From assembly GCA_018660415.1 (NCBI GenBank), contig JABJKG010000002.1, positions 1 through 64,000 on the forward strand: 64,000 nucleotides of DNA. The letters are read 5' to 3'. The notes under the pieces are model-generated. The model ran no database searches. It was not told where the DNA came from and saw nothing but the letters and a program-made list of their open reading frames with translations. Both the position numbers and the translations under genes were made by a program. Positions 1 to 64,000 of the stretch are shown here, piece after piece; the first letter of the stretch is position 1; each line of letters begins with the position of its first letter. Source of the stretch: a bacterium. GTDB taxonomy: Bacteria > Babelota > Babeliae > Babelales > UBA12409.

Positions 1-57
1 CTAGGTTTGATATTATAATATATGAAGGTAAGATTTCCTCTGGATTTCTTACCTTCT
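1..57. repeat. 57-bp direct repeat, copy 1, with internal hairpin
   Basis: This 57-bp element recurs without visible mismatch at 225-281. It contains a TATAAT-like box followed at once by a 10-bp perfect inverted repeat (GAAGGTAAGA / TCTTACCTTC) with a 13-nt loop. Here the hairpin is followed by a T-rich run on the plus strand, like a Rho-independent terminator. The element starts at the first base of the window, so it may extend further left. Confidence 0.75.
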
Positions 58-159
58 TTTGTTTCTAATCTATTTTACTACTTTCATTCTTAATACCAAA
101 CATCCTCCAAGCGAGCATTTTTAAACGTATAAAAGAGGCTCAACTTCAATTTTTTTAGA

Positions 160-187
160 TCAATAAAAAACCCTTAGATAAGGGCTA
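160..187 (-). terminator. Intrinsic terminator downstream of the CNNM/CBS gene
   Basis: A short GC-containing inverted repeat (CCCTT / AAGGG) is followed on the minus strand by a run of six T residues. It lies about 115 nt past the stop codon of the minus-strand gene that ends at 300, so it can end the lgt-dnaG-rpoD-CNNM transcript. The stem is short, so strength is uncertain. Confidence 0.5.
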
Positions 188-224
188 AGGTCGTGATTGT
201 ACGATTGGTATTGCAATAATGAGT

Positions 225-281
225 CTAGGTTTGATATTATAATATATGAAGGTAAGATTTCCTCTGGATTTCTTACCTTCT
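225..281. repeat. 57-bp direct repeat, copy 2, with internal hairpin
   Basis: Second copy of the element at 1-57, 224 bp from the first. It again holds a TATAAT box at 238-243 directly followed by the GAAGGTAAGA hairpin. It sits just beyond the stop of the minus-strand gene ending at 300. It may be a terminator for either strand or a tiny hairpin transcript. The DNA between the copies (58-224) has no convincing gene. Confidence 0.75.
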
Positions 282-299
282 CTTATTTAATACCTATTT

Positions 300-1601
300 T
301 TATTTATCAGCTTTATTTTCAGCGAATATTAAAACTTCGAATACACGAGTCTTACTCGCTTTGTGTACTTCAAAGCAATAATCTTTGTAATGGACACGCT
401 CGCCTTTCTTAGGGACGTGTTGAAGTTGTTCTGCAATAAAGCCGCCCATGGTAATAGCGTCATACGTGTCGAATGTGATACCGAGAATGTCATGTAGCTC
501 TTCCGGGTTGATACTTGCATCGACAAGCCAGCGCCCGTCATCAAGGACTGTAGCCTTTTCATTCTTAGGCTCATTTTCATCAGTAATCTCACCAACGATT
601 TCCTCGAGTACGTCTTCAAGAGTAACAAGACCGGCAACACTACCGTGTTCATTGATAGCAATAGCCATCTGTACATACTCAGTTCTGAAGTCTTTAAGTA
701 GTTGGTTTACTTTGATACTTTCTGGAACCAAGAGTACAGGACGTATTATTTTCTTGAGAGGTGTGTCACCTTCTTGGCTTGAGAGTAACATGAAAACATC
801 TTTAAGAAAGATCATGCCGATAACATTATCTTCTTTCTTCTCATACACAGGAAGCCGGCTAAACTGATGTTTGGCAAACACCTGAAGCGCATCACGGACT
901 GTTAGTTGTGCATCGATAGAAACAATATCAATCTCGGGGACCATGATTTCTCGAGCTGGCGTGTTAGCGATTTCAAGGATGTTTTGAAGCATCTCGGTTT
1001 TTTCTGATTCTACTAACTTGTTGTCTTCAACATACTTGATCATATATTTCAGTTCTTTTTCCGAGGTCAAAGCTTCAGAAGTATTCAATTGTGCACGCTT
1101 AGTAAACCGGCTGATCACAAAATCAGATATCCATGTTAATGCACGGACTATAGGAAGTAGAACAATATAGATAATATTAACAATACCGAGTGTAGACTTA
1201 AACACTCGTTCGCCATGTAACTGTGCAAAGTTCTTAGGAATAATCTCACCAATGATCAAGATGGCACTGGTTGCTAGCGCGATACCGGCAGTAAAACCGA
1301 GTCCTTGTGAAAGGTCTAAGTATTTAAATAAATGTTCCATGATTCGGGTTGCTAATGCAGCACAGGTCACACTAGCTAAACTACAGGCTACTAAGATAGT
1401 GATTAAAACCTTATGAGGATGATCCATCAAGGTTTGTAACAGTGACTTATACTTGGTAGCATGTTCGGCTACTTCCTTGAGTTTAAAAGGCCGAACAGCA
1501 GTAATGCTGGTTTCTAAAAATGAAAAAAGTGCGGTGCATAATAACGCGATGCAAAATCCTAGAACTTCTATCGATAATAATTGATATATGGATTGACCCA
1601 T
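300..1601 (-). CDS. CNNM/CBS-domain transporter (CorC/HlyC family)
   Basis: 433 residues. The N-terminal ~190 residues hold several hydrophobic segments typical of the CNNM (DUF21) membrane domain, including the segment with GEIIPKNFA. A pair of CBS domains follows (about 215-340, with REIMVPEIDIVSI and GLVTLEDVLEEIVGEI). The C-terminal ~80 residues match the CorC_HlyC accessory domain. Such proteins are implicated in Mg2+/Co2+ homeostasis; older annotations call them hemolysins. The gene starts 20 bp after rpoD and is probably the last gene of the lgt-dnaG-rpoD transcript. An AAAGGA ribosome site lies upstream of the ATG. Family assignment is firm; substrate is not. Confidence 0.9.
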   Translation of the reverse strand: MGQSIYQLLSIEVLGFCIALLCTALFSFLETSITAVRPFKLKEVAEHATKYKSLLQTLMDHPHKVLITILVACSLASVTCAALATRIMEHLFKYLDLSQGLGFTAGIALATSAILIIGEIIPKNFAQLHGERVFKSTLGIVNIIYIVLLPIVRALTWISDFVISRFTKRAQLNTSEALTSEKELKYMIKYVEDNKLVESEKTEMLQNILEIANTPAREIMVPEIDIVSIDAQLTVRDALQVFAKHQFSRLPVYEKKEDNVIGMIFLKDVFMLLSSQEGDTPLKKIIRPVLLVPESIKVNQLLKDFRTEYVQMAIAINEHGSVAGLVTLEDVLEEIVGEITDENEPKNEKATVLDDGRWLVDASINPEELHDILGITFDTYDAITMGGFIAEQLQHVPKKGERVHYKDYCFEVHKASKTRVFEVLIFAENKADK

Positions 1602-1621
1602 GATTAATTAAATTCCTTTTT

Positions 1622-3997
1622 TTAGTTTAAATCGTCATCTGATAGATTATCAAATTCTTTATCAAAAAACGATTCTAATTTCTTACTTCGAGACGGGTGT
1701 CGTAGCTTACGTAGCGCTTTGACTTCGATTTGTCGAATCCGTTCTCTCGTAACAGAAAAATCTTTACCTACTTCTTCCAGAGTGTGCTCAGAAGCTACAT
1801 CAATACCAAAACGCATTTTGATAACTTTTTCTTCTCGTGGAGAAAGTGTTTTTAATAGGTTACGTACTTGATCTTTAAGGTCATTGCTCGCTACTGAATC
1901 AGCAGGGGAGAACTCATTTTCGTTTTCAATGAAATCCTTGATAGAAGTATCATCACCATCACCAACAGGGGTTTCTAGAGAAATTGGTTCTTTAGAAATT
2001 TTGATAATGTTTTTGATTTTCTTTTCATCAAGGTTGAGCTCTTTAGCCAATTCTTGGTATGTCGGTTCACGACCATGTTCTTGCAAGAATGAATGCTTAA
2101 TTTTATTGATCTTGTTGAGCGTTTCTACCATATGCACAGGAACACGAATAGTTCGTGATTGATCTGCAATAGCACGAGTAATAGCCTGACGAATCCACCA
2201 GGTAGCATAAGTAGAGAACTTAAACCCACGCTCAAACTCAAACTTTTCCACCGCTTTCATCAATCCGATGTTACCTTCTTGAATCAGGTCTAAAAAGTGT
2301 AAACCGCGGTTAACGAACTTTTTGGCAATATTAACAACAAGACGTAAGTTGGCTCGAGCAAGATCATCTTTAGCACGTTTATCACGCTCTTGACCGATAA
2401 GGAACTGGCGATAACACTTAAGGACCTTCGCTTTAGGTAGTCCCAGCTCATTTTCAAGATTCTTATTGATCTTGTTATTCATGCGGATCTTTTTTTCTTT
2501 TTCTTCAAGATCTTTAGTCTGCTCAAGTGTAGGCTTTTTTACTTTTTCAAGAGCTTTAATTTCCTTTTCAAGGCGCTTATTATCCAGAATGTTTTCTTTG
2601 ACTTTTAAGACTATTTTTTCAATTTTACGTCCAAACTTACGGATAAGTTTGTTTGCAAAGCGGATTGACTTAATAGTATCAACGATAGCCAGTTTGTTTT
2701 TGTGAATTTCCTCAAGCATCTCGTCTTTTTTTGCTTGAGTTGTAAGCTTTCCGCGATAGCTCAGATATATCTTGTTTTCATTTTCAAACAAGTTCTTAAT
2801 TTTTTTAAGAGTCTTGAGAAGTGCAATGCTTTCTTCTTCAAACTTAGGTAAGTTTTCTTCATCAAATTCTGAGAATTGAATGATATCCTTGAGCGCAACA
2901 CCATTCTTTTGAATACGTTCAATGAGAGAAATAAGCTCTTTATGCACTAATGGGAACTGCGCTACAGAGTCTACAGCTTCTTCTTTTCCTTGAGCAATTT
3001 TTTCAGCGATAGCCGATTCGGTTTTTTTGTTCAATAGAGGTATTTTACCAATGTCACGTAAATAACACTTTACACCATCAGTGATGGGTGAATTATCGGT
3101 AAATGAGGTCGTTTCATCATCCTCGCTTTCTTCCATTGGAAGTGCCACTTTCTTCTTTGAGTCACCTTCTTCACTATTGCTAGTAAATTGTGAAACATCG
3201 GAGGCGGTTCCTTTGTCGAGTTCATTATGCATAACAAGCTCGATATGATTTTTCTCACAATGCTTGAGAACATCACTCATCTTTTTTTCATCAAGGTTAT
3301 GTTTATCACCAAACTCGATGAGTTCTTCATAGACTAAAAAGCTTTGTTTTTTTCCCTTAGCCAGAATTTGATCAAGCTTTTCAGCTACTTGTTCCGGGGT
3401 TAGCTTTTTAGCTTCTTTAATTTTTTTAGCAATAACTTTCTTCTTAGCTGGTGTTTTTTTAACCGGCGGCTTTGTCTTTTTAGTTGTTACAGCTGCTGTT
3501 GAAACAGTCTTCTTAGCTGGTGTCTTTTGAACAGCTACAGCCTTTTTGACTACCTTCTTTTTGTCCGGAGTCGCTTTCTTAACTACTTTTTTTACAATTA
3601 CTTTTTTAGAGCTTGGTTTACGCGCTGGAGCAGCTTTTTTCACAGGAGCCTTCTTTTTTGATGTTGGACGAGCAGATTTAACCGTAGATTTTTTAATAGT
3701 CTTCTTGGCTACCTTTTTAGCAGGTACAGCCTTTTTAACCGCTTTCTTAGTAGGAGTAGCCTTTTTAACAGTCTTCTTAGCTACCTTTTTAACAGGTGCA
3801 GCCTTTTTGACCACCTTCTTGGTAGGGGCAGCTTTCTTGATGGTCTTTTTAATCACTTTTTTAGGAGCAGCAGACTTTTTAACGACTTTTTTCTTTGTGA
3901 TAGATTTACGCGAAGCTGTAGCTTTAGACGGTTTTTTCTTGTCTTTCTTTTTACCGGTTAATGTTTCTGCTATTCGCTTGAGAATACTTTTCGCCAT
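1622..3997 (-). CDS. rpoD: Primary sigma factor RpoD (sigma-70) with histone-like N-terminus
   Basis: 791 residues from the chosen start. Residues ~16-198 are a Lys/Ala/Pro repeat tract resembling histone H1. Region 1.1 follows (from [10 protein letters not shown]), then region 1.2 ([12 protein letters not shown]), a charged non-conserved region, region 2 from ~547 ([31 protein letters not shown]), region 3, and region 4 with the helix-turn-helix ([18 protein letters not shown]). It directs RNA polymerase to housekeeping promoters. I chose the ATG at 3997, 12 codons inside the longest frame, because AGGGG lies 9 nt upstream and the overlap with dnaG disappears. Gene order dnaG-rpoD matches the classical macromolecular synthesis operon. 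Similar Lys/Ala tracts are known in actinobacterial primary sigma factors. Confidence 0.97.
3404..3952 (-). repeat. Degenerate Lys/Ala/Pro-coding repeat tract inside rpoD
   Basis: About 550 bp of rpoD consist of imperfect short repeats encoding units such as [12 protein letters not shown] and [13 protein letters not shown]. On the plus strand the tract opens a spurious Phe/Leu/Thr/Ala-rich frame (3546-4088). The repetitive DNA suggests growth by slippage or unequal recombination, so its length may vary between strains. Confidence 0.8.
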
Positions 3998-4025
3998 TGA
4001 ATTTTTCCCCTTTTCTATTAATTTT

Positions 4026-5789
4026 TTATTCACTCTTATCAGTGGTTATAAACTTTTCTTTCAAATCCTGCATATTCCGCAGCAATAGTGTCACTTGTTG
4101 AGAATCGTTGTTCTCTTGAGCGACTTTAATTTTTTGTTTAGTATTGGCAACAATATTTTTCCAATGTTTTTTACTGAACTTATTTAATATAAGCTCAAAG
4201 TCCTCTTTCAACACTTGTTGATTGAAGCTTAAAACTCTTTTTGTTACTTCTTGTTGCGAATCTTTATCTAATGTTGACCAAAACTCTCTGAACGTTAATT
4301 CAGGGTTATTTTTTTTCTTCTCGATAAGCAGCTGCAATAATTGTTTGATTGGGGAGTTTAATAACTCTATAGCAAATGTATACTTAGCTATATCTATTTT
4401 TTCAAACAAAACTATTAGCGAGCTAAAAAACTTATCTTCTATGGTCCACTTGTTTGGAGCAGGTTCATTTTCATTTGCGTTATCCGCTGGATCTACGGGC
4501 CGTTGTTTTTGGTGCGCTTTTCGCAACTCTTTTGCAAGAGTATCAAATGGTACGTTGAGTGTAACTGCCGTTTCTTGTAGAACCATATCCCTTTTTAGTT
4601 GGTCCGGGATTTGCCGAATAATGTCAATGATTTTATGCACGGTTTCTAGCTTTTGTTTTAACGTTTTCTGCGAAAAATCACTGCTAGAATGCTGAATGAA
4701 AAAATCAACAATTCCATGCGCCTGTTCAATCAATGGTTTTAATGAACCTCCTTGCATCAAAAATGATGCCGGATCTTCCTGGCTAGAAAGTCCAATTACC
4801 TTAAGCTCCATGTTAACATTCCAGCACGATTCAGTCAATCTTAAAATGGCTTTTTGTCCAGCAGAGTCCCCGTCATAGAGGACATATAAGACATCTGCAT
4901 ACCTGGATAGGATCGTAAGGTGTTCAGGGGTACATGCTGTACCCAATGTTGCTACCGTGTTTTGATAGCCATATTGGCGCAGGGCGATGCAATCCGTATA
5001 ACCTTCGACTAATATGATGTAATTGCTGCTTTGGATCGCTCTTTTGGCGATGTTCAGCCCAAAAAGAATGGATCCTTTGGTAAAGAAGGGGTTTTCTTTA
5101 GAGTTATAGTACTTTGGCCGATCGTCGTGAGGAAGGAATACCCGGCCTCCAAATGCGCAAAACTGTCCAATATTGTCAGTAATAGGGAAGATGATCCGCT
5201 CCTCAAAAGGAGAATAAAGAGTTTTTTTACCTTCTTGAAGGATATTGGCGTTCATGAGATCAAGAGCAATAAAGCCTTCTTTTTGTATAAACGAGGTTAG
5301 AGACTTGATAGAGCGTTGGCCTCCGGGAAAATAGCCTATAGAGTAGGTTTTAATCGTGTCAGAGGTAAACCCGCGATCTGTGAGGTAATCCATCGCTTTA
5401 CTTGATTTGAGAAGGGTCTTATGACACCATTCTGTAACCAACTCACAAAGCTGAAAATACTTCTTTTTCTTATCAAGGGTTTCAGTTGTTGGCGTCTCTT
5501 TAAGGAGCTCCTCTGGTGGTTGCAGGTTATATCGCTCTGTTAAGAGCTTGGCGGCTTCAATCTGGGTACAGTTTTCAAGCTTAGCGATAAAGCCAATTAC
5601 ATCACCACTCTCATGACAGCCAAAGCAGTAAAAGATGTCACGATGGGGGGATACAGTAAACGAACCGGTTTTTTCGGAGTGGAAAGGGCATGAGCCTTTC
5701 ATGTAGGTGCCGGCAGGCTTAAGTGTAATATGCTCGCTAATAACATCGGCTATGGGGAGGTTAGATTTTATAAAGTTAAATAGGTTCAT
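4026..5789 (-). CDS. dnaG: DNA primase DnaG
   Basis: 587 residues, normal for bacterial primase. The N-terminal zinc finger is intact (CPFH near residue 35 and CFGC near 56). The catalytic core follows, with the TOPRIM signature [12 protein letters not shown] and the metal-binding segment [13 protein letters not shown] less conserved C-terminal region of ~170 residues should bind the replicative helicase. The enzyme makes RNA primers at the fork. The start overlaps the end of lgt by 14 bp and no good ribosome site is seen, suggesting translational coupling. rpoD begins 28 bp downstream. Assignment is secure. Confidence 0.97.
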
Positions 5790-6564
5790 AGCTATAATGC
5801 TTCGCTTTTGAAAAGAAAGTAGAATATATCAAAATTATTACTCCGGTGCCCACGATGCTCAAACCAATCGCTTGAGGGACCGTAATAAAGGAGTTTAGCC
5901 GCTCTAAATCATCCCGTACAAACTCCATCAGCGAACGCTCTGCACCAATAAATACTAAGCAAAGTCCAAATAATTGGCCCGGCTTGCGTAAGATTGGCTG
6001 GAAAACAAACCTGATAATAAAAAATAACGATATCAAGGTTAAGGCACTATAAATCTGTGCTGGATGAAGCGGGATGCCTAAAGGCGCTAAACAGTCAGGG
6101 TTGAGATACGTAATCGCCCATGGCAATGAGCTTGGTTTTCCATAGCAGCATCCTGCAAAAAAACAGCCGAACCGCGAGATGCCGATCAATAATGGAGTAT
6201 AAACACCAGCCAGATCTAATACGGGCCATACGGGTACGTTAATCGCTTTCAAATAAAGAGGCACAAAAATCGCTATGGCGACGACTGCCCCAAGTAATGA
6301 TAAGCCACCATCCCATAAGGCAATAATATCCCAAAGGCCTTGAATGTCGCTAGTGTGGGTTAAAAGGTATAAAATTCTGCCACCAGCAATCCCAACCAGT
6401 GTTCCCCACGTGATAACCCCAATAAAACTATCGGCTGATATAAACCGTCTACGCAGCCAATTTCTCATACCAAAGAATGTAAATGCTAGTATGCCTACAA
6501 AGATACAGAGGCCATAATTATTTAAATAAAATGGACCATAGATATGACAAATATTTGGAATCAC
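5776..6564 (-). CDS. lgt: Prolipoprotein diacylglyceryl transferase Lgt
   Basis: 262 residues with about seven membrane segments. The family signature is visible around GISRFGCFFAGCCYGKPS, and the essential His region is HPAQIYSAL. Lgt moves diacylglycerol from phosphatidylglycerol to the lipobox Cys of prelipoproteins in the inner membrane. The start is GTG with a strong GAGGTGAGG ribosome site just upstream. It leads the operon lgt-dnaG-rpoD-CNNM. Its partner lspA lies at 29245, and a lipobox substrate candidate is encoded at 31987. Confidence 0.96.
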   Translation of the reverse strand: MIPNICHIYGPFYLNNYGLCIFVGILAFTFFGMRNWLRRRFISADSFIGVITWGTLVGIAGGRILYLLTHTSDIQGLWDIIALWDGGLSLLGAVVAIAIFVPLYLKAINVPVWPVLDLAGVYTPLLIGISRFGCFFAGCCYGKPSSLPWAITYLNPDCLAPLGIPLHPAQIYSALTLISLFFIIRFVFQPILRKPGQLFGLCLVFIGAERSLMEFVRDDLERLNSFITVPQAIGLSIVGTGVIILIYSTFFSKAKHYSYEPI

Positions 6565-6652
6565 AACCTCACCTCAACGATTAAGTTTTGTAAATAATCA
6601 ATTTACAATAAGCTTTTTATGAATATAGCGCTAAAAACAAAAAATTGCATAA

Positions 6653-7036
6653 TTATTTTTCAATAGTGACAGTAATAAACCTAAAGTGTCCTCGAGAGAG
6701 AAGAGTTGGAGATGATGAGGAAAATATTAATAGTGTCTCTCCAGGTTTTTCTGCACGAAAACTGTAACTATGAATGATAGATTGTTGATCAGCGTTATAG
6801 AGTCTTTCCTTTACCAAGGGAAGAGTGGGCTCAACAGGTGACATACGACTTAATATATGCTCTTCCTCAGATGGACATTGATTAAATCTTTTGAGTGTTA
6901 ATAGTTGATCCACTGCCAGGCTTATTTTAGTAGGTGCTTTACTTATAAGGAAAACACGCTCACTTGAGGTTATAGCGCTGAGGTTGCCAGCTAGGAGTCC
7001 TATTAGTAGGTAAAAAATTGTAATACTTCTATTCAT
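6653..7036 (-). CDS. Small exported protein, paralogue of the next gene upstream
   Basis: 127 residues with an N-terminal hydrophobic signal-like segment (~5-22, ending near LSA). No family is recognised with confidence. Its C-terminal third (FRAEKPGETLLIF ... FITVTIEK) parallels the neighbour at 7040-7444 (FNAIKPGKTTITV ... INVIIEK). This looks like the final strands of a small beta-sandwich. Chagasin-type protease inhibitors (I42) end in a similar KPG-T-T strand, but their other signature loops are not obvious, so that is only a hint. The start lies 3 bp after the neighbour's stop, suggesting coupled translation. Confidence 0.7.
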   Translation of the reverse strand: MNRSITIFYLLIGLLAGNLSAITSSERVFLISKAPTKISLAVDQLLTLKRFNQCPSEEEHILSRMSPVEPTLPLVKERLYNADQQSIIHSYSFRAEKPGETLLIFSSSSPTLLSRGHFRFITVTIEK

Positions 7037-7039
7037 GAT

Positions 7040-7444
7040 TTATTTTTCGATAATAACGTTGATTTGTTTGATTTCATATTGCTCTAAAAGGCCGTTATTG
7101 ATTTTAATGGCTACTGTTATGGTGGTTTTACCAGGCTTAATAGCATTGAAACGATATTCAGTCCGGTATAAGTCAGGTTGGGCTGCAGGACCGACAAGAA
7201 TAAGGTTTTTATTCGATGTTTTTTGTAAAAGCCCTTGGTTGCCAGAACCAAACTGCATTATTAAGCTACGTCCTACATGCATAGCAACAGGTTTAACTTG
7301 TTGGTGAGCATCAATAGTTTTATTTAATTGTTCTTGTGCCTTCCATAAAGCAACGTCATCATAGAGTGCTGCTCTATCGATGAACTGATTTCTAGCAAAA
7401 AGAGTAATAGAACACAATAAAAGTAAAATTAATAGAATATTCAT
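7040..7444 (-). CDS. Small exported protein with KPG-type beta-strand C-terminus
   Basis: 134 residues: a signal peptide (~1-17), a charged middle segment, then a probable beta-rich domain ending KPGKTTITVAIK ... QINVIIEK. It is a paralogue of 6653-7036 and is probably co-transcribed with it. A strong GAGGGGG ribosome site precedes the ATG. The fold hint is the chagasin-like C-terminal strand, but the NPTTGY-type loop is missing. Function unknown; an exported or periplasmic inhibitor-like or adhesin-like domain is possible. Confidence 0.7.
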   Translation of the reverse strand: MNILLILLLLCSITLFARNQFIDRAALYDDVALWKAQEQLNKTIDAHQQVKPVAMHVGRSLIMQFGSGNQGLLQKTSNKNLILVGPAAQPDLYRTEYRFNAIKPGKTTITVAIKINNGLLEQYEIKQINVIIEK

Positions 7445-7508
7445 AAGTTTTCCCCCTCAGGTTATGAGGTTATAAGTATACTATAGATATAAAACCTATG
7501 CAAAAGTG

Positions 7509-7889
7509 CTAAGGTAGTGCATTGGTGCCGCAAATGTTTAGGTGTTTTCTCAGCATTGAGAGTTCGTCATTGGTATAGCAGGTTTCAAAGGTAGGATTAC
7601 TCGGTTCGCTTGCTGCGGGGTTGCATAAGAGCTTGTTAATAATAGTATCTTTGGTTGTTGTTTTTCTAGGGTGACGTTTGTTTGGAGGTTGTAACAGTCT
7701 ATCGGAGTGTTCTTGTAGTGGTTGGAGTAGGGTGGTGGGGTACAGTCTAACGAATGGGAGAATAATAAGAACATAGTTGATATCGCCTTTTTCAACTCCT
7801 TCTTTGTATATGGGTAATGCAAAGTGGGTTGCCGATGAATGGGCATTAATCGTTGATATCGCTAAGATGGAATAAAGTAGGCGATTCAA
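7509..7889 (-). CDS. Small exported protein, paralogue of 7905-8360
   Basis: 126 residues beginning with a TTG codon, with AAAGGA 5-6 nt upstream. There is a signal-like N-terminus (~1-17). The body resembles the upstream neighbour: acidic helix then ILPF; DRLLQ versus DALLE; then INKLLCNP versus INKMLRDP; and a C-terminal LRKHL versus LEQHL. No known domain is recognised. The rare start and Pro/Thr-rich middle suggest a diverging duplicate, but the frame is intact. The paralogue pattern is the main evidence that it is a real gene. Confidence 0.6.
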   Translation of the reverse strand: MNRLLYSILAISTINAHSSATHFALPIYKEGVEKGDINYVLIILPFVRLYPTTLLQPLQEHSDRLLQPPNKRHPRKTTTKDTIINKLLCNPAASEPSNPTFETCYTNDELSMLRKHLNICGTNALP

Positions 7890-7904
7890 GATGGTCCTTT
7901 GGTG

Positions 7905-8360
7905 CTAATGAGCGGCAGAAAGTGCTGATAGATGCTGTTCGAGTGCCTTTTGTTCATCCTCTTCTAGGTTGGCTGTAAAAAGGTGAAGAGAGTGATTGAT
8001 CATAAATGGGTCACGGAGCATTTTGTTGATAAGTCTATCTTCGACATCGGGTTGTCGGCTTTCCCAATAGTCGTTTACAATGTTTTGTCTTAACTCTAGC
8101 GGATATTCAAAAAGTTTAACACGCTCCTCAAAAGTGAATCGTCGTAGTGGTTTTTCTAGTAGAGCGTCGGACTGGTCAATAAACGTAGTACGAACACTTT
8201 CCAGTTGCGATGCAAATTGGGGGAGTATGCGTATAACACCGGAAACATCATTGTGTTCAATTCTGTTTTCAAGGGCTTCAGCTTGAAATGGGACTATGGG
8301 AGTTTGTTTGGGGGTGGACAAGGTTGTTACAAAGAACAGAAGATAGAATAGTTTTTTCAC
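7905..8360 (-). CDS. Small exported alpha-helical protein
   Basis: 151 residues with a signal-like N-terminus (~1-16) and a largely helical, charged body. The start is GTG, with AGGAT about 8 nt upstream. It shares the order of conserved short blocks with 7509-7889 and is the better preserved copy. No enzymatic motif is seen. It lies in a minus-strand run of small exported proteins (6653-8920), probably one transcript. Function unknown. Confidence 0.65.
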   Translation of the reverse strand: MKKLFYLLFFVTTLSTPKQTPIVPFQAEALENRIEHNDVSGVIRILPQFASQLESVRTTFIDQSDALLEKPLRRFTFEERVKLFEYPLELRQNIVNDYWESRQPDVEDRLINKMLRDPFMINHSLHLFTANLEEDEQKALEQHLSALSAAH

Positions 8361-8380
8361 AAAGGGATCCTGATGTTTGT

Positions 8381-8920
8381 TTACGATGATGTAATAGTGC
8401 TAAAAAATTTTGTTTTAATGAAAGGGAGGAGTATTTTTTTGGTAAAGAAGTAACCACCAATAGCGGTCCCGCTCAATAAGAGAGCTATACCATAAGGGCG
8501 ATAATCAACCTCGGGATATTCAATGGTAGAGATATACGGGATATGAGTTAGATCATTTTCAAGTTGTATGCTTTGGACTTTATGATTGAATTTCAATATA
8601 AGAGTGTAGGGATCGTCACCATGCAGTGATAATCTTTCTACCTCAAACTTTTCACACAATAAAGAAAGCTCAGGGAGGTACATAGAGAGCATCTTTGCAA
8701 GATGTAACTGCGGAACTCGGATATTGCTGGATGATAGTTGATAATAGAATGCGAATGCAAGATCATCATGAAAGGTTGTCGGATCAGTATCACCATCGAA
8801 CTTATTGGTATCAATCGTGATCGAACATTGAGATACTAATTCATCTTTTTGGTTATGCTCTAACGGTTTAACTATTGATGTAAATAAGCTTAATATTCCA
8901 AGTATTAACAACTTGTTCAT
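8381..8920 (-). CDS. Exported protein with C-terminal membrane anchor
   Basis: 179 residues with a signal peptide (~1-19), a soluble domain of ~120 residues, then one hydrophobic segment (~146-170, GIALLLSGTAIGGYFF) and a short Lys-containing tail. The topology suggests a periplasmic domain anchored at its C-terminus. AGGAG precedes the ATG. It is the first gene of the small exported-protein run that continues to 6653. No family recognised. Confidence 0.65.
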   Translation of the reverse strand: MNKLLILGILSLFTSIVKPLEHNQKDELVSQCSITIDTNKFDGDTDPTTFHDDLAFAFYYQLSSSNIRVPQLHLAKMLSMYLPELSLLCEKFEVERLSLHGDDPYTLILKFNHKVQSIQLENDLTHIPYISTIEYPEVDYRPYGIALLLSGTAIGGYFFTKKILLPFIKTKFFSTITSS

Positions 8921-8995
8921 TCGTTCTCCTATTTTGACTTTCTATGTTCGTGTTTAGTTTAAAGTGTTTGATTAGTCAGTCAAGATCGGAACAGC

Positions 8996-10813
8996 TTAGG
9001 TACTCTTAATTAATTCTTTAGATCTAAAGATTAATAACGAAATAGCAGCAGGAGTCATCCCTGGTATCAACATTGCTTGAGCAATAGTGTCAGGCTTATG
9101 GTGATTAAGTTTTTCCTGTAACTCTTTAGAAAGACCGCATATCGTTGCAAACTGTAAATCCATAGGAATGCTCATTTGGCGGTATTTTTGTGCCTTGCGA
9201 ATCTCTTTTTCTTCGCGAATCAAGTATTCATAATACTTAATATCCGCATAAATATTAATGACCGTGCGATCAGCGAGGGTTTCAGGAGTTAAAGCCCGGA
9301 TAGCTTCCTTATTACAGGTAAGCTCGCCAAACATTCTGAGTAATTGGCCGGTGTTATACTTACTTCTTAGATCAGAAACAATCTTATTAACCAAGTTCTT
9401 TTCTTTACAGAAATCAAAGTACAATTGTTCATCAATCAACCCGAGGGTGTACCCTTTATCGGTAAGTCGTGCAAAAGCATTATCCTGCCTGAGCGATATT
9501 CTGCGCTCAGCACGGGACGTAAACATGCGATACGGTTCATCTACCCCAAGCGATACAAGATCGTCTATCATGACGCCAATATAGGACTCTTCTCGTGAAA
9601 GAGTAAATTCTGGCTTGTTATTAATTTTTAAGTGAGCATTTATTCCGGCGATTAAGCCTTGTCCTGCAGCTTCTTCATAGCCGGTGGTGCCATTGATTTG
9701 TCCGGCAAGAAATAGGCCTGAAATTTCTTTTAATTCAAGAGTATGCTTGAGTTGTTCGGGATGAACAAAGTCATACTCAATTGCGTACCCAGGCTTGGTT
9801 ATAACCGCATTCTCAAAGCCTTTAATGCTTTGTATATAATCTAATTGGACATCAAGGGGCAATGAAGTAGAAAGGCCGTTAGGATAGAGCTCATCAGAAT
9901 CAGCACCTTCAGGTTCTACAAAGATATGATGTGAAGCTTTGTCGGCAAAACGGGAGATTTTATCTTCAATAGAAGGGCAGTAGCGTGGGCCTATACCCTC
10001 AATTTTACCACCAAATAATGCAGACTTGCTTAAGTTGTCATGAATAACTTTGTGTGTATTTGCATTGGTATGAGTGATATAACAATCATGGGTATTGGAA
10101 ACTTTGTGAGGATAGAACTCAAATAAGTATTCTAGCTCATGAGAGTCTTGGCGTTCCATCTTGCTAAAATCTACACTTTCTTTTAAAAGACGGGGCGGTG
10201 TTCCTGTCTTGAGGCGTCCCAGCTTGAGTCCAAGCTCTTTGAGCTGTGGAGACAAGGAGTTAGCAGCCTGTTCATCACGGCGTCCACCAGGTTGGCTTTC
10301 TTGGCCGATATGGATAGTTCCTTTAAGAAAGGTACCTGTGGTAACGACTACTGATGATGCATAAAATTCTTGATTGTTTTTGGTGATAACACCAGTAATT
10401 TGTTTATCGTCGTTGATAATAACGCTGTCGACCATATCACTTACAATAGTGAGGCTTTCCAAAGCTTCAAGCTTTTCGCGACTTAATTGAGCGTACTTAT
10501 CTTTATCGATCTGAAGCCTTAGGCCTTGTACAGCCGGACCCTTTTTGGTGTTGAGCATGCGGGCTTGAATGTACGTTTGAGTACAGAGCTTAGGCATAAG
10601 CCCACCAAGCGCACTGACCTCGAATACAATATGGCCTTTGCCCAACCCACCAATTGCTGGGTTACATGGCATCCAACCAATTTTATTCTTATCTAAGGTT
10701 ATTAAGAGGGTATGAGACCCCATAGTCGCAGCAGCATGAGCAGCTTCGATTCCTGCATGTCCGCCACCGACCACGATGACATCAAATGTATTATTAAATG
10801 ACTTAGTATTCAT
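8996..10813 (-). CDS. mnmG: tRNA uridine-5-carboxymethylaminomethyl modification enzyme MnmG (GidA)
   Basis: 605 residues, slightly shorter than E. coli MnmG (629). The FAD-binding GxGxxG-type motif is at the N-terminus (VIVVGGGHAGIEAAHAA). The family signatures are clear (GPRYCPSIEDKI; the GQINGTTGYEEAAGQGL segment). With MnmE it installs the cmnm5 group at U34 of tRNAs using FAD and methylene-THF. mnmE is not in this window. The gene stands alone between an exported-protein cluster and a terminator at 10858-10889. Although mnmG can lie near oriC, no DnaA-box cluster or dnaA is seen here. Confidence 0.97.
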   Translation of the reverse strand: MNTKSFNNTFDVIVVGGGHAGIEAAHAAATMGSHTLLITLDKNKIGWMPCNPAIGGLGKGHIVFEVSALGGLMPKLCTQTYIQARMLNTKKGPAVQGLRLQIDKDKYAQLSREKLEALESLTIVSDMVDSVIINDDKQITGVITKNNQEFYASSVVVTTGTFLKGTIHIGQESQPGGRRDEQAANSLSPQLKELGLKLGRLKTGTPPRLLKESVDFSKMERQDSHELEYLFEFYPHKVSNTHDCYITHTNANTHKVIHDNLSKSALFGGKIEGIGPRYCPSIEDKISRFADKASHHIFVEPEGADSDELYPNGLSTSLPLDVQLDYIQSIKGFENAVITKPGYAIEYDFVHPEQLKHTLELKEISGLFLAGQINGTTGYEEAAGQGLIAGINAHLKINNKPEFTLSREESYIGVMIDDLVSLGVDEPYRMFTSRAERRISLRQDNAFARLTDKGYTLGLIDEQLYFDFCKEKNLVNKIVSDLRSKYNTGQLLRMFGELTCNKEAIRALTPETLADRTVINIYADIKYYEYLIREEKEIRKAQKYRQMSIPMDLQFATICGLSKELQEKLNHHKPDTIAQAMLIPGMTPAAISLLIFRSKELIKST

Positions 10814-10849
10814 GAAATGAAAATGTGCCTTATATATATTGGACTTAAA

Positions 10850-10889
10850 AAGAGATAGGAACTCTAAAATAAGAATATTCTAGAGTTCC
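10850..10889 (-). terminator. Terminator of the 363-residue exported protein gene
   Basis: A perfect 9-bp inverted repeat (GGAACTCTA at 10858-10866 and TAGAGTTCC at 10881-10889) lies 12 bp beyond the stop at 10901. On the minus strand it is followed by a loosely T-rich stretch. It separates this gene from mnmG. Confidence 0.7.
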
Positions 10890-10900
10890 TATTATATCAA

Positions 10901-11992
10901 TTAGTGAGCGTGAGGATTTTTCTTAAGGAACATAATGTTTCCCTTAATCCTTGGCTTTAAAACATCTGTTGGAAGTGTTTCAACAGGATACTTCTTCATG
11001 AAGTGGTCTTTAAGATTAAGCAATTGCCCTTTAAACTTCTGTGCTTCAGGTGGAGCATCCTTTTGAAGTTTTGTTTGCAATCGAGCAAGCTCTTGTACCA
11101 ACTTCTTGATTGTCTTAGTTTCTCTGTTTTCTTTTACAAAAACATAGATATCTTGAAGACCATCCTTAACATTTCCTTCCTTATCAACAATTATCTCTAA
11201 GGCCTTATCTGCATACTCTGCAAATGGCATGTTAGGATCGGTATTTAAGATCTTGATAGCCATTCCAAGCATCCAGTCGTAAGGATTTTCGAGCTCAGAC
11301 TTAAATGTTTTGTCGAAGTTTTTAATAAGGTCCAACATCTTACGTTGTTTCTTATTCTTATCAAGGAAGTCATGGAACTTTTCTAAGCCAGGTAACGGCT
11401 TCCCATTTTCACCTTCCATAAGTTTCATCCACTCTGTAAAGTAGTAGTACAATGGCTTAGTATCTTTCTTATCCAAGAACTCCTCAAGAAGAGTTAAGAA
11501 TCGAGCAACCTTATCAATTTCAGGGAATAGTGCTGTATTATTATTATCTCTAAACACAGAGACAATAACACCCGTGTAGTGAGCTATAGGCTTTTGCTTA
11601 GCGACAATCGTATTGAAAAATTCATTACTCATGCCGTCAACAAGAACCGGAAGACACTCTCTATTATAAGCAAGGCAGCCGTTAAATACTGCTTCCATAA
11701 TTTGGTCACGACTTTCTCGGATCATGCCAGCTTGTTGTTCAGGAGTGAAAACACCCACGGCAGCAGCAATCTCTTCCTTAGAAAGAGGTTTACATGATGG
11801 GTTTATTTTTTTATAGAGGCAACCCAACTCTTTTGGTATGTTTGCATGACCAGCCATTTGTGCAGCATTCATAAAAATAGCCAAAGCTTCACCAGTTTCC
11901 TGGGTAAGATCTTTTGGTGCAGCAGAAATATGCTGGGTCATAACACCGGTCGATAATGTAATCATCAACAAGCTTAATAGTTTTTTCTTCAT
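10901..11992 (-). CDS. Exported alpha-helical protein of unknown function
   Basis: 363 residues with a signal peptide (~1-24, ending near ISA). The body is helical and charged, with four Cys in the first half that could form disulfides in the periplasm. A C-terminal block (IYVFVKENRETKTIKKLVQ) resembles LYTFLKDNRENRSFNDMMS in the gene at 13304-13957 on the other side of mraY, so the two are probably distant paralogues. AAAGGA lies 7 nt upstream of the ATG. A hairpin sits in the leader at 12030-12059. No known domain recognised. Confidence 0.75.
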   Translation of the reverse strand: MKKKLLSLLMITLSTGVMTQHISAAPKDLTQETGEALAIFMNAAQMAGHANIPKELGCLYKKINPSCKPLSKEEIAAAVGVFTPEQQAGMIRESRDQIMEAVFNGCLAYNRECLPVLVDGMSNEFFNTIVAKQKPIAHYTGVIVSVFRDNNNTALFPEIDKVARFLTLLEEFLDKKDTKPLYYYFTEWMKLMEGENGKPLPGLEKFHDFLDKNKKQRKMLDLIKNFDKTFKSELENPYDWMLGMAIKILNTDPNMPFAEYADKALEIIVDKEGNVKDGLQDIYVFVKENRETKTIKKLVQELARLQTKLQKDAPPEAQKFKGQLLNLKDHFMKKYPVETLPTDVLKPRIKGNIMFLKKNPHAH

Positions 11993-12024
11993 AAGTAGTC
12001 CTTTCCACTTTAATATTCTTCAAA

Positions 12025-12059
12025 TAAAAATATCGCCATTGTATATATTTAGGCGATAT
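12025..12059 (-). promoter_or_regulatory. Leader hairpin with T-tract upstream of the exported protein gene
   Basis: A perfect 8-bp inverted repeat (ATATCGCC at 12030-12037, GGCGATAT at 12052-12059) is followed on the minus strand by TTTTTATTTG. It has terminator shape but lies 38 bp upstream of a start codon with no minus-strand gene before it. It could be an attenuator, an operator palindrome, or the end of a short RNA. Confidence 0.4.
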
Positions 12060-12229
12060 AGCACGTAAAACTTAATTCTTTATGCTAATAATAGTTTAAA
12101 ATATTGCTTCAATAAAGTCAAAGGGATCCTCCTATTGGGCGTTTTGGGCTTGCTAATAAGGAAAAATGGCGGTAGGCTAAAAGGGCTGTTTTAACGTAGA
12201 AAAGTCTTAATTTTGGGGTGGCAAATCGC

Positions 12230-13294
12230 ATGATATATGCTCTTTCACGTGTTTTAATCAATCTTCATACTGGTTTTAATGTATTACATTATGTCAGTTT
12301 TCGCTCTATAGCGGCACTCCTATCTGCCTTGATTCTTTCTATTCTAGTGGGAAACTGGTTTATATACCTGGCACAGCGGCAATTTCGGTCAAAACAGCGA
12401 GAGTATACTCCTGAAACTCATCAGTCTAAAAGTGATATGCCTACCATGGGTGGATTGTTTATCCTGTTTGTAGTCAGTATTACCACACTGTTTTGGTGTG
12501 ATTTGAGTAATAGATATATTTGGATTTTCCTCTTTACGCTTTGGACTTATGGGGTTATAGGCTTTTTTGATGACTGGTCAAAAATAAAGCAGAAACAGGG
12601 CATTTCCGCTCGTTCTAAGATTCTTTTACAGGCAGGAGCGGCATTACTGATCAGTGTGCTCTTGGTTTGGTGGGGTGGTCTCAATACAACCTTGTCAGTA
12701 CCTTTTATCAAGAGTTTTTCTCCTCAATTAGGAGTGTTTTTCATTCCATGGGCTTTATTTGTCTTGATTGGAACCAGTAATGCAGTGAACCTGACTGATG
12801 GCCTTGATGGTCTAGCGATTGGCTCTCTTATTCTTAATTTTGCTACATTTGCATCGATTTGTTATCTGGCTGGTCATACTGTGATATCGGCCTACCTGGG
12901 TATTCCATTTGCCCATACTGCAGAGCTAACAGTAGTTGGAGGAGCGCTCGTGGGTGCTTCCCTGGGATTTCTCTGGTACAACTCCTATCCTGCACAGATT
13001 TTCATGGGTGATGTAGGTTCATTAGCACTTGGCGCAGTTTTAGGTCTGATGGCCCTGATGAGCAAGCAAGAAATGCTCTTACCGATAGCTGGAGGTCTTT
13101 TTGTTATCGAAACCCTCTCTGTGATCATCCAGGTTGCCTCTTTTAGGCTATTAGGACGTCGATTTTTCCGAATGGCGCCTATTCATCATCATTTTGAGCT
13201 AATTGGATGGAAAGAAGCGAAAATAACGGTCAGATTTGGCATTATTACCTTTATTCTGTGTCTTATTGCTCTTATTACCCTAAAAGTACGTTAA
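12230..13294 (+). CDS. mraY: Phospho-N-acetylmuramoyl-pentapeptide transferase MraY
   Basis: 354 residues, about ten membrane segments. Family motifs are present: MPTMGGLFIL, the Asp pair in GFFDDWSK, AVNLTDGLDGLAIG, MGDVGSLALGA and the HHHFEL loop near the C-terminus. MraY makes lipid I from UDP-MurNAc-pentapeptide and undecaprenyl phosphate. A GTG at 12218 extends the frame, but the ATG at 12230 gives the normal N-terminus (E. coli also has SGFNVF and an SFRSI-like segment at this spacing) and has GGGGTGG 8 nt upstream. Unusually, no other mur gene is adjacent; it stands between two exported-protein genes. Confidence 0.96.
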   Translation: MIYALSRVLINLHTGFNVLHYVSFRSIAALLSALILSILVGNWFIYLAQRQFRSKQREYTPETHQSKSDMPTMGGLFILFVVSITTLFWCDLSNRYIWIFLFTLWTYGVIGFFDDWSKIKQKQGISARSKILLQAGAALLISVLLVWWGGLNTTLSVPFIKSFSPQLGVFFIPWALFVLIGTSNAVNLTDGLDGLAIGSLILNFATFASICYLAGHTVISAYLGIPFAHTAELTVVGGALVGASLGFLWYNSYPAQIFMGDVGSLALGAVLGLMALMSKQEMLLPIAGGLFVIETLSVIIQVASFRLLGRRFFRMAPIHHHFELIGWKEAKITVRFGIITFILCLIALITLKVR

Positions 13295-13303
13295 ATTGCA
13301 AAT

Positions 13304-13957
13304 TTAGGCCTTTTTTGACCCATTTGGGGAGGTTGTTTGGATGTTTTTTTTATGTACATTGGCATGTCTGTTTTTCATTACCGAGAACATTTTGAACTGG
13401 AGCCCCCATCCAACACTGACTGTGAGGGTTTGAGAGTTACTCCTGGTTTGGCTGCTTGGCTTAATAAGGGCACATGAACAGATAAGGGCAAACTGCTGAG
13501 CGAACTTTTTTGCTACATTAAATACACTAACAGATGGTTGAATTGCTGCCAGTTTACTCATCATATCGTTAAATGACCGGTTTTCGCGATTATCCTTTAA
13601 AAAGGTATATAAGTTCTTACAATTGGTATCGGTTTGGATGTGAGGTTTGAGGTATCCCATCCATATGTCAAAATGTGTTGATAATGACTCATCCTTGTCC
13701 ATATTGCAAAAATCAATACAGGCCTGAATGAATACCGGATCCATCTTAAGAAAGACTGTATCTCGAAACTCATTTGGCAATGCCGGAAGGATCATAACCG
13801 TATCAACCTCTTTTTTATCAAAGGTTGGTATAGCCTGAGGAGGCTTATTATGCTTGAGCGCTGTTTGCTCCGGAGCTTTTTTTGTCTTTGGCTTTCCAAA
13901 GAATGCTGAAGTGAGGAATATACTGATCAGAATACCGATCGAAATGAACTTTTTCAT
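13304..13957 (-). CDS. Exported protein of unknown function, converging on mraY
   Basis: 217 residues with a signal peptide (~1-20) and a Lys/Pro-rich linker, then a helical domain with several Cys. The block LYTFLKDNRENRSF matches the paralogue at 10901-11992 (IYVFVKENRETKTI). The last ~50 residues are low-complexity Ser/Thr/Asn/Lys and may be disordered. GGGGGTC precedes the ATG. The stop lies 9 bp from the mraY stop on the opposite strand. No known domain recognised. Confidence 0.65.
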   Translation of the reverse strand: MKKFISIGILISIFLTSAFFGKPKTKKAPEQTALKHNKPPQAIPTFDKKEVDTVMILPALPNEFRDTVFLKMDPVFIQACIDFCNMDKDESLSTHFDIWMGYLKPHIQTDTNCKNLYTFLKDNRENRSFNDMMSKLAAIQPSVSVFNVAKKFAQQFALICSCALIKPSSQTRSNSQTLTVSVGWGLQFKMFSVMKNRHANVHKKNIQTTSPNGSKKA

Positions 13958-14027
13958 TTAAGACCCCCATCTTTTTTATAATGACTAATTGTATATCATT
14001 TTTGCATTAGAAGGGGGTTTTGTCAAT

Positions 14028-14573
14028 TCACTCGTCGTAGTAACTTTTGAGTTTGACCCATTTAGAGAAGCAAATTTGTCCCAAGTTTGAGGTGGGGTAC
14101 AGTGATGTTTTTTCTTTGAGGACAATGCCATCACAAACGATGCCATATGTGTGATCGAATGCTTTTCGAACCAGCTTGTTGGTGTTAGTCCAAGATAGAG
14201 CTTTTTGGAGTGGTGCGAGCATGATACCCTCTTGTTTTGCGATAGTAGCTGCAATTTTCATTCGTTGCTCTATAGGCATGTCAGGGATCATGACATCCAG
14301 CAGGATTAACTGTCCTGAGTGAGTGTCACTACCAGCAAGGATGGTTGGAATTTTGCGCCTGCCTTCAGTCGAAACGAGCTCAAGGTCAAGATCGTATTCC
14401 GTTGTATTGGTAAGCATTGAGGTTAAGATATCTTGGGGTAGCTTGTTTCCGTGTCTGGTAAAGAACTCACCATTTTCACGAACCACTCGCCATCCATCAA
14501 ACTTTGGTTGAGCCCAATATTTATCTGGAGTGATATTACTTATCAGAGGTATCGGTTGCGGAGGATAACGCAT
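14028..14573 (-). CDS. Minimal ATP-dependent DNA ligase-like adenylation (nucleotidyltransferase) protein
   Basis: 181 residues from the ATG at 14573. Covalent nucleotidyltransferase motifs appear in order: motif I KFDG (K24, the presumed adenylated Lys) with R29; motif III LDLELV (63-67, where ligases usually have LDGEL); IIIa LILLDVM (~89-95); motif IV DGIVLKEK (148-155); motif V KWVKLK (171-176). The protein ends five residues after motif V, so the OB-fold domain of DNA ligases is absent. The longest frame starts at 14651 inside the upstream gene; the inner ATG is preferred because motif I then lies at a usual distance. It still overlaps the upstream gene by 38 bp, so both are probably translated from one message. 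It could be a nick-sealing or end-adenylating enzyme, or a derived activity. Confidence 0.7.
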   Translation of the reverse strand: MRYPPQPIPLISNITPDKYWAQPKFDGWRVVRENGEFFTRHGNKLPQDILTSMLTNTTEYDLDLELVSTEGRRKIPTILAGSDTHSGQLILLDVMIPDMPIEQRMKIAATIAKQEGIMLAPLQKALSWTNTNKLVRKAFDHTYGIVCDGIVLKEKTSLYPTSNLGQICFSKWVKLKSYYDE

Positions 14574-15069
14574 TGTAAAAACCCATTTCGCGAAATTTAT
14601 CTCTAATTTCGGTATATAAATCGTAGGATATAGCCGAGTTGAGTTCATCATCGGTTTTATCCTTTAAAAACTTTTCTACTTCTTTAATAAATAGGTCGTA
14701 TGCTCCGGCCTGTTTATAATCAAACTTGTGAATGACTTGATCATCATACTGTTCTGGCTTGATGACATCGTCACCCATAATTCCAAAAAAGCTTTTATCC
14801 CCCTTTTCATGAACAATATAAGTTGGAAGTCCTGCAAAGGGGAGTTGGTCAATAGTGAACCCTTTTTTTAAGGCAGGGACTTTCTTTTTTTTCTTTTCTC
14901 CAGACTTGCCACCACCAATGTAACCAAATTTTGCAGCAGCAAAGAAAATTGCCCGTGTTAGACCTAAACTTTTTGATTCAGATTCAGTATATCCAAGTCT
15001 TTTTGCAACACAGTAATAAAACGCTGCACAGATTGGAAATCTGTTAATAAAATATTTTCTTTCTGCCAT
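14536..15069 (-). CDS. Unknown cytoplasmic protein, partner of the ligase-like gene
   Basis: 177 residues without a signal peptide. It has a helical N-terminus, a short basic loop (~56-67, GEKKKKK preceded by a GGGKSG run), then an alpha/beta-looking segment and an acidic C-terminal helix. The GGGKSG stretch resembles a glycine-rich nucleotide loop, but the usual P-loop spacing is not met. It overlaps the adenylation-domain gene, so the two probably work together. AAGGA lies just upstream of the ATG. No family recognised. Confidence 0.7.
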   Translation of the reverse strand: MAERKYFINRFPICAAFYYCVAKRLGYTESESKSLGLTRAIFFAAAKFGYIGGGKSGEKKKKKVPALKKGFTIDQLPFAGLPTYIVHEKGDKSFFGIMGDDVIKPEQYDDQVIHKFDYKQAGAYDLFIKEVEKFLKDKTDDELNSAISYDLYTEIRDKFREMGFYNALSSATDTSDK

Positions 15070-15143
15070 GAGTTGTTCCTTATTAAGAGTTGTGATCTTT
15101 ATATAATTTAAACTATCACATTAGAATTATTGATTGCAATAGA

Positions 15144-15175
15144 ACAAAAAAAGCCTCTGTTTAACAGAGGCTTTT
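15144..15175 (-). terminator. Intrinsic terminator of the 313-residue exported protein gene
   Basis: A strong 9-bp stem (AAGCCTCTG / CAGAGGCTT) with a 5-nt loop is followed on the minus strand by seven T residues. It lies about 20 bp past the stop at 15197. Its sequence resembles the terminator at 16214-16240 behind the paralogous gene. Confidence 0.9.
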
Positions 15176-15196
15176 AGGGGTAGGTAATTGTTTAGT

Positions 15197-16138
15197 TTAA
15201 CCTGGCAACATGTTATATGCTTTATAGCCAAGTTTGGCGGTATGTTTTGCACCAAAACGTAAGGGCCATGTCCATCGCGATGTTAATGCCCACTCGATTC
15301 CGTTTAGGAATCTAACCTTAAGTTTTAAGAGAGTTCGTAATCCATTAATGCGATTTATATACTCCTGGGTAGACTGCAGTTCTTTTTCCAGCTTGTGCAT
15401 AGCTTCAGAGTTACTTTTATCGGTGTGTTCTATTTTGAATTGTATAGCTTCTATATTTTTTTGTTGTACTTGCGATAGTAAGGTTAGCTGCTCGCTCAGT
15501 AGTTCGTTAATTTCGAAGATAAAGTTTCTCATGCCACTATATCCCTGATTTATATTTACATTTACCATTGAAGGATTGTGGAGTGTTTCTGCGTATCTAA
15601 ATAACGTATCGCTCATGATTTCGGTAGCCATAAGGTTGGCCAGTTCTTTTTGTCGTTCTGGTGAAAGATTTACTTCAAGAAATTCAAACGACTCCATAAT
15701 TAAATTACTCAGTATGCTTTGTTGTTCTTTAGCCGATGTAGATACTCTTTGTAACAGTTCATTCAAGTCGGATCCTAGATAAGAGGTTATAGCCTCTGCG
15801 CCACTAGTAAACATATTGTTTTTTACTTTTAAACTAGCACTAAGCAAATGGGCAATCCATTCTTCAGTAATGATTTCAGCTTGAGTTTTAATATCGCTGA
15901 AATCTACACAATCAATATCATTGCAATGAGCTCTAAATGCACTAAGGGTAGCCTTTTCAATGATTTCATGAACCACGTCACTTTCTTCATCACTATCTAG
16001 ATCCAAAACAGGTCCTTCAATAGGATCAAAAAATTCTTCAACAGTTTCTTCTACAATCTCATCTGGTCCACCAGCATAAAGGCCAGATATTACACTAAGG
16101 CCCAGTAGGAGATAAAAAAGTGTTTTTTTGTTCTTCAT
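15197..16138 (-). CDS. Exported helical protein, tandem paralogue A
   Basis: 313 residues with a signal peptide (~1-22). An acidic stretch follows (~25-55), then a long helical domain with conserved blocks shared with the next gene: MATEIMSDTLFRYAETL, INQGYSGMRNFIFEIN, LLSQVQQKNIEAIQFKI and a C-terminal RWTWPLRFGAKHTAKL. Coiled-coil-like heptads occur around 200-265. No enzyme motif is seen. Gene plus terminator appears to be a tandem duplicate of 16268-17179. Probably a periplasmic or secreted structural or host-directed protein; function unknown. Confidence 0.75.
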   Translation of the reverse strand: MKNKKTLFYLLLGLSVISGLYAGGPDEIVEETVEEFFDPIEGPVLDLDSDEESDVVHEIIEKATLSAFRAHCNDIDCVDFSDIKTQAEIITEEWIAHLLSASLKVKNNMFTSGAEAITSYLGSDLNELLQRVSTSAKEQQSILSNLIMESFEFLEVNLSPERQKELANLMATEIMSDTLFRYAETLHNPSMVNVNINQGYSGMRNFIFEINELLSEQLTLLSQVQQKNIEAIQFKIEHTDKSNSEAMHKLEKELQSTQEYINRINGLRTLLKLKVRFLNGIEWALTSRWTWPLRFGAKHTAKLGYKAYNMLPG

Positions 16139-16213
16139 AAACCCAATCCATTTAATAGTAAACTTTATTATTGTTAAACTATCACATTGGGTTCTGGTTG
16201 TGCAAGAGAATAA

Positions 16214-16240
16214 GAAAAAACCCCTGATTAACAGGGGCTT
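16214..16240 (-). terminator. Intrinsic terminator of the 303-residue exported protein gene
   Basis: A 6-bp GC-rich stem (CCCCTG / CAGGGG at 16221-16237) with a 5-nt loop is followed on the minus strand by a T-tract. It lies about 30 bp past the stop at 16268. The loop and flanks resemble those of the terminator at 15144-15175, supporting duplication of the whole transcription unit. Confidence 0.9.
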
Positions 16241-16267
16241 TAACGGTTATTTACAGATATTTAAGTT

Positions 16268-17179
16268 TTAAGCTACTAGCTTGTAGCCTCTATAGGCAAG
16301 CTTAGCAGAGTTTTTGGCTGCAAAGCGGAATGCCCAGGTCCAACGGGAATTAGCTGCCCAGTCAATACCGCTCAAGAGGTTTACCTTGATTGACAATATC
16401 GTACGAATTGAATCAATGTAGTCCTTGTATTCTTGAGTGGCTTCAAGTGCATCCTCGAGCTTTTTCACTGAAAGTGGGTATTCAGCATTAACAGACCTTA
16501 ATTTTACTTTAATATTTTTTATATTTTGAGCTTGCACGAGAGATATTAAAGTAAACTGATTGTTTAATTTGTTTATTTCTTTAATAAGATTTTGCATGCC
16601 TTTATAGCCTTCATGCATTGCGATATCGATTACTGAAGGACCCTGCAGGCTTTTTGAATATCTGTAGAGTGTTTCAGTAATGATTTCGGTAGCCATTAAT
16701 GCAGCAAGTTCCTCTTTTTTTTCTGTAGTTAAAAGGACCTCGGCAGCATCTAACGATTCAATAATAATATCCTGTAGGACTTTATTTTGTTCTTGGGCAG
16801 ACTCAGAAATTTTTTGAGGCAACATAGTTAAGTTGGCACCCATATACACAGCAATAGACTGAGCCCCATTGTCATCAATTATTTTTTTAACACCTAATCC
16901 AGCGCTTAAAAGGTGTCCAATCCACATTTCAGCAATAATTTCTGATTCTTGGAAAGCAAAATCTTCACAGCTGATTTCCTCACTGTGGGCGTTGAGAGTA
17001 TTAGTTACAGCTAGCTGAATAAAATCACTGATTGACTGACTTTCTTCAGAGGCTGTGTCGTTGGTATTACTTATAGTAGCCTCAATAGCAACAGCCGTAC
17101 TTCCCGGCGTGTTAGCAAACAGGCCAGATACGGTACAGAGTGCGAGCAAAAGGCTCCAGAGTATCTTTTTGTTTTTCAT
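16268..17179 (-). CDS. Exported helical protein, tandem paralogue B
   Basis: 303 residues from the ATG at 17179, chosen because AAAGG lies 7 nt upstream and because the N-terminus (MKNKKILWSLLLAL) then matches paralogue A (MKNKKTLFYLLLGL). The signal peptide ends near residue 22. Shared blocks include MATEIITETLYRYSKSL, HEGYKGMQNLIKEIN and RWTWAFRFAAKNSAKLAYRGY. It is helical with likely coiled-coil segments. Function unknown; the pair has diverged substantially, so the duplication is not recent. Confidence 0.78.
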   Translation of the reverse strand: MKNKKILWSLLLALCTVSGLFANTPGSTAVAIEATISNTNDTASEESQSISDFIQLAVTNTLNAHSEEISCEDFAFQESEIIAEMWIGHLLSAGLGVKKIIDDNGAQSIAVYMGANLTMLPQKISESAQEQNKVLQDIIIESLDAAEVLLTTEKKEELAALMATEIITETLYRYSKSLQGPSVIDIAMHEGYKGMQNLIKEINKLNNQFTLISLVQAQNIKNIKVKLRSVNAEYPLSVKKLEDALEATQEYKDYIDSIRTILSIKVNLLSGIDWAANSRWTWAFRFAAKNSAKLAYRGYKLVA

Positions 17180-17242
17180 AATAATACCTTTCAGTTTGAC
17201 ATTTATTGTATAGTATTTAGGTAAAAAGGTCAAAAGGGTACG

Positions 17243-18553
17243 CTAGGTGAGGCTTTTGGTATTTTTTCTTCGTTGGTAGCCAAACATAAGGATGCCTACA
17301 GATAGAAGTGCTAAGTATCCTGTGAGAGGTGCTAATGAGTACTTAAAAATACTGTTTATTGTAGTTAACAGAAGGATTGCACAGCAAATTGTACCTAGGA
17401 CTGCTACCACAGTGATCATTCCACCTGTTTTTTGTTGTCTAATACGGACAAACAGGAGTGCTAGGGTGCTTATTGCATAAGCGACGGTACATCCTAAAGC
17501 GGCAAGCTGCTGTAGAGGGATTTGGTAACCATTTGTAGAGAATAGGTAAATAAAATAGAGTAAAGCTTCTGCTAGTACGCACATCCAGGCGATATGGTAT
17601 CGGTTGAGCTTGGAAAAGGTATTAGAGAATATGGTTAATTTGTCTTTAGCTAGGATATATAGATTCCAGTTAACACTAAACAAAATTCCGTACGATCCTC
17701 CAAGAGCTGATAAAGCGACCGATGACTGCAAAAGCCATACGATTATATTTTTTGCTGGAAAAGCCCAGATAGTGGAGTATAAAAAAAGTGATAAGCCATC
17801 AAAGTACGGTGTAAACATGAGAAGGTCAGGGTTAACTGCTGCATAAAAGGCTGCCTGAAAGAGCATGGTCATAGAGAGCACCCCTAAGAACGATAAAATT
17901 ACCGCTCGAGCAGCGTTTTTTTCTGGGTTAGCCATAAGCCGATAAAGTGAACAACTTGCTTCAAATCCTGTAAATGCGTATAAAACAAGAGGAATTGTAA
18001 TGTATAAGCCTTTGATGTCCATGTTAGACGGTGTAAAGTTTGCTGGATTGAAAGAAAAGAAGCCGATTCCTACGATCGCGACAATAGGGATAACTTTAAG
18101 GATCATGAACAGAAGTTGGATATATTTACCTGTTTTGAGACCCAACAGGTTTAGTAACGTGAATCCAATGATACCTATAAAATCTATAGTTAAGATATTG
18201 AAATTTTGCATCCAGGGAATGAGCTCTTGGAGGAGAGAGAATCCAAAATGTAGCATCAATGCTCCAGAAGAGAGTTTTCCTAAAAAGTAGCTCCATGCTG
18301 CAATAAATCCGGTCAATTGATTGATTTGGCTTCCAAAATCATAGAACGAACCTCCCGGGACTCTTCTGAGTAGGTAGGTTAACGAGAGAATGAGCGGGAG
18401 TATCAAAAGCCCGACCACTAAGTAAGATATAGGACTTAGCGCTCCGGCATAGAGGCTTAACACCACTGGGTTTAAAAATATACCAGCTCCAAGCATGATA
18501 TTCATATTAATCATGATCGCACTGGACAGGGATAACTTATAGGGAGATGACAT
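17243..18553 (-). CDS. APC-superfamily amino acid permease
   Basis: 436 residues with about twelve hydrophobic segments. The first segment carries the APC substrate-binding glycine motif (IMLGAGIFLNP). The region VLYAFTGFEASCSL matches the helix-6 segment (typically FxAFxGFE) of APC permeases. It probably imports amino acids by proton symport or exchange. An AGAGG ribosome site precedes the ATG. It lies downstream of trmH-like and tgt genes on the same strand with a ~110-bp gap, so it may have its own promoter. The specific substrate cannot be read from sequence. Confidence 0.88.
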   Translation of the reverse strand: MSSPYKLSLSSAIMINMNIMLGAGIFLNPVVLSLYAGALSPISYLVVGLLILPLILSLTYLLRRVPGGSFYDFGSQINQLTGFIAAWSYFLGKLSSGALMLHFGFSLLQELIPWMQNFNILTIDFIGIIGFTLLNLLGLKTGKYIQLLFMILKVIPIVAIVGIGFFSFNPANFTPSNMDIKGLYITIPLVLYAFTGFEASCSLYRLMANPEKNAARAVILSFLGVLSMTMLFQAAFYAAVNPDLLMFTPYFDGLSLFLYSTIWAFPAKNIIVWLLQSSVALSALGGSYGILFSVNWNLYILAKDKLTIFSNTFSKLNRYHIAWMCVLAEALLYFIYLFSTNGYQIPLQQLAALGCTVAYAISTLALLFVRIRQQKTGGMITVVAVLGTICCAILLLTTINSIFKYSLAPLTGYLALLSVGILMFGYQRRKNTKSLT

Positions 18554-18665
18554 GAGTACCTCTGAGTAAGTTAAAAATCTTTGTTTCAGTATAGAATCTT
18601 ATGATTATACCAGCAAATACCCACCATTTAGTACTAATAGGAGACAAACTGTCAATTAAGGTCAT

Positions 18666-19400
18666 CTAGTTGGCTAACAAGTACAGTGCAATTGATCCAG
18701 CAACGGCAGCGTTAAGGCTTTCCGTATGACCCGGCATTGGGAGTGTGATTTGTTGATTACAGGTGGCAGACCAGTTACGAGGTAAGCCATTAGCCTCATT
18801 ACCAATAACGATTAAGCTGTTCTTATCGATAGTAGATGGTTCGGCGCCTTCTTCGACTACTAATGCAGCCAGCTTGATATCACCCTTATTATCGATTAAT
18901 GTTTGCCAATCCATTTGGAAGACATTAACAGCTGCAATAGCACCAGCAGAAGATTGAACCACTTTAGGATGCCATGGATCTACCCCTTCAATACAGACTA
19001 CCGAATTAAGCCCCATGGCTGCGGTTGTTCTGATCAAGGTTCCCATGTTGCCAGGATCGCTTACTTGAGCTAAAACAGCACCCGAAGTAAGGGTGCTTAT
19101 TTGAGGTTTTTTTGGCATTGCAAAAACTCCAAATATGCCACTAGGAGTCTTGTTTGTACTGATTGATGCCATAATAGATTCAGGAAGGAGAACACATTCA
19201 GTATCTTCATAAAATGAGGCTACTTCTTGTGTTTGTTCTGTTACAAACAAGTACTCGAGCTTAGCGTTATTTTCTACCAAGGTGCTAATCGTGCGCATTC
19301 CTTCAGCAATAAATTGGTTAGCAATGTGTCGATGCTTGCTATAGTGTAATTTTTTAACTTTTTTAATGAGTTGATTTTGAGGAGATTCAATTGAAATCAT
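18666..19400 (-). CDS. TrmH/SpoU-family RNA 2'-O-methyltransferase
   Basis: 244 residues. The N-terminal ~95 residues form a substrate-binding domain (IADQ-like start HIANQFIAEGMRTI). The SPOUT domain follows with its three signatures: VSDPGNMGTLIRTTAAMG (motif 1), IVIGNEANGLPR (motif 2) and LPMPGHTESLNAAVAGSIAL (motif 3, forming the knot and SAM site). It should 2'-O-methylate rRNA or tRNA; RlmB-like or TrmH-like targets cannot be separated here. The start overlaps the tgt stop by 4 bp, so the two are translationally coupled. Confidence 0.92.
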   Translation of the reverse strand: MISIESPQNQLIKKVKKLHYSKHRHIANQFIAEGMRTISTLVENNAKLEYLFVTEQTQEVASFYEDTECVLLPESIMASISTNKTPSGIFGVFAMPKKPQISTLTSGAVLAQVSDPGNMGTLIRTTAAMGLNSVVCIEGVDPWHPKVVQSSAGAIAAVNVFQMDWQTLIDNKGDIKLAALVVEEGAEPSTIDKNSLIVIGNEANGLPRNWSATCNQQITLPMPGHTESLNAAVAGSIALYLLAN

Positions 19401-20542
19401 ATTTTATCCATCAATATTAATTCTCGTAAGCGTTGCATACGCTGGATCATGTGATGCAGGTTGTGATGCGTTGCAAGCGTGAGAGCGGTTATTTCTTTAG
19501 CTTTAAATAAATGGTGAATGTATGCACGTGAATAATTTTTACAGGTTGTGCACTCACAGGTTGGATCAATAGGACTAAAGTCGTACTTATACCGACTATT
19601 AAGGAGTTTTAATTCGCCTTCATGAGTAAAGAGGGCCCCGTGTCGTGCCGCACGAGTTGGATGGGAACAGTCCATGGTATCAATTCCACCGGTAACACAC
19701 TGTTCAATTGAGTTTAAGTCGCCAATACCAAGCAGGTGGTTTGGTTTATCATAAGGGAGCATTGGAACGACATAATCGATCAATTCAAAGAGTTCTTGAT
19801 GGTTCTTACCCAGGCTTCCACCAATAGAGAATCCATCAAAATCAAGCGTGCTCAGATACTCACAGCTTTCTTTTCTTAACTGTTTATCAACACCGCCATG
19901 AACAACGGCATATAGTGCCTGATTGTTTACATTTTTTTTATGTTCATCAAGTGATCGTTTTTCCCATCTGTGAGTACGATCTAATGAGGCTTTAAGTTTA
20001 CGTGGTGAGATCGTGTACGGTGGTAACTCGTCAAAGGGGATAATAATATCTGCACCAAGGTCTTTTTGTGCTTGGATAGAGGTTTCCGGTGTCAGTAGAA
20101 TCTTATTTCCATCACGATAGGACCTAAATAAAACGCCGTCCTCATTAATCTTAAGTACAGATCCTTCATGCTTTTTATTACTACGGCTTTTCAACTCATC
20201 TTTGACATCGCCTTGAGCCAAGCTAAATACCTGAAACCCACCAGAGTCGGTGATAATAGGGTTTTTTCTATTGAGGAATTTATGTAGTCCACCAGCCTGT
20301 TTTATCAGCTCTGTACCAGGTTGCACCATTAAGTGGTACGTATTACAAAACATGAGCTGAAGGCCCAGCTCATCGGCTGTATGGCTATCTAAAGCCTTAA
20401 GAGTGGCATTAGTTCCAACCGCAACAAAACTGGGCGTATCAATAACACCATGTGGTGTATGTATACGCCCAACTCGAGCTTTTGATTTACTTGACTGATG
20501 TATCAGTTCAAATTTAAATGAAGACGTTATATTATTTTCCAT
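19397..20542 (-). CDS. tgt: tRNA-guanine transglycosylase Tgt, probably queuine-type
   Basis: 381 residues. Active-site segments are present: TDSGGFQVF (~98-106), the nucleophile Asp in GIDTMDCSHPTR, and zinc ligands CECTTC plus a downstream His. It exchanges G34 for a 7-deazaguanine base in GUN-anticodon tRNAs. The pocket loop reads GGSLGKN (241-247). The position that is Val in preQ1-using enzymes such as Zymomonas (GGLAVGE) is Gly here, as in the human enzyme (GGLSGGE). This suggests use of bulkier queuine rather than preQ1. A YhhQ-type transporter gene lies upstream on the same strand, and no queuosine biosynthesis gene is in the window. Confidence 0.95.
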   Translation of the reverse strand: MENNITSSFKFELIHQSSKSKARVGRIHTPHGVIDTPSFVAVGTNATLKALDSHTADELGLQLMFCNTYHLMVQPGTELIKQAGGLHKFLNRKNPIITDSGGFQVFSLAQGDVKDELKSRSNKKHEGSVLKINEDGVLFRSYRDGNKILLTPETSIQAQKDLGADIIIPFDELPPYTISPRKLKASLDRTHRWEKRSLDEHKKNVNNQALYAVVHGGVDKQLRKESCEYLSTLDFDGFSIGGSLGKNHQELFELIDYVVPMLPYDKPNHLLGIGDLNSIEQCVTGGIDTMDCSHPTRAARHGALFTHEGELKLLNSRYKYDFSPIDPTCECTTCKNYSRAYIHHLFKAKEITALTLATHHNLHHMIQRMQRLRELILMDKI

Positions 20543-20574
20543 GTATTAAGTATAGCACAACGTAATAGCAATGT

Positions 20575-20889
20575 TTACTTATTCTCTGAGGTATTCATCA
20601 CATGAAATGGTTTACGTGGAGCATCTGGAGCGTAAAAAGTTTGTTTGAGTGCCTCCATTACATCACTACAGTCTAATACCTCCCACATCGGCACCTTGTT
20701 TAGTACCTTACCATCTGGTGCTTTTGTTACCAGTGCTGACTGATCCCGGCTTATGGAAAGACACATTTCAGCCATTTTAAACAGCTTCCATGATTCATAT
20801 TTTTCTTTTTCAATATTATCGTCACCCCATGGTTGGACAGAGGTGATAGCTAGTGTGCTGAGTAGGAATGCAAATAAAATTCTTTTCAT
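20575..20889 (-). CDS. Small exported protein, paralogue of 20909-21256
   Basis: 104 residues with a signal peptide almost identical to its neighbour (LFAFLLSTLAITSVQP versus LFALLLSSLAITSIQP). The mature part is small and charged. It shares a C-terminal pattern of Val-Pro-x-Trp, then Asp-Cys and a short helix. Two Cys are present in the mature part. It sits between tgt and another small gene on the same strand with short gaps, so it is probably in the same transcript. Function unknown. Confidence 0.65.
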   Translation of the reverse strand: MKRILFAFLLSTLAITSVQPWGDDNIEKEKYESWKLFKMAEMCLSISRDQSALVTKAPDGKVLNKVPMWEVLDCSDVMEALKQTFYAPDAPRKPFHVMNTSENK

Positions 20890-20908
20890 TGGATTTTCTT
20901 ATTGAGGT

Positions 20909-21256
20909 TTATTTATCAGATGATGTTTGAAATTCAGAAAGGCCTATTCCTTCTTGAGACAAGAAAAAGGCGTGTAAAATATTTCTGCAATCATATCTCC
21001 AGAAAGGCAGTTCTACATCAATGCCAGATGTTTCATTAGGATCTTTAGGCATCATTTGAACACACATTGCTGCTCGAGCTGCCAGCATTTCTTTTGCATG
21101 TCTTGCTTTTTCAAAGGCTAACCTTTGTTTTTCAACGTCTAGTCTTTCATGATCAACACAGCAAAATTCTTCTTCCTCTTCTACTGGCTCTCCAGAAGGT
21201 TGAATAGAGGTGATAGCGAGTGAGCTGAGTAATAATGCGAATAAAAATTTTTTCAT
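20909..21256 (-). CDS. Small exported Cys-containing protein
   Basis: 115 residues: signal peptide (~1-20), an acidic stretch, a CC pair at ~32-33, a helical central part and a C-terminal block (LPFWRYDCRNILHAFF) that parallels VPMWEVLDCSDVMEAL in 20575-20889. AAGGA precedes the ATG. Probably a periplasmic or secreted disulfide-containing peptide. Function unknown. The pair is best seen as an old tandem duplication. Confidence 0.65.
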   Translation of the reverse strand: MKKFLFALLLSSLAITSIQPSGEPVEEEEEFCCVDHERLDVEKQRLAFEKARHAKEMLAARAAMCVQMMPKDPNETSGIDVELPFWRYDCRNILHAFFLSQEGIGLSEFQTSSDK

Positions 21257-21275
21257 GGATATTTCCTTATTGTGT

Positions 21276-21689
21276 TTAGATAGTGTTATTATTTCTTAGT
21301 TCTTGTAGAGCTAAAGGATAGTTTTTTAGTACTGCTTGAAAAAATCTAGGTCTTAAGCTATTCGTTAGCTTTATCAGTGCAGTTATACCTTGCATATCTT
21401 TTTGGCTAGCACTAGCTTGCCAGGATCCCCTGAAAGAGGCTATATAATCGAACATGGCAAGATTCCATCGTGTTTCTATTGCTTGTACTCCCAGAAGTCT
21501 TTTTTCTGCGATTTTTGATATACATCCAGTAACTTCTTCAAAGTTTTCTAGCTCACCGAGTTCTTGCATAAGCTCTTGTTTTGAGGGTGCTGTGAACTCT
21601 TGATTGTGTAGGTCATCAGGAGTATTCATTGGGTGAGTGTAGCTTGTTATTGCGATATTCAGTAGCAATAAAATAAGACTTTTTTTCAT
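21276..21689 (-). CDS. Small exported helical protein
   Basis: 137 residues from the ATG at 21689, chosen because GAGGAAA lies 7 nt upstream and the signal peptide then begins MKKSLILLLLNIAITS. The mature protein is helical with an acidic N-terminal part. No motif is recognised. It resembles its two downstream neighbours only in the signal peptide and size. All three lie between a queuosine-precursor transporter and tgt. Confidence 0.65.
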   Translation of the reverse strand: MKKSLILLLLNIAITSYTHPMNTPDDLHNQEFTAPSKQELMQELGELENFEEVTGCISKIAEKRLLGVQAIETRWNLAMFDYIASFRGSWQASASQKDMQGITALIKLTNSLRPRFFQAVLKNYPLALQELRNNNTI

Positions 21690-21768
21690 TAATGGTTTCC
21701 TCATCATATTGTTTATATGCAATTAATCGTATCTTATTGGTAAGGTTTTGCAACAGGGGTGTGGCATT

Positions 21769-22437
21769 TTAGCGGTGATTAATAAAGTATTTACTGCCGG
21801 TAAAGACTAGTGGGGTAGCTATGAAGAGTGCTATGAGTTTAATGATATAGCTGAGAATCATGATATGTATGATTGAGTGTACGGATCCCCATAGTCCTAG
21901 GATGCTAAAGATAATGGTATCCAGCAGTTGGCTTACAATGATAGCACCATAGTTTCGTAGGATTAAGAATCGTCCATTCAACTTGCTTTTGAGCCATTGG
22001 TAGAGGATGTACTCTACCTTGATAGCGGTTAGGTATGCTACTAAGGAGGCTAGGATGATACGCGGTGCCATGCCGAGGATCATTTGAAAGTGGGGATGCA
22101 TGGTATCGTAACAGTTGGGAATATAAAAAAGCTGGATTTGGGTCATGACCAGATAAAACAAAAGGACACTAAAACTAATCCAGATTGTTTTATTGGCGAC
22201 CTTGCGTCCAAAATACTCTTGAAGAAGGTTTAACGAGAGGTCGCAACCAATAATAAAGGCGTCTGTGCCGGTTACGCATAGTCCAAACAAGAGAATCTGC
22301 TTAGAGACAAAAATGTTAGCGATTAAGGCTTGTATGCAAAGGAATGCTACTAATGCTTCTTTGCCAAAGCGTAGGGCGATGATGTTACCAACACTGATGA
22401 CAATAATGTGGCTGAAGAAAATTAACTCATTAAACAT
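21769..22437 (-). CDS. yhhQ: Queuosine precursor transporter (YhhQ/VUT family)
   Basis: 222 residues with about six membrane segments. It shows the family's pattern: an N-terminal helix with GNIIALRFG, a conserved acidic segment TDAFIIGCDLSLNLLQEYFGRKVA followed by Lys/Trp, and a C-terminal helix pair. Members of COG1738 import preQ0, preQ1 or queuine; in Chlamydia this family supplies queuine to Tgt. The same-strand position upstream of tgt, with only small genes between, supports the call. No ribosome site of note is seen. Confidence 0.85.
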   Translation of the reverse strand: MFNELIFFSHIIVISVGNIIALRFGKEALVAFLCIQALIANIFVSKQILLFGLCVTGTDAFIIGCDLSLNLLQEYFGRKVANKTIWISFSVLLFYLVMTQIQLFYIPNCYDTMHPHFQMILGMAPRIILASLVAYLTAIKVEYILYQWLKSKLNGRFLILRNYGAIIVSQLLDTIIFSILGLWGSVHSIIHIMILSYIIKLIALFIATPLVFTGSKYFINHR

Positions 22438-22598
22438 AGTCGTTATGTATTTCTGTTTGATTTAGTTATATATTCACCTCAAGTATATAACATTGATTAC
22501 TTTCTTGCCAGGGGGTGTACGGGGGATGTTTGACTTTTGATGAGCACTGTTCAAAACTCAAGTTTGTTTTAGGATTTAAAAAAGTAAGGAGAGATATT

Positions 22599-22781
22599 AT
22601 GAAAGCTCACTCAACACCACTACACATTGTTGTAGGGTTTTTACTATTATTTAATGCGGCATTAGTTTTTTGGTTTGAATTTATCATGAAGGGAAATACG
22701 ACAGTTTGGTTTCCGGTTGATTCATTTACCGTGGTCATGTCACTTATTGCTGCGTTTATGATTTTTCGTTCTCGAAGTTAG
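22599..22781 (+). CDS. Small two-helix membrane protein
   Basis: 60 residues from the ATG at 22599, which has a strong AAGGAGAG site upstream. Two hydrophobic segments (~8-27 and ~40-56) are separated by a short loop. Its last 26 bp overlap the end of the convergent VTT-domain gene. The longer frame from 22515 lacks a ribosome site. Function unknown. The strong initiation signal is the main reason to accept it. Confidence 0.65.
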   Translation: MKAHSTPLHIVVGFLLLFNAALVFWFEFIMKGNTTVWFPVDSFTVVMSLIAAFMIFRSRS

Positions 22782-23472
22782 TTTTGGCTTTTCTCCTAAA
22801 GAGAATATTAAACAATATTGGTGACATGGTTATAAAGGCAAGCACTATTAAAATTAAAATGATATGGAAAGAAAAGATATCATCGACTCTTTTGATGGTT
22901 CGTAGCTCTTGTCCGGAGTAAGCCAAAATAAATGATATTGGTAAAAGGCCTAAGGATGTTGTCCATATAAAGGTCTGAGTTTTGATGCGTGTTAGTCCCG
23001 CTGCGATATTGACAAATGATATTGGTATGAGTGGTATGAGCCGGATCATAAGAAAATAATTATGCCCGTGTGATTGAATCTGTTTTCTAATCCAGAGGAT
23101 CATGCGGGTTGTATTATTTTGTAATAAATTCTTACCAAAATAGCGAACGAGAAGAAACATGATTGTTGCCGCTACTGTCATAGAAAAGTTGATATAGAAA
23201 GTTGCTGTTATAGCACCAAACAAATAGCCACCTGCAATATTGAAAATTGTATCTCCTGGTAATGGGAGCATCGATATTATGATATAGGTTCCTATATATA
23301 TAAGTACAGATTTAAAGTAGTTTTGTTGGACATATCCACGTAAATGCTTGGCATTTTCTTTTAAAGAAGTGAGCGTAAGGTGTCCATGCCAGTTGTAGTA
23401 GTGAAATATATAAAAGATTACTGCGATTATGAATATAACCAGTATCCCAATAAATATTTTATATGATTTCAT
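22756..23472 (-). CDS. TVP38/TMEM64-type VTT-domain membrane protein
   Basis: 238 residues with about six hydrophobic segments. The VTT (SNARE-associated/DedA-like) core is visible: LPLPGDTIFNIAGGYLFG, then a helix with FGKNLL, and RLIPLIPISFVNIAAGLTRI, where Arg and Pro residues are conserved in the family. Such proteins act in membrane lipid handling; bacterial DedA relatives recycle undecaprenyl phosphate or transport phospholipid. The exact role is not determinable. It overlaps the convergent 60-residue gene by 26 bp. Confidence 0.85.
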   Translation of the reverse strand: MKSYKIFIGILVIFIIAVIFYIFHYYNWHGHLTLTSLKENAKHLRGYVQQNYFKSVLIYIGTYIIISMLPLPGDTIFNIAGGYLFGAITATFYINFSMTVAATIMFLLVRYFGKNLLQNNTTRMILWIRKQIQSHGHNYFLMIRLIPLIPISFVNIAAGLTRIKTQTFIWTTSLGLLPISFILAYSGQELRTIKRVDDIFSFHIILILIVLAFITMSPILFNILFRRKAKTNFENEKS

Positions 23473-23540
23473 ACTTTCTTCTTTCTCAACAAATAGACAA
23501 AATTTCTTTTTCTACAGTAGCGATATAAGCATGGAAAAAG

Positions 23541-24482
23541 CTATAGTTCTCGTAAAGGATACTCTTTAAATCCTATAAACTGGCATTCTGGCTGCGGTAT
23601 AACGCCAAAGGATTCGTGGACTTTATCTTGTATAGCGCGAGACAACTGGATTATATCATCAGTTGTAGCATTGCCTTGATTGACCAACATGTTCGCATGT
23701 TGATAGGAGACACACGCATCGCCTTTAGAAAAGCAGCCCTTAATACCAATCTTATCAAGATAGTACGCAACATAAATCATTTTTCTTCCATTGCTGACTT
23801 CAGTTACTTCATCTTCATGAAAATTTCTAAAGAAACTTCCACAGGTGTTTTTTGAAGGATAGCGGTAAGTTCTGTAACGAATGATTTCATCACTCTTACC
23901 ACGAGTATAGGCAACTTCAAGATCAGTGGCTTTATGAAGCTTTATGGTTGCAGAAACAAGGTAATGGTTACCTTCTAAAAGCTTAGATTTATTATATCCG
24001 TATTCAAACCATTCATTGTCAACGGTAAGTAGTTGTCCGGTTTCTTTTTCTATCACTTCAGCTTCAACAAGAAGCTGGCTAAATAGGCATTTAAAATAAT
24101 GAAGGTTGATGTAAGCTGCACCGCCGATAGTACTCGGGATTCCACTAAATTCTTCTATCCCCAAGATATTGTTATCAAAGCAGTAGTTGATTAGATCAGC
24201 TACAATCACACCAGCACCGGCTTTAACTAATACATCATTGTCAGACTCGGTTACATTAACATCTATAAGTTTTGGTCTGATGACTAAGCCTTGAAAGCCT
24301 TCATCGCTAATTAATATGTTAGCACCAACACCAAGGATGAAAATCTCTAACTTATTATCCTTAGCAAAGGTGAGCGCTTGTTGGAATTCTTCAGGAGTTG
24401 TTGGTTCACAAAAGTATTGGGCTGGACCACCGGTTTGAAACCAGGTTTTATCTTTTAAGGGGATATTTTCTAATATATTCAT
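23541..24482 (-). CDS. murB: UDP-N-acetylenolpyruvoylglucosamine reductase MurB
   Basis: 313 residues. FAD-binding features are present (WFQTGGPAQYF near the N-terminus, LGVGANILISDEGFQGLVI). The active-site Ser lies in CGSFFRNF and the catalytic Glu in PECQFIGF at the C-terminus. It reduces UDP-GlcNAc-enolpyruvate to UDP-MurNAc with NADPH in the cytoplasm. No other mur gene is adjacent. Reading frame and domain order are normal. Confidence 0.96.
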   Translation of the reverse strand: MNILENIPLKDKTWFQTGGPAQYFCEPTTPEEFQQALTFAKDNKLEIFILGVGANILISDEGFQGLVIRPKLIDVNVTESDNDVLVKAGAGVIVADLINYCFDNNILGIEEFSGIPSTIGGAAYINLHYFKCLFSQLLVEAEVIEKETGQLLTVDNEWFEYGYNKSKLLEGNHYLVSATIKLHKATDLEVAYTRGKSDEIIRYRTYRYPSKNTCGSFFRNFHEDEVTEVSNGRKMIYVAYYLDKIGIKGCFSKGDACVSYQHANMLVNQGNATTDDIIQLSRAIQDKVHESFGVIPQPECQFIGFKEYPLREL

Positions 24483-24591
24483 TTGTTTCTTTATTCTTTG
24501 AGCTAAGTTATTTTTCTTAGTTTATCAAAAAATAGTATTTTTGTATCTTAAGTAGATTTTTCAAGGGTGATGCTTAGAAGGTTGTTTCTAA

Positions 24592-24616
24592 GAAAAAAAA
24601 AGGCCCCGAAGGGCCT
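24592..24616 (-). terminator. Intrinsic terminator of the M48-like gene
   Basis: A compact GC-rich hairpin (AGGCCC / GGGCCT, loop CGAA, at 24601-24616) is followed on the minus strand by a run of nine T residues. It lies 10 bp past the stop at 24627. Confidence 0.93.
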
Positions 24617-24626
24617 TTCTGTTTAA

Positions 24627-25919
24627 CTATTCAACTTCAATTGGTTGATACCGTTTTAAGCGCGCTTCCAAGTACTTGATACGATCGCTCAGTTCTTGGT
24701 TGCCACTATAGAGGTATGAGTTGATTGTAAATTTCTTTTTCATACAATACAACATTGCTTTTCCGGCTAGTTTGCCAAGCATGCTCATATTAGGATTTTC
24801 TAAATGTTTTTCTCCTGTTTCCCAGAGTTCCATATTGAACTCTTCGCGTCCTTCTTCAAATTGAAGATAGTCGATTAGGCTTTGAGTTGCTTTGGTATTA
24901 TAAGCAGCAGCAAGGTCAGTATCTTTTTGGATATGCTTTAATGCGCGTGCCCAAACGAATGCGACTACTGCATTAGGAGTGAGTGCGATGAGGCTTTGTG
25001 TCAAGATGTGACGATCTTTAACCCAACGTTTTCCGTACTCTTTATAATATTTTAGGCCAGTTGCAGTGATTGCTTTCTTGGCAGCAATAAGACCATGCTC
25101 TGTAGCTTCCTTAACAGTTGCTACAATTCCATTAATAGTTTCTTGAGTAACGGCTTGGCCTACTTCTAGTTGTTTAGTTAGTTCTGCTTCTAAGTTGATG
25201 CTTGTCGTTGTATTTGATTTTAAGAGTTGGTAGGTAATGAGACCAACTGCAATTTCTGCTAATCCGAATGCTAGGTTACTTTCAAGAAGTGTTGCTACAA
25301 ATCCAGTTGCTTTATGAGCACGCTTAATTTGAGAAAGCTCACGAACAACGATTCCTTCAAGCTTGTTGTCATTGATTTTCATTTTCAATAGAAGTTCAGG
25401 GATAACCACACAACCAGTGGCTTGTAATAAATTAGTTGCAGGGTTAGTTTCTATATTTTTTGCACGGGACAATAGAATGGTTGGTTTAATATCAATATTC
25501 ATAGCAAGAGCATGTTTTTCTACCATGGCATATGTTTCGGGTGCATCTTGTTTAGAAAGAAAGATAAGATCTCCTGGTTGCATACCCTTTGGTAGTCCTT
25601 GACCTACAAAAGGAATCTGTTTAATTATGGTTCCCAAGAATGGAACGGCTTTTATAAACTCAGGAATCATAAGAAGCATTTTAAGGTTGCTTGCAAAAGA
25701 TTTAGGGCCAGCTTGTCTTTGTTGTGCTTCGTAAATATCAAAAAATTCATTGAAAAGTTTAGGATCTTCAAAACCTGCCATGATTTGTTTAGTTTCAAGG
25801 GCTTTTTTACAGTTGAGAATTTCATTTGCACAGCGGTGTGGGTTTCTACTGTTAAAACCATAAACTGCAGGGTTAATGAGAAGTGCAAGACTGAGCACTA
25901 GGGAAAGTTTTTTGTACAT
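24627..25919 (-). CDS. Exported M48-like protein with lost zinc-binding motif (probable pseudopeptidase)
   Basis: 430 residues with a signal peptide (~1-21). The segment around 157-202 has the layout of M48 (HtpX/Oma1-like) peptidases: NPATN, a Gly-Cys-Val-Val strand, a hydrophobic helix, then LEGIVVRELSQIKRAH where active members have HExxH. Both zinc His are replaced (R193, Q197) while Glu194 is kept. Two hydrophobic stretches follow (~208-228 and ~312-328), also typical of M48 membrane proteins. A later acidic helix (EEFNMELWETGEKH) sits where M48 has its third ligand. Catalysis is unlikely; a binding or regulatory role is possible. AAAGG precedes the ATG and a strong terminator follows. 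Confidence 0.7.
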   Translation of the reverse strand: MYKKLSLVLSLALLINPAVYGFNSRNPHRCANEILNCKKALETKQIMAGFEDPKLFNEFFDIYEAQQRQAGPKSFASNLKMLLMIPEFIKAVPFLGTIIKQIPFVGQGLPKGMQPGDLIFLSKQDAPETYAMVEKHALAMNIDIKPTILLSRAKNIETNPATNLLQATGCVVIPELLLKMKINDNKLEGIVVRELSQIKRAHKATGFVATLLESNLAFGLAEIAVGLITYQLLKSNTTTSINLEAELTKQLEVGQAVTQETINGIVATVKEATEHGLIAAKKAITATGLKYYKEYGKRWVKDRHILTQSLIALTPNAVVAFVWARALKHIQKDTDLAAAYNTKATQSLIDYLQFEEGREEFNMELWETGEKHLENPNMSMLGKLAGKAMLYCMKKKFTINSYLYSGNQELSDRIKYLEARLKRYQPIEVE

Positions 25920-26007
25920 GAGAGGCCTTTGTAAGATTATAAAAGTAACGGTTGTTCTAGTTGCATATTAGGATACAGGTTTTCTCAAATTTGAAAAGGA
26001 GGTGGAT

Positions 26008-26733
26008 TTATGCACTTGGAAAGACTATCAGCTTGATACTCATAATCAAAAGGAAGAGTACAACCACAAACCTGAATTTTTCTTGAGGGATGTATTTAAC
26101 TATATAGCGAGCTGAAAAAGACCCGGTCCAAGAAACTCCAATGAGTATTCCTAGTACCCACAGTGGTACAATCTCCAGTTGATGGCCTTCGATCCAGTAG
26201 GTTATTAATCGTGCCGTATCAATGCTCAGCGCAATAACAGCACCGGTGGCTATAAAAACCGCCTTTGGTAGGTTGAAGGTACTGAGAAATGAACTTCGAA
26301 TAGCGCCTCTAAACCCGAATATTCCAGCTAAGAATCCAGATATTCCACCACCAATGATAGCGATGCCGTATTGTTTTTTTATTTGGAATGTGGGATTTAA
26401 GAGTAGGAAAATAACATAGATTATTAGAAAGATGCCCAGGGTCCGGGATAGGATTGCTTGTGATTCAATAAAGGCGAGCCGGGCGCCAAGGATGGCTGCT
26501 ATGACACCGGGGATCCCGAATGATAAGATCAAGCTCCAGTCGATGCCGTGCTTAAAGAAGGCGATTTTCCAGATATTAGAGAACCAATGGATAACTCCTA
26601 CAAGGAGTAGAACTTGAGTAAATGGGTAAAAAATGACTAATACGGGGATCATAATAGTCGATAGTCCAAAGCCGACCGTAACTCCAATTAAGCTGGCAAA
26701 AAAGGTGAGAAGGATCATCAGAATGAAAAACAT
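26008..26733 (-). CDS. TauE/SafE-family anion exporter (membrane permease)
   Basis: 241 residues with about eight hydrophobic segments. Two Gly-rich repeats are typical of the family (N-terminal ASLIGVTVGFGLSTIMIPVL and central IIGGGISGFLAGIFGFRGA). Relatives export sulfite or sulfoacetate or move other organic anions; the substrate here is unknown. The ATG at 26733 is preferred over a TTG at 26739 because GAGG lies 10 nt upstream of it. The gene is divergent from pheT. Confidence 0.82.
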   Translation of the reverse strand: MFFILMILLTFFASLIGVTVGFGLSTIMIPVLVIFYPFTQVLLLVGVIHWFSNIWKIAFFKHGIDWSLILSFGIPGVIAAILGARLAFIESQAILSRTLGIFLIIYVIFLLLNPTFQIKKQYGIAIIGGGISGFLAGIFGFRGAIRSSFLSTFNLPKAVFIATGAVIALSIDTARLITYWIEGHQLEIVPLWVLGILIGVSWTGSFSARYIVKYIPQEKFRFVVVLFLLIMSIKLIVFPSA

Positions 26734-26917
26734 AATCAACAGACCTCGGTCTTTAGAGTAATTTAAGAAACACTTTGAGACTTTCTCAGAGTAGAGCTAT
26801 TGTTTCAACAATCTCAAGGGATTGCCGGAAGGCTGATTTTAACGTATTCTAACAGACAAAAAGATTAATATGTTTTTTACCTTAAAAGGTAACCCCTCGT
26901 TATAAGGAATGATACAG

Positions 26918-29248
26918 ATGAAATTATCGATGGCCTGGATCTTTGATCATATAGGAGTAGATTTTAATACGGTCGATGTTCCGGCACTCGTTGAAAAATT
27001 TAATAGAACGACTGCTGAAATTGAATCATATGAAAAAATTAGCATGAACTTGGATGACTTTGCATTAGCACAAGTTCAGTCAATTGATGCTAACTGTATC
27101 GTTTTGTTTTGTCCTGAAACACATAACGAATTTGTATTACCTATTCGTTATGATGTTAAAAAGAATAAATGGTATTTTGTTAAAAAAGCACGCGATGCGT
27201 ATCGTTGGGCTACACCATTAGACTTTGGAAAAGATAAAGAAGGTTTTTTGCCTGAGTTTCATGTGGATTCACACATGTCTAGTGGTGGCTGGAAAAAGCA
27301 GATTGATGCAGTAGATTATATTTTAGATATTGATAATAAGTCTATTACTAATAGGCCAGATCTTTGGGGTCATAGGGGCTTTGCTCGCGAGATTGCAGCG
27401 ATATTGGATGTTCCATTTGAACCACTTAATAAGTATGTCAAAAAAATGGATATTGATCAGCATGACAAGGCTGCACCCGCAACCGACAGTAATCCTTTTT
27501 CAATTGATATTAGTGCACCCGATTGTAAGCGTTTTGCTGGATTTTATATTGATCATGTAAAGCCGCGACCATCATCATTATGGATGGGGATTCGATTATT
27601 ACGTGTTGGTGTGAGTGCGATTTCATTTTATGTGGATATAACTAACTATGTCATGCTTGATATTAGTGAACCGATGCACGCTTTTGATGCTTCGTTATTG
27701 CCATCACGGGCGATGGGTGTTCGTATGGCTAAGAAGGGCGAAAAACTTTTATTACTTGATGACTCTGAGTTAGAGTTGACTGATAAGGATATGGTTGTTG
27801 TCGATGGCGATCGAATTGTTTCCTTGGCAGGGATTATGGGCGGTAAATTTTCTGGGATTTCCGATAAGACAAGTTCAATTTTCTTAGAAGCAGCTAACTT
27901 TGATGCGACTACAATTCGATTGAGTGCAGCGCGACATAAAGTACGAACCGAATCTTCAATGCGGTTTGAAAAATCTCTTGATCCTAATCAAAACATTACT
28001 GCTATTGAGCGGACGTTAAAGCTTATGGATGATGAGCGCATTGAGTATCAAGCTGGTAATACGATTCATTCTGTTGGTGCACCTGCACAGGATAAAAAAG
28101 TAACGGTAGCGCATGAGTTTATAGAAAAACGGTTGGGTGTTACCATCGAATCTGATTTTGTTTATTCTACGCTCACCAAATTGCAGTTTGGTGTTGAGAT
28201 GACCAACAGTAACGAGCAAGTCATTTATGAGGTTACCATTCCAACGTTTAGGGCGACTAAGGATATTAGCTTGCCGGAAGATATTGTAGAAGAAGTTGGT
28301 CGGTTCTGGGGTTATGAAAAAATTCCTTATGTATTACCGACACGGCAAATGAAACCATCAGACAATTCTGTAATTGTTATGAAACAGGATATAAAAAATC
28401 ACATGGCGTTTGCGTTAAACATGCATGAAGCTAATAACTATCCGGTGTATGAGGAAACATGGTTGACTCAGTTGGGCTATAAGCCTAAGGATGGTGTTGA
28501 ATTGCGCAATCCGCTTTCTGAGAACGCACAACAATTAGTAACATCATTGGTTCCACATCTTATAAAGAATATTGAACAAAATAAGGTGCATTATAATAAG
28601 TTACGCTTTTTTGAGATGGCACGCCGCTGGTGGATGACAGGAAAAGAACCTCATGAGCAAAAATCTCTTGCTGGAGTATTTTGGTCCGGAGATTCTGACC
28701 TGGACTTCTATCATATTAAAGAAGAAATTAATTCGTTGTTTGCGATGTTGCGTATACCAGTTAAATGGATGAAAGCACAAGGCAACTTGGCTCCCTGGTA
28801 CAGTCAACAACAAACAGCATTTTTGATGCATGAAGATACATGTATTGGTGTTGCAGGCATGGGCAATAATAAGTTCTTGGATCCGGCAATTCAGGGGAAT
28901 ACATTTATTGTTGAAATTGATGCAGACTTTTTATTGTCATACTCACCAAAATCTATTAAATATACTCTGCTATCTAAGTACCCGTATGTATGGCTGGATA
29001 TTAGTTTGTTCTCACCGATTATACAAACAGTTGATGAATTATCTAAGGCGATTAAAAAAGCACATGATAAGATTTATAAGGTGGAACTCAAAGATATCTT
29101 CCATAAAAAGGAATGGAAAGATAAGCAGTCATTAACATTACGCTTTTATATGCGTGATGCAACTAAGACATTGAATAAGCAAGATATTGATGTAGTCTAT
29201 AGTGACGTAGTGGAAGCAATGACTAAACGAGGGATAGAAATACGATGA
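26918..29248 (+). CDS. pheT: Phenylalanyl-tRNA synthetase beta subunit
   Basis: 776 residues from the ATG at 26918 (AAGGA 10 nt upstream; an ATG at 26909 touches the ribosome site and is rejected). The N-terminal DHIG segment, the B3/B4 editing domain ([10 protein letters not shown] ... [18 protein letters not shown]), B5 domain, a catalytic-like core and the C-terminal FDX-ACB domain ([12 protein letters not shown] ... [14 protein letters not shown]) are visible. The EMAP-II-like tRNA-binding insert near residues 40-140 is present in length but strongly diverged. It pairs with PheS to charge tRNA-Phe. pheS is not next to it, which is unusual. First gene of pheT-lspA-pgpA-ComF. Confidence 0.95.
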
Positions 29249-29709
29249 ATTGGTCGTGGTGTAATACCCTAGTTCTCATCATACCATTTGTGGCTGATCG
29301 AGTGAGTAAGTGGTGGGCATTAACCAATCTGGATTATACATCAATGGACATAGGCCCGAACCTCCGCTTTGAATTAATGTTCAATCGTGGGATATCTTGG
29401 GGAATGTTTAATTCCTCTAGCACTCTTGTTTTTGCACTGGTTAATCTTGCAATTATATCGGCCATTATTTTTTTGATTTGGATGACTTATGTATTTATGC
29501 AAAAGGGCAAATCTATTACAGGGCTTTTATTGATACTTTCTGGCGCTTTATCCAATGTTTTAGATCGAGTGGTTTATCATGGCGTCATAGACTTTATTGT
29601 TGTACATTATAACAATTGGTATTGGCCTACATTTAATATTGCTGATGTTGCTATAGAGTTTGGTGCTGTCTGGCTTATTATTCAAGGACTGTATACCTCA
29701 TGGGATTAG
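29245..29709 (+). CDS. lspA: Lipoprotein signal peptidase LspA
   Basis: 154 residues with four membrane segments. The catalytic Asp pair of this aspartyl protease family is present: [15 protein letters not shown] and FNIADVAI. An N-terminal DRVSKWW matches the usual DQxxK region. It cleaves diacylglyceryl-prolipoproteins after Lgt has acted. The start overlaps the pheT stop by 4 bp (ATGA), so translation is coupled. Confidence 0.95.
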
Positions 29710-30164
29710 AAAAAGTGTGCAAGTTTTTTGCAACACTGGGGCCCATTGGGTATCTACCGGCGCCCGGGACCATGGCTTCAGCAGCAGTCTTAATAGCACT
29801 ATATTTTATAAAACCGTGTAGTGGTTTTTGTTGTTATACTTTCTTAGTTTTAATTTCAATAATCATATCATTTTTTATTATTGAATGGACTCAACGTTAC
29901 TATAAGCTTGGTGATGCATCCGAGATTGTGATCGATGAGTATGTGGGTGCTTTGATAGCTATAATGTTTTTACCTGCTACAGTTCCAGTCTATATAGCTG
30001 CGTTTATCATGTTCCGATTTTTTGATATTTATAAACCATTGGGTATTAGGAAGATAGAAGAATTGCCAGGAGCTTTTGGCGTACTTTTTGATGATGTAGT
30101 AGCCGGGGTTTATAGTTGGATTGTAGTATATAGTGGACTTGTTCTCTATGGTTACTTTTTTTAA
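29700..30164 (+). CDS. pgpA: Phosphatidylglycerophosphatase A
   Basis: 154 residues with several membrane segments. Family motifs are LPAPGTMASAAV at the N-terminus, DEYVGALIAI (Asp/Glu metal site) and FFDIYKPLGIRKIEEL, followed by DDVVAGVYS. It dephosphorylates phosphatidylglycerol phosphate to phosphatidylglycerol, which is also the lipid donor for Lgt. It overlaps lspA by 10 bp and the following ComF-like gene, giving a tightly packed operon. Confidence 0.93.
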   Translation: MGLEKVCKFFATLGPIGYLPAPGTMASAAVLIALYFIKPCSGFCCYTFLVLISIIISFFIIEWTQRYYKLGDASEIVIDEYVGALIAIMFLPATVPVYIAAFIMFRFFDIYKPLGIRKIEELPGAFGVLFDDVVAGVYSWIVVYSGLVLYGYFF

Positions 30165-30792
30165 AATCTATTATCGCCAATTAAAAGAAATAATAAGTGC
30201 TATTATTTCTCCTCCCTTTTGTGAACATTGCAAGATTTTTCTCGAAACACGCTCAGTTTTTTGTGACGAGTGCAAACTGCTTATTCGGCCTATAGTTTCC
30301 CATCCATTACAGATCGATCCAGGATTTACAGTACCAGTCTATGCGCTTGGGAGTTATAACGGTATTCTTAAGCGTTTAATTACAGCAAAAAAGTATTCCA
30401 ACTTATTGGCGAGTCATCAATTGGGGCAACTGTTATCGCAGCATGTTGCATGGAAGACCATCAAGTGTGATATCGTAGTGCCCATGCCACTTGACTGGCG
30501 GGAGCGTATACGGCAAGGATACAATCCTGCATATGAAATTGCCAAAGAAATAGCTTTGGTCCGCGAGGTTCCCCTTAAATCGTTATTAACAAAATCTCAG
30601 GATAATAACGGTTCGTTTTTTACGGTTAATGTTGGATTAGGACAACAACTTCAGTATGCAAGAAAGCATATTGTTATTGTGGATGATGTAATGTTAAACG
30701 CGTTAGCCTTGCGTAAAGCGATTCATGTATTGCAGGTTTTAAAGCCGGCATCAATTTCAATATTGGTAGGTGCTCGCAGCCTGGTTGTTTAA
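30148..30792 (+). CDS. ComF-family phosphoribosyltransferase-like protein
   Basis: 214 residues. An N-terminal four-Cys zinc site (CEHC ... CDEC), a VPVPLDWRERIRQGYNPA-like block (here VPMPLDW) and a C-terminal PRPP-binding-like segment are in the order found in ComF/GntX proteins. The usual VDDVxTTGAT loop reads VDDVMLNALAL, so the Thr/Gly phosphate-binding residues are lost and PRPP binding is doubtful. The family is linked to DNA uptake (ComF works with PriA and DprA). A GTG at 30133 is an alternative start; either overlaps pgpA. Confidence 0.85.
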   Translation: MVTFFKIYYRQLKEIISAIISPPFCEHCKIFLETRSVFCDECKLLIRPIVSHPLQIDPGFTVPVYALGSYNGILKRLITAKKYSNLLASHQLGQLLSQHVAWKTIKCDIVVPMPLDWRERIRQGYNPAYEIAKEIALVREVPLKSLLTKSQDNNGSFFTVNVGLGQQLQYARKHIVIVDDVMLNALALRKAIHVLQVLKPASISILVGARSLVV

Positions 30793-30802
30793 GTGCTCAT
30801 TT

Positions 30803-30831
30803 TTGCAGAATGGTTTTATCTGTGTTACGAT
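30803..30831 (+). promoter_or_regulatory. Sigma-70-type promoter for the PPIase gene
   Basis: TTGCAG (30803-30808) and TACGAT (30826-30831) are separated by exactly 17 bp. They lie in the intergenic space before the gene at 30870, which has AAAGGG upstream of its ATG. Sequence match only. Confidence 0.5.
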
Positions 30832-30869
30832 CGATAAGACAAATGTACCACAAATTAAAGGGTTGATTT

Positions 30870-31865
30870 ATGAATCGCATGAAGATGTTTTTACTTGTTT
30901 CTACAGTGTCAGTTATGGCAATTTCTGCAAAAACTGAAGTTCGAAAAGAAGCACCAATGCCAGGCCAAAAAGTATTGATTTCTATTGGCGGAGAGCCATA
31001 CTTGACCGAGCAGGGTTTTGAAGAGTTTTTGGAACAAGTAAAAGAATCTGAACCACAATTGAGTGTTTATATGCAAATGGATCCTGATGGGATCAGAGAA
31101 CAGCTATTGAAAGCTAAAAAACAAGAAGCAATCATGAACGCTTGGGCTAAGAAAGAAAAAGTAACCGACAAAACTACATACAAAACTCGTAAGAAAATTG
31201 GCGAAGATGCTCTTCATTCAATGTTAGTCCATCAAGAGTTTGTTGAGGCTCATAAGGCTGAACCTACTATAACTGATGCAAAAAAGTTCTATGAAGAAAA
31301 CAAGACTAAAGATCCTAACCTGGGAACTCCTGGTGGTGTTACCGCTAAAGGCTTGAAGTTTTCTACAGATAAAGCAGCAGTAGATTTTAATGCTCTATTG
31401 AAAAAAGATGCATACAATATTGATAAGCTTGCAGAGCAAGACAAGAACTTAGATGTTCAAGATTTGGGGCTTATTTCAGAAGGCGGGTTTTCTTTTGTAG
31501 ATCCAAAGATCAAGGAAGTTGTTGTTGCTAATAAGACGTTCCCAACAAGTAACGTTGTAAAAGTTAGTGATAATGAATATTGGGTTGTGATTTCCTTGGA
31601 AGAGCAAAAGCCTGAGTTTGAACCATTCGAACAAGTTAAAGATGCTATCATGCAGCAGTTAGCTGGTCAACATGTTGAAGCTATGTTTGAACGAGAAGTT
31701 CCTAAGTATGAAAAAGAATTTAAAGTTAAGACTCATCCTGAAAACTTAACTAAACATGCTGCGGCACAACCTAAACCAGTGACCCAGCATAAAGCTGCAG
31801 ATACTGCACCTAAGGCTCCAAAAGCACATGAAGCGCCAAAAGCGCCTCATGCTCATGCTGTTTAG
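30870..31865 (+). CDS. Exported SurA/parvulin-like peptidyl-prolyl isomerase
   Basis: 331 residues with a signal peptide (~1-20), a SurA-N-like chaperone segment (~30-140) with a repeat of long helices, and a parvulin-like domain (~155-265) in which the usual GGDLG loop is eroded (DLGLISEGGF is retained in part). The C-terminal ~40 residues are Ala/Lys/Pro/His-rich and probably disordered. It likely assists folding of exported or outer-membrane proteins in the periplasm; isomerase activity is uncertain. A terminator follows, so it is probably monocistronic. A second SurA-like protein is encoded next. Confidence 0.78.
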   Translation: MNRMKMFLLVSTVSVMAISAKTEVRKEAPMPGQKVLISIGGEPYLTEQGFEEFLEQVKESEPQLSVYMQMDPDGIREQLLKAKKQEAIMNAWAKKEKVTDKTTYKTRKKIGEDALHSMLVHQEFVEAHKAEPTITDAKKFYEENKTKDPNLGTPGGVTAKGLKFSTDKAAVDFNALLKKDAYNIDKLAEQDKNLDVQDLGLISEGGFSFVDPKIKEVVVANKTFPTSNVVKVSDNEYWVVISLEEQKPEFEPFEQVKDAIMQQLAGQHVEAMFEREVPKYEKEFKVKTHPENLTKHAAAQPKPVTQHKAADTAPKAPKAHEAPKAPHAHAV

Positions 31866-31889
31866 TTAGTAATTAGTACTAAATAATCG

Positions 31890-31926
31890 AGGGGAATCTA
31901 TTTTATTGGTAGATTCCCCTTTTTGA
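31890..31926 (+). terminator. Intrinsic terminator after the PPIase gene
   Basis: A 10-bp perfect stem (GGGGAATCTA / TAGATTCCCC) with a ~9-nt loop is followed by TTTTT on the plus strand, about 25 bp past the stop at 31865. Confidence 0.93.
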
Positions 31927-31986
31927 TGTACAATAATTATAAAAATGCATGTAAAAAAAATGATCTCATACTCAGGTAAAAAACAT

Positions 31987-33018
31987 ATGAAACTTGTACC
32001 AGTATCACTACGCAAATTAATGCCTCTTTTGTGCGTCCTTTTAGTTGTCGGGTGTGCCCGTAAAAAGAAGCTAAGAAAAAGGGCTGTTCCGGTTCCTGCA
32101 TGGACCGAGGAAGATACAAAAAAACAACCAGAATTGCAGCCAGAATCTGTTAAAGGAACAGAGAGTGTTGATGATTCCAGCATAGAACTTCCACCAACAG
32201 ACGATCCTGGAGAAATAGAGTTTGATCGTATTGAAGCGATCGTAGAAGGTATTAATGCTGTTGAAAGAATTGCGACTACCGATATTAAACGTCGCAGTTT
32301 TGATGGTGCAGAGCATTCATTAGATTCCATTATTGATGAACGTCTTGCCAGTCAACGTGGACAAGAGATGAAGATGGATGTAACTGACGATGATATTGAT
32401 CGTTATTTGTCTATGCGCCAAGGGATGCCTGTTTCTAAAGAGTACTTGACTGAGATGGCTCGTGTTCAAGGATACACTCTTGAGGAGTTCTATGATGAGT
32501 TAAAACGCTTGCAGCGGTCTAACAATTATATGGATTATGAAGTACAGGCGCGTATGGATATTCCTGAAGATGACATTAAAAAACATTTTGATGTTAACCC
32601 TGTGATGGAAGAGGCTGTATACTTTATTCAAACCACATTTGTGCCGTTTGATGAAAACAAGACTGAAGCACAGCAAGTAAGAGAGTTGCGTAATCCTAAC
32701 GTTAGAATGTCTTTAAGCCTTGATTGGACTGTGCCTATTGATTTAAAGGCTAGTGAGGTTGAATCAGATAAAGAGTTTATTCTTACTATGAAAAAGAATA
32801 ATGTCTTTGTTTTACAAGATCAGGATGGATTTACGTTATTTAGACTTTATGACAAGGTTGACGAAAAGCCGGTTCCTTTTGAGGATCGTAAGCTAGATAT
32901 TCTTAATGAATTGCGTCAACAGCGGTTTGTAAGGATTATTGATGATATCAAGAAGGATTTACGTAAGAACACTTCGGTGTACTACTTACACGATGATGAG
33001 GCTGAAGCTACTAAATAG
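31987..33018 (+). CDS. SurA-N-like chaperone lipoprotein
   Basis: 343 residues from the ATG at 31987. The N-terminus has a basic start, a hydrophobic segment and the lipobox VVGC (Cys 23), so it should be lipidated by Lgt and cut by LspA. An acidic linker follows, then a domain matching SurA-N (DRIEAIVEGI ... LDSIIDERLASQRG ... GYTLEEFYDELKR). The C-terminal part (~200-330) takes the place of a parvulin domain but lacks clear active-site residues. Probably a periplasmic outer-membrane-protein chaperone anchored in a membrane. It follows a similar gene and overlaps the convergent gene by 8 bp. Confidence 0.8.
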   Translation: MKLVPVSLRKLMPLLCVLLVVGCARKKKLRKRAVPVPAWTEEDTKKQPELQPESVKGTESVDDSSIELPPTDDPGEIEFDRIEAIVEGINAVERIATTDIKRRSFDGAEHSLDSIIDERLASQRGQEMKMDVTDDDIDRYLSMRQGMPVSKEYLTEMARVQGYTLEEFYDELKRLQRSNNYMDYEVQARMDIPEDDIKKHFDVNPVMEEAVYFIQTTFVPFDENKTEAQQVRELRNPNVRMSLSLDWTVPIDLKASEVESDKEFILTMKKNNVFVLQDQDGFTLFRLYDKVDEKPVPFEDRKLDILNELRQQRFVRIIDDIKKDLRKNTSVYYLHDDEAEATK

Positions 33019-33526
33019 TAGTTTCAGCATTTATGTCGTCTTTATGTGTTTTATTAAACAGTTTGTTTTTAACCTTAGTACCCAGATGTTTTCCAAACTT
33101 TAATGCACCAATCATAAGGCAGATTGCGGCAACGTAGTACCCTTCACCTTTAAGCCACTCCAAATGACCAACTGTAGGGTATTGATTGAAAGTAGTATTA
33201 GGTGCAGCGCATTTTTTGATAGCCGTGTCGATAGCTTCTGCTGCATGTACCATTAGTATAAGGCCAAGAGGGATGGCTCCCATACCAATTAACATTGAAC
33301 TTATCACTTTGTTAGTTTTCTTTTTTTCATCAGTTGTAAGACTAAGTAGAAATCCTCCACCACAACAAATTGCTGTTGTTACTAGTAGAAAGAGGATAGG
33401 GTGTTCACAATTTTCATTATCAAGTGTATATGGGTAATCATAACAACTGGTATATGGTCCTGAAGATAGGTGTGTTGTTTGCGTTAAGACTAAAATAGAT
33501 AACAGTATTGGAAGTATATATTTCAT
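33011..33526 (-). CDS. Exported multi-helix membrane protein, unknown
   Basis: 171 residues with a signal-like N-terminus (~1-22) and three further hydrophobic segments (~45-62, ~75-95, ~130-146). Four Cys lie in loops facing one side, and a basic C-terminal tail is present. No family is recognised. It is 18 bp upstream of nothing on its strand except the sbcD-glmU pair behind it, so it could be the last gene of that transcript. Confidence 0.65.
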   Translation of the reverse strand: MKYILPILLSILVLTQTTHLSSGPYTSCYDYPYTLDNENCEHPILFLLVTTAICCGGGFLLSLTTDEKKKTNKVISSMLIGMGAIPLGLILMVHAAEAIDTAIKKCAAPNTTFNQYPTVGHLEWLKGEGYYVAAICLMIGALKFGKHLGTKVKNKLFNKTHKDDINAETTI

Positions 33527-33544
33527 GATTAAATTCTTTTGGTT

Positions 33545-34771
33545 TTAAGATTCTTCTTGTGCTAATTCGAGAGTTTTTTTAATGAGTGTATCTTTTTTTG
33601 ATTTAAGATCTGCTTTTTCATCGAAATAGAGATTCAGTAGAGTTTCGAGTTTCATGTCCACGGATAAGTTGCCACGTTTTTCACGTGATACTGGCTTACA
33701 AATGGGGATGATTCCAACGACATACATGGCAGGTTCACACGTGCGTTGTACTTCGCGAAGATCCACCTTGTTTTTTAGATGTGCGGGAACATGATAAATA
33801 ATCTTGAGGATAGCATCCTGAATGGGATGTTTTTTAATTTCCGAAACCAACTGTTCCGTTTGATCTTTTTCTTCATCTTCACTGAGTTTAACTTCGATTT
33901 GTATGAATGCTCGTGTTGGTGTCTTAATAAAGGCGTGTGAAGCTTTATTTTTTTCTGGGATACTGACAAGACAAAAACCTTTATCTTCTTTACGTTCTCC
34001 AAAATCAACACGCTCTGGTGATCCTGAGTATACAACTGAAGGGTATCCTTCTTGGTTTAAGTCTTGATAACGATGTAGGTGACCAAGAGCGACATAATCA
34101 AAAGGCTTGATTGCCAGTTGTGATGGCAGGAGAACTGGGTCATTGCCATATACTGCTCGTTTTTCTGAACCTGAAAATATTCCCGAGCTGACGGTGAGAT
34201 GGCTGGCTAGGACTGCAGGGACTGTTGGATCCAGGTCTTGAGCCATCTTTTCAATAATGGAACCGACTGCGCTCGATAAGTATTCAGTAATTTGGAGTGC
34301 TGACTTAGAGTTATGATCTTGAGATAGGGTTACATTATTGCGAGTTGGCCATGGAATTCCGACAATATTAACGGGACCATTTTTGGTTGCAAGGCGGATT
34401 GTTTTTGGCTTACTGACGACATGAAAGCCGTCTAGAGGTAAGTGTCCAAAGACGTCCAGAGATGTTGCTTTACCAAAACTGAGTGGGTTGTCATGGTTGC
34501 CGACAATGATAATGACTGGAATGTTTTTTGCATACAAACGGAAGAATGATTCCATGAGTAGCTTTTGTTGGGTCGGGCTTGGATTGGTAGTTTTATAGGC
34601 GTCGCCAGAAAAGAGGAAAAAATCTACGTCTTCTTCCAGAGCGGTATCAATACAGAAATTAAGGGCTTTATGAAAGTCCAGAAGGCGACTGTGGATTCCG
34701 GTCTTGGAATCCACCTTGCCATAATTTTCTACGCCGTAATGAATATCTGCTGTGTGTATAAACTTGATCAT
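33545..34771 (-). CDS. sbcD: MRE11/SbcD-type exonuclease subunit
   Basis: 408 residues. The calcineurin-like metallophosphoesterase motifs are complete: HTADIHYG, FSGDAYKT, GNHDNP, ASHLTVSSG and ALGHLHRYQ. A C-terminal capping domain of ~150 residues follows. SbcD with the ATPase SbcC trims hairpins and blocked double-strand ends. sbcC is not adjacent here. The start overlaps the glmU stop by 4 bp (ATGA), so the gene is translationally coupled to glmU, an unusual pairing. Confidence 0.9.
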   Translation of the reverse strand: MIKFIHTADIHYGVENYGKVDSKTGIHSRLLDFHKALNFCIDTALEEDVDFFLFSGDAYKTTNPSPTQQKLLMESFFRLYAKNIPVIIIVGNHDNPLSFGKATSLDVFGHLPLDGFHVVSKPKTIRLATKNGPVNIVGIPWPTRNNVTLSQDHNSKSALQITEYLSSAVGSIIEKMAQDLDPTVPAVLASHLTVSSGIFSGSEKRAVYGNDPVLLPSQLAIKPFDYVALGHLHRYQDLNQEGYPSVVYSGSPERVDFGERKEDKGFCLVSIPEKNKASHAFIKTPTRAFIQIEVKLSEDEEKDQTEQLVSEIKKHPIQDAILKIIYHVPAHLKNKVDLREVQRTCEPAMYVVGIIPICKPVSREKRGNLSVDMKLETLLNLYFDEKADLKSKKDTLIKKTLELAQEES

Positions 34772-36234
34772 GTAGTTTCAAATGAATCAGGAACTGTCTT
34801 GGTTGCTGCTATGTAAGCTGCTTGGATCTGTTGAGAAAGATTTTTTTTTTGCTGTTTGACCATTTCGTAATCTTCTTTGTTGGTTTGGCGGGAGCGGGCA
34901 ATAGCAAGCGCTTTGTCTGGTACATTGTGGGTTATGACTGATCCGGCAGCGGTGTATGCTTGTTCGCCAATTATTACTGGTGCTACAAAGGCTGTATTGC
35001 TTCCTATAAACGCAGAATCTTTTATTTCAGTGGTGTGCTTTTCAATACCATCAAAATTGCATGTTATAGATCCAGCTCCGATGCTGACATGCTTGCCAAT
35101 TTTAGCATCGCCAATATAGCACATATGGCGAATACGGGAATATGCTCCCACTTGGCTGCGATTAATTTCTACAAAGTTGCCAATGTTAACGTGCTCGTCC
35201 ACCTTGGTGTTTCCACGTACATGGGCAAATGGTCCTATATATGAGTGATGTTTAATGACGCTGTTTTTTATATTGGAGTGTGAATAGATATGTACAAAAT
35301 CTTCGAGGGTGGACCCTGAAATTGAGCTAAATGCCTCTAGGTGGCAGTTTGCGCCAATAGATGTTCCTTGGAATAGTTGAACACCGGTTCCGACATAAGT
35401 ACCGGGTCCGATGTTTACATTGAGATCGATGAGTACGTTTTGGGCAGAACCAAAGCGAACTCCTTTTTCCATCCAATCGCCAATAATTTCTGATTTTTTA
35501 ATTTGTTCTGCATTCCACAGTTCACGTAAGGTATTAATACCGCGGACTGTATCAAATGGGATGTTAATAGTAGATACGGTTAATCCATCCTTACTTGCAA
35601 GATTAACAATCTCGGTAAAGTAGTATTCGCCTGTATTTTTATTATGAGGGAGTTTATTGATATAGTCGGTGAGGAACGAACGCTTAAGAATGTAAATGCC
35701 AGCATTAACACATGAAACGTCTTGATTATCTAATTTATCACTAAATTGTGCAAAATCACTGGGTTCTACAATACGAATTCCATCTTCATCTTCAACTACT
35801 TTTCCATAATTATTCAGGGATGGATCAATATTATAGGCTGTAATAAAGCTCATGACAGCATTAGTTTTGATATGCTTGTCATAAAGGGCTCGGAGTTGGT
35901 TCGGCTTAATAAGCGGGGTATCTCCGTTCAAGATTAGTACATGCTCTTGTGACCACTGTGATTGTGTACAGAGTATGGCATGCCCGGTTCCTTGTGGGGT
36001 GCCTTGATCTACTACATTGAAATTGTCACCAAAGTTTTTGGTAAGAAGCTCAATGATGGATTCTTTTTGGTAGCCTACAACAAAGGTGGTTGGTATTTTA
36101 AAGGAATTAAGCAATGTTGCCGGATATAATATCATTTCTTGGCCACAAATTTTTTCTATCAGCTTGGTTTTACCGGTTTTGAAACGGGTTGATTTACCAG
36201 CTGCAAGTACAATTGCTTCAACATTGCTTAGCAT
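34768..36234 (-). CDS. glmU: Bifunctional UDP-GlcNAc pyrophosphorylase / GlcN-1-P acetyltransferase GlmU
   Basis: 488 residues, a little longer than E. coli GlmU (456). The N-terminal uridyltransferase starts with AIVLAAGKSTRFKTGKTKLI (the LAAGxGTR...K signature) and includes NGDTPLI. From ~250 a left-handed beta-helix of hexapeptide repeats forms the acetyltransferase, with SYIGPFAHVRGNT and NFVEINRSQVG around the active site. A Lys/Gln-rich C-terminal extension is present. It makes UDP-GlcNAc for peptidoglycan and lipid A. AGG lies upstream of the ATG. Confidence 0.95.
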   Translation of the reverse strand: MLSNVEAIVLAAGKSTRFKTGKTKLIEKICGQEMILYPATLLNSFKIPTTFVVGYQKESIIELLTKNFGDNFNVVDQGTPQGTGHAILCTQSQWSQEHVLILNGDTPLIKPNQLRALYDKHIKTNAVMSFITAYNIDPSLNNYGKVVEDEDGIRIVEPSDFAQFSDKLDNQDVSCVNAGIYILKRSFLTDYINKLPHNKNTGEYYFTEIVNLASKDGLTVSTINIPFDTVRGINTLRELWNAEQIKKSEIIGDWMEKGVRFGSAQNVLIDLNVNIGPGTYVGTGVQLFQGTSIGANCHLEAFSSISGSTLEDFVHIYSHSNIKNSVIKHHSYIGPFAHVRGNTKVDEHVNIGNFVEINRSQVGAYSRIRHMCYIGDAKIGKHVSIGAGSITCNFDGIEKHTTEIKDSAFIGSNTAFVAPVIIGEQAYTAAGSVITHNVPDKALAIARSRQTNKEDYEMVKQQKKNLSQQIQAAYIAATKTVPDSFETT

Positions 36235-36465
36235 GAGCCTATCCTTTTTGTTAGTAGAAAATTTACTATGGAGACCATAATTTAGTTTATGGGCCTCATT
36301 AGATATTTTACACTCTAAGATATTTGCATCAAGCTTTCTTTTTAATTTTTTATTATTTGTGCTCTTCTAAAATTGCTAGAATACAGTACAATTATACTAA
36401 TGAGGATATTCTAATATTTGGTATCCTTTTAAATTTAAAATTCGTTAATAATTTTTGTATATTTT

Positions 36466-36559
36466 GGAGAGATGGCTGAGTGGTCGAAGGCGGCCGCCTC
36501 GAAAGCGGTTATCTTGATCAAAGTCGGGATCGTGGGTTCAAATCCCACTCTCTCCACCA
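36466..36559 (+). tRNA. tRNA-Ser(CGA)
   Basis: Acceptor GGAGAGA pairs with TCTCTCC, followed by discriminator A and an encoded CCA end (36557-36559). The D-arm (TGGCTGAGTGGTCGAAGGC), the anticodon loop CTCGAAA with anticodon CGA (reads UCG), a long variable arm typical of class II tRNAs, and the GGTTCAAATCC T-arm are all visible. Length 94 nt. It stands alone, with the next gene starting 41 bp downstream. The 231-bp space before it has no gene. Confidence 0.97.
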
Positions 36560-36600
36560 AAGTAAAAATGATCCATAAGGTTCATCAAGGTTTAATAAAA

Positions 36601-38960
<2,360 letters not shown>

Positions 38961-38973
38961 GGAATCTTCTTTT

Positions 38974-39732
38974 ATGGCAACGATTAAAAAACAATACGGA
39001 CAACACTTTTTAAGAGACAGTTCTTACTTACAAACCGTGTTTGACTCTGTGCATTTATCTCCAGAATCATCAGTGTTTGAGATTGGTGGAGGTGATGGTT
39101 TTTTAACGCGTGCTATTTTAGATTTTGATATTAAGCGCTTATGGGTATTTGAAATCGATGAAGAGTGGGCCGTAGAGTTGCGGAAAATTCAGGATGATCG
39201 ATTAACGGTCTTGTTGGAAAATATCTTGGATGCTGATTTAAGTAAGATGGAGCAAGATAAGCCGTGGACCCTTATTGCTAACTTGCCGTATAATATAACG
39301 TTTCCTATTTTACGGTTATTGCATGCACATCGGGGAATGTTGACTGAAGGCGTTATCATGATTCAGGAGGAAGTTGCGCAAAAGATTCTAGCGTCTCGGG
39401 GTCGTGGCTATGGTTATGTTTCATTGTTTTTTCAGTGGTATTTTGATTGGAAACAATTAGATAAGGTTCCTCCAACAGCTTTTTATCCTCCACCAAAAGT
39501 ATTTTCTCGCTTTCTATATTTTAAGCCTAAGAAGGATCTTCCTAAGATTTCTGATGAGGAGAAGTTTTGGAGATTTATTAAAGTTTGTTTTAAGCAGCCT
39601 AGACGGACACTTAATAACAATTTAAGTGGTACTCATTACTTATCTCATCTAAGTTCAGATCAGCTTAAGTTACGAGCGCAGCAGTTGACTATGCAGGAGT
39701 TGCTAGAGCTTTGGAACAAGATTAATAGTTAG
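38974..39732 (+). CDS. rsmA: 16S rRNA adenine dimethyltransferase RsmA (KsgA)
   Basis: 252 residues. SAM-binding motif VFEIGGGDGFLTRAIL, acidic loop FEIDEEWA and catalytic motif NLPYNITFPIL are present, plus the N-terminal QHFLRD signature. It dimethylates the two adjacent adenines in helix 45 of 16S rRNA during small-subunit assembly. It follows mreB by 13 bp and overlaps the convergent lipase-like gene by 4 bp at its end. Confidence 0.96.
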   Translation: MATIKKQYGQHFLRDSSYLQTVFDSVHLSPESSVFEIGGGDGFLTRAILDFDIKRLWVFEIDEEWAVELRKIQDDRLTVLLENILDADLSKMEQDKPWTLIANLPYNITFPILRLLHAHRGMLTEGVIMIQEEVAQKILASRGRGYGYVSLFFQWYFDWKQLDKVPPTAFYPPPKVFSRFLYFKPKKDLPKISDEEKFWRFIKVCFKQPRRTLNNNLSGTHYLSHLSSDQLKLRAQQLTMQELLELWNKINS

Positions 39733-40937
39733 ACAAGCAGTTTAATGGATTTACTATATTTTTGATTATACTCATCGGAGTAGTTGTTAGGAATACAGTC
39801 TTGTACGTTTCCCATAAATTTAGAGATAAGGTTCCCGGGCATCAATGCTTGAAACATCGTTTCAGGGTCGCGCTGTTCAAAGCCAATCATACCGTTGTTT
39901 AATGTGATATCGATGGTCACATTTTTATGCTGACTTTTATCTGCTGTTGTTGTGATCATTGGAAGGAACGCTCCTACTGGAACTGGGTTGAGTGGGCAAC
40001 TGTTTTGCTCAAACTTATACTGTCCCCATGCGAAGAACCAAAGGTGGCTATGAGTAGGTTCAGTAATTATTGCTTTAGAGCGATTAGTTGGTTTATTGAA
40101 TTTGGTTTCTACTACGCGAATACGAATTTGTTTTAATTTAGTAGGTAGTTTATTTTTTTTGCTTCGGATAAACTTTCGGACAGGTAGTGAATCGGTAGAA
40201 AACCAGTCCATTATTTGAACATTATCTTTTTCTGAGTAAATATTATAAATCTTTTTAAAAATTGAGTTATGAATGCTTCTATAAGCCCCCTTTTGAATAG
40301 GTGTGCCGAGTAGAATGAGTTCATCAATAATAGGACGCTTGCGGGGGGAATGAGTTGCTAGGTGTGCCAGGTTGAGGCATACGTTTCCACCATGGCTATA
40401 TCCAACAAGAGTGATTCGTGTTTGTATACCGAGGTTCTTAAAATATTCGACTTCTTTTTGTAAGGACTTATAGAGTTTTTCTGCTCCTCTAAGGCGTGCA
40501 GATTTACTGAGTGTTCCTGTCCATCCAAAGGTATAATAATTATTATTGGTTGCAGCGCCTTCTTTAGCTTGTTGGGCGACCATATCATATATATGAGAAA
40601 AAAGGCATTTAGCGCTTCCATACTCAAAGTTATTGATATCAACAGGGATTAGTCCAAGCTGGTCAATAGCCTGTGATTGAAAGAAAAAGGGGTCATTGCG
40701 CATAAACTCTGTTTTTTTGTCATAACCAGAGTTATCAAGGGTATTACGTAATACCTTAAGCGCTTGACCCGTTGTACGTGGTGAGTTAACTGTTCCATGA
40801 ACAAAAACAACGATATTTTGCTCAGTTTGATGATTTTTTTTAGGGATATAGAAATTCTCTTTATGCAGCAAAACACGCACCTGACTGACTGATGCAAGCG
40901 CTATGACGAATAATAATGCCTTTTTAGCTGTAATCAT
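39729..40937 (-). CDS. Exported lipase-like alpha/beta hydrolase, paralogue 1
   Basis: 402 residues with a signal-like N-terminus. Hydrolase features: oxyanion strand VVFVHGTVNSP (~43-52), nucleophile elbow GYSHGG (Ser181), a likely acid in SEKDNVQ after the next strand, and a candidate His in SHLWFFAWG. Blocks NDPFFFQSQAI, YYTFGWTG and ELILLGTPIQ are shared with the paralogue at 42007-43239. Probably an exported esterase or lipase, possibly aimed at host lipids. It converges on rsmA with a 4-bp overlap. Substrate unknown. Confidence 0.75.
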   Translation of the reverse strand: MITAKKALLFVIALASVSQVRVLLHKENFYIPKKNHQTEQNIVVFVHGTVNSPRTTGQALKVLRNTLDNSGYDKKTEFMRNDPFFFQSQAIDQLGLIPVDINNFEYGSAKCLFSHIYDMVAQQAKEGAATNNNYYTFGWTGTLSKSARLRGAEKLYKSLQKEVEYFKNLGIQTRITLVGYSHGGNVCLNLAHLATHSPRKRPIIDELILLGTPIQKGAYRSIHNSIFKKIYNIYSEKDNVQIMDWFSTDSLPVRKFIRSKKNKLPTKLKQIRIRVVETKFNKPTNRSKAIITEPTHSHLWFFAWGQYKFEQNSCPLNPVPVGAFLPMITTTADKSQHKNVTIDITLNNGMIGFEQRDPETMFQALMPGNLISKFMGNVQDCIPNNYSDEYNQKYSKSIKLLV

Positions 40938-41165
40938 AGTGGAATCTCTCTTTTTTATGTATCTTATAGTTTATAATAGCAAATTGTAATAAAATTGCAA
41001 CAACTATATCATTCACATAGAAAACTTGTGTTTCATTCTGATAGTGGCTTCTGTAAGGCAGATTGGAGGAGTCTGGGGCTGTTGTTATAAAGACCTATTT
41101 AATATATATTAGAAATAAGTAATCGAAATTCTTTATATGATATACATAACGATTGGACTACAGTA

Positions 41166-42005
41166 ATGAAAAATAAGGTTTTTATCCTTTTAATTTGTTT
41201 GGTTTTGTTTGATTGCGTCTATTTTATGCCAAAATTACAATTTGTACGTGATCATGCGGCTCGTTTGTTTTCTAAGAAAGTTGTTACTCCTATTAAGGCT
41301 AAGAAGCCGGTTGTTGCTCCAGATACTAAGATTGGGGTTATAACGCTTTCTGGAGAGATTAAAACTTCAGATACATGGGTACCGCTTATCAGTAAAGCCA
41401 TGAAGGATGATACTATTAAAGGTGTCATTGCTAAGGTTGAGTCGCCAGGGGGAGTGCCTGGGGCGGGAGAGGCTATATATATAGCTCTTAAAGAGCTTCG
41501 AGCTAAAAAGCCAGTAGTTGTGCTCGTTGAGAATATGTGTTGCTCCGCTGGGTATTTGATTGCATGTGGGGGAGACATGATTATTTCTACTCGCATGGCT
41601 GATATTGGATCTATTGGGGTTGTAGCAATGCTTAACCATGTTAAAAAACCTAAAACAGCTACTAATGAAGAATTAAGCGTGGAATTTTTGACGGCAGGAA
41701 AGCATAAAATTGTTGGTAATGCATATGCTCCAAGCTTGACTCCAGAACAACGCGACCACTTTATGGAGCGGATCAATCAAGCCTATAATATTCTTTGTCG
41801 TATTGTCTCAGAAGAACGAGGACTTTGCTTGAACTCTATAGATGAATGGGGTGATGCACAAGTTTTTGGAGGCGAAGAGGCTGTTAAGCGTGGACTCGTA
41901 GACAAGAACGGCTCTATAGCTCAAGCGGAACAATCTATAATGGAGCTCTTAGACAAACGCAAGATTGATCATACTAAAGAACTAGCCTTAGTTAATTTTG
42001 CATAA
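41166..42005 (+). CDS. sppA: Signal peptide peptidase SppA
   Basis: 279 residues, the short single-domain form. It has an N-terminal membrane anchor, then the ClpP-like fold with VESPGGVPGAGEAIY, the catalytic Ser127 in CCSAGYLIA, SIGVVAML, and the catalytic Lys about residue 179 in TAGKHK. It degrades released signal peptides at the inner membrane, which fits the heavy export load of this genome. It is flanked on both sides by lipase-like paralogues on the opposite strand. The 228 bp upstream carry no gene. Confidence 0.93.
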   Translation: MKNKVFILLICLVLFDCVYFMPKLQFVRDHAARLFSKKVVTPIKAKKPVVAPDTKIGVITLSGEIKTSDTWVPLISKAMKDDTIKGVIAKVESPGGVPGAGEAIYIALKELRAKKPVVVLVENMCCSAGYLIACGGDMIISTRMADIGSIGVVAMLNHVKKPKTATNEELSVEFLTAGKHKIVGNAYAPSLTPEQRDHFMERINQAYNILCRIVSEERGLCLNSIDEWGDAQVFGGEEAVKRGLVDKNGSIAQAEQSIMELLDKRKIDHTKELALVNFA

Positions 42006-42006
42006 C

Positions 42007-43239
42007 TTATTTACCCAGTCTTAACTGCTTGCGTGCTTTTTTAATGAGATTATTAAAACGAGTACGATAAGTACGCTTAAAATTTTGTGGTGAATAGGCA
42101 CGGACCTTTTTTTGTAACCAGTGAATATCACTATTGGTCATTGAGTTAGTAATTTTAGAGGTCTTATTGTTTTTATCATCATAACTAACTACCATGGTCT
42201 GTCCTATCTTAGGTGCCATTTCAATTGTCATGGTATTGGTTGTTCCTAACTCGTTAATTGTTTTAAGAATAAATGGCGTGAATACGGCTACTGGGAATGG
42301 GCGCAGAGGAAAGTGTGGACGATACCATTTATCAGTCCAGCCAAAAAACCACATTTCTATATGCCCAGGATAAATTCTTTTTTTTGTTTTTTCAGCATAC
42401 TCTTTACCTAACCTATACGTGGTTTTTCTGCGATTAAACCGAAGGCGAATTTGTTTAAGATTGCTTGGTAATTCTTGATGCTCTGGAGACATGCTTTTTG
42501 CTTCAAACACGCGTCCGGTCTCTCTTCCTGTTATAAAGTCTAGCTTTTGAATTCTATCGCCCAATGAATAAAAATTATAAATGTTTTTAAACGTTGGAGA
42601 CATCATCCCGTTATAACTTTCTTCTTGGATTGGGGTACCATATAAAATAAGGTCATCAATTGCAAAGGGTGGATTTTTAGAGTCCATATGATCGGGAAGT
42701 TCTAAGCAGACATTGCCACCGTGGCTAAACCCACACAAGGTGATGTGAATTGGTCCATCGGAGAATGTTCTTAGTTTTTTAATTTCTTTCAATAACTCTT
42801 CATACAGTTGTTTTGATGCATCCTGGCGAACTTTTTCGTTTAATAATCCCGACCATCCGAATGTATAATAACGATTGAGTTTTCTTTCTGGAAAACACTT
42901 TTTGTTTAATATGTGAAATGTTTTTCCAAACGCTTGTGCCGCATTACCATGGTGAGCCCGCGCAAAATGGATGGGCTGTAACCCGAACCCTTGGATAGGT
43001 TGAGACTGATAAAAAAAAGGATTTTTTCGATATAGTTTATTAATACGAGTGAGCATGGTCGGTTGTAAGGTTTTATTTTTTAACTTTAATACATCAAACA
43101 GACTGACATAGGGCATCACGGTCCCATGAACGATTATTGTCATCCATTGCTTGGTGTGGTTAACAACCTTTGTTTGTGGTTCTACTCCACAGAAAGAACC
43201 TAAAAGTAAGAATAATAATATTTTTTCTTTACTGCTCAT
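42007..43239 (-). CDS. Exported lipase-like alpha/beta hydrolase, paralogue 2
   Basis: 410 residues with a signal-like N-terminus. It has the same layout as 39729-40937: IIVHGTVMP, KNPFFYQSQPI, YYTFGWSG, nucleophile elbow GFSHGG (Ser172), DLILYGTPIQEE, an Asp in YSLGDRIQ, and a candidate His in GHIEMWFFGW. The C-terminal ~60 residues are basic. It is probably an exported esterase or lipase. It abuts the sppA stop on the other strand by a single base. The pair presumably arose by local duplication around sppA. Confidence 0.75.
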   Translation of the reverse strand: MSSKEKILLFLLLGSFCGVEPQTKVVNHTKQWMTIIVHGTVMPYVSLFDVLKLKNKTLQPTMLTRINKLYRKNPFFYQSQPIQGFGLQPIHFARAHHGNAAQAFGKTFHILNKKCFPERKLNRYYTFGWSGLLNEKVRQDASKQLYEELLKEIKKLRTFSDGPIHITLCGFSHGGNVCLELPDHMDSKNPPFAIDDLILYGTPIQEESYNGMMSPTFKNIYNFYSLGDRIQKLDFITGRETGRVFEAKSMSPEHQELPSNLKQIRLRFNRRKTTYRLGKEYAEKTKKRIYPGHIEMWFFGWTDKWYRPHFPLRPFPVAVFTPFILKTINELGTTNTMTIEMAPKIGQTMVVSYDDKNNKTSKITNSMTNSDIHWLQKKVRAYSPQNFKRTYRTRFNNLIKKARKQLRLGK

Positions 43240-43338
43240 ATTAAAGTCTTTCTTTAAGTGAATTCATGGCAAAGTTGCTTCGAATTTGTATAAATTTTTT
43301 CTAGTTTATCAATCTAAGCAGTGGATAGGAAATAGATT

Positions 43339-45450
43339 ATGTTTTTTCTTATAATAACGGGAGCAGTAATAGCGCTCATGCTCGTAGTGGTTTGGTGGTT
43401 TTTATTGAGTGGTGCTGAAAAAGAATGCTGTAATATGATGGAACATCAGCATCATATTCCGCTGTTAACCTTCAAGCTTTTTTTTAGCTGGATCTGTGCA
43501 CTGTTGCTTATGCTTGGCATGTTCAATGTTTTACCATTGTTTCATAATAAATGGATTATGTTTTTGTTAGCAACACCAGTTCAATTTTGGGTTGGAGCTA
43601 TGTTCTATCAAATGGGGTGGATGGAATTTAAAAATCGTTCAGCTGGTATGTTTACCTTGATTATTCTTGGGACTACGATTGCTTATTTTTATTCAGTTAT
43701 GGTGATGTTATTTCCTTTTATTTTTAAGCATGCAGGTATTCCTCTTAATTATTATTTTGAATCCGGAGTGATGATCATAGCTTTTATTTTATTGGGGACA
43801 TTCTTAGAAGAGCGTGCAAAAGGACAGACATCACAGGCCCTTAAAAAACTACTAGGATTGCAAGCAAAAAACGCGACTATATTTCGCGATGGTGCATGGG
43901 TGGAAGTGCCTATAGATCAAGTTAAAATGGGTGATCGGATCTTAGTAAAGCCGGGAGAGAAAGTTCCCACCGATGGAATTATTTTATCCGGTGAAGCGAT
44001 TATCAATGAGAGTATGGTAACCGGTGAAAGTAAGCCGGTCCATAAAAAAAAGGGCGATAAGGTTATTGGAAGTACCATTAATGATACTGGTTCATTTGAA
44101 ATTGAAGCGATCAAGGTGGGCAAAGAAACATTTTTGTCACAAATAATTGATATGGTGCAACAAGCACAAAGCTCTAGAGCATCAGTTCAGCAGCTTGTGG
44201 ATAAGGTGTCCGGTTACTTTGTTCCAATTGTTATTATTTTAGCCCTGACAACCTTTTTACTTTGGCTCAATTTTGGACCACAGCCATACATAGTCCGTGC
44301 CATTGTTAGCATGGTTGCTGTGTTTATTGTGGCGTGCCCTTGTGCATTAGGACTGGCAACACCGACGTCTATTATGGTAGGCATTGGTAAAGGCGCTCAA
44401 AGCGGGATTTTAATTAAGGATGCTCAAGTTTTGGAGACTGGTGCAAAAATATCTGTAGTTATTTTCGATAAGACTGGAACTTTGACTGAAGAAAAGCGTT
44501 CAGTGAATCAAATGCGTATTGTTACTAACGTCAATGATATTGCTCAACAACAAAATTGGCCTGGCAACCTTAATACAGAACAATGGCTTAAGTTAGCGCT
44601 CAGCTCCATTGAACACCAGTCTACTCATCCTGTTTCTCAAGCTATTTATACCTACTTAAAAGATGGTGAGACTCCTGAGTTGCAAGTGGAGAACTTAAAA
44701 AGTGTTTTGGGGCTTGGGGTAACGGCAGTAGTAGAAGGTCAAATGATTGCTATCGGATCAGAGCGGTTTATGGAAGACCAGAAGGTTACTATTGACCAAG
44801 ACTTACAAAACGGGATCAAAGAATTTTCTCAAAAAGGGAACACGGTTTCTTTGGCTGCAGTTAACGGTGTTGCTGTTGTTCTTTTTAGCATTGCAGATCG
44901 ATTACGAGATGGCGCTTCCAACGTTATAAAGCAATTGAAACAAATGGGTATTGAGAGTGCGATCATATCGGGAGACAATGAAACTATTGTAAAAAACATT
45001 GCTCAGGAATTAGGAATTCAACATGTACTAGCCCAAGTATTGCCTCAGGATAAACAGGCTTATGTTAAAAGGATTCAAAAAGAGGGGAAGAGGGTTGCCA
45101 TGGTTGGCGATGGGATTAACGATGCTCCTGCTCTTGCAGCTGCCGATGTTGGCATTGCTATGGGAAGTGGAACTGATGTGGCTATTGAATCAGCTGGAGT
45201 TACATTGCTGCGGAGTGATATTTCATTAGTGCCACAAGTGATGCGCTTATCCCGATTAACTATGCGTAATATCAAACAAAACCTGCTATGGGCATTTGGA
45301 TATAACATACTGCTTATACCTATTGCTATGGGGTTATTGTATTATCCATTTGGTATTCTTATTACGCCTATCTATGCCGGTGCAGCGATGGCGTTTTCTA
45401 GTTTGTCTGTTGTTTTAAATGCTCTAAGGCTTCGTTATATTAAAATATAA
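43339..45450 (+). CDS. copA: Copper-type P1B ATPase without N-terminal metal-binding domain
   Basis: 703 residues. The transport site CPC is in ACPCALGLATPTS, the phosphorylation site in FDKTGTLTEE, the conserved HP in STHPVSQAI, and GDGINDAPALAAADVG closes the P-domain. Helix 7 has YN and helix 8 MAFSS, both typical of Cu+ (P1B-1) pumps. The actuator motif is VTGES. The usual HMA domain (CxxC) is missing; instead the N-terminus has a membrane helix and a short Cys/His run (ECCNMMEHQHH). It exports copper from the cytoplasm. A LOG-family gene follows 13 bp later. Confidence 0.93.
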   Translation: MFFLIITGAVIALMLVVVWWFLLSGAEKECCNMMEHQHHIPLLTFKLFFSWICALLLMLGMFNVLPLFHNKWIMFLLATPVQFWVGAMFYQMGWMEFKNRSAGMFTLIILGTTIAYFYSVMVMLFPFIFKHAGIPLNYYFESGVMIIAFILLGTFLEERAKGQTSQALKKLLGLQAKNATIFRDGAWVEVPIDQVKMGDRILVKPGEKVPTDGIILSGEAIINESMVTGESKPVHKKKGDKVIGSTINDTGSFEIEAIKVGKETFLSQIIDMVQQAQSSRASVQQLVDKVSGYFVPIVIILALTTFLLWLNFGPQPYIVRAIVSMVAVFIVACPCALGLATPTSIMVGIGKGAQSGILIKDAQVLETGAKISVVIFDKTGTLTEEKRSVNQMRIVTNVNDIAQQQNWPGNLNTEQWLKLALSSIEHQSTHPVSQAIYTYLKDGETPELQVENLKSVLGLGVTAVVEGQMIAIGSERFMEDQKVTIDQDLQNGIKEFSQKGNTVSLAAVNGVAVVLFSIADRLRDGASNVIKQLKQMGIESAIISGDNETIVKNIAQELGIQHVLAQVLPQDKQAYVKRIQKEGKRVAMVGDGINDAPALAAADVGIAMGSGTDVAIESAGVTLLRSDISLVPQVMRLSRLTMRNIKQNLLWAFGYNILLIPIAMGLLYYPFGILITPIYAGAAMAFSSLSVVLNALRLRYIKI

Positions 45451-45463
45451 AAGGGGAACGGTT

Positions 45464-46144
45464 GTGTTAGGAAGATTTTTTAGTTTTTGTGGAGATTATG
45501 GCCGCTTTTTAGTGAGTTGGTTGCAGGTATCATGGCAAATGGCATGGGGAATTTTAAAGCTTTCTCGTGTTAAGCCACCGAGGATAACTTTTTTTGGGGG
45601 GGTGCGCTTAAAGCATGATGATAAATATGCTAAGGCTGCATATAAGTTAGCTGCTAAGTTGGCAAATGACGATATTGCTGTAATAACGGGTGGTGGCCTT
45701 GGGCTTATGGAGGCGGCTAATTGTGGTGCCCAATCAGCTCAATCTTCAGCTGCCAATCTTGGGATAACGGTTGAAGGGCTAGAGAGAGAAGAGCTTCAAA
45801 ATACTTGCTCAAAAGATCTCATTGTAATGAAATACTTTTTTGCACGTAAGTGGTTGCTAATTGGATATTCGAATGGGTTTGTTATATTTCCTGGTGGGTT
45901 TGGAACCATAGATGAATTTGCAGAGGTTGTTACATTATTACAAACAAAAAAACTTAAAAAAGTTCCGGTTATTTTATACGGTACTGAGTATTGGCAAGGT
46001 TTTATACGGTGGATGAAAGAGTCGGCTTTAGCATGTAGTCTTGTTTCCCAGCAGGACATAGACCTTATTACAGTATCTGATGATATTGATCAAATTTGGG
46101 AGATGTTACGTGTTGAATGTAGAGGAGATTGTGATATAAAGTAA
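45464..46144 (+). CDS. LOG-family (Lonely Guy-like) Rossmann protein
   Basis: 226 residues starting with GTG, AAGGGG 8 nt upstream. The nucleotide-binding signatures of the family are clear: GGGLGLMEAANCGA and FPGGFGTIDEFAEVV. LOG proteins hydrolyse nucleoside 5'-monophosphates to the base and ribose phosphate; in plants and some bacteria they release cytokinins. The N-terminal ~40 residues are longer than the core and hydrophobic, perhaps a membrane contact. Follows copA closely, probably co-transcribed. Confidence 0.88.
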   Translation: MLGRFFSFCGDYGRFLVSWLQVSWQMAWGILKLSRVKPPRITFFGGVRLKHDDKYAKAAYKLAAKLANDDIAVITGGGLGLMEAANCGAQSAQSSAANLGITVEGLEREELQNTCSKDLIVMKYFFARKWLLIGYSNGFVIFPGGFGTIDEFAEVVTLLQTKKLKKVPVILYGTEYWQGFIRWMKESALACSLVSQQDIDLITVSDDIDQIWEMLRVECRGDCDIK

Positions 46145-46157
46145 TGTATTAATTTTT

Positions 46158-46186
46158 TTGACACTTATGGAAAAATGCGGTAATTT
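46158..46186 (+). promoter_or_regulatory. Strong sigma-70-type promoter
   Basis: A consensus TTGACA (46158-46163) and TAATTT (46181-46186) are separated by exactly 17 bp. They lie 36 bp upstream of the GTG start at 46223, with AGGGAGA between. A terminator closes the gene, so this is a self-contained unit. Confidence 0.65.
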
Positions 46187-46222
46187 TTAGTAACTAATTT
46201 CAACAAATAAAGGGAGATCGAA

Positions 46223-47017
46223 GTGGTTACTAAAAGTGTTAAAGCATTATCATTGGTATTGTTATTAAGTTCTGCAGCTGGAAATTCATATGCAGATGTT
46301 CAAGAAGTAGTAGCTGAAGAAGTTGCTCAAGAAGGGGCAGATCAAGAAATGGCTGTTATAGAGCAGGAAGAAGATGCTACCAAACATGCAGATGTTCAAG
46401 AAGTAGTAGCTGAAGAAGTTGCAAAACCTCAGCTTGAATTAACCTATGCTAATATTGATGAGCTTTGTAAGTCTAAGAGTTTAATCTGTGTCCTTTCATG
46501 GGCAAAGAATGAAGAAACTGATGCTGCGGCATGGGAAAAACATTTAGAAGCGGTTTTTGAAACAGCACAAACAAACCCATATCCTCATTTTTCAGAGGCT
46601 CTCAACCTTGTTGATGTAGCAGATGCATCAATTGCTCATACTGGACAACTTTCCTTGTGTGAAGAAGAATTAGAACAAGATGAAGCTATTAAACGTACCA
46701 ATAGAAGTGAAATTGATTTTGTTAAAATTGCAGAAGATAATGACCGTGTTCAATTTTCAATCAAAGTAAACGCTGCTTACTATCAGCCAGAAGATTGGAA
46801 ACGCATCATTGGCCGCCTTATCGAGTTTTCCGATAAGAAAAATGCTAATGCTGATGACGAGTCATTAACTGTTAACTACTTGTTAGAATCTCTCAACGAG
46901 GTTGATCGCAAGCCAGTTGAAGAATCTGCTCAAGAATGTTTAGAATGTGTAGATTGTAAGTGTGAAGAAGCTTGTGCTGATGATTGTGAATGTGCAATTG
47001 AAGAAGTACAAGACTAA
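46223..47017 (+). CDS. Exported acidic protein with Cys-rich C-terminal tail
   Basis: 264 residues, GTG start, signal peptide (~1-24, ending SYA). The mature N-terminus carries two identical 12-residue units (ADVQEVVAEEVA). A central domain (~70-225) is helical and acidic. The last ~30 residues are Cys-rich with spacing C-x2-C-x2-C-x-C-x3-C-x3-C-x-C among Asp/Glu. The tail could bind metal or form disulfides; the nearby copper pump makes metal binding attractive but this is inference. It has its own consensus promoter and a strong terminator, suggesting high expression. Confidence 0.75.
   Translation: MVTKSVKALSLVLLLSSAAGNSYADVQEVVAEEVAQEGADQEMAVIEQEEDATKHADVQEVVAEEVAKPQLELTYANIDELCKSKSLICVLSWAKNEETDAAAWEKHLEAVFETAQTNPYPHFSEALNLVDVADASIAHTGQLSLCEEELEQDEAIKRTNRSEIDFVKIAEDNDRVQFSIKVNAAYYQPEDWKRIIGRLIEFSDKKNANADDESLTVNYLLESLNEVDRKPVEESAQECLECVDCKCEEACADDCECAIEEVQD
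46290..46422 (+). repeat. 37-bp perfect direct repeat within the coding region
   Basis: The 37-bp sequence at 46290-46326 recurs identically at 46386-46422, offset by 96 bp and in frame. It encodes the duplicated ADVQEVVAEEVA unit. Perfect identity at third codon positions suggests a recent duplication or ongoing copy-number change. Confidence 0.85.
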
Positions 47018-47038
47018 TCTTTCAGATTAAATCTTTTG

Positions 47039-47076
47039 AGAGAGCTCGGTGGAAAAACCGAGCTCTCTTTTTTTTA
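47039..47076 (+). terminator. Strong intrinsic terminator
   Basis: A 12-bp perfect stem (AGAGAGCTCGGT / ACCGAGCTCTCT) with a 6-nt loop is followed by a run of eight or more T residues on the plus strand. It ends the Cys-tailed protein gene and reaches the end of the convergent gene at 47074. Confidence 0.95.
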
Positions 47077-47724
47077 TTTCTTTTTTTTCGTAGGTTTCTT
47101 TTTGCTTTTTTTCTTGTTTAATAAGTGTTCTTTTAATATGTGTAAGTCCTGTTTATTGCAGGTACTCAAGTCACCCGAAAAGGTTGTAATATTGAGGTCT
47201 TTAGATGTATGTACTTTAGTTATGCCATGTGTATTGATATAAAGCTTACATGACTTAGGAAAATTTCTGATAAAAAAGCAAAGCTGAATTCGATTTTTGT
47301 CAGTATTAAAATAACTTACTCCATGCTTTATAGCGTCGGGTTGTTTCCATCCATCCAAAATAATAGAGTCTCCTGTTTGAAGGCTGTTTTTTATACCTTT
47401 AAGGGATATGTTGGTTGTATTACTTTTATGTACTTTTTTAGGATGGCCGTAGAGGACAAAGTTATTAGGTGAAACAGCCTTAGATAATTCTTTAAGTTTG
47501 CCATTTCTGAGACGATAGACATTAAAAAGGTAACCACCAACACTTTCAGGGTCTAATATAACTTTAGAACATGTGGCCACTCCCTTCTTATCTTGTAAAG
47601 AAAAAGAATCGACTGGTTGTCCTTTTGTTTGGGACATACTTGAAGCAAACCCGGTGGAAAAAGAATCCGGCTGGAGCTGTATGCTCAACAATGACAGTAG
47701 GATGAATATTTTAAATTTTTTCAT
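47074..47724 (-). CDS. Exported protein with Lys-rich C-terminus, unknown
   Basis: 216 residues with a signal peptide (~1-18). The central part looks beta-rich with three Cys (CSKV, QLCFF, SCKLY). The last 15 residues are almost all Lys, Ser and Pro (LNKKKSKKKPTKKKK), giving a strongly basic tail that could contact nucleic acid or negatively charged envelope polymers. GGGGA precedes the ATG. No family recognised. Converges on the terminator of the gene at 46223. Confidence 0.65.
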   Translation of the reverse strand: MKKFKIFILLSLLSIQLQPDSFSTGFASSMSQTKGQPVDSFSLQDKKGVATCSKVILDPESVGGYLFNVYRLRNGKLKELSKAVSPNNFVLYGHPKKVHKSNTTNISLKGIKNSLQTGDSIILDGWKQPDAIKHGVSYFNTDKNRIQLCFFIRNFPKSCKLYINTHGITKVHTSKDLNITTFSGDLSTCNKQDLHILKEHLLNKKKSKKKPTKKKK

Positions 47725-47789
47725 AATAGATTATCCCCTCATTTTTTATAATAATAGCGGGTTTTTAGTATGAGGCGCAACGATTATAC

Positions 47790-48470
47790 TTATATTTGTT
47801 GGTTTATTTGTTTAGCAATACTGTTTTCATTAGAAAAGTGGATAGTATGCATTTGGAATGTGCGGGCTATTGATAGATTGGTAGGTTTATCATCAACAAA
47901 AATGATATGTTCTTGTTTAAGATCGAAGGTGTGAAGGAATTTTATAAAAGCTTTATGTTCTGGCTTGGCAATATAGTTATCGTCAGGTGTCGAACCTAGA
48001 ATTCCTTTAAAGAGTGATAAGACTTCAGGGAATTTTTGACCGATAATATCGAGAGAGTACTTTCCGATATTGGAAAAGATATAAAGATCATAGCCTTGTT
48101 TATGTAGTTTTTGGATCAGTTTGATGGTTGGCTTGATTGGTTGTAATGCATTGGCGACTTGAAGTGCGGCCTCCCGGTTGGGGCTGAGGAATGTAAATTT
48201 GTCCATCATGCTAAGAATAAACTGCTCGAGCACGGGTGTAGAGAACCATAACCGTGCGGCTGTATACAGAAAATATGGGTTGAAGCATAAGAGAAAGATG
48301 TTCTTTTTGGCAGGAGCTTTGAGAAACTCTTTGATGACTTGTCGTTTGTCGAGTTTAAAAAGAACACCATGTAGGTCAAAAACAAAAACAGGATCATCCA
48401 GCTTTTGTGCCGGTAGGCAGGTAGATGATCCTGTAATTTTACGTGTAAATAGATTTTTAAATAACATCAT
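47790..48470 (-). CDS. HAD-fold protein with DxH motif I, member 1
   Basis: 226 residues. HAD motifs: motif I VFDLHGVL (Asp32, with His34 where phosphatases have the acid/base Asp), motif II YIFSNIG, motif III Lys in AKPEHKAF, motif IV IIFVDDKPTN. A helical cap lies between motifs I and II. It lacks a clear signal peptide, unlike the two upstream paralogues. The ATG overlaps the stop of the next gene upstream by one base, so translation is coupled. With the second Asp replaced, standard phosphatase turnover may be altered. Confidence 0.82.
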   Translation of the reverse strand: MMLFKNLFTRKITGSSTCLPAQKLDDPVFVFDLHGVLFKLDKRQVIKEFLKAPAKKNIFLLCFNPYFLYTAARLWFSTPVLEQFILSMMDKFTFLSPNREAALQVANALQPIKPTIKLIQKLHKQGYDLYIFSNIGKYSLDIIGQKFPEVLSLFKGILGSTPDDNYIAKPEHKAFIKFLHTFDLKQEHIIFVDDKPTNLSIARTFQMHTIHFSNENSIAKQINQQI

Positions 48471-49189
48471 TATTGGAGAATGCCAGCCTCGGTTAATACT
48501 TTTTCAGTTTGTTTTACTGTTTTAAATAGTATACCACAGATTCCAGCTTCCTCCCCAAGTTTGATATTCTTTTTTGTATCATCAACAAAAACATATCGTT
48601 GTGGAGTATGTCCTAATGCTTCAGCTCCAAGTTTTTTAACTTGCTCAAAAGCTTCAGGAGATTTTTTAGTTACGGTGCTTCCAACCTTGCGATACCATTT
48701 TTTATCAAAAAGACCAAACAGTTCGGGGTGCGCATTCTCTTGGAACTTCATAGTCGATTCTGGGGTGTTAGAAAAGAGGATAAGTTTATACCCTTCATTG
48801 TGCAGTTTTTTTACCAATGCTTCAGACTGAGGATCAATCCAGTATGCATTAACAAGCTCGAGGTTAGCTTTTTCATATGCTTCGCCTGGTTCTCCTGAAT
48901 CGAGGTACTCTAACAGGGAACTGTTTTTAATGCTTTTATCGTGTATCATCTTTCTTATACCATAAGAGGTGATACGGCTTAAGCGGCTGAATCGATCAGG
49001 ATTATCCCATAACAAGGTCTTGAGTCCTTTTGTCCAGTCTGTATACCCGAGCACGTTATGAAAGTCAAAGATGACGACCGTATTTTCTGGAGAGAAGTGT
49101 GATGGGAGATCGGTTAGGCAAGGCGATCGATCATCTTGTGCAAAGCAAAGGCTACTTATGAGCATTAGTGGTAATAAGATTCTTTTCAT
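48470..49189 (-). CDS. Exported HAD-fold protein with DxH motif I, member 2
   Basis: 239 residues with a signal peptide (~1-17, ending CFA). Motif I is IFDFHNVL (Asp42, His44), motif II LFSNTPES, motif III Lys in TKKSPEAF, motif IV YVFVDDTKKN. A helical cap carries the block NAYWIDPQSEALVKKL shared with its paralogues. Exported HAD enzymes are uncommon. AAAGGA precedes the ATG. It is the middle of a three-gene array with coupled or closely spaced frames, so the products may function together. Confidence 0.82.
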   Translation of the reverse strand: MKRILLPLMLISSLCFAQDDRSPCLTDLPSHFSPENTVVIFDFHNVLGYTDWTKGLKTLLWDNPDRFSRLSRITSYGIRKMIHDKSIKNSSLLEYLDSGEPGEAYEKANLELVNAYWIDPQSEALVKKLHNEGYKLILFSNTPESTMKFQENAHPELFGLFDKKWYRKVGSTVTKKSPEAFEQVKKLGAEALGHTPQRYVFVDDTKKNIKLGEEAGICGILFKTVKQTEKVLTEAGILQ

Positions 49190-49208
49190 ACTCTTCCTTT
49201 TCTTTTTC

Positions 49209-49997
49209 TTATAAAATCTTCAACTTACGTAATACCTTTTCAGCTTGTGTTGCCGTTGTAAATATAATACTACATATTCCAGCCTTATACGCTTCCTTAG
49301 CATTAGCTTTCTTGTCATCTAAGAATAAATAGTGCTCTGGGGCCTTACCTAGCTTCTTGGTTACAAACTCTTTCATGTCGATATAGCGTTCGGCAGTGAG
49401 CTTGGATGCAAAATCGTTTTGTGGTGCACGGATATTGATTGCGTAAAACAACTTAAACAGCTCAGGCTGACGTTCTTTTTGTACAGCTAAGGTCTCAGGT
49501 AACATATCTGAAAAGAAGAAGAGCTTGTACCCTTTTTGTTTCAATTCTCTGAGAAGCTCGACGGTGTTGTGATCTAATTTGTATGAGTTAATGAGCTTGG
49601 TATTCGAGTCGAGGTATTTCTTGTTGGTACTATTTTTATTGAGATAGCGTTCTAAGATGCTTTCTTTATCATTTTTAAATCCTGAAACTTTTTTAAAGAG
49701 GTATGATACAAGGCGCATACTGACCTTGAACTTGTTGGGGTGCTTGCTAAAGTTGCTCCATGCTTCCTTCCAGTCCATCTGCGCGATAACGTAATGAAAG
49801 TCTACGAGGAATACTGTGTTATCCGGGGTGTATGAAACAGAGGTTGCCGGGCATTGGATTGAGCTGGTTTCAATAGAAGGGTGGTGGAAGGTTTCGGCTT
49901 TTGAAGGGAAAAAACGTCTTAGTTCTATCTGATGAATGGTAAAACCAAGCGCCAGGGTTAGGGCTATAAAAAGCCCAACCTTTTTCGCGATTGTCAT
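49209..49997 (-). CDS. Exported HAD-fold protein with DxH motif I, member 3
   Basis: 262 residues. An N-terminal hydrophobic segment (~7-24) is a signal peptide or anchor, followed by a ~40-residue linker. Motif I is LVDFHYVI (Asp66, His68), motif II FFFSDMLPE, a motif III Lys near YIDMKEF, and motif IV YLFLDDKKAN. The cap block NSYKLDHNTVELLREL matches member 2. Only the second motif I Asp is changed, to His, as in both neighbours. Substrate unknown; a periplasmic phosphotransfer or binding role is possible. Confidence 0.82.
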   Translation of the reverse strand: MTIAKKVGLFIALTLALGFTIHQIELRRFFPSKAETFHHPSIETSSIQCPATSVSYTPDNTVFLVDFHYVIAQMDWKEAWSNFSKHPNKFKVSMRLVSYLFKKVSGFKNDKESILERYLNKNSTNKKYLDSNTKLINSYKLDHNTVELLRELKQKGYKLFFFSDMLPETLAVQKERQPELFKLFYAINIRAPQNDFASKLTAERYIDMKEFVTKKLGKAPEHYLFLDDKKANAKEAYKAGICSIIFTTATQAEKVLRKLKIL

Positions 49998-50022
49998 AAC
50001 TACTCCATTTTAATAAGCGATT

Positions 50023-50700
50023 TTATTTTTTCTTGGGCATCTCCAATAATTTAGGTAAGTCGATTTCGGAATATGTATCAATAATTTGGTGAGATTCCGA
50101 AAGGCGATCAGGCTTTTTAGATGTATTAATACCGATACAAAACATTCCGGCGCTGCATGCAGCTCGTACCCCGGTCGGAGAATCTTCAATAGCGATACAT
50201 TCTTTAGGGTCGATACCGAGTTTTTCTGCGGCATGTAAATATAGTGCCGGATCAGGCTTACAGACATTATCAACATGTGAAATGTTGTAAATATGAGTAC
50301 CAAAGTATTTTTCTAAATTTAATTTTCGTTTTGTTATTTCAACAGTACTATCTACCGCGTTAGTTGCTAATGCTTTTTTAAGTCCGTGGCCTTTGGCAAT
50401 AGAATGAAATTGAGTAAACCCGTCAATGAACTCTATTCCTTCTTCGTATTGGTTGTCGGCAAGAGTTTTCATTTCATGAATAAGATCTTCAACCTTGTCA
50501 GAGATATTGGCGATATCTTTAAGGATTTGGCAGCTCTTATGCAAAGAGAGGCCAACAATCTTTTTTTCATGCTCTTCTTGGAATTCTGCGCAGTAATCAA
50601 CACCGCGTTGCTTAAGCAGGTTAGTTGTCGCTGATTGCCAAATTTTTTCTGTATCAATAATGGTGCCATCCATATCGAATATTATAGCTTTGTATTTCAT
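50023..50700 (-). CDS. HAD-superfamily phosphatase (beta-phosphoglucomutase-like)
   Basis: 225 residues, cytoplasmic. Motif I is canonical (FDMDGTIIDTE), motif II ALATNA, motif III Lys in VCKPDPALYLHAA, and motif IV ECIAIEDSPTGVRAA. A helical C1 cap lies between motifs I and II. This pattern matches subfamily IA phosphatases and beta-phosphoglucomutases; substrate could be a sugar phosphate or phosphoglycolate. It is upstream of the three DxH genes on the same strand but is not a close relative of them, so it serves as an internal contrast for motif I. Confidence 0.88.
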   Translation of the reverse strand: MKYKAIIFDMDGTIIDTEKIWQSATTNLLKQRGVDYCAEFQEEHEKKIVGLSLHKSCQILKDIANISDKVEDLIHEMKTLADNQYEEGIEFIDGFTQFHSIAKGHGLKKALATNAVDSTVEITKRKLNLEKYFGTHIYNISHVDNVCKPDPALYLHAAEKLGIDPKECIAIEDSPTGVRAACSAGMFCIGINTSKKPDRLSESHQIIDTYSEIDLPKLLEMPKKK

Positions 50701-50841
50701 GATTGATCCTTTTCGTGTATAATACTAGACATATCCCCTCCCACGTTCAACAAGTTACGATCAAAGAGCCAGCTGGCAGAGCCAAACGGCTAAAGGAACT
50801 AAAGATTAGTATAGCGTATTGTTATGAAAAAAGGTAAGAAA

Positions 50842-51504
50842 ATGAGATTGAATCAGGGTAATAGGTCGTATTCAATAGTACAAACAGTATCAACCTATAT
50901 TGGTTTTGAGCTAGTTCGCCAGGTTAAATGCTCGATGATTATAGGTGCACAAACGGCATTTTTCTCTGTAGCAGGCATTATTGCTCCAGTGTTTGGAACT
51001 AGTATCGGCAGTCTTGTGGCATTTTGTCTTTTTACAGCTTTACGAGTGGCTGTTACATCGACTTTTTTCTTACAACCGGTTAATTTGTTACTAATTTCTC
51101 ATATTCCATTCTTAGTATCTGCTTTTATGTTTGCACCGCGCTCTAAAAAGCTCGTTTCTCTCTTTTTCATAGCAGCAATGTTTTTATTCTTGGTCAATCC
51201 AGTAGGGGCTCAAGCGTGGGTCTATCCAATGCTTTGGTTGATACCATTAGCGGTGTCCGCATATAATAATACGAGTGTGTTTACCCGGGCCATTCGGAGT
51301 ACTTTTGCAGCACACGCTGTGGGTTCACTTATTTATTTGTATACAACTTCAATGTCCAGCTCGCTTTGGGTTACATTGACACCGATAGCGTTAGTAGAGC
51401 GATTATTGTTTACGGTTGGTATTATGGGTGTTTATTACACCGTGGCAGCTTTTTCCAAGTCTTATAAACATATGACTTTCTTGACTACACAAATTAAAAT
51501 ATAG
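50842..51504 (+). CDS. Polytopic membrane protein of unknown function
   Basis: 220 residues from the ATG at 50842, chosen because AAAAGGT lies 7 nt upstream; an ATG at 50824 adds six residues. There are about six hydrophobic segments. The layout loosely resembles ECF-transporter S-components (small, six helices), but no substrate motif is recognised. uppS follows 23 bp later, so the two may be co-transcribed. A TATAAT box lies at about 50716, upstream. Confidence 0.7.
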   Translation: MRLNQGNRSYSIVQTVSTYIGFELVRQVKCSMIIGAQTAFFSVAGIIAPVFGTSIGSLVAFCLFTALRVAVTSTFFLQPVNLLLISHIPFLVSAFMFAPRSKKLVSLFFIAAMFLFLVNPVGAQAWVYPMLWLIPLAVSAYNNTSVFTRAIRSTFAAHAVGSLIYLYTTSMSSSLWVTLTPIALVERLLFTVGIMGVYYTVAAFSKSYKHMTFLTTQIKI

Positions 51505-51527
51505 GTTTATTTTCTAGGGCATACAGT

Positions 51528-52217
51528 ATGATCAAGCATCTTGCATGTATTATGGACGGCAATCGTAGATGGGCAAAAGAGCGTGGTTTAATGCCATGGG
51601 ATGGTCATCGAGAAGGCGTTAAAGCAATGGATCGAGTAGTCGACCATTGTTTAGAACTTAATATAGAATATTTGACGCTTTATTTATTTTCGATCGAAAA
51701 TTTTAAGCGATCAGAAGAAGAAAAGAAATTTTTATTTACCATCATTGCAAAGCAGGCTGAAAAGTATGTGCCTAAGTATAATGCTAAGGGCGTAAAGGTT
51801 AAGTTTATTGGTCAACGTGACTTATTTCCACAATCAGTGGTCGAGATGTGTGACCGGATTGAAAAACAAACAGCTCATAACACCAAACTTATATTAAATT
51901 TATTGTTTTGTTATGGTGGCCAGCAGGAAATCTTGGCAGGTGTTAAGACGTGTCTTAGTAAGGTTCAAGCTGGAGAGATGGATATAGAGCAATTAGATGC
52001 AACAATGTTCAAGAACTGTTTGTGGTCAGGTGATGTTCCTGATCCGGACATCATGATTCGTACTGGTGGCGCTTCTCGCTTGAGTAATTTCTTACTGTTT
52101 CAAGTTGCGTACACAGAGTTGCGTTTTATTAAGCCATTCTGGCCCGATATGACTCCAGAGTTGTTGGATGAAATTATAGAAGAATTTAATCAGAGTAAGC
52201 GAAATTTTGGAAAATAA
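51528..52217 (+). CDS. uppS: Undecaprenyl pyrophosphate synthase
   Basis: 229 residues. Family motifs: CIMDGNRRWAKERG with the catalytic Asp, GHREGVKAMDRVV, LTLYLFSIENFKRS, LFCYGGQQEI, and DPDIMIRTGGASRLSNFLLFQVAYTEL near the C-terminus. It condenses isopentenyl diphosphate onto farnesyl diphosphate to give the C55 carrier used by MraY. Upstream is a membrane protein gene, downstream gpsA, with short gaps. Confidence 0.96.
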   Translation: MIKHLACIMDGNRRWAKERGLMPWDGHREGVKAMDRVVDHCLELNIEYLTLYLFSIENFKRSEEEKKFLFTIIAKQAEKYVPKYNAKGVKVKFIGQRDLFPQSVVEMCDRIEKQTAHNTKLILNLLFCYGGQQEILAGVKTCLSKVQAGEMDIEQLDATMFKNCLWSGDVPDPDIMIRTGGASRLSNFLLFQVAYTELRFIKPFWPDMTPELLDEIIEEFNQSKRNFGK

Positions 52218-52233
52218 TCTTTAAAGGATTTTT

Positions 52234-53211
52234 ATGAAGATTACGGTTATTGGAGAAGGTGCTTGGGGTACTGCTGTAGCATCAGTCTTGGCTAATAATG
52301 GTCATGAGGTTAATGTATGGTGTCATGATGTGAAAGTTGCCGATCAAATTAATAACCATAATCGTAATGATACCTATATGCCGGGTATTGAACTTTCAAA
52401 TAAAATAAAGGCGTCTACAGATTTAGAAACGGTTCTTGATAAGGCTGATTGGGTATTTGAAGCTATCCCTGTAAAGTTTTTACGCTCAGTATTACAACAA
52501 ATAAAACCGTTTTATAAGGGCCAACAAAAATGGGTGGTCTTGAGTAAAGGTATTGAGAATGAAACTCTTCTATATCCTTCACAAATAATCCAAGACGTGT
52601 TTGGAGACTTGGTTAATTTTGTTGTATTGGGTGGCCCGAGCCTGGCAAAAGAACTTATTGAAAAAGATATCACAGGTGTTGTTTTAGCGAGCAGTAATCG
52701 CGACTTAGTCCAACAATTGCAACAACTGATGGCCAACGGTTATTTCTTACCATACCTCTCAGATGATTACATGGGCGTTCAAGTAGGTGGAGCTTTGAAG
52801 AATGTCATTACGTTGGCTGTAGGAATGGCTAACACTAATGACTCGTGTAGCAACAATACACAGGCATGGCTACTTACAAAAGGTTTTGCCGAGATTGTTA
52901 TGATCGCAGAGCATTCGGGTGCTCAGGCGCAAACCTTATACGGTCTTGCAGGTATTGGCGACTTGGTGTTATGTGCTACTGGATGTGGCAGTCGTAACTT
53001 TGAAGTCGGTGTTGCGTTAGGCCGTGGCGAAACTCTGGACTCTATCTTAAAAAGAACTGGTTATATTCCTGAAGGTATCAATACATTAGAATCGATACAT
53101 CAACTTATTCAAGATCAAAAACTAAATGCTCCAATTTGCGATGGATTATATCAGGTTGTTTTTGAACAGAAAGAATTTAGTGATCTACTTCAAGAGCTTT
53201 CTAAGGTTTAG
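52234..53211 (+). CDS. gpsA: Glycerol-3-phosphate dehydrogenase GpsA
   Basis: 325 residues. The NAD(P)-binding start is VIGEGAWGTAVASVLANNGHEV, followed by VLGGPSLAKEL and the catalytic Lys region QVGGALKNVITLAVGMA. It reduces dihydroxyacetone phosphate to sn-glycerol-3-phosphate for phospholipid synthesis. AAAGGA precedes the ATG. A diverged copy of its 3' end lies at about 53858-53953, behind the next gene. Confidence 0.96.
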   Translation: MKITVIGEGAWGTAVASVLANNGHEVNVWCHDVKVADQINNHNRNDTYMPGIELSNKIKASTDLETVLDKADWVFEAIPVKFLRSVLQQIKPFYKGQQKWVVLSKGIENETLLYPSQIIQDVFGDLVNFVVLGGPSLAKELIEKDITGVVLASSNRDLVQQLQQLMANGYFLPYLSDDYMGVQVGGALKNVITLAVGMANTNDSCSNNTQAWLLTKGFAEIVMIAEHSGAQAQTLYGLAGIGDLVLCATGCGSRNFEVGVALGRGETLDSILKRTGYIPEGINTLESIHQLIQDQKLNAPICDGLYQVVFEQKEFSDLLQELSKV

Positions 53212-53221
53212 CTAAAAAGTA

Positions 53222-53250
53222 TTGACAGTAGGGCCTTTTTATATCATAAA
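53222..53250 (+). promoter_or_regulatory. Sigma-70-type promoter behind gpsA
   Basis: A consensus TTGACA (53222-53227) and CATAAA (53245-53250) are 17 bp apart in the short space between gpsA and the exported protein gene at 53292. Sequence match only. Confidence 0.5.
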
Positions 53251-53291
53251 TAATGCATAGGATAAAGACATTCTTTATAGATAGGCATATT

Positions 53292-53840
53292 ATGATTATA
53301 CTACGATTTGTGTTTATATTGTGTTGTGTAACCTATTCACCATTTCTTTTTTCTGGAGGGGAGGGACCACCTCGAAGGGCCTTAAGGAGACATCAAACGT
53401 GGCCGCACTCCCATTTGCGAGAACATTCCGATCCTTCACCTTTAGGTGACGCGGTTAAAGTCGAAGAGTTAGGACAGCTGGGAGAACAGCCTTCTCAAGA
53501 TGAGTTAAAGACATTGTTTTTGCGCTATAGATCTGGAGAACTACGTGACCAATCCCGAAAACGATTGCTTAGATTATCTAGGTCTAGCAGTTGTAGAAGG
53601 TTGTTGAGGGAGGAACAAGAGGATGGGCATAATTTGCTTGACGAGTTTATCAGAGGCGGTGATTCGGCATTAGTTATTGCGGTTCTTCCAGTAAGTGATA
53701 CTTTGCCTTCAGAATTTAATAGGGGAAGGTGTGCCGAAGGTATAAAACTTTTATTGGCTGACGAGTGCGCACAAATATCCACGGAAGATCGAAAAGTACT
53801 CACTAATATGCATAAAGAGCTCTGGGCTTCTGTTAAGTAG
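53292..53840 (+). CDS. Exported protein, duplicated with 54121-54672
   Basis: 182 residues from the ATG at 53292, after which the signal peptide starts (MIILRFVFILCC); an upstream ATG at 53253 gives an unlikely 13-residue extension. The mature part has a basic Arg/Ser-rich centre and a C-terminal helical domain. The block LKTLFLRYRSGELRD parallels FKELFEGYRDGKLAS in the gene at 54121. The alignment continues through a GGDSALVIAVL / QGDTLLIQSLL segment to the end. The shape (short helices, GD turns) is reminiscent of a degenerate ankyrin-like repeat but is not diagnostic. Function unknown. Confidence 0.68.
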   Translation: MIILRFVFILCCVTYSPFLFSGGEGPPRRALRRHQTWPHSHLREHSDPSPLGDAVKVEELGQLGEQPSQDELKTLFLRYRSGELRDQSRKRLLRLSRSSSCRRLLREEQEDGHNLLDEFIRGGDSALVIAVLPVSDTLPSEFNRGRCAEGIKLLLADECAQISTEDRKVLTNMHKELWASVK

Positions 53841-53857
53841 ACGCTTTTAACTTTAGA

Positions 53858-53953
53858 TAGAAATGTTTCAATTTACGATTCAGTATATCAGGTTGTTTTT
53901 GAATATAAAAAGTTTAGCGATCTAGTACGTGAGCTTTCCACGGTTAAGTAAAA
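53858..53953 (+). pseudogene. Duplicated remnant of the gpsA 3' end
   Basis: The DNA here translates in one frame to a sequence matching the last ~30 codons of gpsA: SVYQVVFEYKKFSDLVREL here against GLYQVVFEQKEFSDLLQEL at the gpsA end, about 15 of 22 identical over the best part. It has no start codon and no gpsA body. It precedes the gene at 54121 just as true gpsA precedes the gene at 53292. The left edge is approximate. Confidence 0.85.
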
Positions 53954-54000
53954 GCGGGCACTTCCTACTAAAATGTTGATTGATATTGTGTGTAATAATT

Positions 54001-54030
54001 AAAAAGCCACCGTATTTAGAGGCTTTTTAA
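54001..54030 (+). terminator. Intrinsic terminator before the exported protein gene at 54121
   Basis: An 8-bp stem (AAAAAGCC / GGCTTTTT) with a 12-nt loop and a T-rich 3' side. It lies behind the gpsA remnant and can end the transcript of the gene at 53292. The symmetric A/T flanks make it potentially bidirectional. Confidence 0.8.
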
Positions 54031-54120
54031 TTCACATCTTAATTTGACAGTTTTAGTCTAATCAGTCATAAAAGAATACTTAACTAGAGATAAATAACTG
54101 CTTGTATAGATAAGGGTAAA

Positions 54121-54672
54121 ATGTATAAATATGTATTAATAAGTTTATTAATGAGTGCGGGGAGTTTGTACTCGGGTGATTTTCGAAGTTCAGAAAAATT
54201 CATTGTTGGAAAGTATGAACCAACGTTGCGACGTAGGGGCTCTGTTCTTGCAGAAGCAGTAAGGATGGAAGAACAGAGAGAGGGTTTGAAAGAGGTAGAT
54301 TTTGGGGATATTGATGAGGAAGAGGGGGTATGGGACAATGAACAAGAATTTAAGGAGTTATTTGAGGGATACAGGGATGGGAAGTTAGCGAGTGTTGAAC
54401 GGGTGCAACTATTGGCAAGATCTGCAGAGTATGCAGCTGAATTTAGAACCAAAGGGGTTGCAGGGAAGACTATTGCTATAACTGCCTGTGAGCAGGGAGA
54501 TACTTTGTTAATTCAGTCTTTACTTGTTGGAAGAGGTAAGCTGGATTTTTGCCAAAAGGATGATTGTTCTGCCTATGATCAAGGAATTGAAGCTTATTTG
54601 AGTAAGAATGAAGTTTCTCCTACAAAAAGAGCAGAACTTAAGAGAATTCAACAGCTTCTTCAAGAACAATAA
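54121..54672 (+). CDS. Exported acidic protein, duplicated with 53292-53840
   Basis: 183 residues with a signal peptide (~1-19). The mature part is acidic (KEVDFGDIDEEEGVWDNEQEF) and leads into a helical domain sharing blocks with the gene at 53292 (FKELFEGYRDGKL, CEQGDTLLIQSLL). Two Cys near the C-terminus (FCQKDDC). No family recognised. Together with the gpsA remnant in front of it, it marks a tandem duplication of gpsA tail plus exported gene, followed by strong divergence. Confidence 0.68.
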   Translation: MYKYVLISLLMSAGSLYSGDFRSSEKFIVGKYEPTLRRRGSVLAEAVRMEEQREGLKEVDFGDIDEEEGVWDNEQEFKELFEGYRDGKLASVERVQLLARSAEYAAEFRTKGVAGKTIAITACEQGDTLLIQSLLVGRGKLDFCQKDDCSAYDQGIEAYLSKNEVSPTKRAELKRIQQLLQEQ

Positions 54673-54695
54673 TCTATTTTTTTACTATTATTTAA

Positions 54696-55397
54696 CTAAT
54701 TTCTTTTTGCTAGAATTTGAACCTGAAGGGATTGGGACAGGTCAACCAGGGTGCCTGGCAGTGGCTTTTGCTCGATTATTGAATAAAAGTGCATAGCATG
54801 TCGAGGTTGTCCTTCGGTATAGGTGATGGTTGGAGAAATACTATGCAGCTTTAAAAACTCAACAACATCAACGAGGTTTTCATTAATACAGCTTGGGAAT
54901 ATGTATAAGCTGCTTTCGGGCTTGCTCATATAGATAGTAACTTTTTTAGTAGTCAGTGGTTCATTAGCACTTGGGTTCTGACAGACACACGTATTAGCTG
55001 GCAGTGAAGAATGGACAAAAAATGTTGAGTATTTAATTTTTTTGTTTTTTAGAATTTCTTCGCACATTTCTAATGACTTATTACACAAGTCGGGTGCGGT
55101 TACGACGGGTGGCTTTTTAGAGGTAACAAGAAAGATTGAATAGTGTGGCTTGACGCGATCTGAAGGACTAGGTGTTTGCCGTAAGATGGTGCCTACTGGA
55201 AGTTCGGCGTCTTCTTTTTCTGCAAGGATTCTGACATTGAGTTTTTTGGCAGAGAGCTCTTTGATTCCTTCATGAATAGGAAGACCAACGACGCGTGGTA
55301 CTTCAATGGTCTTAAGAGCAAATACTTGTCCCATAAGCCAATAGCCGAACATGAAGAATATAAAGGGAGTGACCCATAAAAAGTTTTTGTAATCCAT
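54696..55397 (-). CDS. Membrane-anchored PASTA-repeat protein without kinase
   Basis: 233 residues with one N-terminal membrane segment (~8-28) and then three consecutive PASTA-like repeats: VPRVVGLPIHEGIKEL, APDLCNKSLEMCEEIL and FPSCINENLVDVVEFL, each followed by the typical G/N-x-I-x-x-Q-x-P turn (ILRQTPSPSDRV, VCQNPSANEPL, IIEQKPLPGTLV). PASTA domains bind peptidoglycan fragments or PBPs. No kinase or transpeptidase domain is attached. A class A PBP is encoded 2.3 kb away. It may be a wall sensor or scaffold. Confidence 0.85.
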   Translation of the reverse strand: MDYKNFLWVTPFIFFMFGYWLMGQVFALKTIEVPRVVGLPIHEGIKELSAKKLNVRILAEKEDAELPVGTILRQTPSPSDRVKPHYSIFLVTSKKPPVVTAPDLCNKSLEMCEEILKNKKIKYSTFFVHSSLPANTCVCQNPSANEPLTTKKVTIYMSKPESSLYIFPSCINENLVDVVEFLKLHSISPTITYTEGQPRHAMHFYSIIEQKPLPGTLVDLSQSLQVQILAKRN

Positions 55398-55402
55398 GAT
55401 TA

Positions 55403-55909
55403 CTAGTATAAATTTAATTCCTTATCAAGTCTACGAGCTAGAACTTCACACCTTGTTGCTGAAGTGGTGTTGAGTAGTATTTCAAGGGCTTTCCATCTTT
55501 CTGTATTGCTCATAGGTGATAGGATAGTCGTTAATAATAAAGCAGTAGACTGTTCGTTGGGTATAAGAGAAGTTAAGGCTCGGTGCAATTTCCGTGTTTT
55601 TAGTCCCTTCATGATTTCATCTCGTTCTTGGGGAGAAAAAGATTCACTTCCTGTTGTTACGACGGTATTAAGAATTATTTTACGAGCCTTTGGGCTAACT
55701 GATTCATTCAGAATAGCTCGTTCTATTTCTCCTGCAATTTGGTCTGGAGTGGTGACAAATAGACCAGATAGTTGATTGCCGGTTACGATAAGATCTTGAT
55801 TTGCCAGCTTACGTCGCATGTGTAGAGATGGTTTGGAAGGGTTGGGTTGTAGATGGTTACTTATTGTACAACCGATTACTAGAATGGCAACTTTGTGATA
55901 TTGATTCAT
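55403..55909 (-). CDS. Small exported protein, paralogue of 55918-56379
   Basis: 168 residues with a signal-like N-terminus starting MNQY, as in its neighbour. The helical mature part contains a block (PDQIAGEIERAILNESVSPKARKIILNTV) that parallels PTKVAVKLVATINNQAVISAASKKRILLKL in the neighbour. AGGAAAA precedes the ATG. It lies 5 bp past the PASTA gene start on the same strand, so the three genes could be co-transcribed. Function unknown. Confidence 0.65.
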   Translation of the reverse strand: MNQYHKVAILVIGCTISNHLQPNPSKPSLHMRRKLANQDLIVTGNQLSGLFVTTPDQIAGEIERAILNESVSPKARKIILNTVVTTGSESFSPQERDEIMKGLKTRKLHRALTSLIPNEQSTALLLTTILSPMSNTERWKALEILLNTTSATRCEVLARRLDKELNLY

Positions 55910-55917
55910 AATTTTCC

Positions 55918-56379
55918 TTAACTTGGTCTACTGAGGAGTAAGAGGTTTAGTAGGTGGCTTTGCATGGGGGTTGGTGGCAATGTTCTTATTAAGAGCAATT
56001 GCATTTCTTCCAGAGTGGTGGTTTTTTCTGCTATGCATTCTGCATAGAAGGATCCTATTCTTGTAACCGAGTTCAAGCGCCTAGGAGTTGGCCGCTTTAC
56101 GACACCATTTTTAGATTTTGTTTTTACTCCAAGTTTTAGTAATATACGTTTTTTTGAAGCTGCACTAATTACAGCCTGATTATTAATAGTTGCTACTAAT
56201 TTCACAGCAACTTTTGTTGGTATGATAACGGTTAATTTGTTGGATATTGAAAGCGTAGGGTTGGTTTTTTTTCTTCTTGCAAGAAGTGCCGATGGGCCTG
56301 TGCTTAGTGTTCCTGCATCAAGGACTATAGAGACCGTCGCTAGGATAATTAGCATTACAAATATGCGATATTGGTTCAT
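55918..56379 (-). CDS. Small exported basic protein, paralogue of 55403-55909
   Basis: 153 residues. The N-terminus MNQYRIFVMLIILATVSIV is a signal peptide. The mature part is basic and Leu/Thr-rich, with one Cys, and shares helix blocks with the downstream neighbour. No known domain recognised. It starts 95 bp downstream of the 3' end of RNase P RNA on the same strand. Function unknown. Confidence 0.65.
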   Translation of the reverse strand: MNQYRIFVMLIILATVSIVLDAGTLSTGPSALLARRKKTNPTLSISNKLTVIIPTKVAVKLVATINNQAVISAASKKRILLKLGVKTKSKNGVVKRPTPRRLNSVTRIGSFYAECIAEKTTTLEEMQLLLIRTLPPTPMQSHLLNLLLLSRPS

Positions 56380-56473
56380 TGTTTTTCCATCTATTAATTG
56401 AACACATTGTTTAAATATATTCTAAGATGAAATAAAATAATAGCAATGAAAAATGTTGTTTGAAAATAATGAG

Positions 56474-56818
56474 AATGGGTAGACGATAAGCCGGATTCTG
56501 TGCTTTCAATGAAAGTGGCAACCATTTATCTATGCGACATACCCGTACGTTTAACCAGAACGAAGGCCGACACGTACCTACTTTGTCTTGCTCCCGGTAG
56601 GGTTTACCCCCAGTATGCATTACTGCAATACTGTCGGGTGCTCTTACCACCCGTTTTCACCCTTACCCCATACAATGTATGTGGCGGTTATTTTCTGCGG
56701 CACTGATCCATGGGATTTCGCCCCCCTTGATTGGTGTTAACCTTCCAAGGTACCGTTTCGTTAGGAGTCCGGACTTTCCTCTCATACAGAGTATGAGCGA
56801 TTGCCTTGTCTACCCATT
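56474..56818 (-). ncRNA. rnpB: RNase P RNA (rnpB)
   Basis: On the minus strand the RNA begins in a P1 helix (AATGGGTAGAC near 56808-56818 pairs with GTCTACCC-type sequence near 56474-56484). It has the universal 5' core GAGGAAAGTCCGGACTCC (56764-56784) and the conserved 3' core ACAGAATCCGGCTTATCG (56486-56503). These form the P4 pseudoknot of bacterial RNase P. Length ~345 nt fits the A-type. It is the catalytic RNA that removes 5' leaders from pre-tRNA. Its 5' end overlaps the stop of the MreD-like gene by ~37 nt. The protein subunit gene rnpA is not in the window. Confidence 0.95.
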
Positions 56819-57264
56819 ATTTTCAAAAACCAAAGAATAATCATTATTACTATATTAACATAAATGTTTCCATTTGTAAAAATGGTTCCGAGGGGATACC
56901 CCAATATCCACCACTGGATGATGAGTGCTTGAGTGAGCAATGCGCTGATTAGGAGGCCTAATGCTGATAAAAAGGGGAGCTGGAAATTAATTGCCAAGAA
57001 TCGTCCCAGAGGGATTATAAAGATCCAAATGGGGAGTGATAGGCCAAAAAAGCCGTAAGCCAGCTGGGATTCCAGGGCGAGGAAAAATAGGGTAAAAAGA
57101 AGATTGTTGAGGGGTTTGTGGCTGACCGATTGTAGAATGAAAAAACAAAGAAGGGATTGGGTGGTCAGGTGGTATAGGATGATAAAACTGCTTACATCGA
57201 TCCAGAAAAAAATCATGGTAAGCAGGTAGGGTAATATATGTGAAAAAAGCTTTAAGCTTCGCAT
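56782..57264 (-). CDS. MreD-like membrane protein
   Basis: 160 residues with five hydrophobic segments and few charges, the size and look of MreD (E. coli 162 residues). No strong motif exists to prove this. The last ~12 codons lie inside the 5' end of rnpB and read as basic and polar residues, unlike the rest. mreB is elsewhere (37887), and a class A PBP is divergent nearby. It may also be an unrelated small membrane protein. Confidence 0.55.
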   Translation of the reverse strand: MRSLKLFSHILPYLLTMIFFWIDVSSFIILYHLTTQSLLCFFILQSVSHKPLNNLLFTLFFLALESQLAYGFFGLSLPIWIFIIPLGRFLAINFQLPFLSALGLLISALLTQALIIQWWILGYPLGTIFTNGNIYVNIVIMIILWFLKIMGRQGNRSYSV

Positions 57265-57402
57265 AAAATAATCTTTTTGGTTATATCCTTTAAATTGATT
57301 CTTCTAGCGTATACAATCAATCGACAGTTGACAATTCTAGGGGATTGAGTAGTTTTTCTCATGCAGTATGAGTAGTATTTTAGTAAAAAAGAAAGGGTAT
57401 TT

Positions 57403-57642
57403 ATGAAGAAGCTTTTATTAGTTGTGTTAATGATGGGTGCTGTTGGTTCAATGCAAGCTAAGTATGGTTATGATACAGCTGCAGCAGTAGGAACGCACCT
57501 TAAGAGTAATCCTATAAAATATACCGTAGGTGTAGCAGCGGTCGTAGCTTTATATGCTTACCGTGGTGCGCTTATGGGAATGATTACTAAGCAAATGGAG
57601 CAATTTAAGTTCCGCTCTCCTCAGGAAGAAGAAGCAAAATAA
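57403..57642 (+). CDS. Small exported or membrane protein
   Basis: 79 residues with a signal peptide (~1-19, ending MQA). A second hydrophobic stretch (~38-58, VGVAAVVALYAY) is followed by a charged C-terminal tail (FRSPQEEEAK). AAAGGG lies just upstream of the ATG and a clear terminator follows, so it is a complete monocistronic unit. No family recognised. Confidence 0.72.
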   Translation: MKKLLLVVLMMGAVGSMQAKYGYDTAAAVGTHLKSNPIKYTVGVAAVVALYAYRGALMGMITKQMEQFKFRSPQEEEAK

Positions 57643-57669
57643 ACTTCTAGCTTATTTATATCAATTTTT

Positions 57670-57702
57670 AGAAGCTGCTTTCAAGGTGGCTTCTTTTTTT
57701 TT
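57670..57702 (+). terminator. Intrinsic terminator of the 79-residue protein gene
   Basis: A stem AGAAGC / GCTTCT extended by wobble pairs, with a TTTCAAG loop, is followed by nine or more T residues on the plus strand. It lies about 30 bp past the stop at 57642 and just before the PBP gene. Confidence 0.9.
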
Positions 57703-57713
57703 ATACTCATAAT

Positions 57714-59606
57714 ATGAAGACACGATTTTTAACATACTTTTTAATGTTTACTTTATTGTCAGGCTGCTTAGCTTTAGGAGCTGTAAGCTTTATCTGGCAT
57801 AATCATATAATAGATTTTTCTGTTCTCGAGTATTATAACCCGGGAAAGCCATCCATCTTACTGGATGACCAAGGCAATGAGTGGGCACGGTTCGAACTGG
57901 ATCGACGTGATCCATTACCATACTCAAAAATACCTAAGCATTTGATTCAAGCAGTTATTGCCACTGAAGACAGAGACTTTTTTAATCATTTTGGTATTTC
58001 TATTAAAGGGATTGCTCGCTCAATGGCGGTGAACTTATATAAACGTAGATTTGTTCAGGGTGCGAGTACCATAACCCAACAATTGATACGTCTTTTATTT
58101 TTTGATGCCCGTCAAACGGTGAGTAGGAAGGTTAAAGAGCAAATTGTAGCATTGCTAGTAGAAAAGCAATTCACTAAAGAACAAATTCTACAAACATACT
58201 TAAATCATGTGTGTTTTGGATGTGGCATCTATGGTGTTGAAGCGGCAGCACAGCGGTTTTGGTCCAAGAGCGCACAAGATATTACTATCGGTGAGGCTGC
58301 AATTTTAGCTTCAATATTGAAACATCCATCTCGTTATTGTTTGCTAAATTCTACTGAAAATGTCCGCAATAGACGTGATACTATGTTGAATGTAATGGTA
58401 CAGATGGGATTTATTACGCCAGAGCAATGCATCAAAGCAAAAGCTGAGCCGATTGAAGTTGTGGCACGTAACACCGTTCAGGTGGCTCCCCATTATAAAG
58501 AGACAATTCGTATTTTCCTTGAAAAGGAAATTGGGAAAGCGCGTCTGTATTGTGGAGGCCTTACTATACAAACAGGCCTTAATAGACGCACTCAAAATGC
58601 AGCATCAAAATATTTTAAACTTCAATTTAAAGCATTAAAGGGTCGTTTTTCTGATAAGATTGACGGTGGACTAATGAGTATTGATCCTCAGACTGGACAA
58701 ATTAAAGCCATGATTGGAGGTTGCAGTTTTGAACAATCTAAGTTCAACCGTGCATTACAGGCTCGACGACAAATGGGATCAATTTTCAAACCACTCGTAT
58801 ACGCTTCAGCAATCCAGCAAGGAAGTTCGTTTGCCGATGTGGAAGAGGATGAACCTATAGACCTTCTTTTTGAAGGAACAGTTTGGAGTCCTCGTAATCA
58901 TACCCGTGCCTTTGAAGGTGACATGACTCTTGCTCGTGCACTATCAACATCAATTAACACCATTACAGCAAAAACATTCTTACGGGCTGGGGGCAATAAT
59001 GTTGTAGATTTGGCAAAAAAATGTCATCTTTCTCAAGAATTAGAACCACTCCCATCATTATCGCTCGGCTGTGTAGATGTAACGATCAAAGAGGCAATAG
59101 GCGCATTGAATGTTTTTGCTAACGACGGAGTCTATGTTGAACCGCATCTGATAAAATGGGTCAAGGATGAGTTTGGAACGAAGATTTATAGATTTGAACC
59201 TCAACGTGAGCGAGTTATGGAACCTCGCGTTGTAGGGCAGGTAGCGAAGGTCTTAAGCATTGGTATCATGCGATATCTCAAACAATACAAGGTTGCTGAC
59301 TTTAAATCAGAAGCGTTTGGGAAGACTGGGACGACGAATGATTCACGGACTTGTTGGTTTTGTGGATCGACACCGCGCTTGATGACGGTGATTTATGTCG
59401 GCCATGATGATAATAGTCCGCTCGGTGATAATGTGTATCCTTTATCCACCATCTTTCCAATTTGGTTGAACTTGTATAAAGCTATTGAGCGTGATGCTGA
59501 ATCGTTTGTGTATGATCCATCGCTTAAAGAAACATTAATCAATTGGAAGACGGGGGATATTGTATCCCATGCCTATAACAAAGACATTGTTCCTATTTAT
59601 ACCTAG
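57714..59606 (+). CDS. Class A penicillin-binding protein (PBP1A-type)
   Basis: 630 residues. N-terminal anchor (~8-27), then the GT51 glycosyltransferase domain (ATEDRDFFNHFGIS with catalytic Glu, GASTITQQLIRLL, ILQTYLNHVCFGCGIYGVEAAAQRFWSK). The transpeptidase domain follows: SxxK as SIFKPLVYASA, SxN as STSINTIT, and KTG as FGKTGTTND. It polymerises and crosslinks peptidoglycan from lipid II. Shorter than E. coli PBP1A (850). No obvious ribosome site is seen. It overlaps the end of the convergent murG by 4 bp. Confidence 0.95.
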   Translation: MKTRFLTYFLMFTLLSGCLALGAVSFIWHNHIIDFSVLEYYNPGKPSILLDDQGNEWARFELDRRDPLPYSKIPKHLIQAVIATEDRDFFNHFGISIKGIARSMAVNLYKRRFVQGASTITQQLIRLLFFDARQTVSRKVKEQIVALLVEKQFTKEQILQTYLNHVCFGCGIYGVEAAAQRFWSKSAQDITIGEAAILASILKHPSRYCLLNSTENVRNRRDTMLNVMVQMGFITPEQCIKAKAEPIEVVARNTVQVAPHYKETIRIFLEKEIGKARLYCGGLTIQTGLNRRTQNAASKYFKLQFKALKGRFSDKIDGGLMSIDPQTGQIKAMIGGCSFEQSKFNRALQARRQMGSIFKPLVYASAIQQGSSFADVEEDEPIDLLFEGTVWSPRNHTRAFEGDMTLARALSTSINTITAKTFLRAGGNNVVDLAKKCHLSQELEPLPSLSLGCVDVTIKEAIGALNVFANDGVYVEPHLIKWVKDEFGTKIYRFEPQRERVMEPRVVGQVAKVLSIGIMRYLKQYKVADFKSEAFGKTGTTNDSRTCWFCGSTPRLMTVIYVGHDDNSPLGDNVYPLSTIFPIWLNLYKAIERDAESFVYDPSLKETLINWKTGDIVSHAYNKDIVPIYT

Positions 59607-60604
59607 CTCAGTTGTTGTGATATTTTCATGATCATCTTATTATCTTGCTCGAGTACGTGAAATAGATTTGGATGCGCTTTGGCCAGAGCAGAAGCGTTAA
59701 GCTTTTGGTGGTGAGTTGTGGCTGTTGTTAGAGGAATAACAATGCATGATTTTTCAAAGAACACGATTTCGGCTAGGATGCCAGCTCCGGCACGCGTGAT
59801 AATCAAGTCGGACAGTGCATAGTAATCAGCGAGCTCGTTGGTGTAGGAAAAGGTAATAGCTGGTATTTTAAGATTACTATAAAAACTATCCCAATCGGTT
59901 GATGTATCATTTCCAGTTTGATGGATGACCTGCCATTCTGTTTTAACTGCAGGGTTAATTTCTACAATTTGTTTGATTAATCCGTTTAAAAACTGTGATC
60001 CTTGAGATCCGCCCAGTATAAATAATGTTTTTCGAGCTGGATCGAACTGGTGCTTTTTATATACCGGTTGTTTATCAATGATCTTATCAGCCAGCTGGAA
60101 TCGGACAGGGTAGTTTGTTTGTGTACACTGAACTTGGTGAAATAGCTTTTGTGTTGAAGCAAAACAGACGTGCACTTTTGTTGCAATACGACTGAGGAGT
60201 TTGATTGCCAATCCTGGCTCGACATTGAGTTCATAAAGTTCGATCGGAATTTGTAAAACTTTTCCAGCAAGACAAACAGGAAGTGCGATATAACTTCCCG
60301 TTGATATAATTTTTGTTGGTCGCGTTTTAAAGAGGGTAATAAAGCTTGTTATGAATGCGATTGCAAATTGGAACAGGAATTTGGGGATGAGTAGGATATG
60401 CTTGTAGGGGACATTGATTAAGGAGATAAACACGGTATGGTCCAGTGTGGCCTTGGCCAGAATATCTTTATCAAGGTTATGGTTTTTAGCAAAAAAAACC
60501 TTTTTATATTTACTATAATCATTATTGGCTATAGTGAGTGCTGGGATGATGTGTCCGCCAGAACAACCGGCGACCAGGGCTATCGTTTTTTCTTTTTGTT
60601 CCAT
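59603..60604 (-). CDS. murG: UDP-GlcNAc:lipid I N-acetylglucosaminyltransferase MurG (short form)
   Basis: 333 residues, shorter than usual (~355). The N-terminal glycine loop reads GCSGGHIIPAL (normally GGTGGH). A GSTGSxxLN-like block is present as GGSQGSQFLNGLI, and the UDP-GlcNAc region reads ITRAGAGILAEI followed by HHQKLNAS. It adds GlcNAc to lipid I to form lipid II on the inner leaflet. The C-terminal helix that packs back on the N-domain appears shortened. The start overlaps the DciA-like gene by 25 bp. No clear ribosome site. Confidence 0.92.
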   Translation of the reverse strand: MEQKEKTIALVAGCSGGHIIPALTIANNDYSKYKKVFFAKNHNLDKDILAKATLDHTVFISLINVPYKHILLIPKFLFQFAIAFITSFITLFKTRPTKIISTGSYIALPVCLAGKVLQIPIELYELNVEPGLAIKLLSRIATKVHVCFASTQKLFHQVQCTQTNYPVRFQLADKIIDKQPVYKKHQFDPARKTLFILGGSQGSQFLNGLIKQIVEINPAVKTEWQVIHQTGNDTSTDWDSFYSNLKIPAITFSYTNELADYYALSDLIITRAGAGILAEIVFFEKSCIVIPLTTATTHHQKLNASALAKAHPNLFHVLEQDNKMIMKISQQLS

Positions 60605-61041
60605 GATAATATTTTTTTCTGCCTATGGCATCGAATTAAAAATTTTTTTAATACTTCGTTTAGTTCGGGATCGTCTATGGTATCGAGGGCCTTGTTTTCT
60701 TTATCCGAAAGCTCGACTGGAATTGGGGTATAAGTCTTTTTAGTAGAGCCTTTGAGGTTGGGGTTTTTACGATTAACCTTTTTAAAACGTAGCTGTGTCA
60801 CTTCTGGCTTGTCTAAGGCGTCATTGATTTTATCGAGTAAGATATTAGAAAATAAATGTAGTTCCTGCATCCAGTGTGGATCATACACGCCGAGGATGAC
60901 GGTTGTTTTGAATATTTTTTCTAAGCGGACGTGCTGGCTAAGGTTGCCAATAATGGTCTTCCAGTTTTTGATAAGAAAGAGCTGCCACGTTTGTTGTTGT
61001 GGCAATGCTGTTTTCATAAGAGAGTCGATGAGGCTGGCCAT
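60580..61041 (-). CDS. DUF721/DciA-like protein (putative helicase loader)
   Basis: 153 residues. The N-terminal ~95 residues show the DUF721 pattern: a Trp in NWKTIIGN, then HVRLEKIF, a strand VILGVYDPHWMQEL, and a helix ending in a strand with LRFKKV. The C-terminus is basic and probably disordered. DciA proteins load the replicative helicase DnaB in bacteria without DnaC or DnaI. It overlaps murG by 25 bp, so the two are translated from one message. Confidence 0.75.
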   Translation of the reverse strand: MASLIDSLMKTALPQQQTWQLFLIKNWKTIIGNLSQHVRLEKIFKTTVILGVYDPHWMQELHLFSNILLDKINDALDKPEVTQLRFKKVNRKNPNLKGSTKKTYTPIPVELSDKENKALDTIDDPELNEVLKKFLIRCHRQKKILSWNKKKKR

Positions 61042-61199
61042 ATTTCCTACTGATATATTGTTTTATTCATACTTTAACATTTTAGATCAGTAATGCGATG
61101 AAAGCAAACAAACTATATTTAGCTGAAGTATTGATTTTACTTTTTAGTGATTGATATGCTTAATATAATGAAATTATTTATATTGGGGGTTAGAGTATC

Positions 61200-63629
61200 A
61201 TGAAAAATTTTATTAAACTTTTTATATTATTGTTATTAAGTTCGCAGGTTACTATTGGTATGTCTAGGGGTACTCATGCTGAATCGGCTAGTCGGGGTGG
61301 GCGTGGATTACGCGTGGTTGGACCGGCTCCACGCATGCGTAGTAAAGGAACGCAGATGCCAGAAGTTATTGAGCAGCAGTTTGGGATGGAGTTGCCACGG
61401 GTAGCGATCGTGCTTGATTCTGGAGCAGAGCCTCAAGGTGGACCGCTTTTATTGCAGTTTGGGCAGATGATTGCAGACAAGGCGGCACCAGTCATTGTTG
61501 ATGGATCTGTATTACATAAATTTTTTGCATTGAGAAATTGGAATGAGTCTTCTGATATAGAGATAAGCAGTCGTGATTTAATTCAGCAGGTACGGAATCT
61601 TGCTACCAGAGCAAAAGAGTTGGACCAATTCTTTGAGGCTGCTGCTGTTACTCACAAAGAGTTATTCGCTGAAAAGGTTCGTGAACTCGGTAGTATTGTA
61701 AACCCTGCTGATCGTCAAAAACTAGAAGCGCAACGGGCAGAGATTGATCGGTTGTTTACACAAGAAGAGGCTAAGTATCTTAAAGAGCAGGAGTCGATAC
61801 AGGAATCTTTGAGAAAAAAACTAGATACCTATAATGACCGTAAAGGTAAAACTCCAGAGTTTGAGTTTAATTACTTTTTAAAAAGTTTGAATTTTGATAT
61901 TTCTGATTGGGATGTTTATCGCCATGATACTGTTGATCTATTTTTATTCATTCCTAAAGGCTATCAAGCTGATTTAAATAAGAGTATGAAGGCCAGTAGT
62001 GCATATAAAAAATTACTGCCTCAATTATCACGAGAGCAACGGCGAGAAGAGGATCTACGTCATCAAGCCAGACATGATGATCATGATTATGTGGATCATA
62101 AGGAATTAGCTATACGGCACCGGGTTTCTGATATAACTGTGACGATTGCCGATAAGCATTTTCTTTCAGAAGAGCTGGCTACAGGCTTTAATCTTCAGGG
62201 GCTGACTAGTGTTGATTCTATTCAACAGTTGTTTACTGAAGTGGGCTATAACTGGAAGTCCCGCTTTTTTAAAAGAGGAGCCAAGCCTGCTATAACATCT
62301 CAAGATTTACAAGATATGTTTATTAAGGGTGACATGGCGACGTTGAAACCTGTATTTAAACCTTTACTTGTATATATGGTCGGGTATGGCACTACTAAAT
62401 CAGAAAAACTAGTGAGTATGCAAAGTAGAGAGTTTTATAACTTTATTACAAAGTTGGCACCTTTGATGCAAACCTTATACTTTGTTAATTGTGGGGATAG
62501 CAATGTTCTATCTACCAGGACGTTGCATAATCAGCAGGCTGATGTAATTGCGGGTAGTATTGAAGAGCCGCAGGTATATCGTGATATGGCTCTTTTGCCT
62601 AATATTTTAGGTAAAGAAGAACTCCCTTTTAACCTTACTAACTTTTTTGCAACATTAGATATGGCAGCCCAATGGAAACGGAATGCGATGAATACAATTA
62701 ACAAAAGTATTCGAGAACATGCTGCGATAGAGGGTATTGATCATGCTGCAGTAGAGGGTCAAAAGGTTGATGGTAAACTAGTTATATCGCAAGAAGAATA
62801 TATTCGTCGAACTCGGGATGCATGGGGCCAACAACAATTATTCTTCTATTCAAGGTTACGCGAGGCTGTGGATTTTGCGACGCCAACCATCAACAATAAA
62901 ATGGTAATGGCTGGAACTCAAATTCCATTTATTTGGGATAGTTATCGTGCAAAATTCTTACCTTTAATAGGGGCTAAAGAAGTGATAGTGGATAATCAGC
63001 ATAGAGCTGCTAATGCTTCAATAGTTATTACCGATAAAGAAAAAGTATTTTTTGAGATTGCTAATGTTTCTACGGTTTCCTTGCTTAATGGCAGCAACAC
63101 AGCTCCATCATTTATTTCACTGACACCAGCCGATGAGCCTCTTACGGTTATTAAGGCTATTCAAATGGATCATGTTACCCTTAAACAATTTTTAGAGCAG
63201 TCTATATTCTCATTAGATGTGTTTGCTGAAAAAACATGGCGAATAAAACAGTTAGTTCTTTCTGATTCTCAAGGCGCTCTCAAGTACTACCAAGACGTTA
63301 CCATTAAGCATGCTCCAGTATCAGCAGGATGGATTTCAGGGGCTGCAATGCAAGGGTCGGTTTCATATAAGGTGATGGAAGACGGTAGTTTGAGTTGGTA
63401 CAACGTTGACTGGAACTTTAAAGAAAAAGAGTTTGCAAACGAGCGAAAAGAAAGGGGTGCTTCTAAGGCGTGGAGAGCAGATTATAACTTATTGACACAG
63501 CCATATCAACATTGGGCTGATACTTTGCGCAGACGTGATGGATGGGACAAAAAGGAAGCGCAAGGCGGAGCTTCTGATCTTATGCGGACCATAATAGAAG
63601 CAGCTATGACTCAACGTGATGCTGCATAA
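61200..63629 (+). CDS. Large exported protein of unknown function with caspase-like segment
   Basis: 809 residues with a signal peptide (~1-21). Residues ~120-210 are coiled-coil-like (EAQRAEIDRLF and EQESIQESL helices). A Asp/His-rich strip lies near ~280-300 (HDDHDYVDHKE). Around 388-435, LLVYMVGYGTTK followed by FYNFITKLAPLMQTLYFVNCGDSN resembles the strand-HG ... helix-strand-Cys layout of caspase-fold (CHAT/C14) peptidases, except that the His position is Tyr (Y397); Cys431 would be the nucleophile equivalent. The C-terminal ~250 residues look globular. GGGGGTT lies upstream of the ATG. Function unknown; a host-directed or regulatory protein is possible. Confidence 0.65.
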   Translation: MKNFIKLFILLLLSSQVTIGMSRGTHAESASRGGRGLRVVGPAPRMRSKGTQMPEVIEQQFGMELPRVAIVLDSGAEPQGGPLLLQFGQMIADKAAPVIVDGSVLHKFFALRNWNESSDIEISSRDLIQQVRNLATRAKELDQFFEAAAVTHKELFAEKVRELGSIVNPADRQKLEAQRAEIDRLFTQEEAKYLKEQESIQESLRKKLDTYNDRKGKTPEFEFNYFLKSLNFDISDWDVYRHDTVDLFLFIPKGYQADLNKSMKASSAYKKLLPQLSREQRREEDLRHQARHDDHDYVDHKELAIRHRVSDITVTIADKHFLSEELATGFNLQGLTSVDSIQQLFTEVGYNWKSRFFKRGAKPAITSQDLQDMFIKGDMATLKPVFKPLLVYMVGYGTTKSEKLVSMQSREFYNFITKLAPLMQTLYFVNCGDSNVLSTRTLHNQQADVIAGSIEEPQVYRDMALLPNILGKEELPFNLTNFFATLDMAAQWKRNAMNTINKSIREHAAIEGIDHAAVEGQKVDGKLVISQEEYIRRTRDAWGQQQLFFYSRLREAVDFATPTINNKMVMAGTQIPFIWDSYRAKFLPLIGAKEVIVDNQHRAANASIVITDKEKVFFEIANVSTVSLLNGSNTAPSFISLTPADEPLTVIKAIQMDHVTLKQFLEQSIFSLDVFAEKTWRIKQLVLSDSQGALKYYQDVTIKHAPVSAGWISGAAMQGSVSYKVMEDGSLSWYNVDWNFKEKEFANERKERGASKAWRADYNLLTQPYQHWADTLRRRDGWDKKEAQGGASDLMRTIIEAAMTQRDAA

Positions 63630-63698
63630 AGATTGAAAGAGCTTGTTTTTGTCGGTGCCGATTGGCTACAATTGATTTAAATAATAAAGGAGATTATC

Positions 63699-64000
63699 AT
63701 GACATGGTTCTTTTTTGGTGAAGCGGTTTGGGAAACGATATCCTTGCTTGCTATATCTTTATTTCTAATTTTCCATTTTGTTCATTATGTTTCACGGAAA
63801 AAGTTTGCAATGTTTCAACTCTTGATCGGTCTTGCCGTTGTCCTATTTGGGATTATCATGGCGGTTAAGCTGGGACACGTTGTTCCATCATATCGTATGA
63901 CCGCTGCAGTTGATGCGATATTGTTAACGGCCATGGCATTGATTATATTCGACTTTATTGTCTTGTTTGCTCGTGCATGTGGTATGGGCATATCACCAAG
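63699..64000 (+). CDS. Membrane protein, cut by the window end
   Basis: An open frame starts at ATG 63699 with AAGGAG 8 nt upstream and runs to the last base without a stop (100 codons). It begins MTWFFFGEAVWE and has three hydrophobic segments separated by short loops. No family is recognised from the N-terminal part. It follows the 809-residue gene by ~70 bp. Confidence 0.7.
   Translation, partial: MTWFFFGEAVWETISLLAISLFLIFHFVHYVSRKKFAMFQLLIGLAVVLFGIIMAVKLGHVVPSYRMTAAVDAILLTAMALIIFDFIVLFARACGMGISP

Follow-up and report, generated by a model that had tools for sequence, protein, structure and literature searches.

Three consecutive genes (P1 to P3) in a genome of the phylum Dependentiae encode proteins of the haloacid dehalogenase (HAD) superfamily whose motif I reads DxH, with histidine at the position (+2) usually held by a second aspartate. 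We consider it probable that they belong to a Dependentiae-specific clade of C1-capped HADs, close to YihX and to the phosphatase domain of soluble epoxide hydrolase (sEH), in which the +2 residue became His, and that its members are Mg-dependent phosphatases, mostly exported. This reading draws on sequence and prediction, namely the fold, the catalytic set, the conservation of the histidine, one main origin and a gene cluster shared with a DxD HAD. The window analyzed is the whole 64,000-nucleotide stretch at positions 1 to 64,000 of contig JABJKG010000002.1 (assembly GCA_018660415.1), from a genome of 1.08 Mb in 14 contigs that is 98% complete.

A four-gene HAD cluster with an altered motif I

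Four HAD genes on the minus strand follow one another head to tail; in transcription order they are P4 (50023–50700, 225 aa), P3 (49209–49997, 262 aa), P2 (48470–49189, 239 aa) and P1 (47790–48470, 226 aa). Because the intergenic gaps are short (25 bases between P4 and P3, 19 bases between P3 and P2) and the P2 stop and P1 start share one base (TAATG), the genes look like a single operon with P4 as its first gene. The same four-gene set, in the same order, is found in a second genome of the genus (locus L005), and between the two genomes dN (0.29–0.48) lies well below dS, with synonymous sites saturated. The first-pass annotation had described three tandem, diverged HAD-fold paralogues at these coordinates, and this description holds: pairwise identity is 35% between P2 and P3, 23% between P1 and P3 and 24% between P1 and P2.

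Counting from the ORF start at 48470, the P1 motif I (D32-L33-H34-G35) is encoded at 48366–48377 on the minus strand (codons GACCTACAT). Its DxH codons are GAC-CTA-CAT, and those of P2 and P3 are both GAC-TTT-CAT, so that the D-L-H, D-F-H and D-F-H triplets begin at residues 32, 42 and 66, exactly as first annotated. In context, the motif is FDLHG in P1 (residues 31–35), FDFHN in P2 and VDFHY in P3. The remaining motifs, claimed to be intact, are so in all three proteins: motif II reads FSN, FSN and FSD in P1, P2 and P3, the motif III lysine is present as K169 of P1 and its equivalents in P2 and P3, and motif IV reads VDDKPTN, VDDTKKN and LDDKKAN, with S133, K169 and D193-D194 completing the set in P1. 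Only the second Asp at +2, which is usual rather than universal in subfamily IA, is absent from all three. P4 keeps the normal motif attributed to it (FDMDGT) and is an ordinary HAD of the beta-phosphoglucomutase/hexitol-phosphatase kind; it falls in the beta-phosphoglucomutase-like branch, under every equivalog cutoff shown. A P-type ATPase identity for P1 to P3 was rejected, as DLHG, DFHN and DFHY stand in proteins of 226–262 aa versus DKTGT in a large membrane pump.

Fold and family placement

AlphaFold2 returned confident models for P1 (pLDDT 93.1) and for the part of P3 after residue 49 (pLDDT 93.9), each with a Rossmannoid core and a helical C1 cap; in P1, the cap is predicted as helices at 42–106 between strands 38–40 and 109–111, in the interval between motifs I and II. 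The models are HAD folds that show no collapse; a collapsed active site had been named in advance as speaking against the annotation. Given the core motifs and the predicted inserted helical cap, P1 to P3 are assigned to the HAD superfamily, subfamily IA (C1 cap). Absence of the +2 Asp does not exclude this membership, because it is equally missing from DxG phosphatases of the subfamily, YihX among them.

Profile comparisons place the proteins in the same neighborhood. All three exceed the cutoff of Pfam Hydrolase (PF00702), and P1 additionally that of HAD_2; against TIGR01509 (HAD-IA variant 3, cutoff 29.4 bits), P1 (38.9) and P2 (33.6) score above and P3 (22.4) below. More specific models are matched below their cutoffs: PRK09456, the YihX glucose-1-phosphatase equivalog (35.2, 28.4 and 14.3 bits for P1, P2 and P3 against 295 bits), TIGR02247 (25–29 bits for the three against 125 bits), the L-2-haloacid dehalogenase model TIGR01428 (27.0 bits for P1 against 125.4 bits, with P2 and P3 not listed) and DUF2608 (PF11019; 13.8 bits for P1 and 13.6 for P2 against 22.6 bits). 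The nearest solved structures are the sEH phosphatase domain (best fold match of P1), YihX (best fold match of P3) and the HAD domain of drimenol synthase, in agreement with the profile search.

YihX (HAD4, HAD-IA-v3) resembles P1 to P3 in its C1-type cap, motif II Ser, motif III Lys, motif IV DD and lack of a +2 Asp, and its equivalog model matches 63 of 70 aligned DxH members at E ≤ 1e-3; it differs in motif I, which reads DLGN (Gly at +2) rather than DxH. E. coli is not known to carry tandem exported copies of YihX. The sEH-like model TIGR02247 (HAD-1A3) matches 64 of the same 70 at this threshold, whereas the N-terminal sEH phosphatase domain itself is part of a two-domain protein and has the second Asp. 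Among solved structures, the profile search matched the drimenol synthase HAD domain (AsDMS) best (E 6e-22). This domain carries DLGD at motif I and has a dephosphorylating role (PMC9128629); unlike P1 to P3, it has Gly at +2 and is joined to a terpene synthase beta domain. DUF2608 proteins share HAD-type motifs and an exported appearance, are present in this genome and are weakly matched by five DxH members, but both copies here keep DxD.

The histidine is conserved across much of the phylum

To follow motif I in homologues, 101 genomes of the phylum were searched; 86 of them contain relatives of P1 and 66 contain relatives of P3. Proteins from the collected loci, which are the best-scoring ones rather than a complete census, were sorted by profile score into 107 DxH-type, 41 DxG-type and 21 P4-type sequences; the sorting profile was built from DxH sequences, but a single column hardly biases such sorting, and the tree described below, computed without motif I, agrees with it. 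Motif I is visible in 105 of the DxH-type set and reads DxH in 90, DxD in 12 and DxN in three, which is neither the ordinary DxD nor the random mix of residues that had been named as contrary outcomes. Such a frequency of DxH greatly exceeds chance. DxH rows occur in ten of 19 family-level groups (f1, f2, f3, f8, f9, f10, f11, f12, f14 and f19).

In an alignment of 70 DxH sequences with a mean column identity of 24%, D32, S133, K169 and D193 (P1 numbering) are invariant; H34 is constant in this alignment because its rows were selected as DxH. The conservation of H34 is better judged among the 105 members, where position 34 ranks 11 by entropy among scored columns, beside catalytic and core positions, while the adjoining position 33 varies within the clade. 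The histidine is conserved almost as strictly as the catalytic residues, which supports the original claim of selection and rules out decay.

At motif II, all 90 DxH members have Ser (90 of 90), and 9 of the 15 DxD or DxN members have Thr; this pattern would be expected if the +2 side chain lay near motif II, although with relatedness taken into account the three supported independent pairs are too few changes to make the coupling significant or to prove it. Furthermore, the motif III Lys is preceded in most DxH members by an insertion, usually of two residues (DNYIAKP versus G--xxKP in DxG relatives). As the insertion is absent from all 27 outside rows and from nearly all DxG-type rows, the alignments mark it as a second derived trait of the DxH clade.

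Origin and phylogenetic range of the DxH variant

The annotation had framed the motif as a change from DxD to DxH, a polarity that proved wrong. The nearest relatives outside the phylum are mostly DxG enzymes of the YihX/HAD-IA-v3 type: among 28 of them (drawn from ~176 genomes sampled across the domain), most carry G at +2, typically in FDLGNV, a few carry D, Y or F, and none has DxH. In a tree rooted with P4-type DxD enzymes and built with the motif I columns left out, one clade of 81 rows, 72 of them DxH, is recovered with an SH-aLRT of 93, nested inside DxG lineages; with motif I included, a 99/87 split separates the DxH-type and DxG-type sides. Parsimony gives G or G/H as the state before the DxH clade. 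From these sequence relationships, DxH most likely arose from DxG, not DxD, with one main origin within DxG-type relatives, and the rooted tree rules out a direct D-to-H change.

Inside the clade, His has changed to Asp in at least two places, often in a tandem neighbor of a DxH gene, so the histidine is not indispensable. The DxD members concerned include L008:2085-2837, L032:2316-3032, L098:1505-2230, L097:1505-2200 and L088; several adjoin a DxH paralogue, in more than half Thr replaces Ser at motif II, and as natural replacements of His by Asp they offer pairs for comparison. Within the DxG-type clade of Dependentiae, the +2 residue varies loosely (G, N, D, V, T, S or R). A lone DxH (FDIHNVL) occurs in that clade at L171:1447-2232 in group f15, without the motif III insertion; judged by its long branch, it is an apparently independent and possibly convergent case.

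To delimit the range of the variant, 84,980 species were scanned for the pattern [VA]FD[LI]HGV[LIV]F combined with homology to the family (13-row alignment). Nine loci were returned, and those with informative titles all belong to TM6/Dependentiae/Babeliales MAGs. Viral contigs contained matches to the pattern, none of them a relative, and plasmid and phage searches gave weak generic HADs only. The best reading of these searches is that the DxH variant is restricted to Dependentiae/TM6. We found no description of the clade in the open-access literature searched. The DxH clade is thus a real, well conserved variant inside a known superfamily, in a subfamily already known to vary at +2.

Export and gene neighborhood

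Two of the three proteins had been annotated as exported, which is plausible, and export or anchoring is typical of the family as judged from N-terminal sequence. P2 begins with a typical Sec signal peptide (MKRILLPLMLISSLCFA followed by QDD), P3 begins with MTIAKK and then a hydrophobic stretch in which no cleavage site stands out, consistent with a signal anchor or signal peptide, and P1 has no export signal by sequence reading or hydrophobicity scan. Across 104 family members, a hydrophobicity scan (rather than a trained signal-peptide predictor) called the N-terminal hydrophobic segment before the HAD domain strong in 69, weaker in 14 and absent in 21, and called a strong segment in 0 of 18 P4-type controls. 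Most DxH-type members thus appear to act outside the cytoplasm, exported or anchored. Export and DxH are separate traits, and export alone does not explain the histidine, because exported-looking DUF2608 HADs on other contigs of this genome (L220:1087-1848 and L222:835-1845) keep DxD (LDIDNT and FDLDLT).

The association with P4 is also conserved. Of 43 genomes with both gene types, 22 have a P4-type gene no more than 2.5 kb from a DxH gene; the two share a strand in every case, and in 21 the P4-type gene is the upstream one. This conserved gene cluster suggests linked substrates.

Other exported-looking proteins are encoded in the window. Beside the HAD operon lie two with no Pfam match (47074–47724 and 46223–47017). 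Farther away, exported-looking paralogues resembling alpha/beta hydrolases (39729–40937 and 42007–43239, minus strand; GYSHGGN and GFSHGGN) flank a signal peptide peptidase-like gene, and similar exported-looking proteins with no family assigned stand in tandem at 15197–16138 and 16268–17233.

Proposed mechanism and alternative readings

We propose that the DxH proteins hydrolyze phosphate esters by a Mg-dependent route via a phospho-aspartate. D32 (P1 numbering) would attack the phosphate, S133 and K169 would hold it, and Mg would be bound by D193 and the backbone carbonyl of H34. The role of general acid/base falls in canonical HADs to the second Asp (PMC8069645), which in cN-IIIB holds the attacking water jointly with the motif II Ser (PMC3946280). 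The His imidazole would replace that Asp, protonating the leaving group and activating water, and we regard His as probably the acid/base of the clade. P2, P3 and most relatives would work in the periplasm or at the membrane, and P1 and P4 inside the cytoplasm, perhaps on related substrates. The cultured Dependentiae bacterium Chromulinavorax combines a minimal metabolism with secreted hydrolases, including HADs, thought to process host material (PMC6561590); as a guess from lifestyle, exported DxH members may strip phosphate from host-derived metabolites for uptake.

Phosphatase chemistry is the default for these proteins because YihX, although it lacks the second Asp, specifically dephosphorylates alpha-D-glucose 1-phosphate (PMC4251788). 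Different chemistry does not, therefore, follow from a changed +2 residue, and the suggestion in the first-pass annotation, by analogy with P-type ATPases and dehalogenases, that it would is not supported, the Mg and Lys motifs being intact here. A bolder reading makes the clade the phylum's own class of HADs, using a His acid/base outside the cytoplasm for a new activity absent from DxG and DxD relatives; this activity might be phosphotransfer, or a hydrolysis adapted to the substrates and pH that the host compartment offers. We give this reading a small but real chance.

Changing the acid/base residue is known to shift the fate of the phospho-enzyme in HADs, as in P-type ATPases and phosphomutases, and this raises the alternative that His serves phosphoryl transfer, with a long-lived phospho-aspartate passing its phosphate to a second substrate in phosphotransferases or mutases. 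We hold this unlikely: the conserved neighbor P4 does lie in the beta-phosphoglucomutase-like branch, but YihX, the nearest characterized relative that lacks the second Asp, works as a hydrolase (PMC4251788), His can itself act competently as a general base, and a second conserved substrate-binding signature was not identified.

If the +2 residue has no strict role in the YihX-like family, as its looseness in the DxG-type clade of Dependentiae would allow, His could be a lineage marker of little importance, fixed by descent. Drift, however, would not hold one position at such divergence while its neighbor varies, and we find this account rather improbable. Export and tandem paralogue expansion would suit binding proteins, pseudo-enzymes whose retained pocket would bind a phosphorylated ligand with no turnover, but such proteins would be expected to lose some of the catalytic residues that stay invariant in 70 diverged sequences, and we accord this explanation slim odds. 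Dehalogenation or another carbon-centered hydrolysis is highly improbable: haloacid dehalogenases are among the weaker sequence and fold matches and also lack the second Asp, but they work without Mg, whereas the Mg site of motif IV (DDxxxN) is kept here (D193 invariant, D194 in 90%) and the closest matches are phosphatases.

Significance

Motif I defines one of the largest enzyme superfamilies, and what becomes of the phospho-enzyme is taken to depend on its +2 residue. By keeping His at this position almost as strictly as the catalytic residues, the DxH clade provides a natural experiment on that rule. The family is multi-copy and mostly exported, in a little-known phylum of intracellular protist parasites, and it is a candidate for how Dependentiae process host phosphometabolites.
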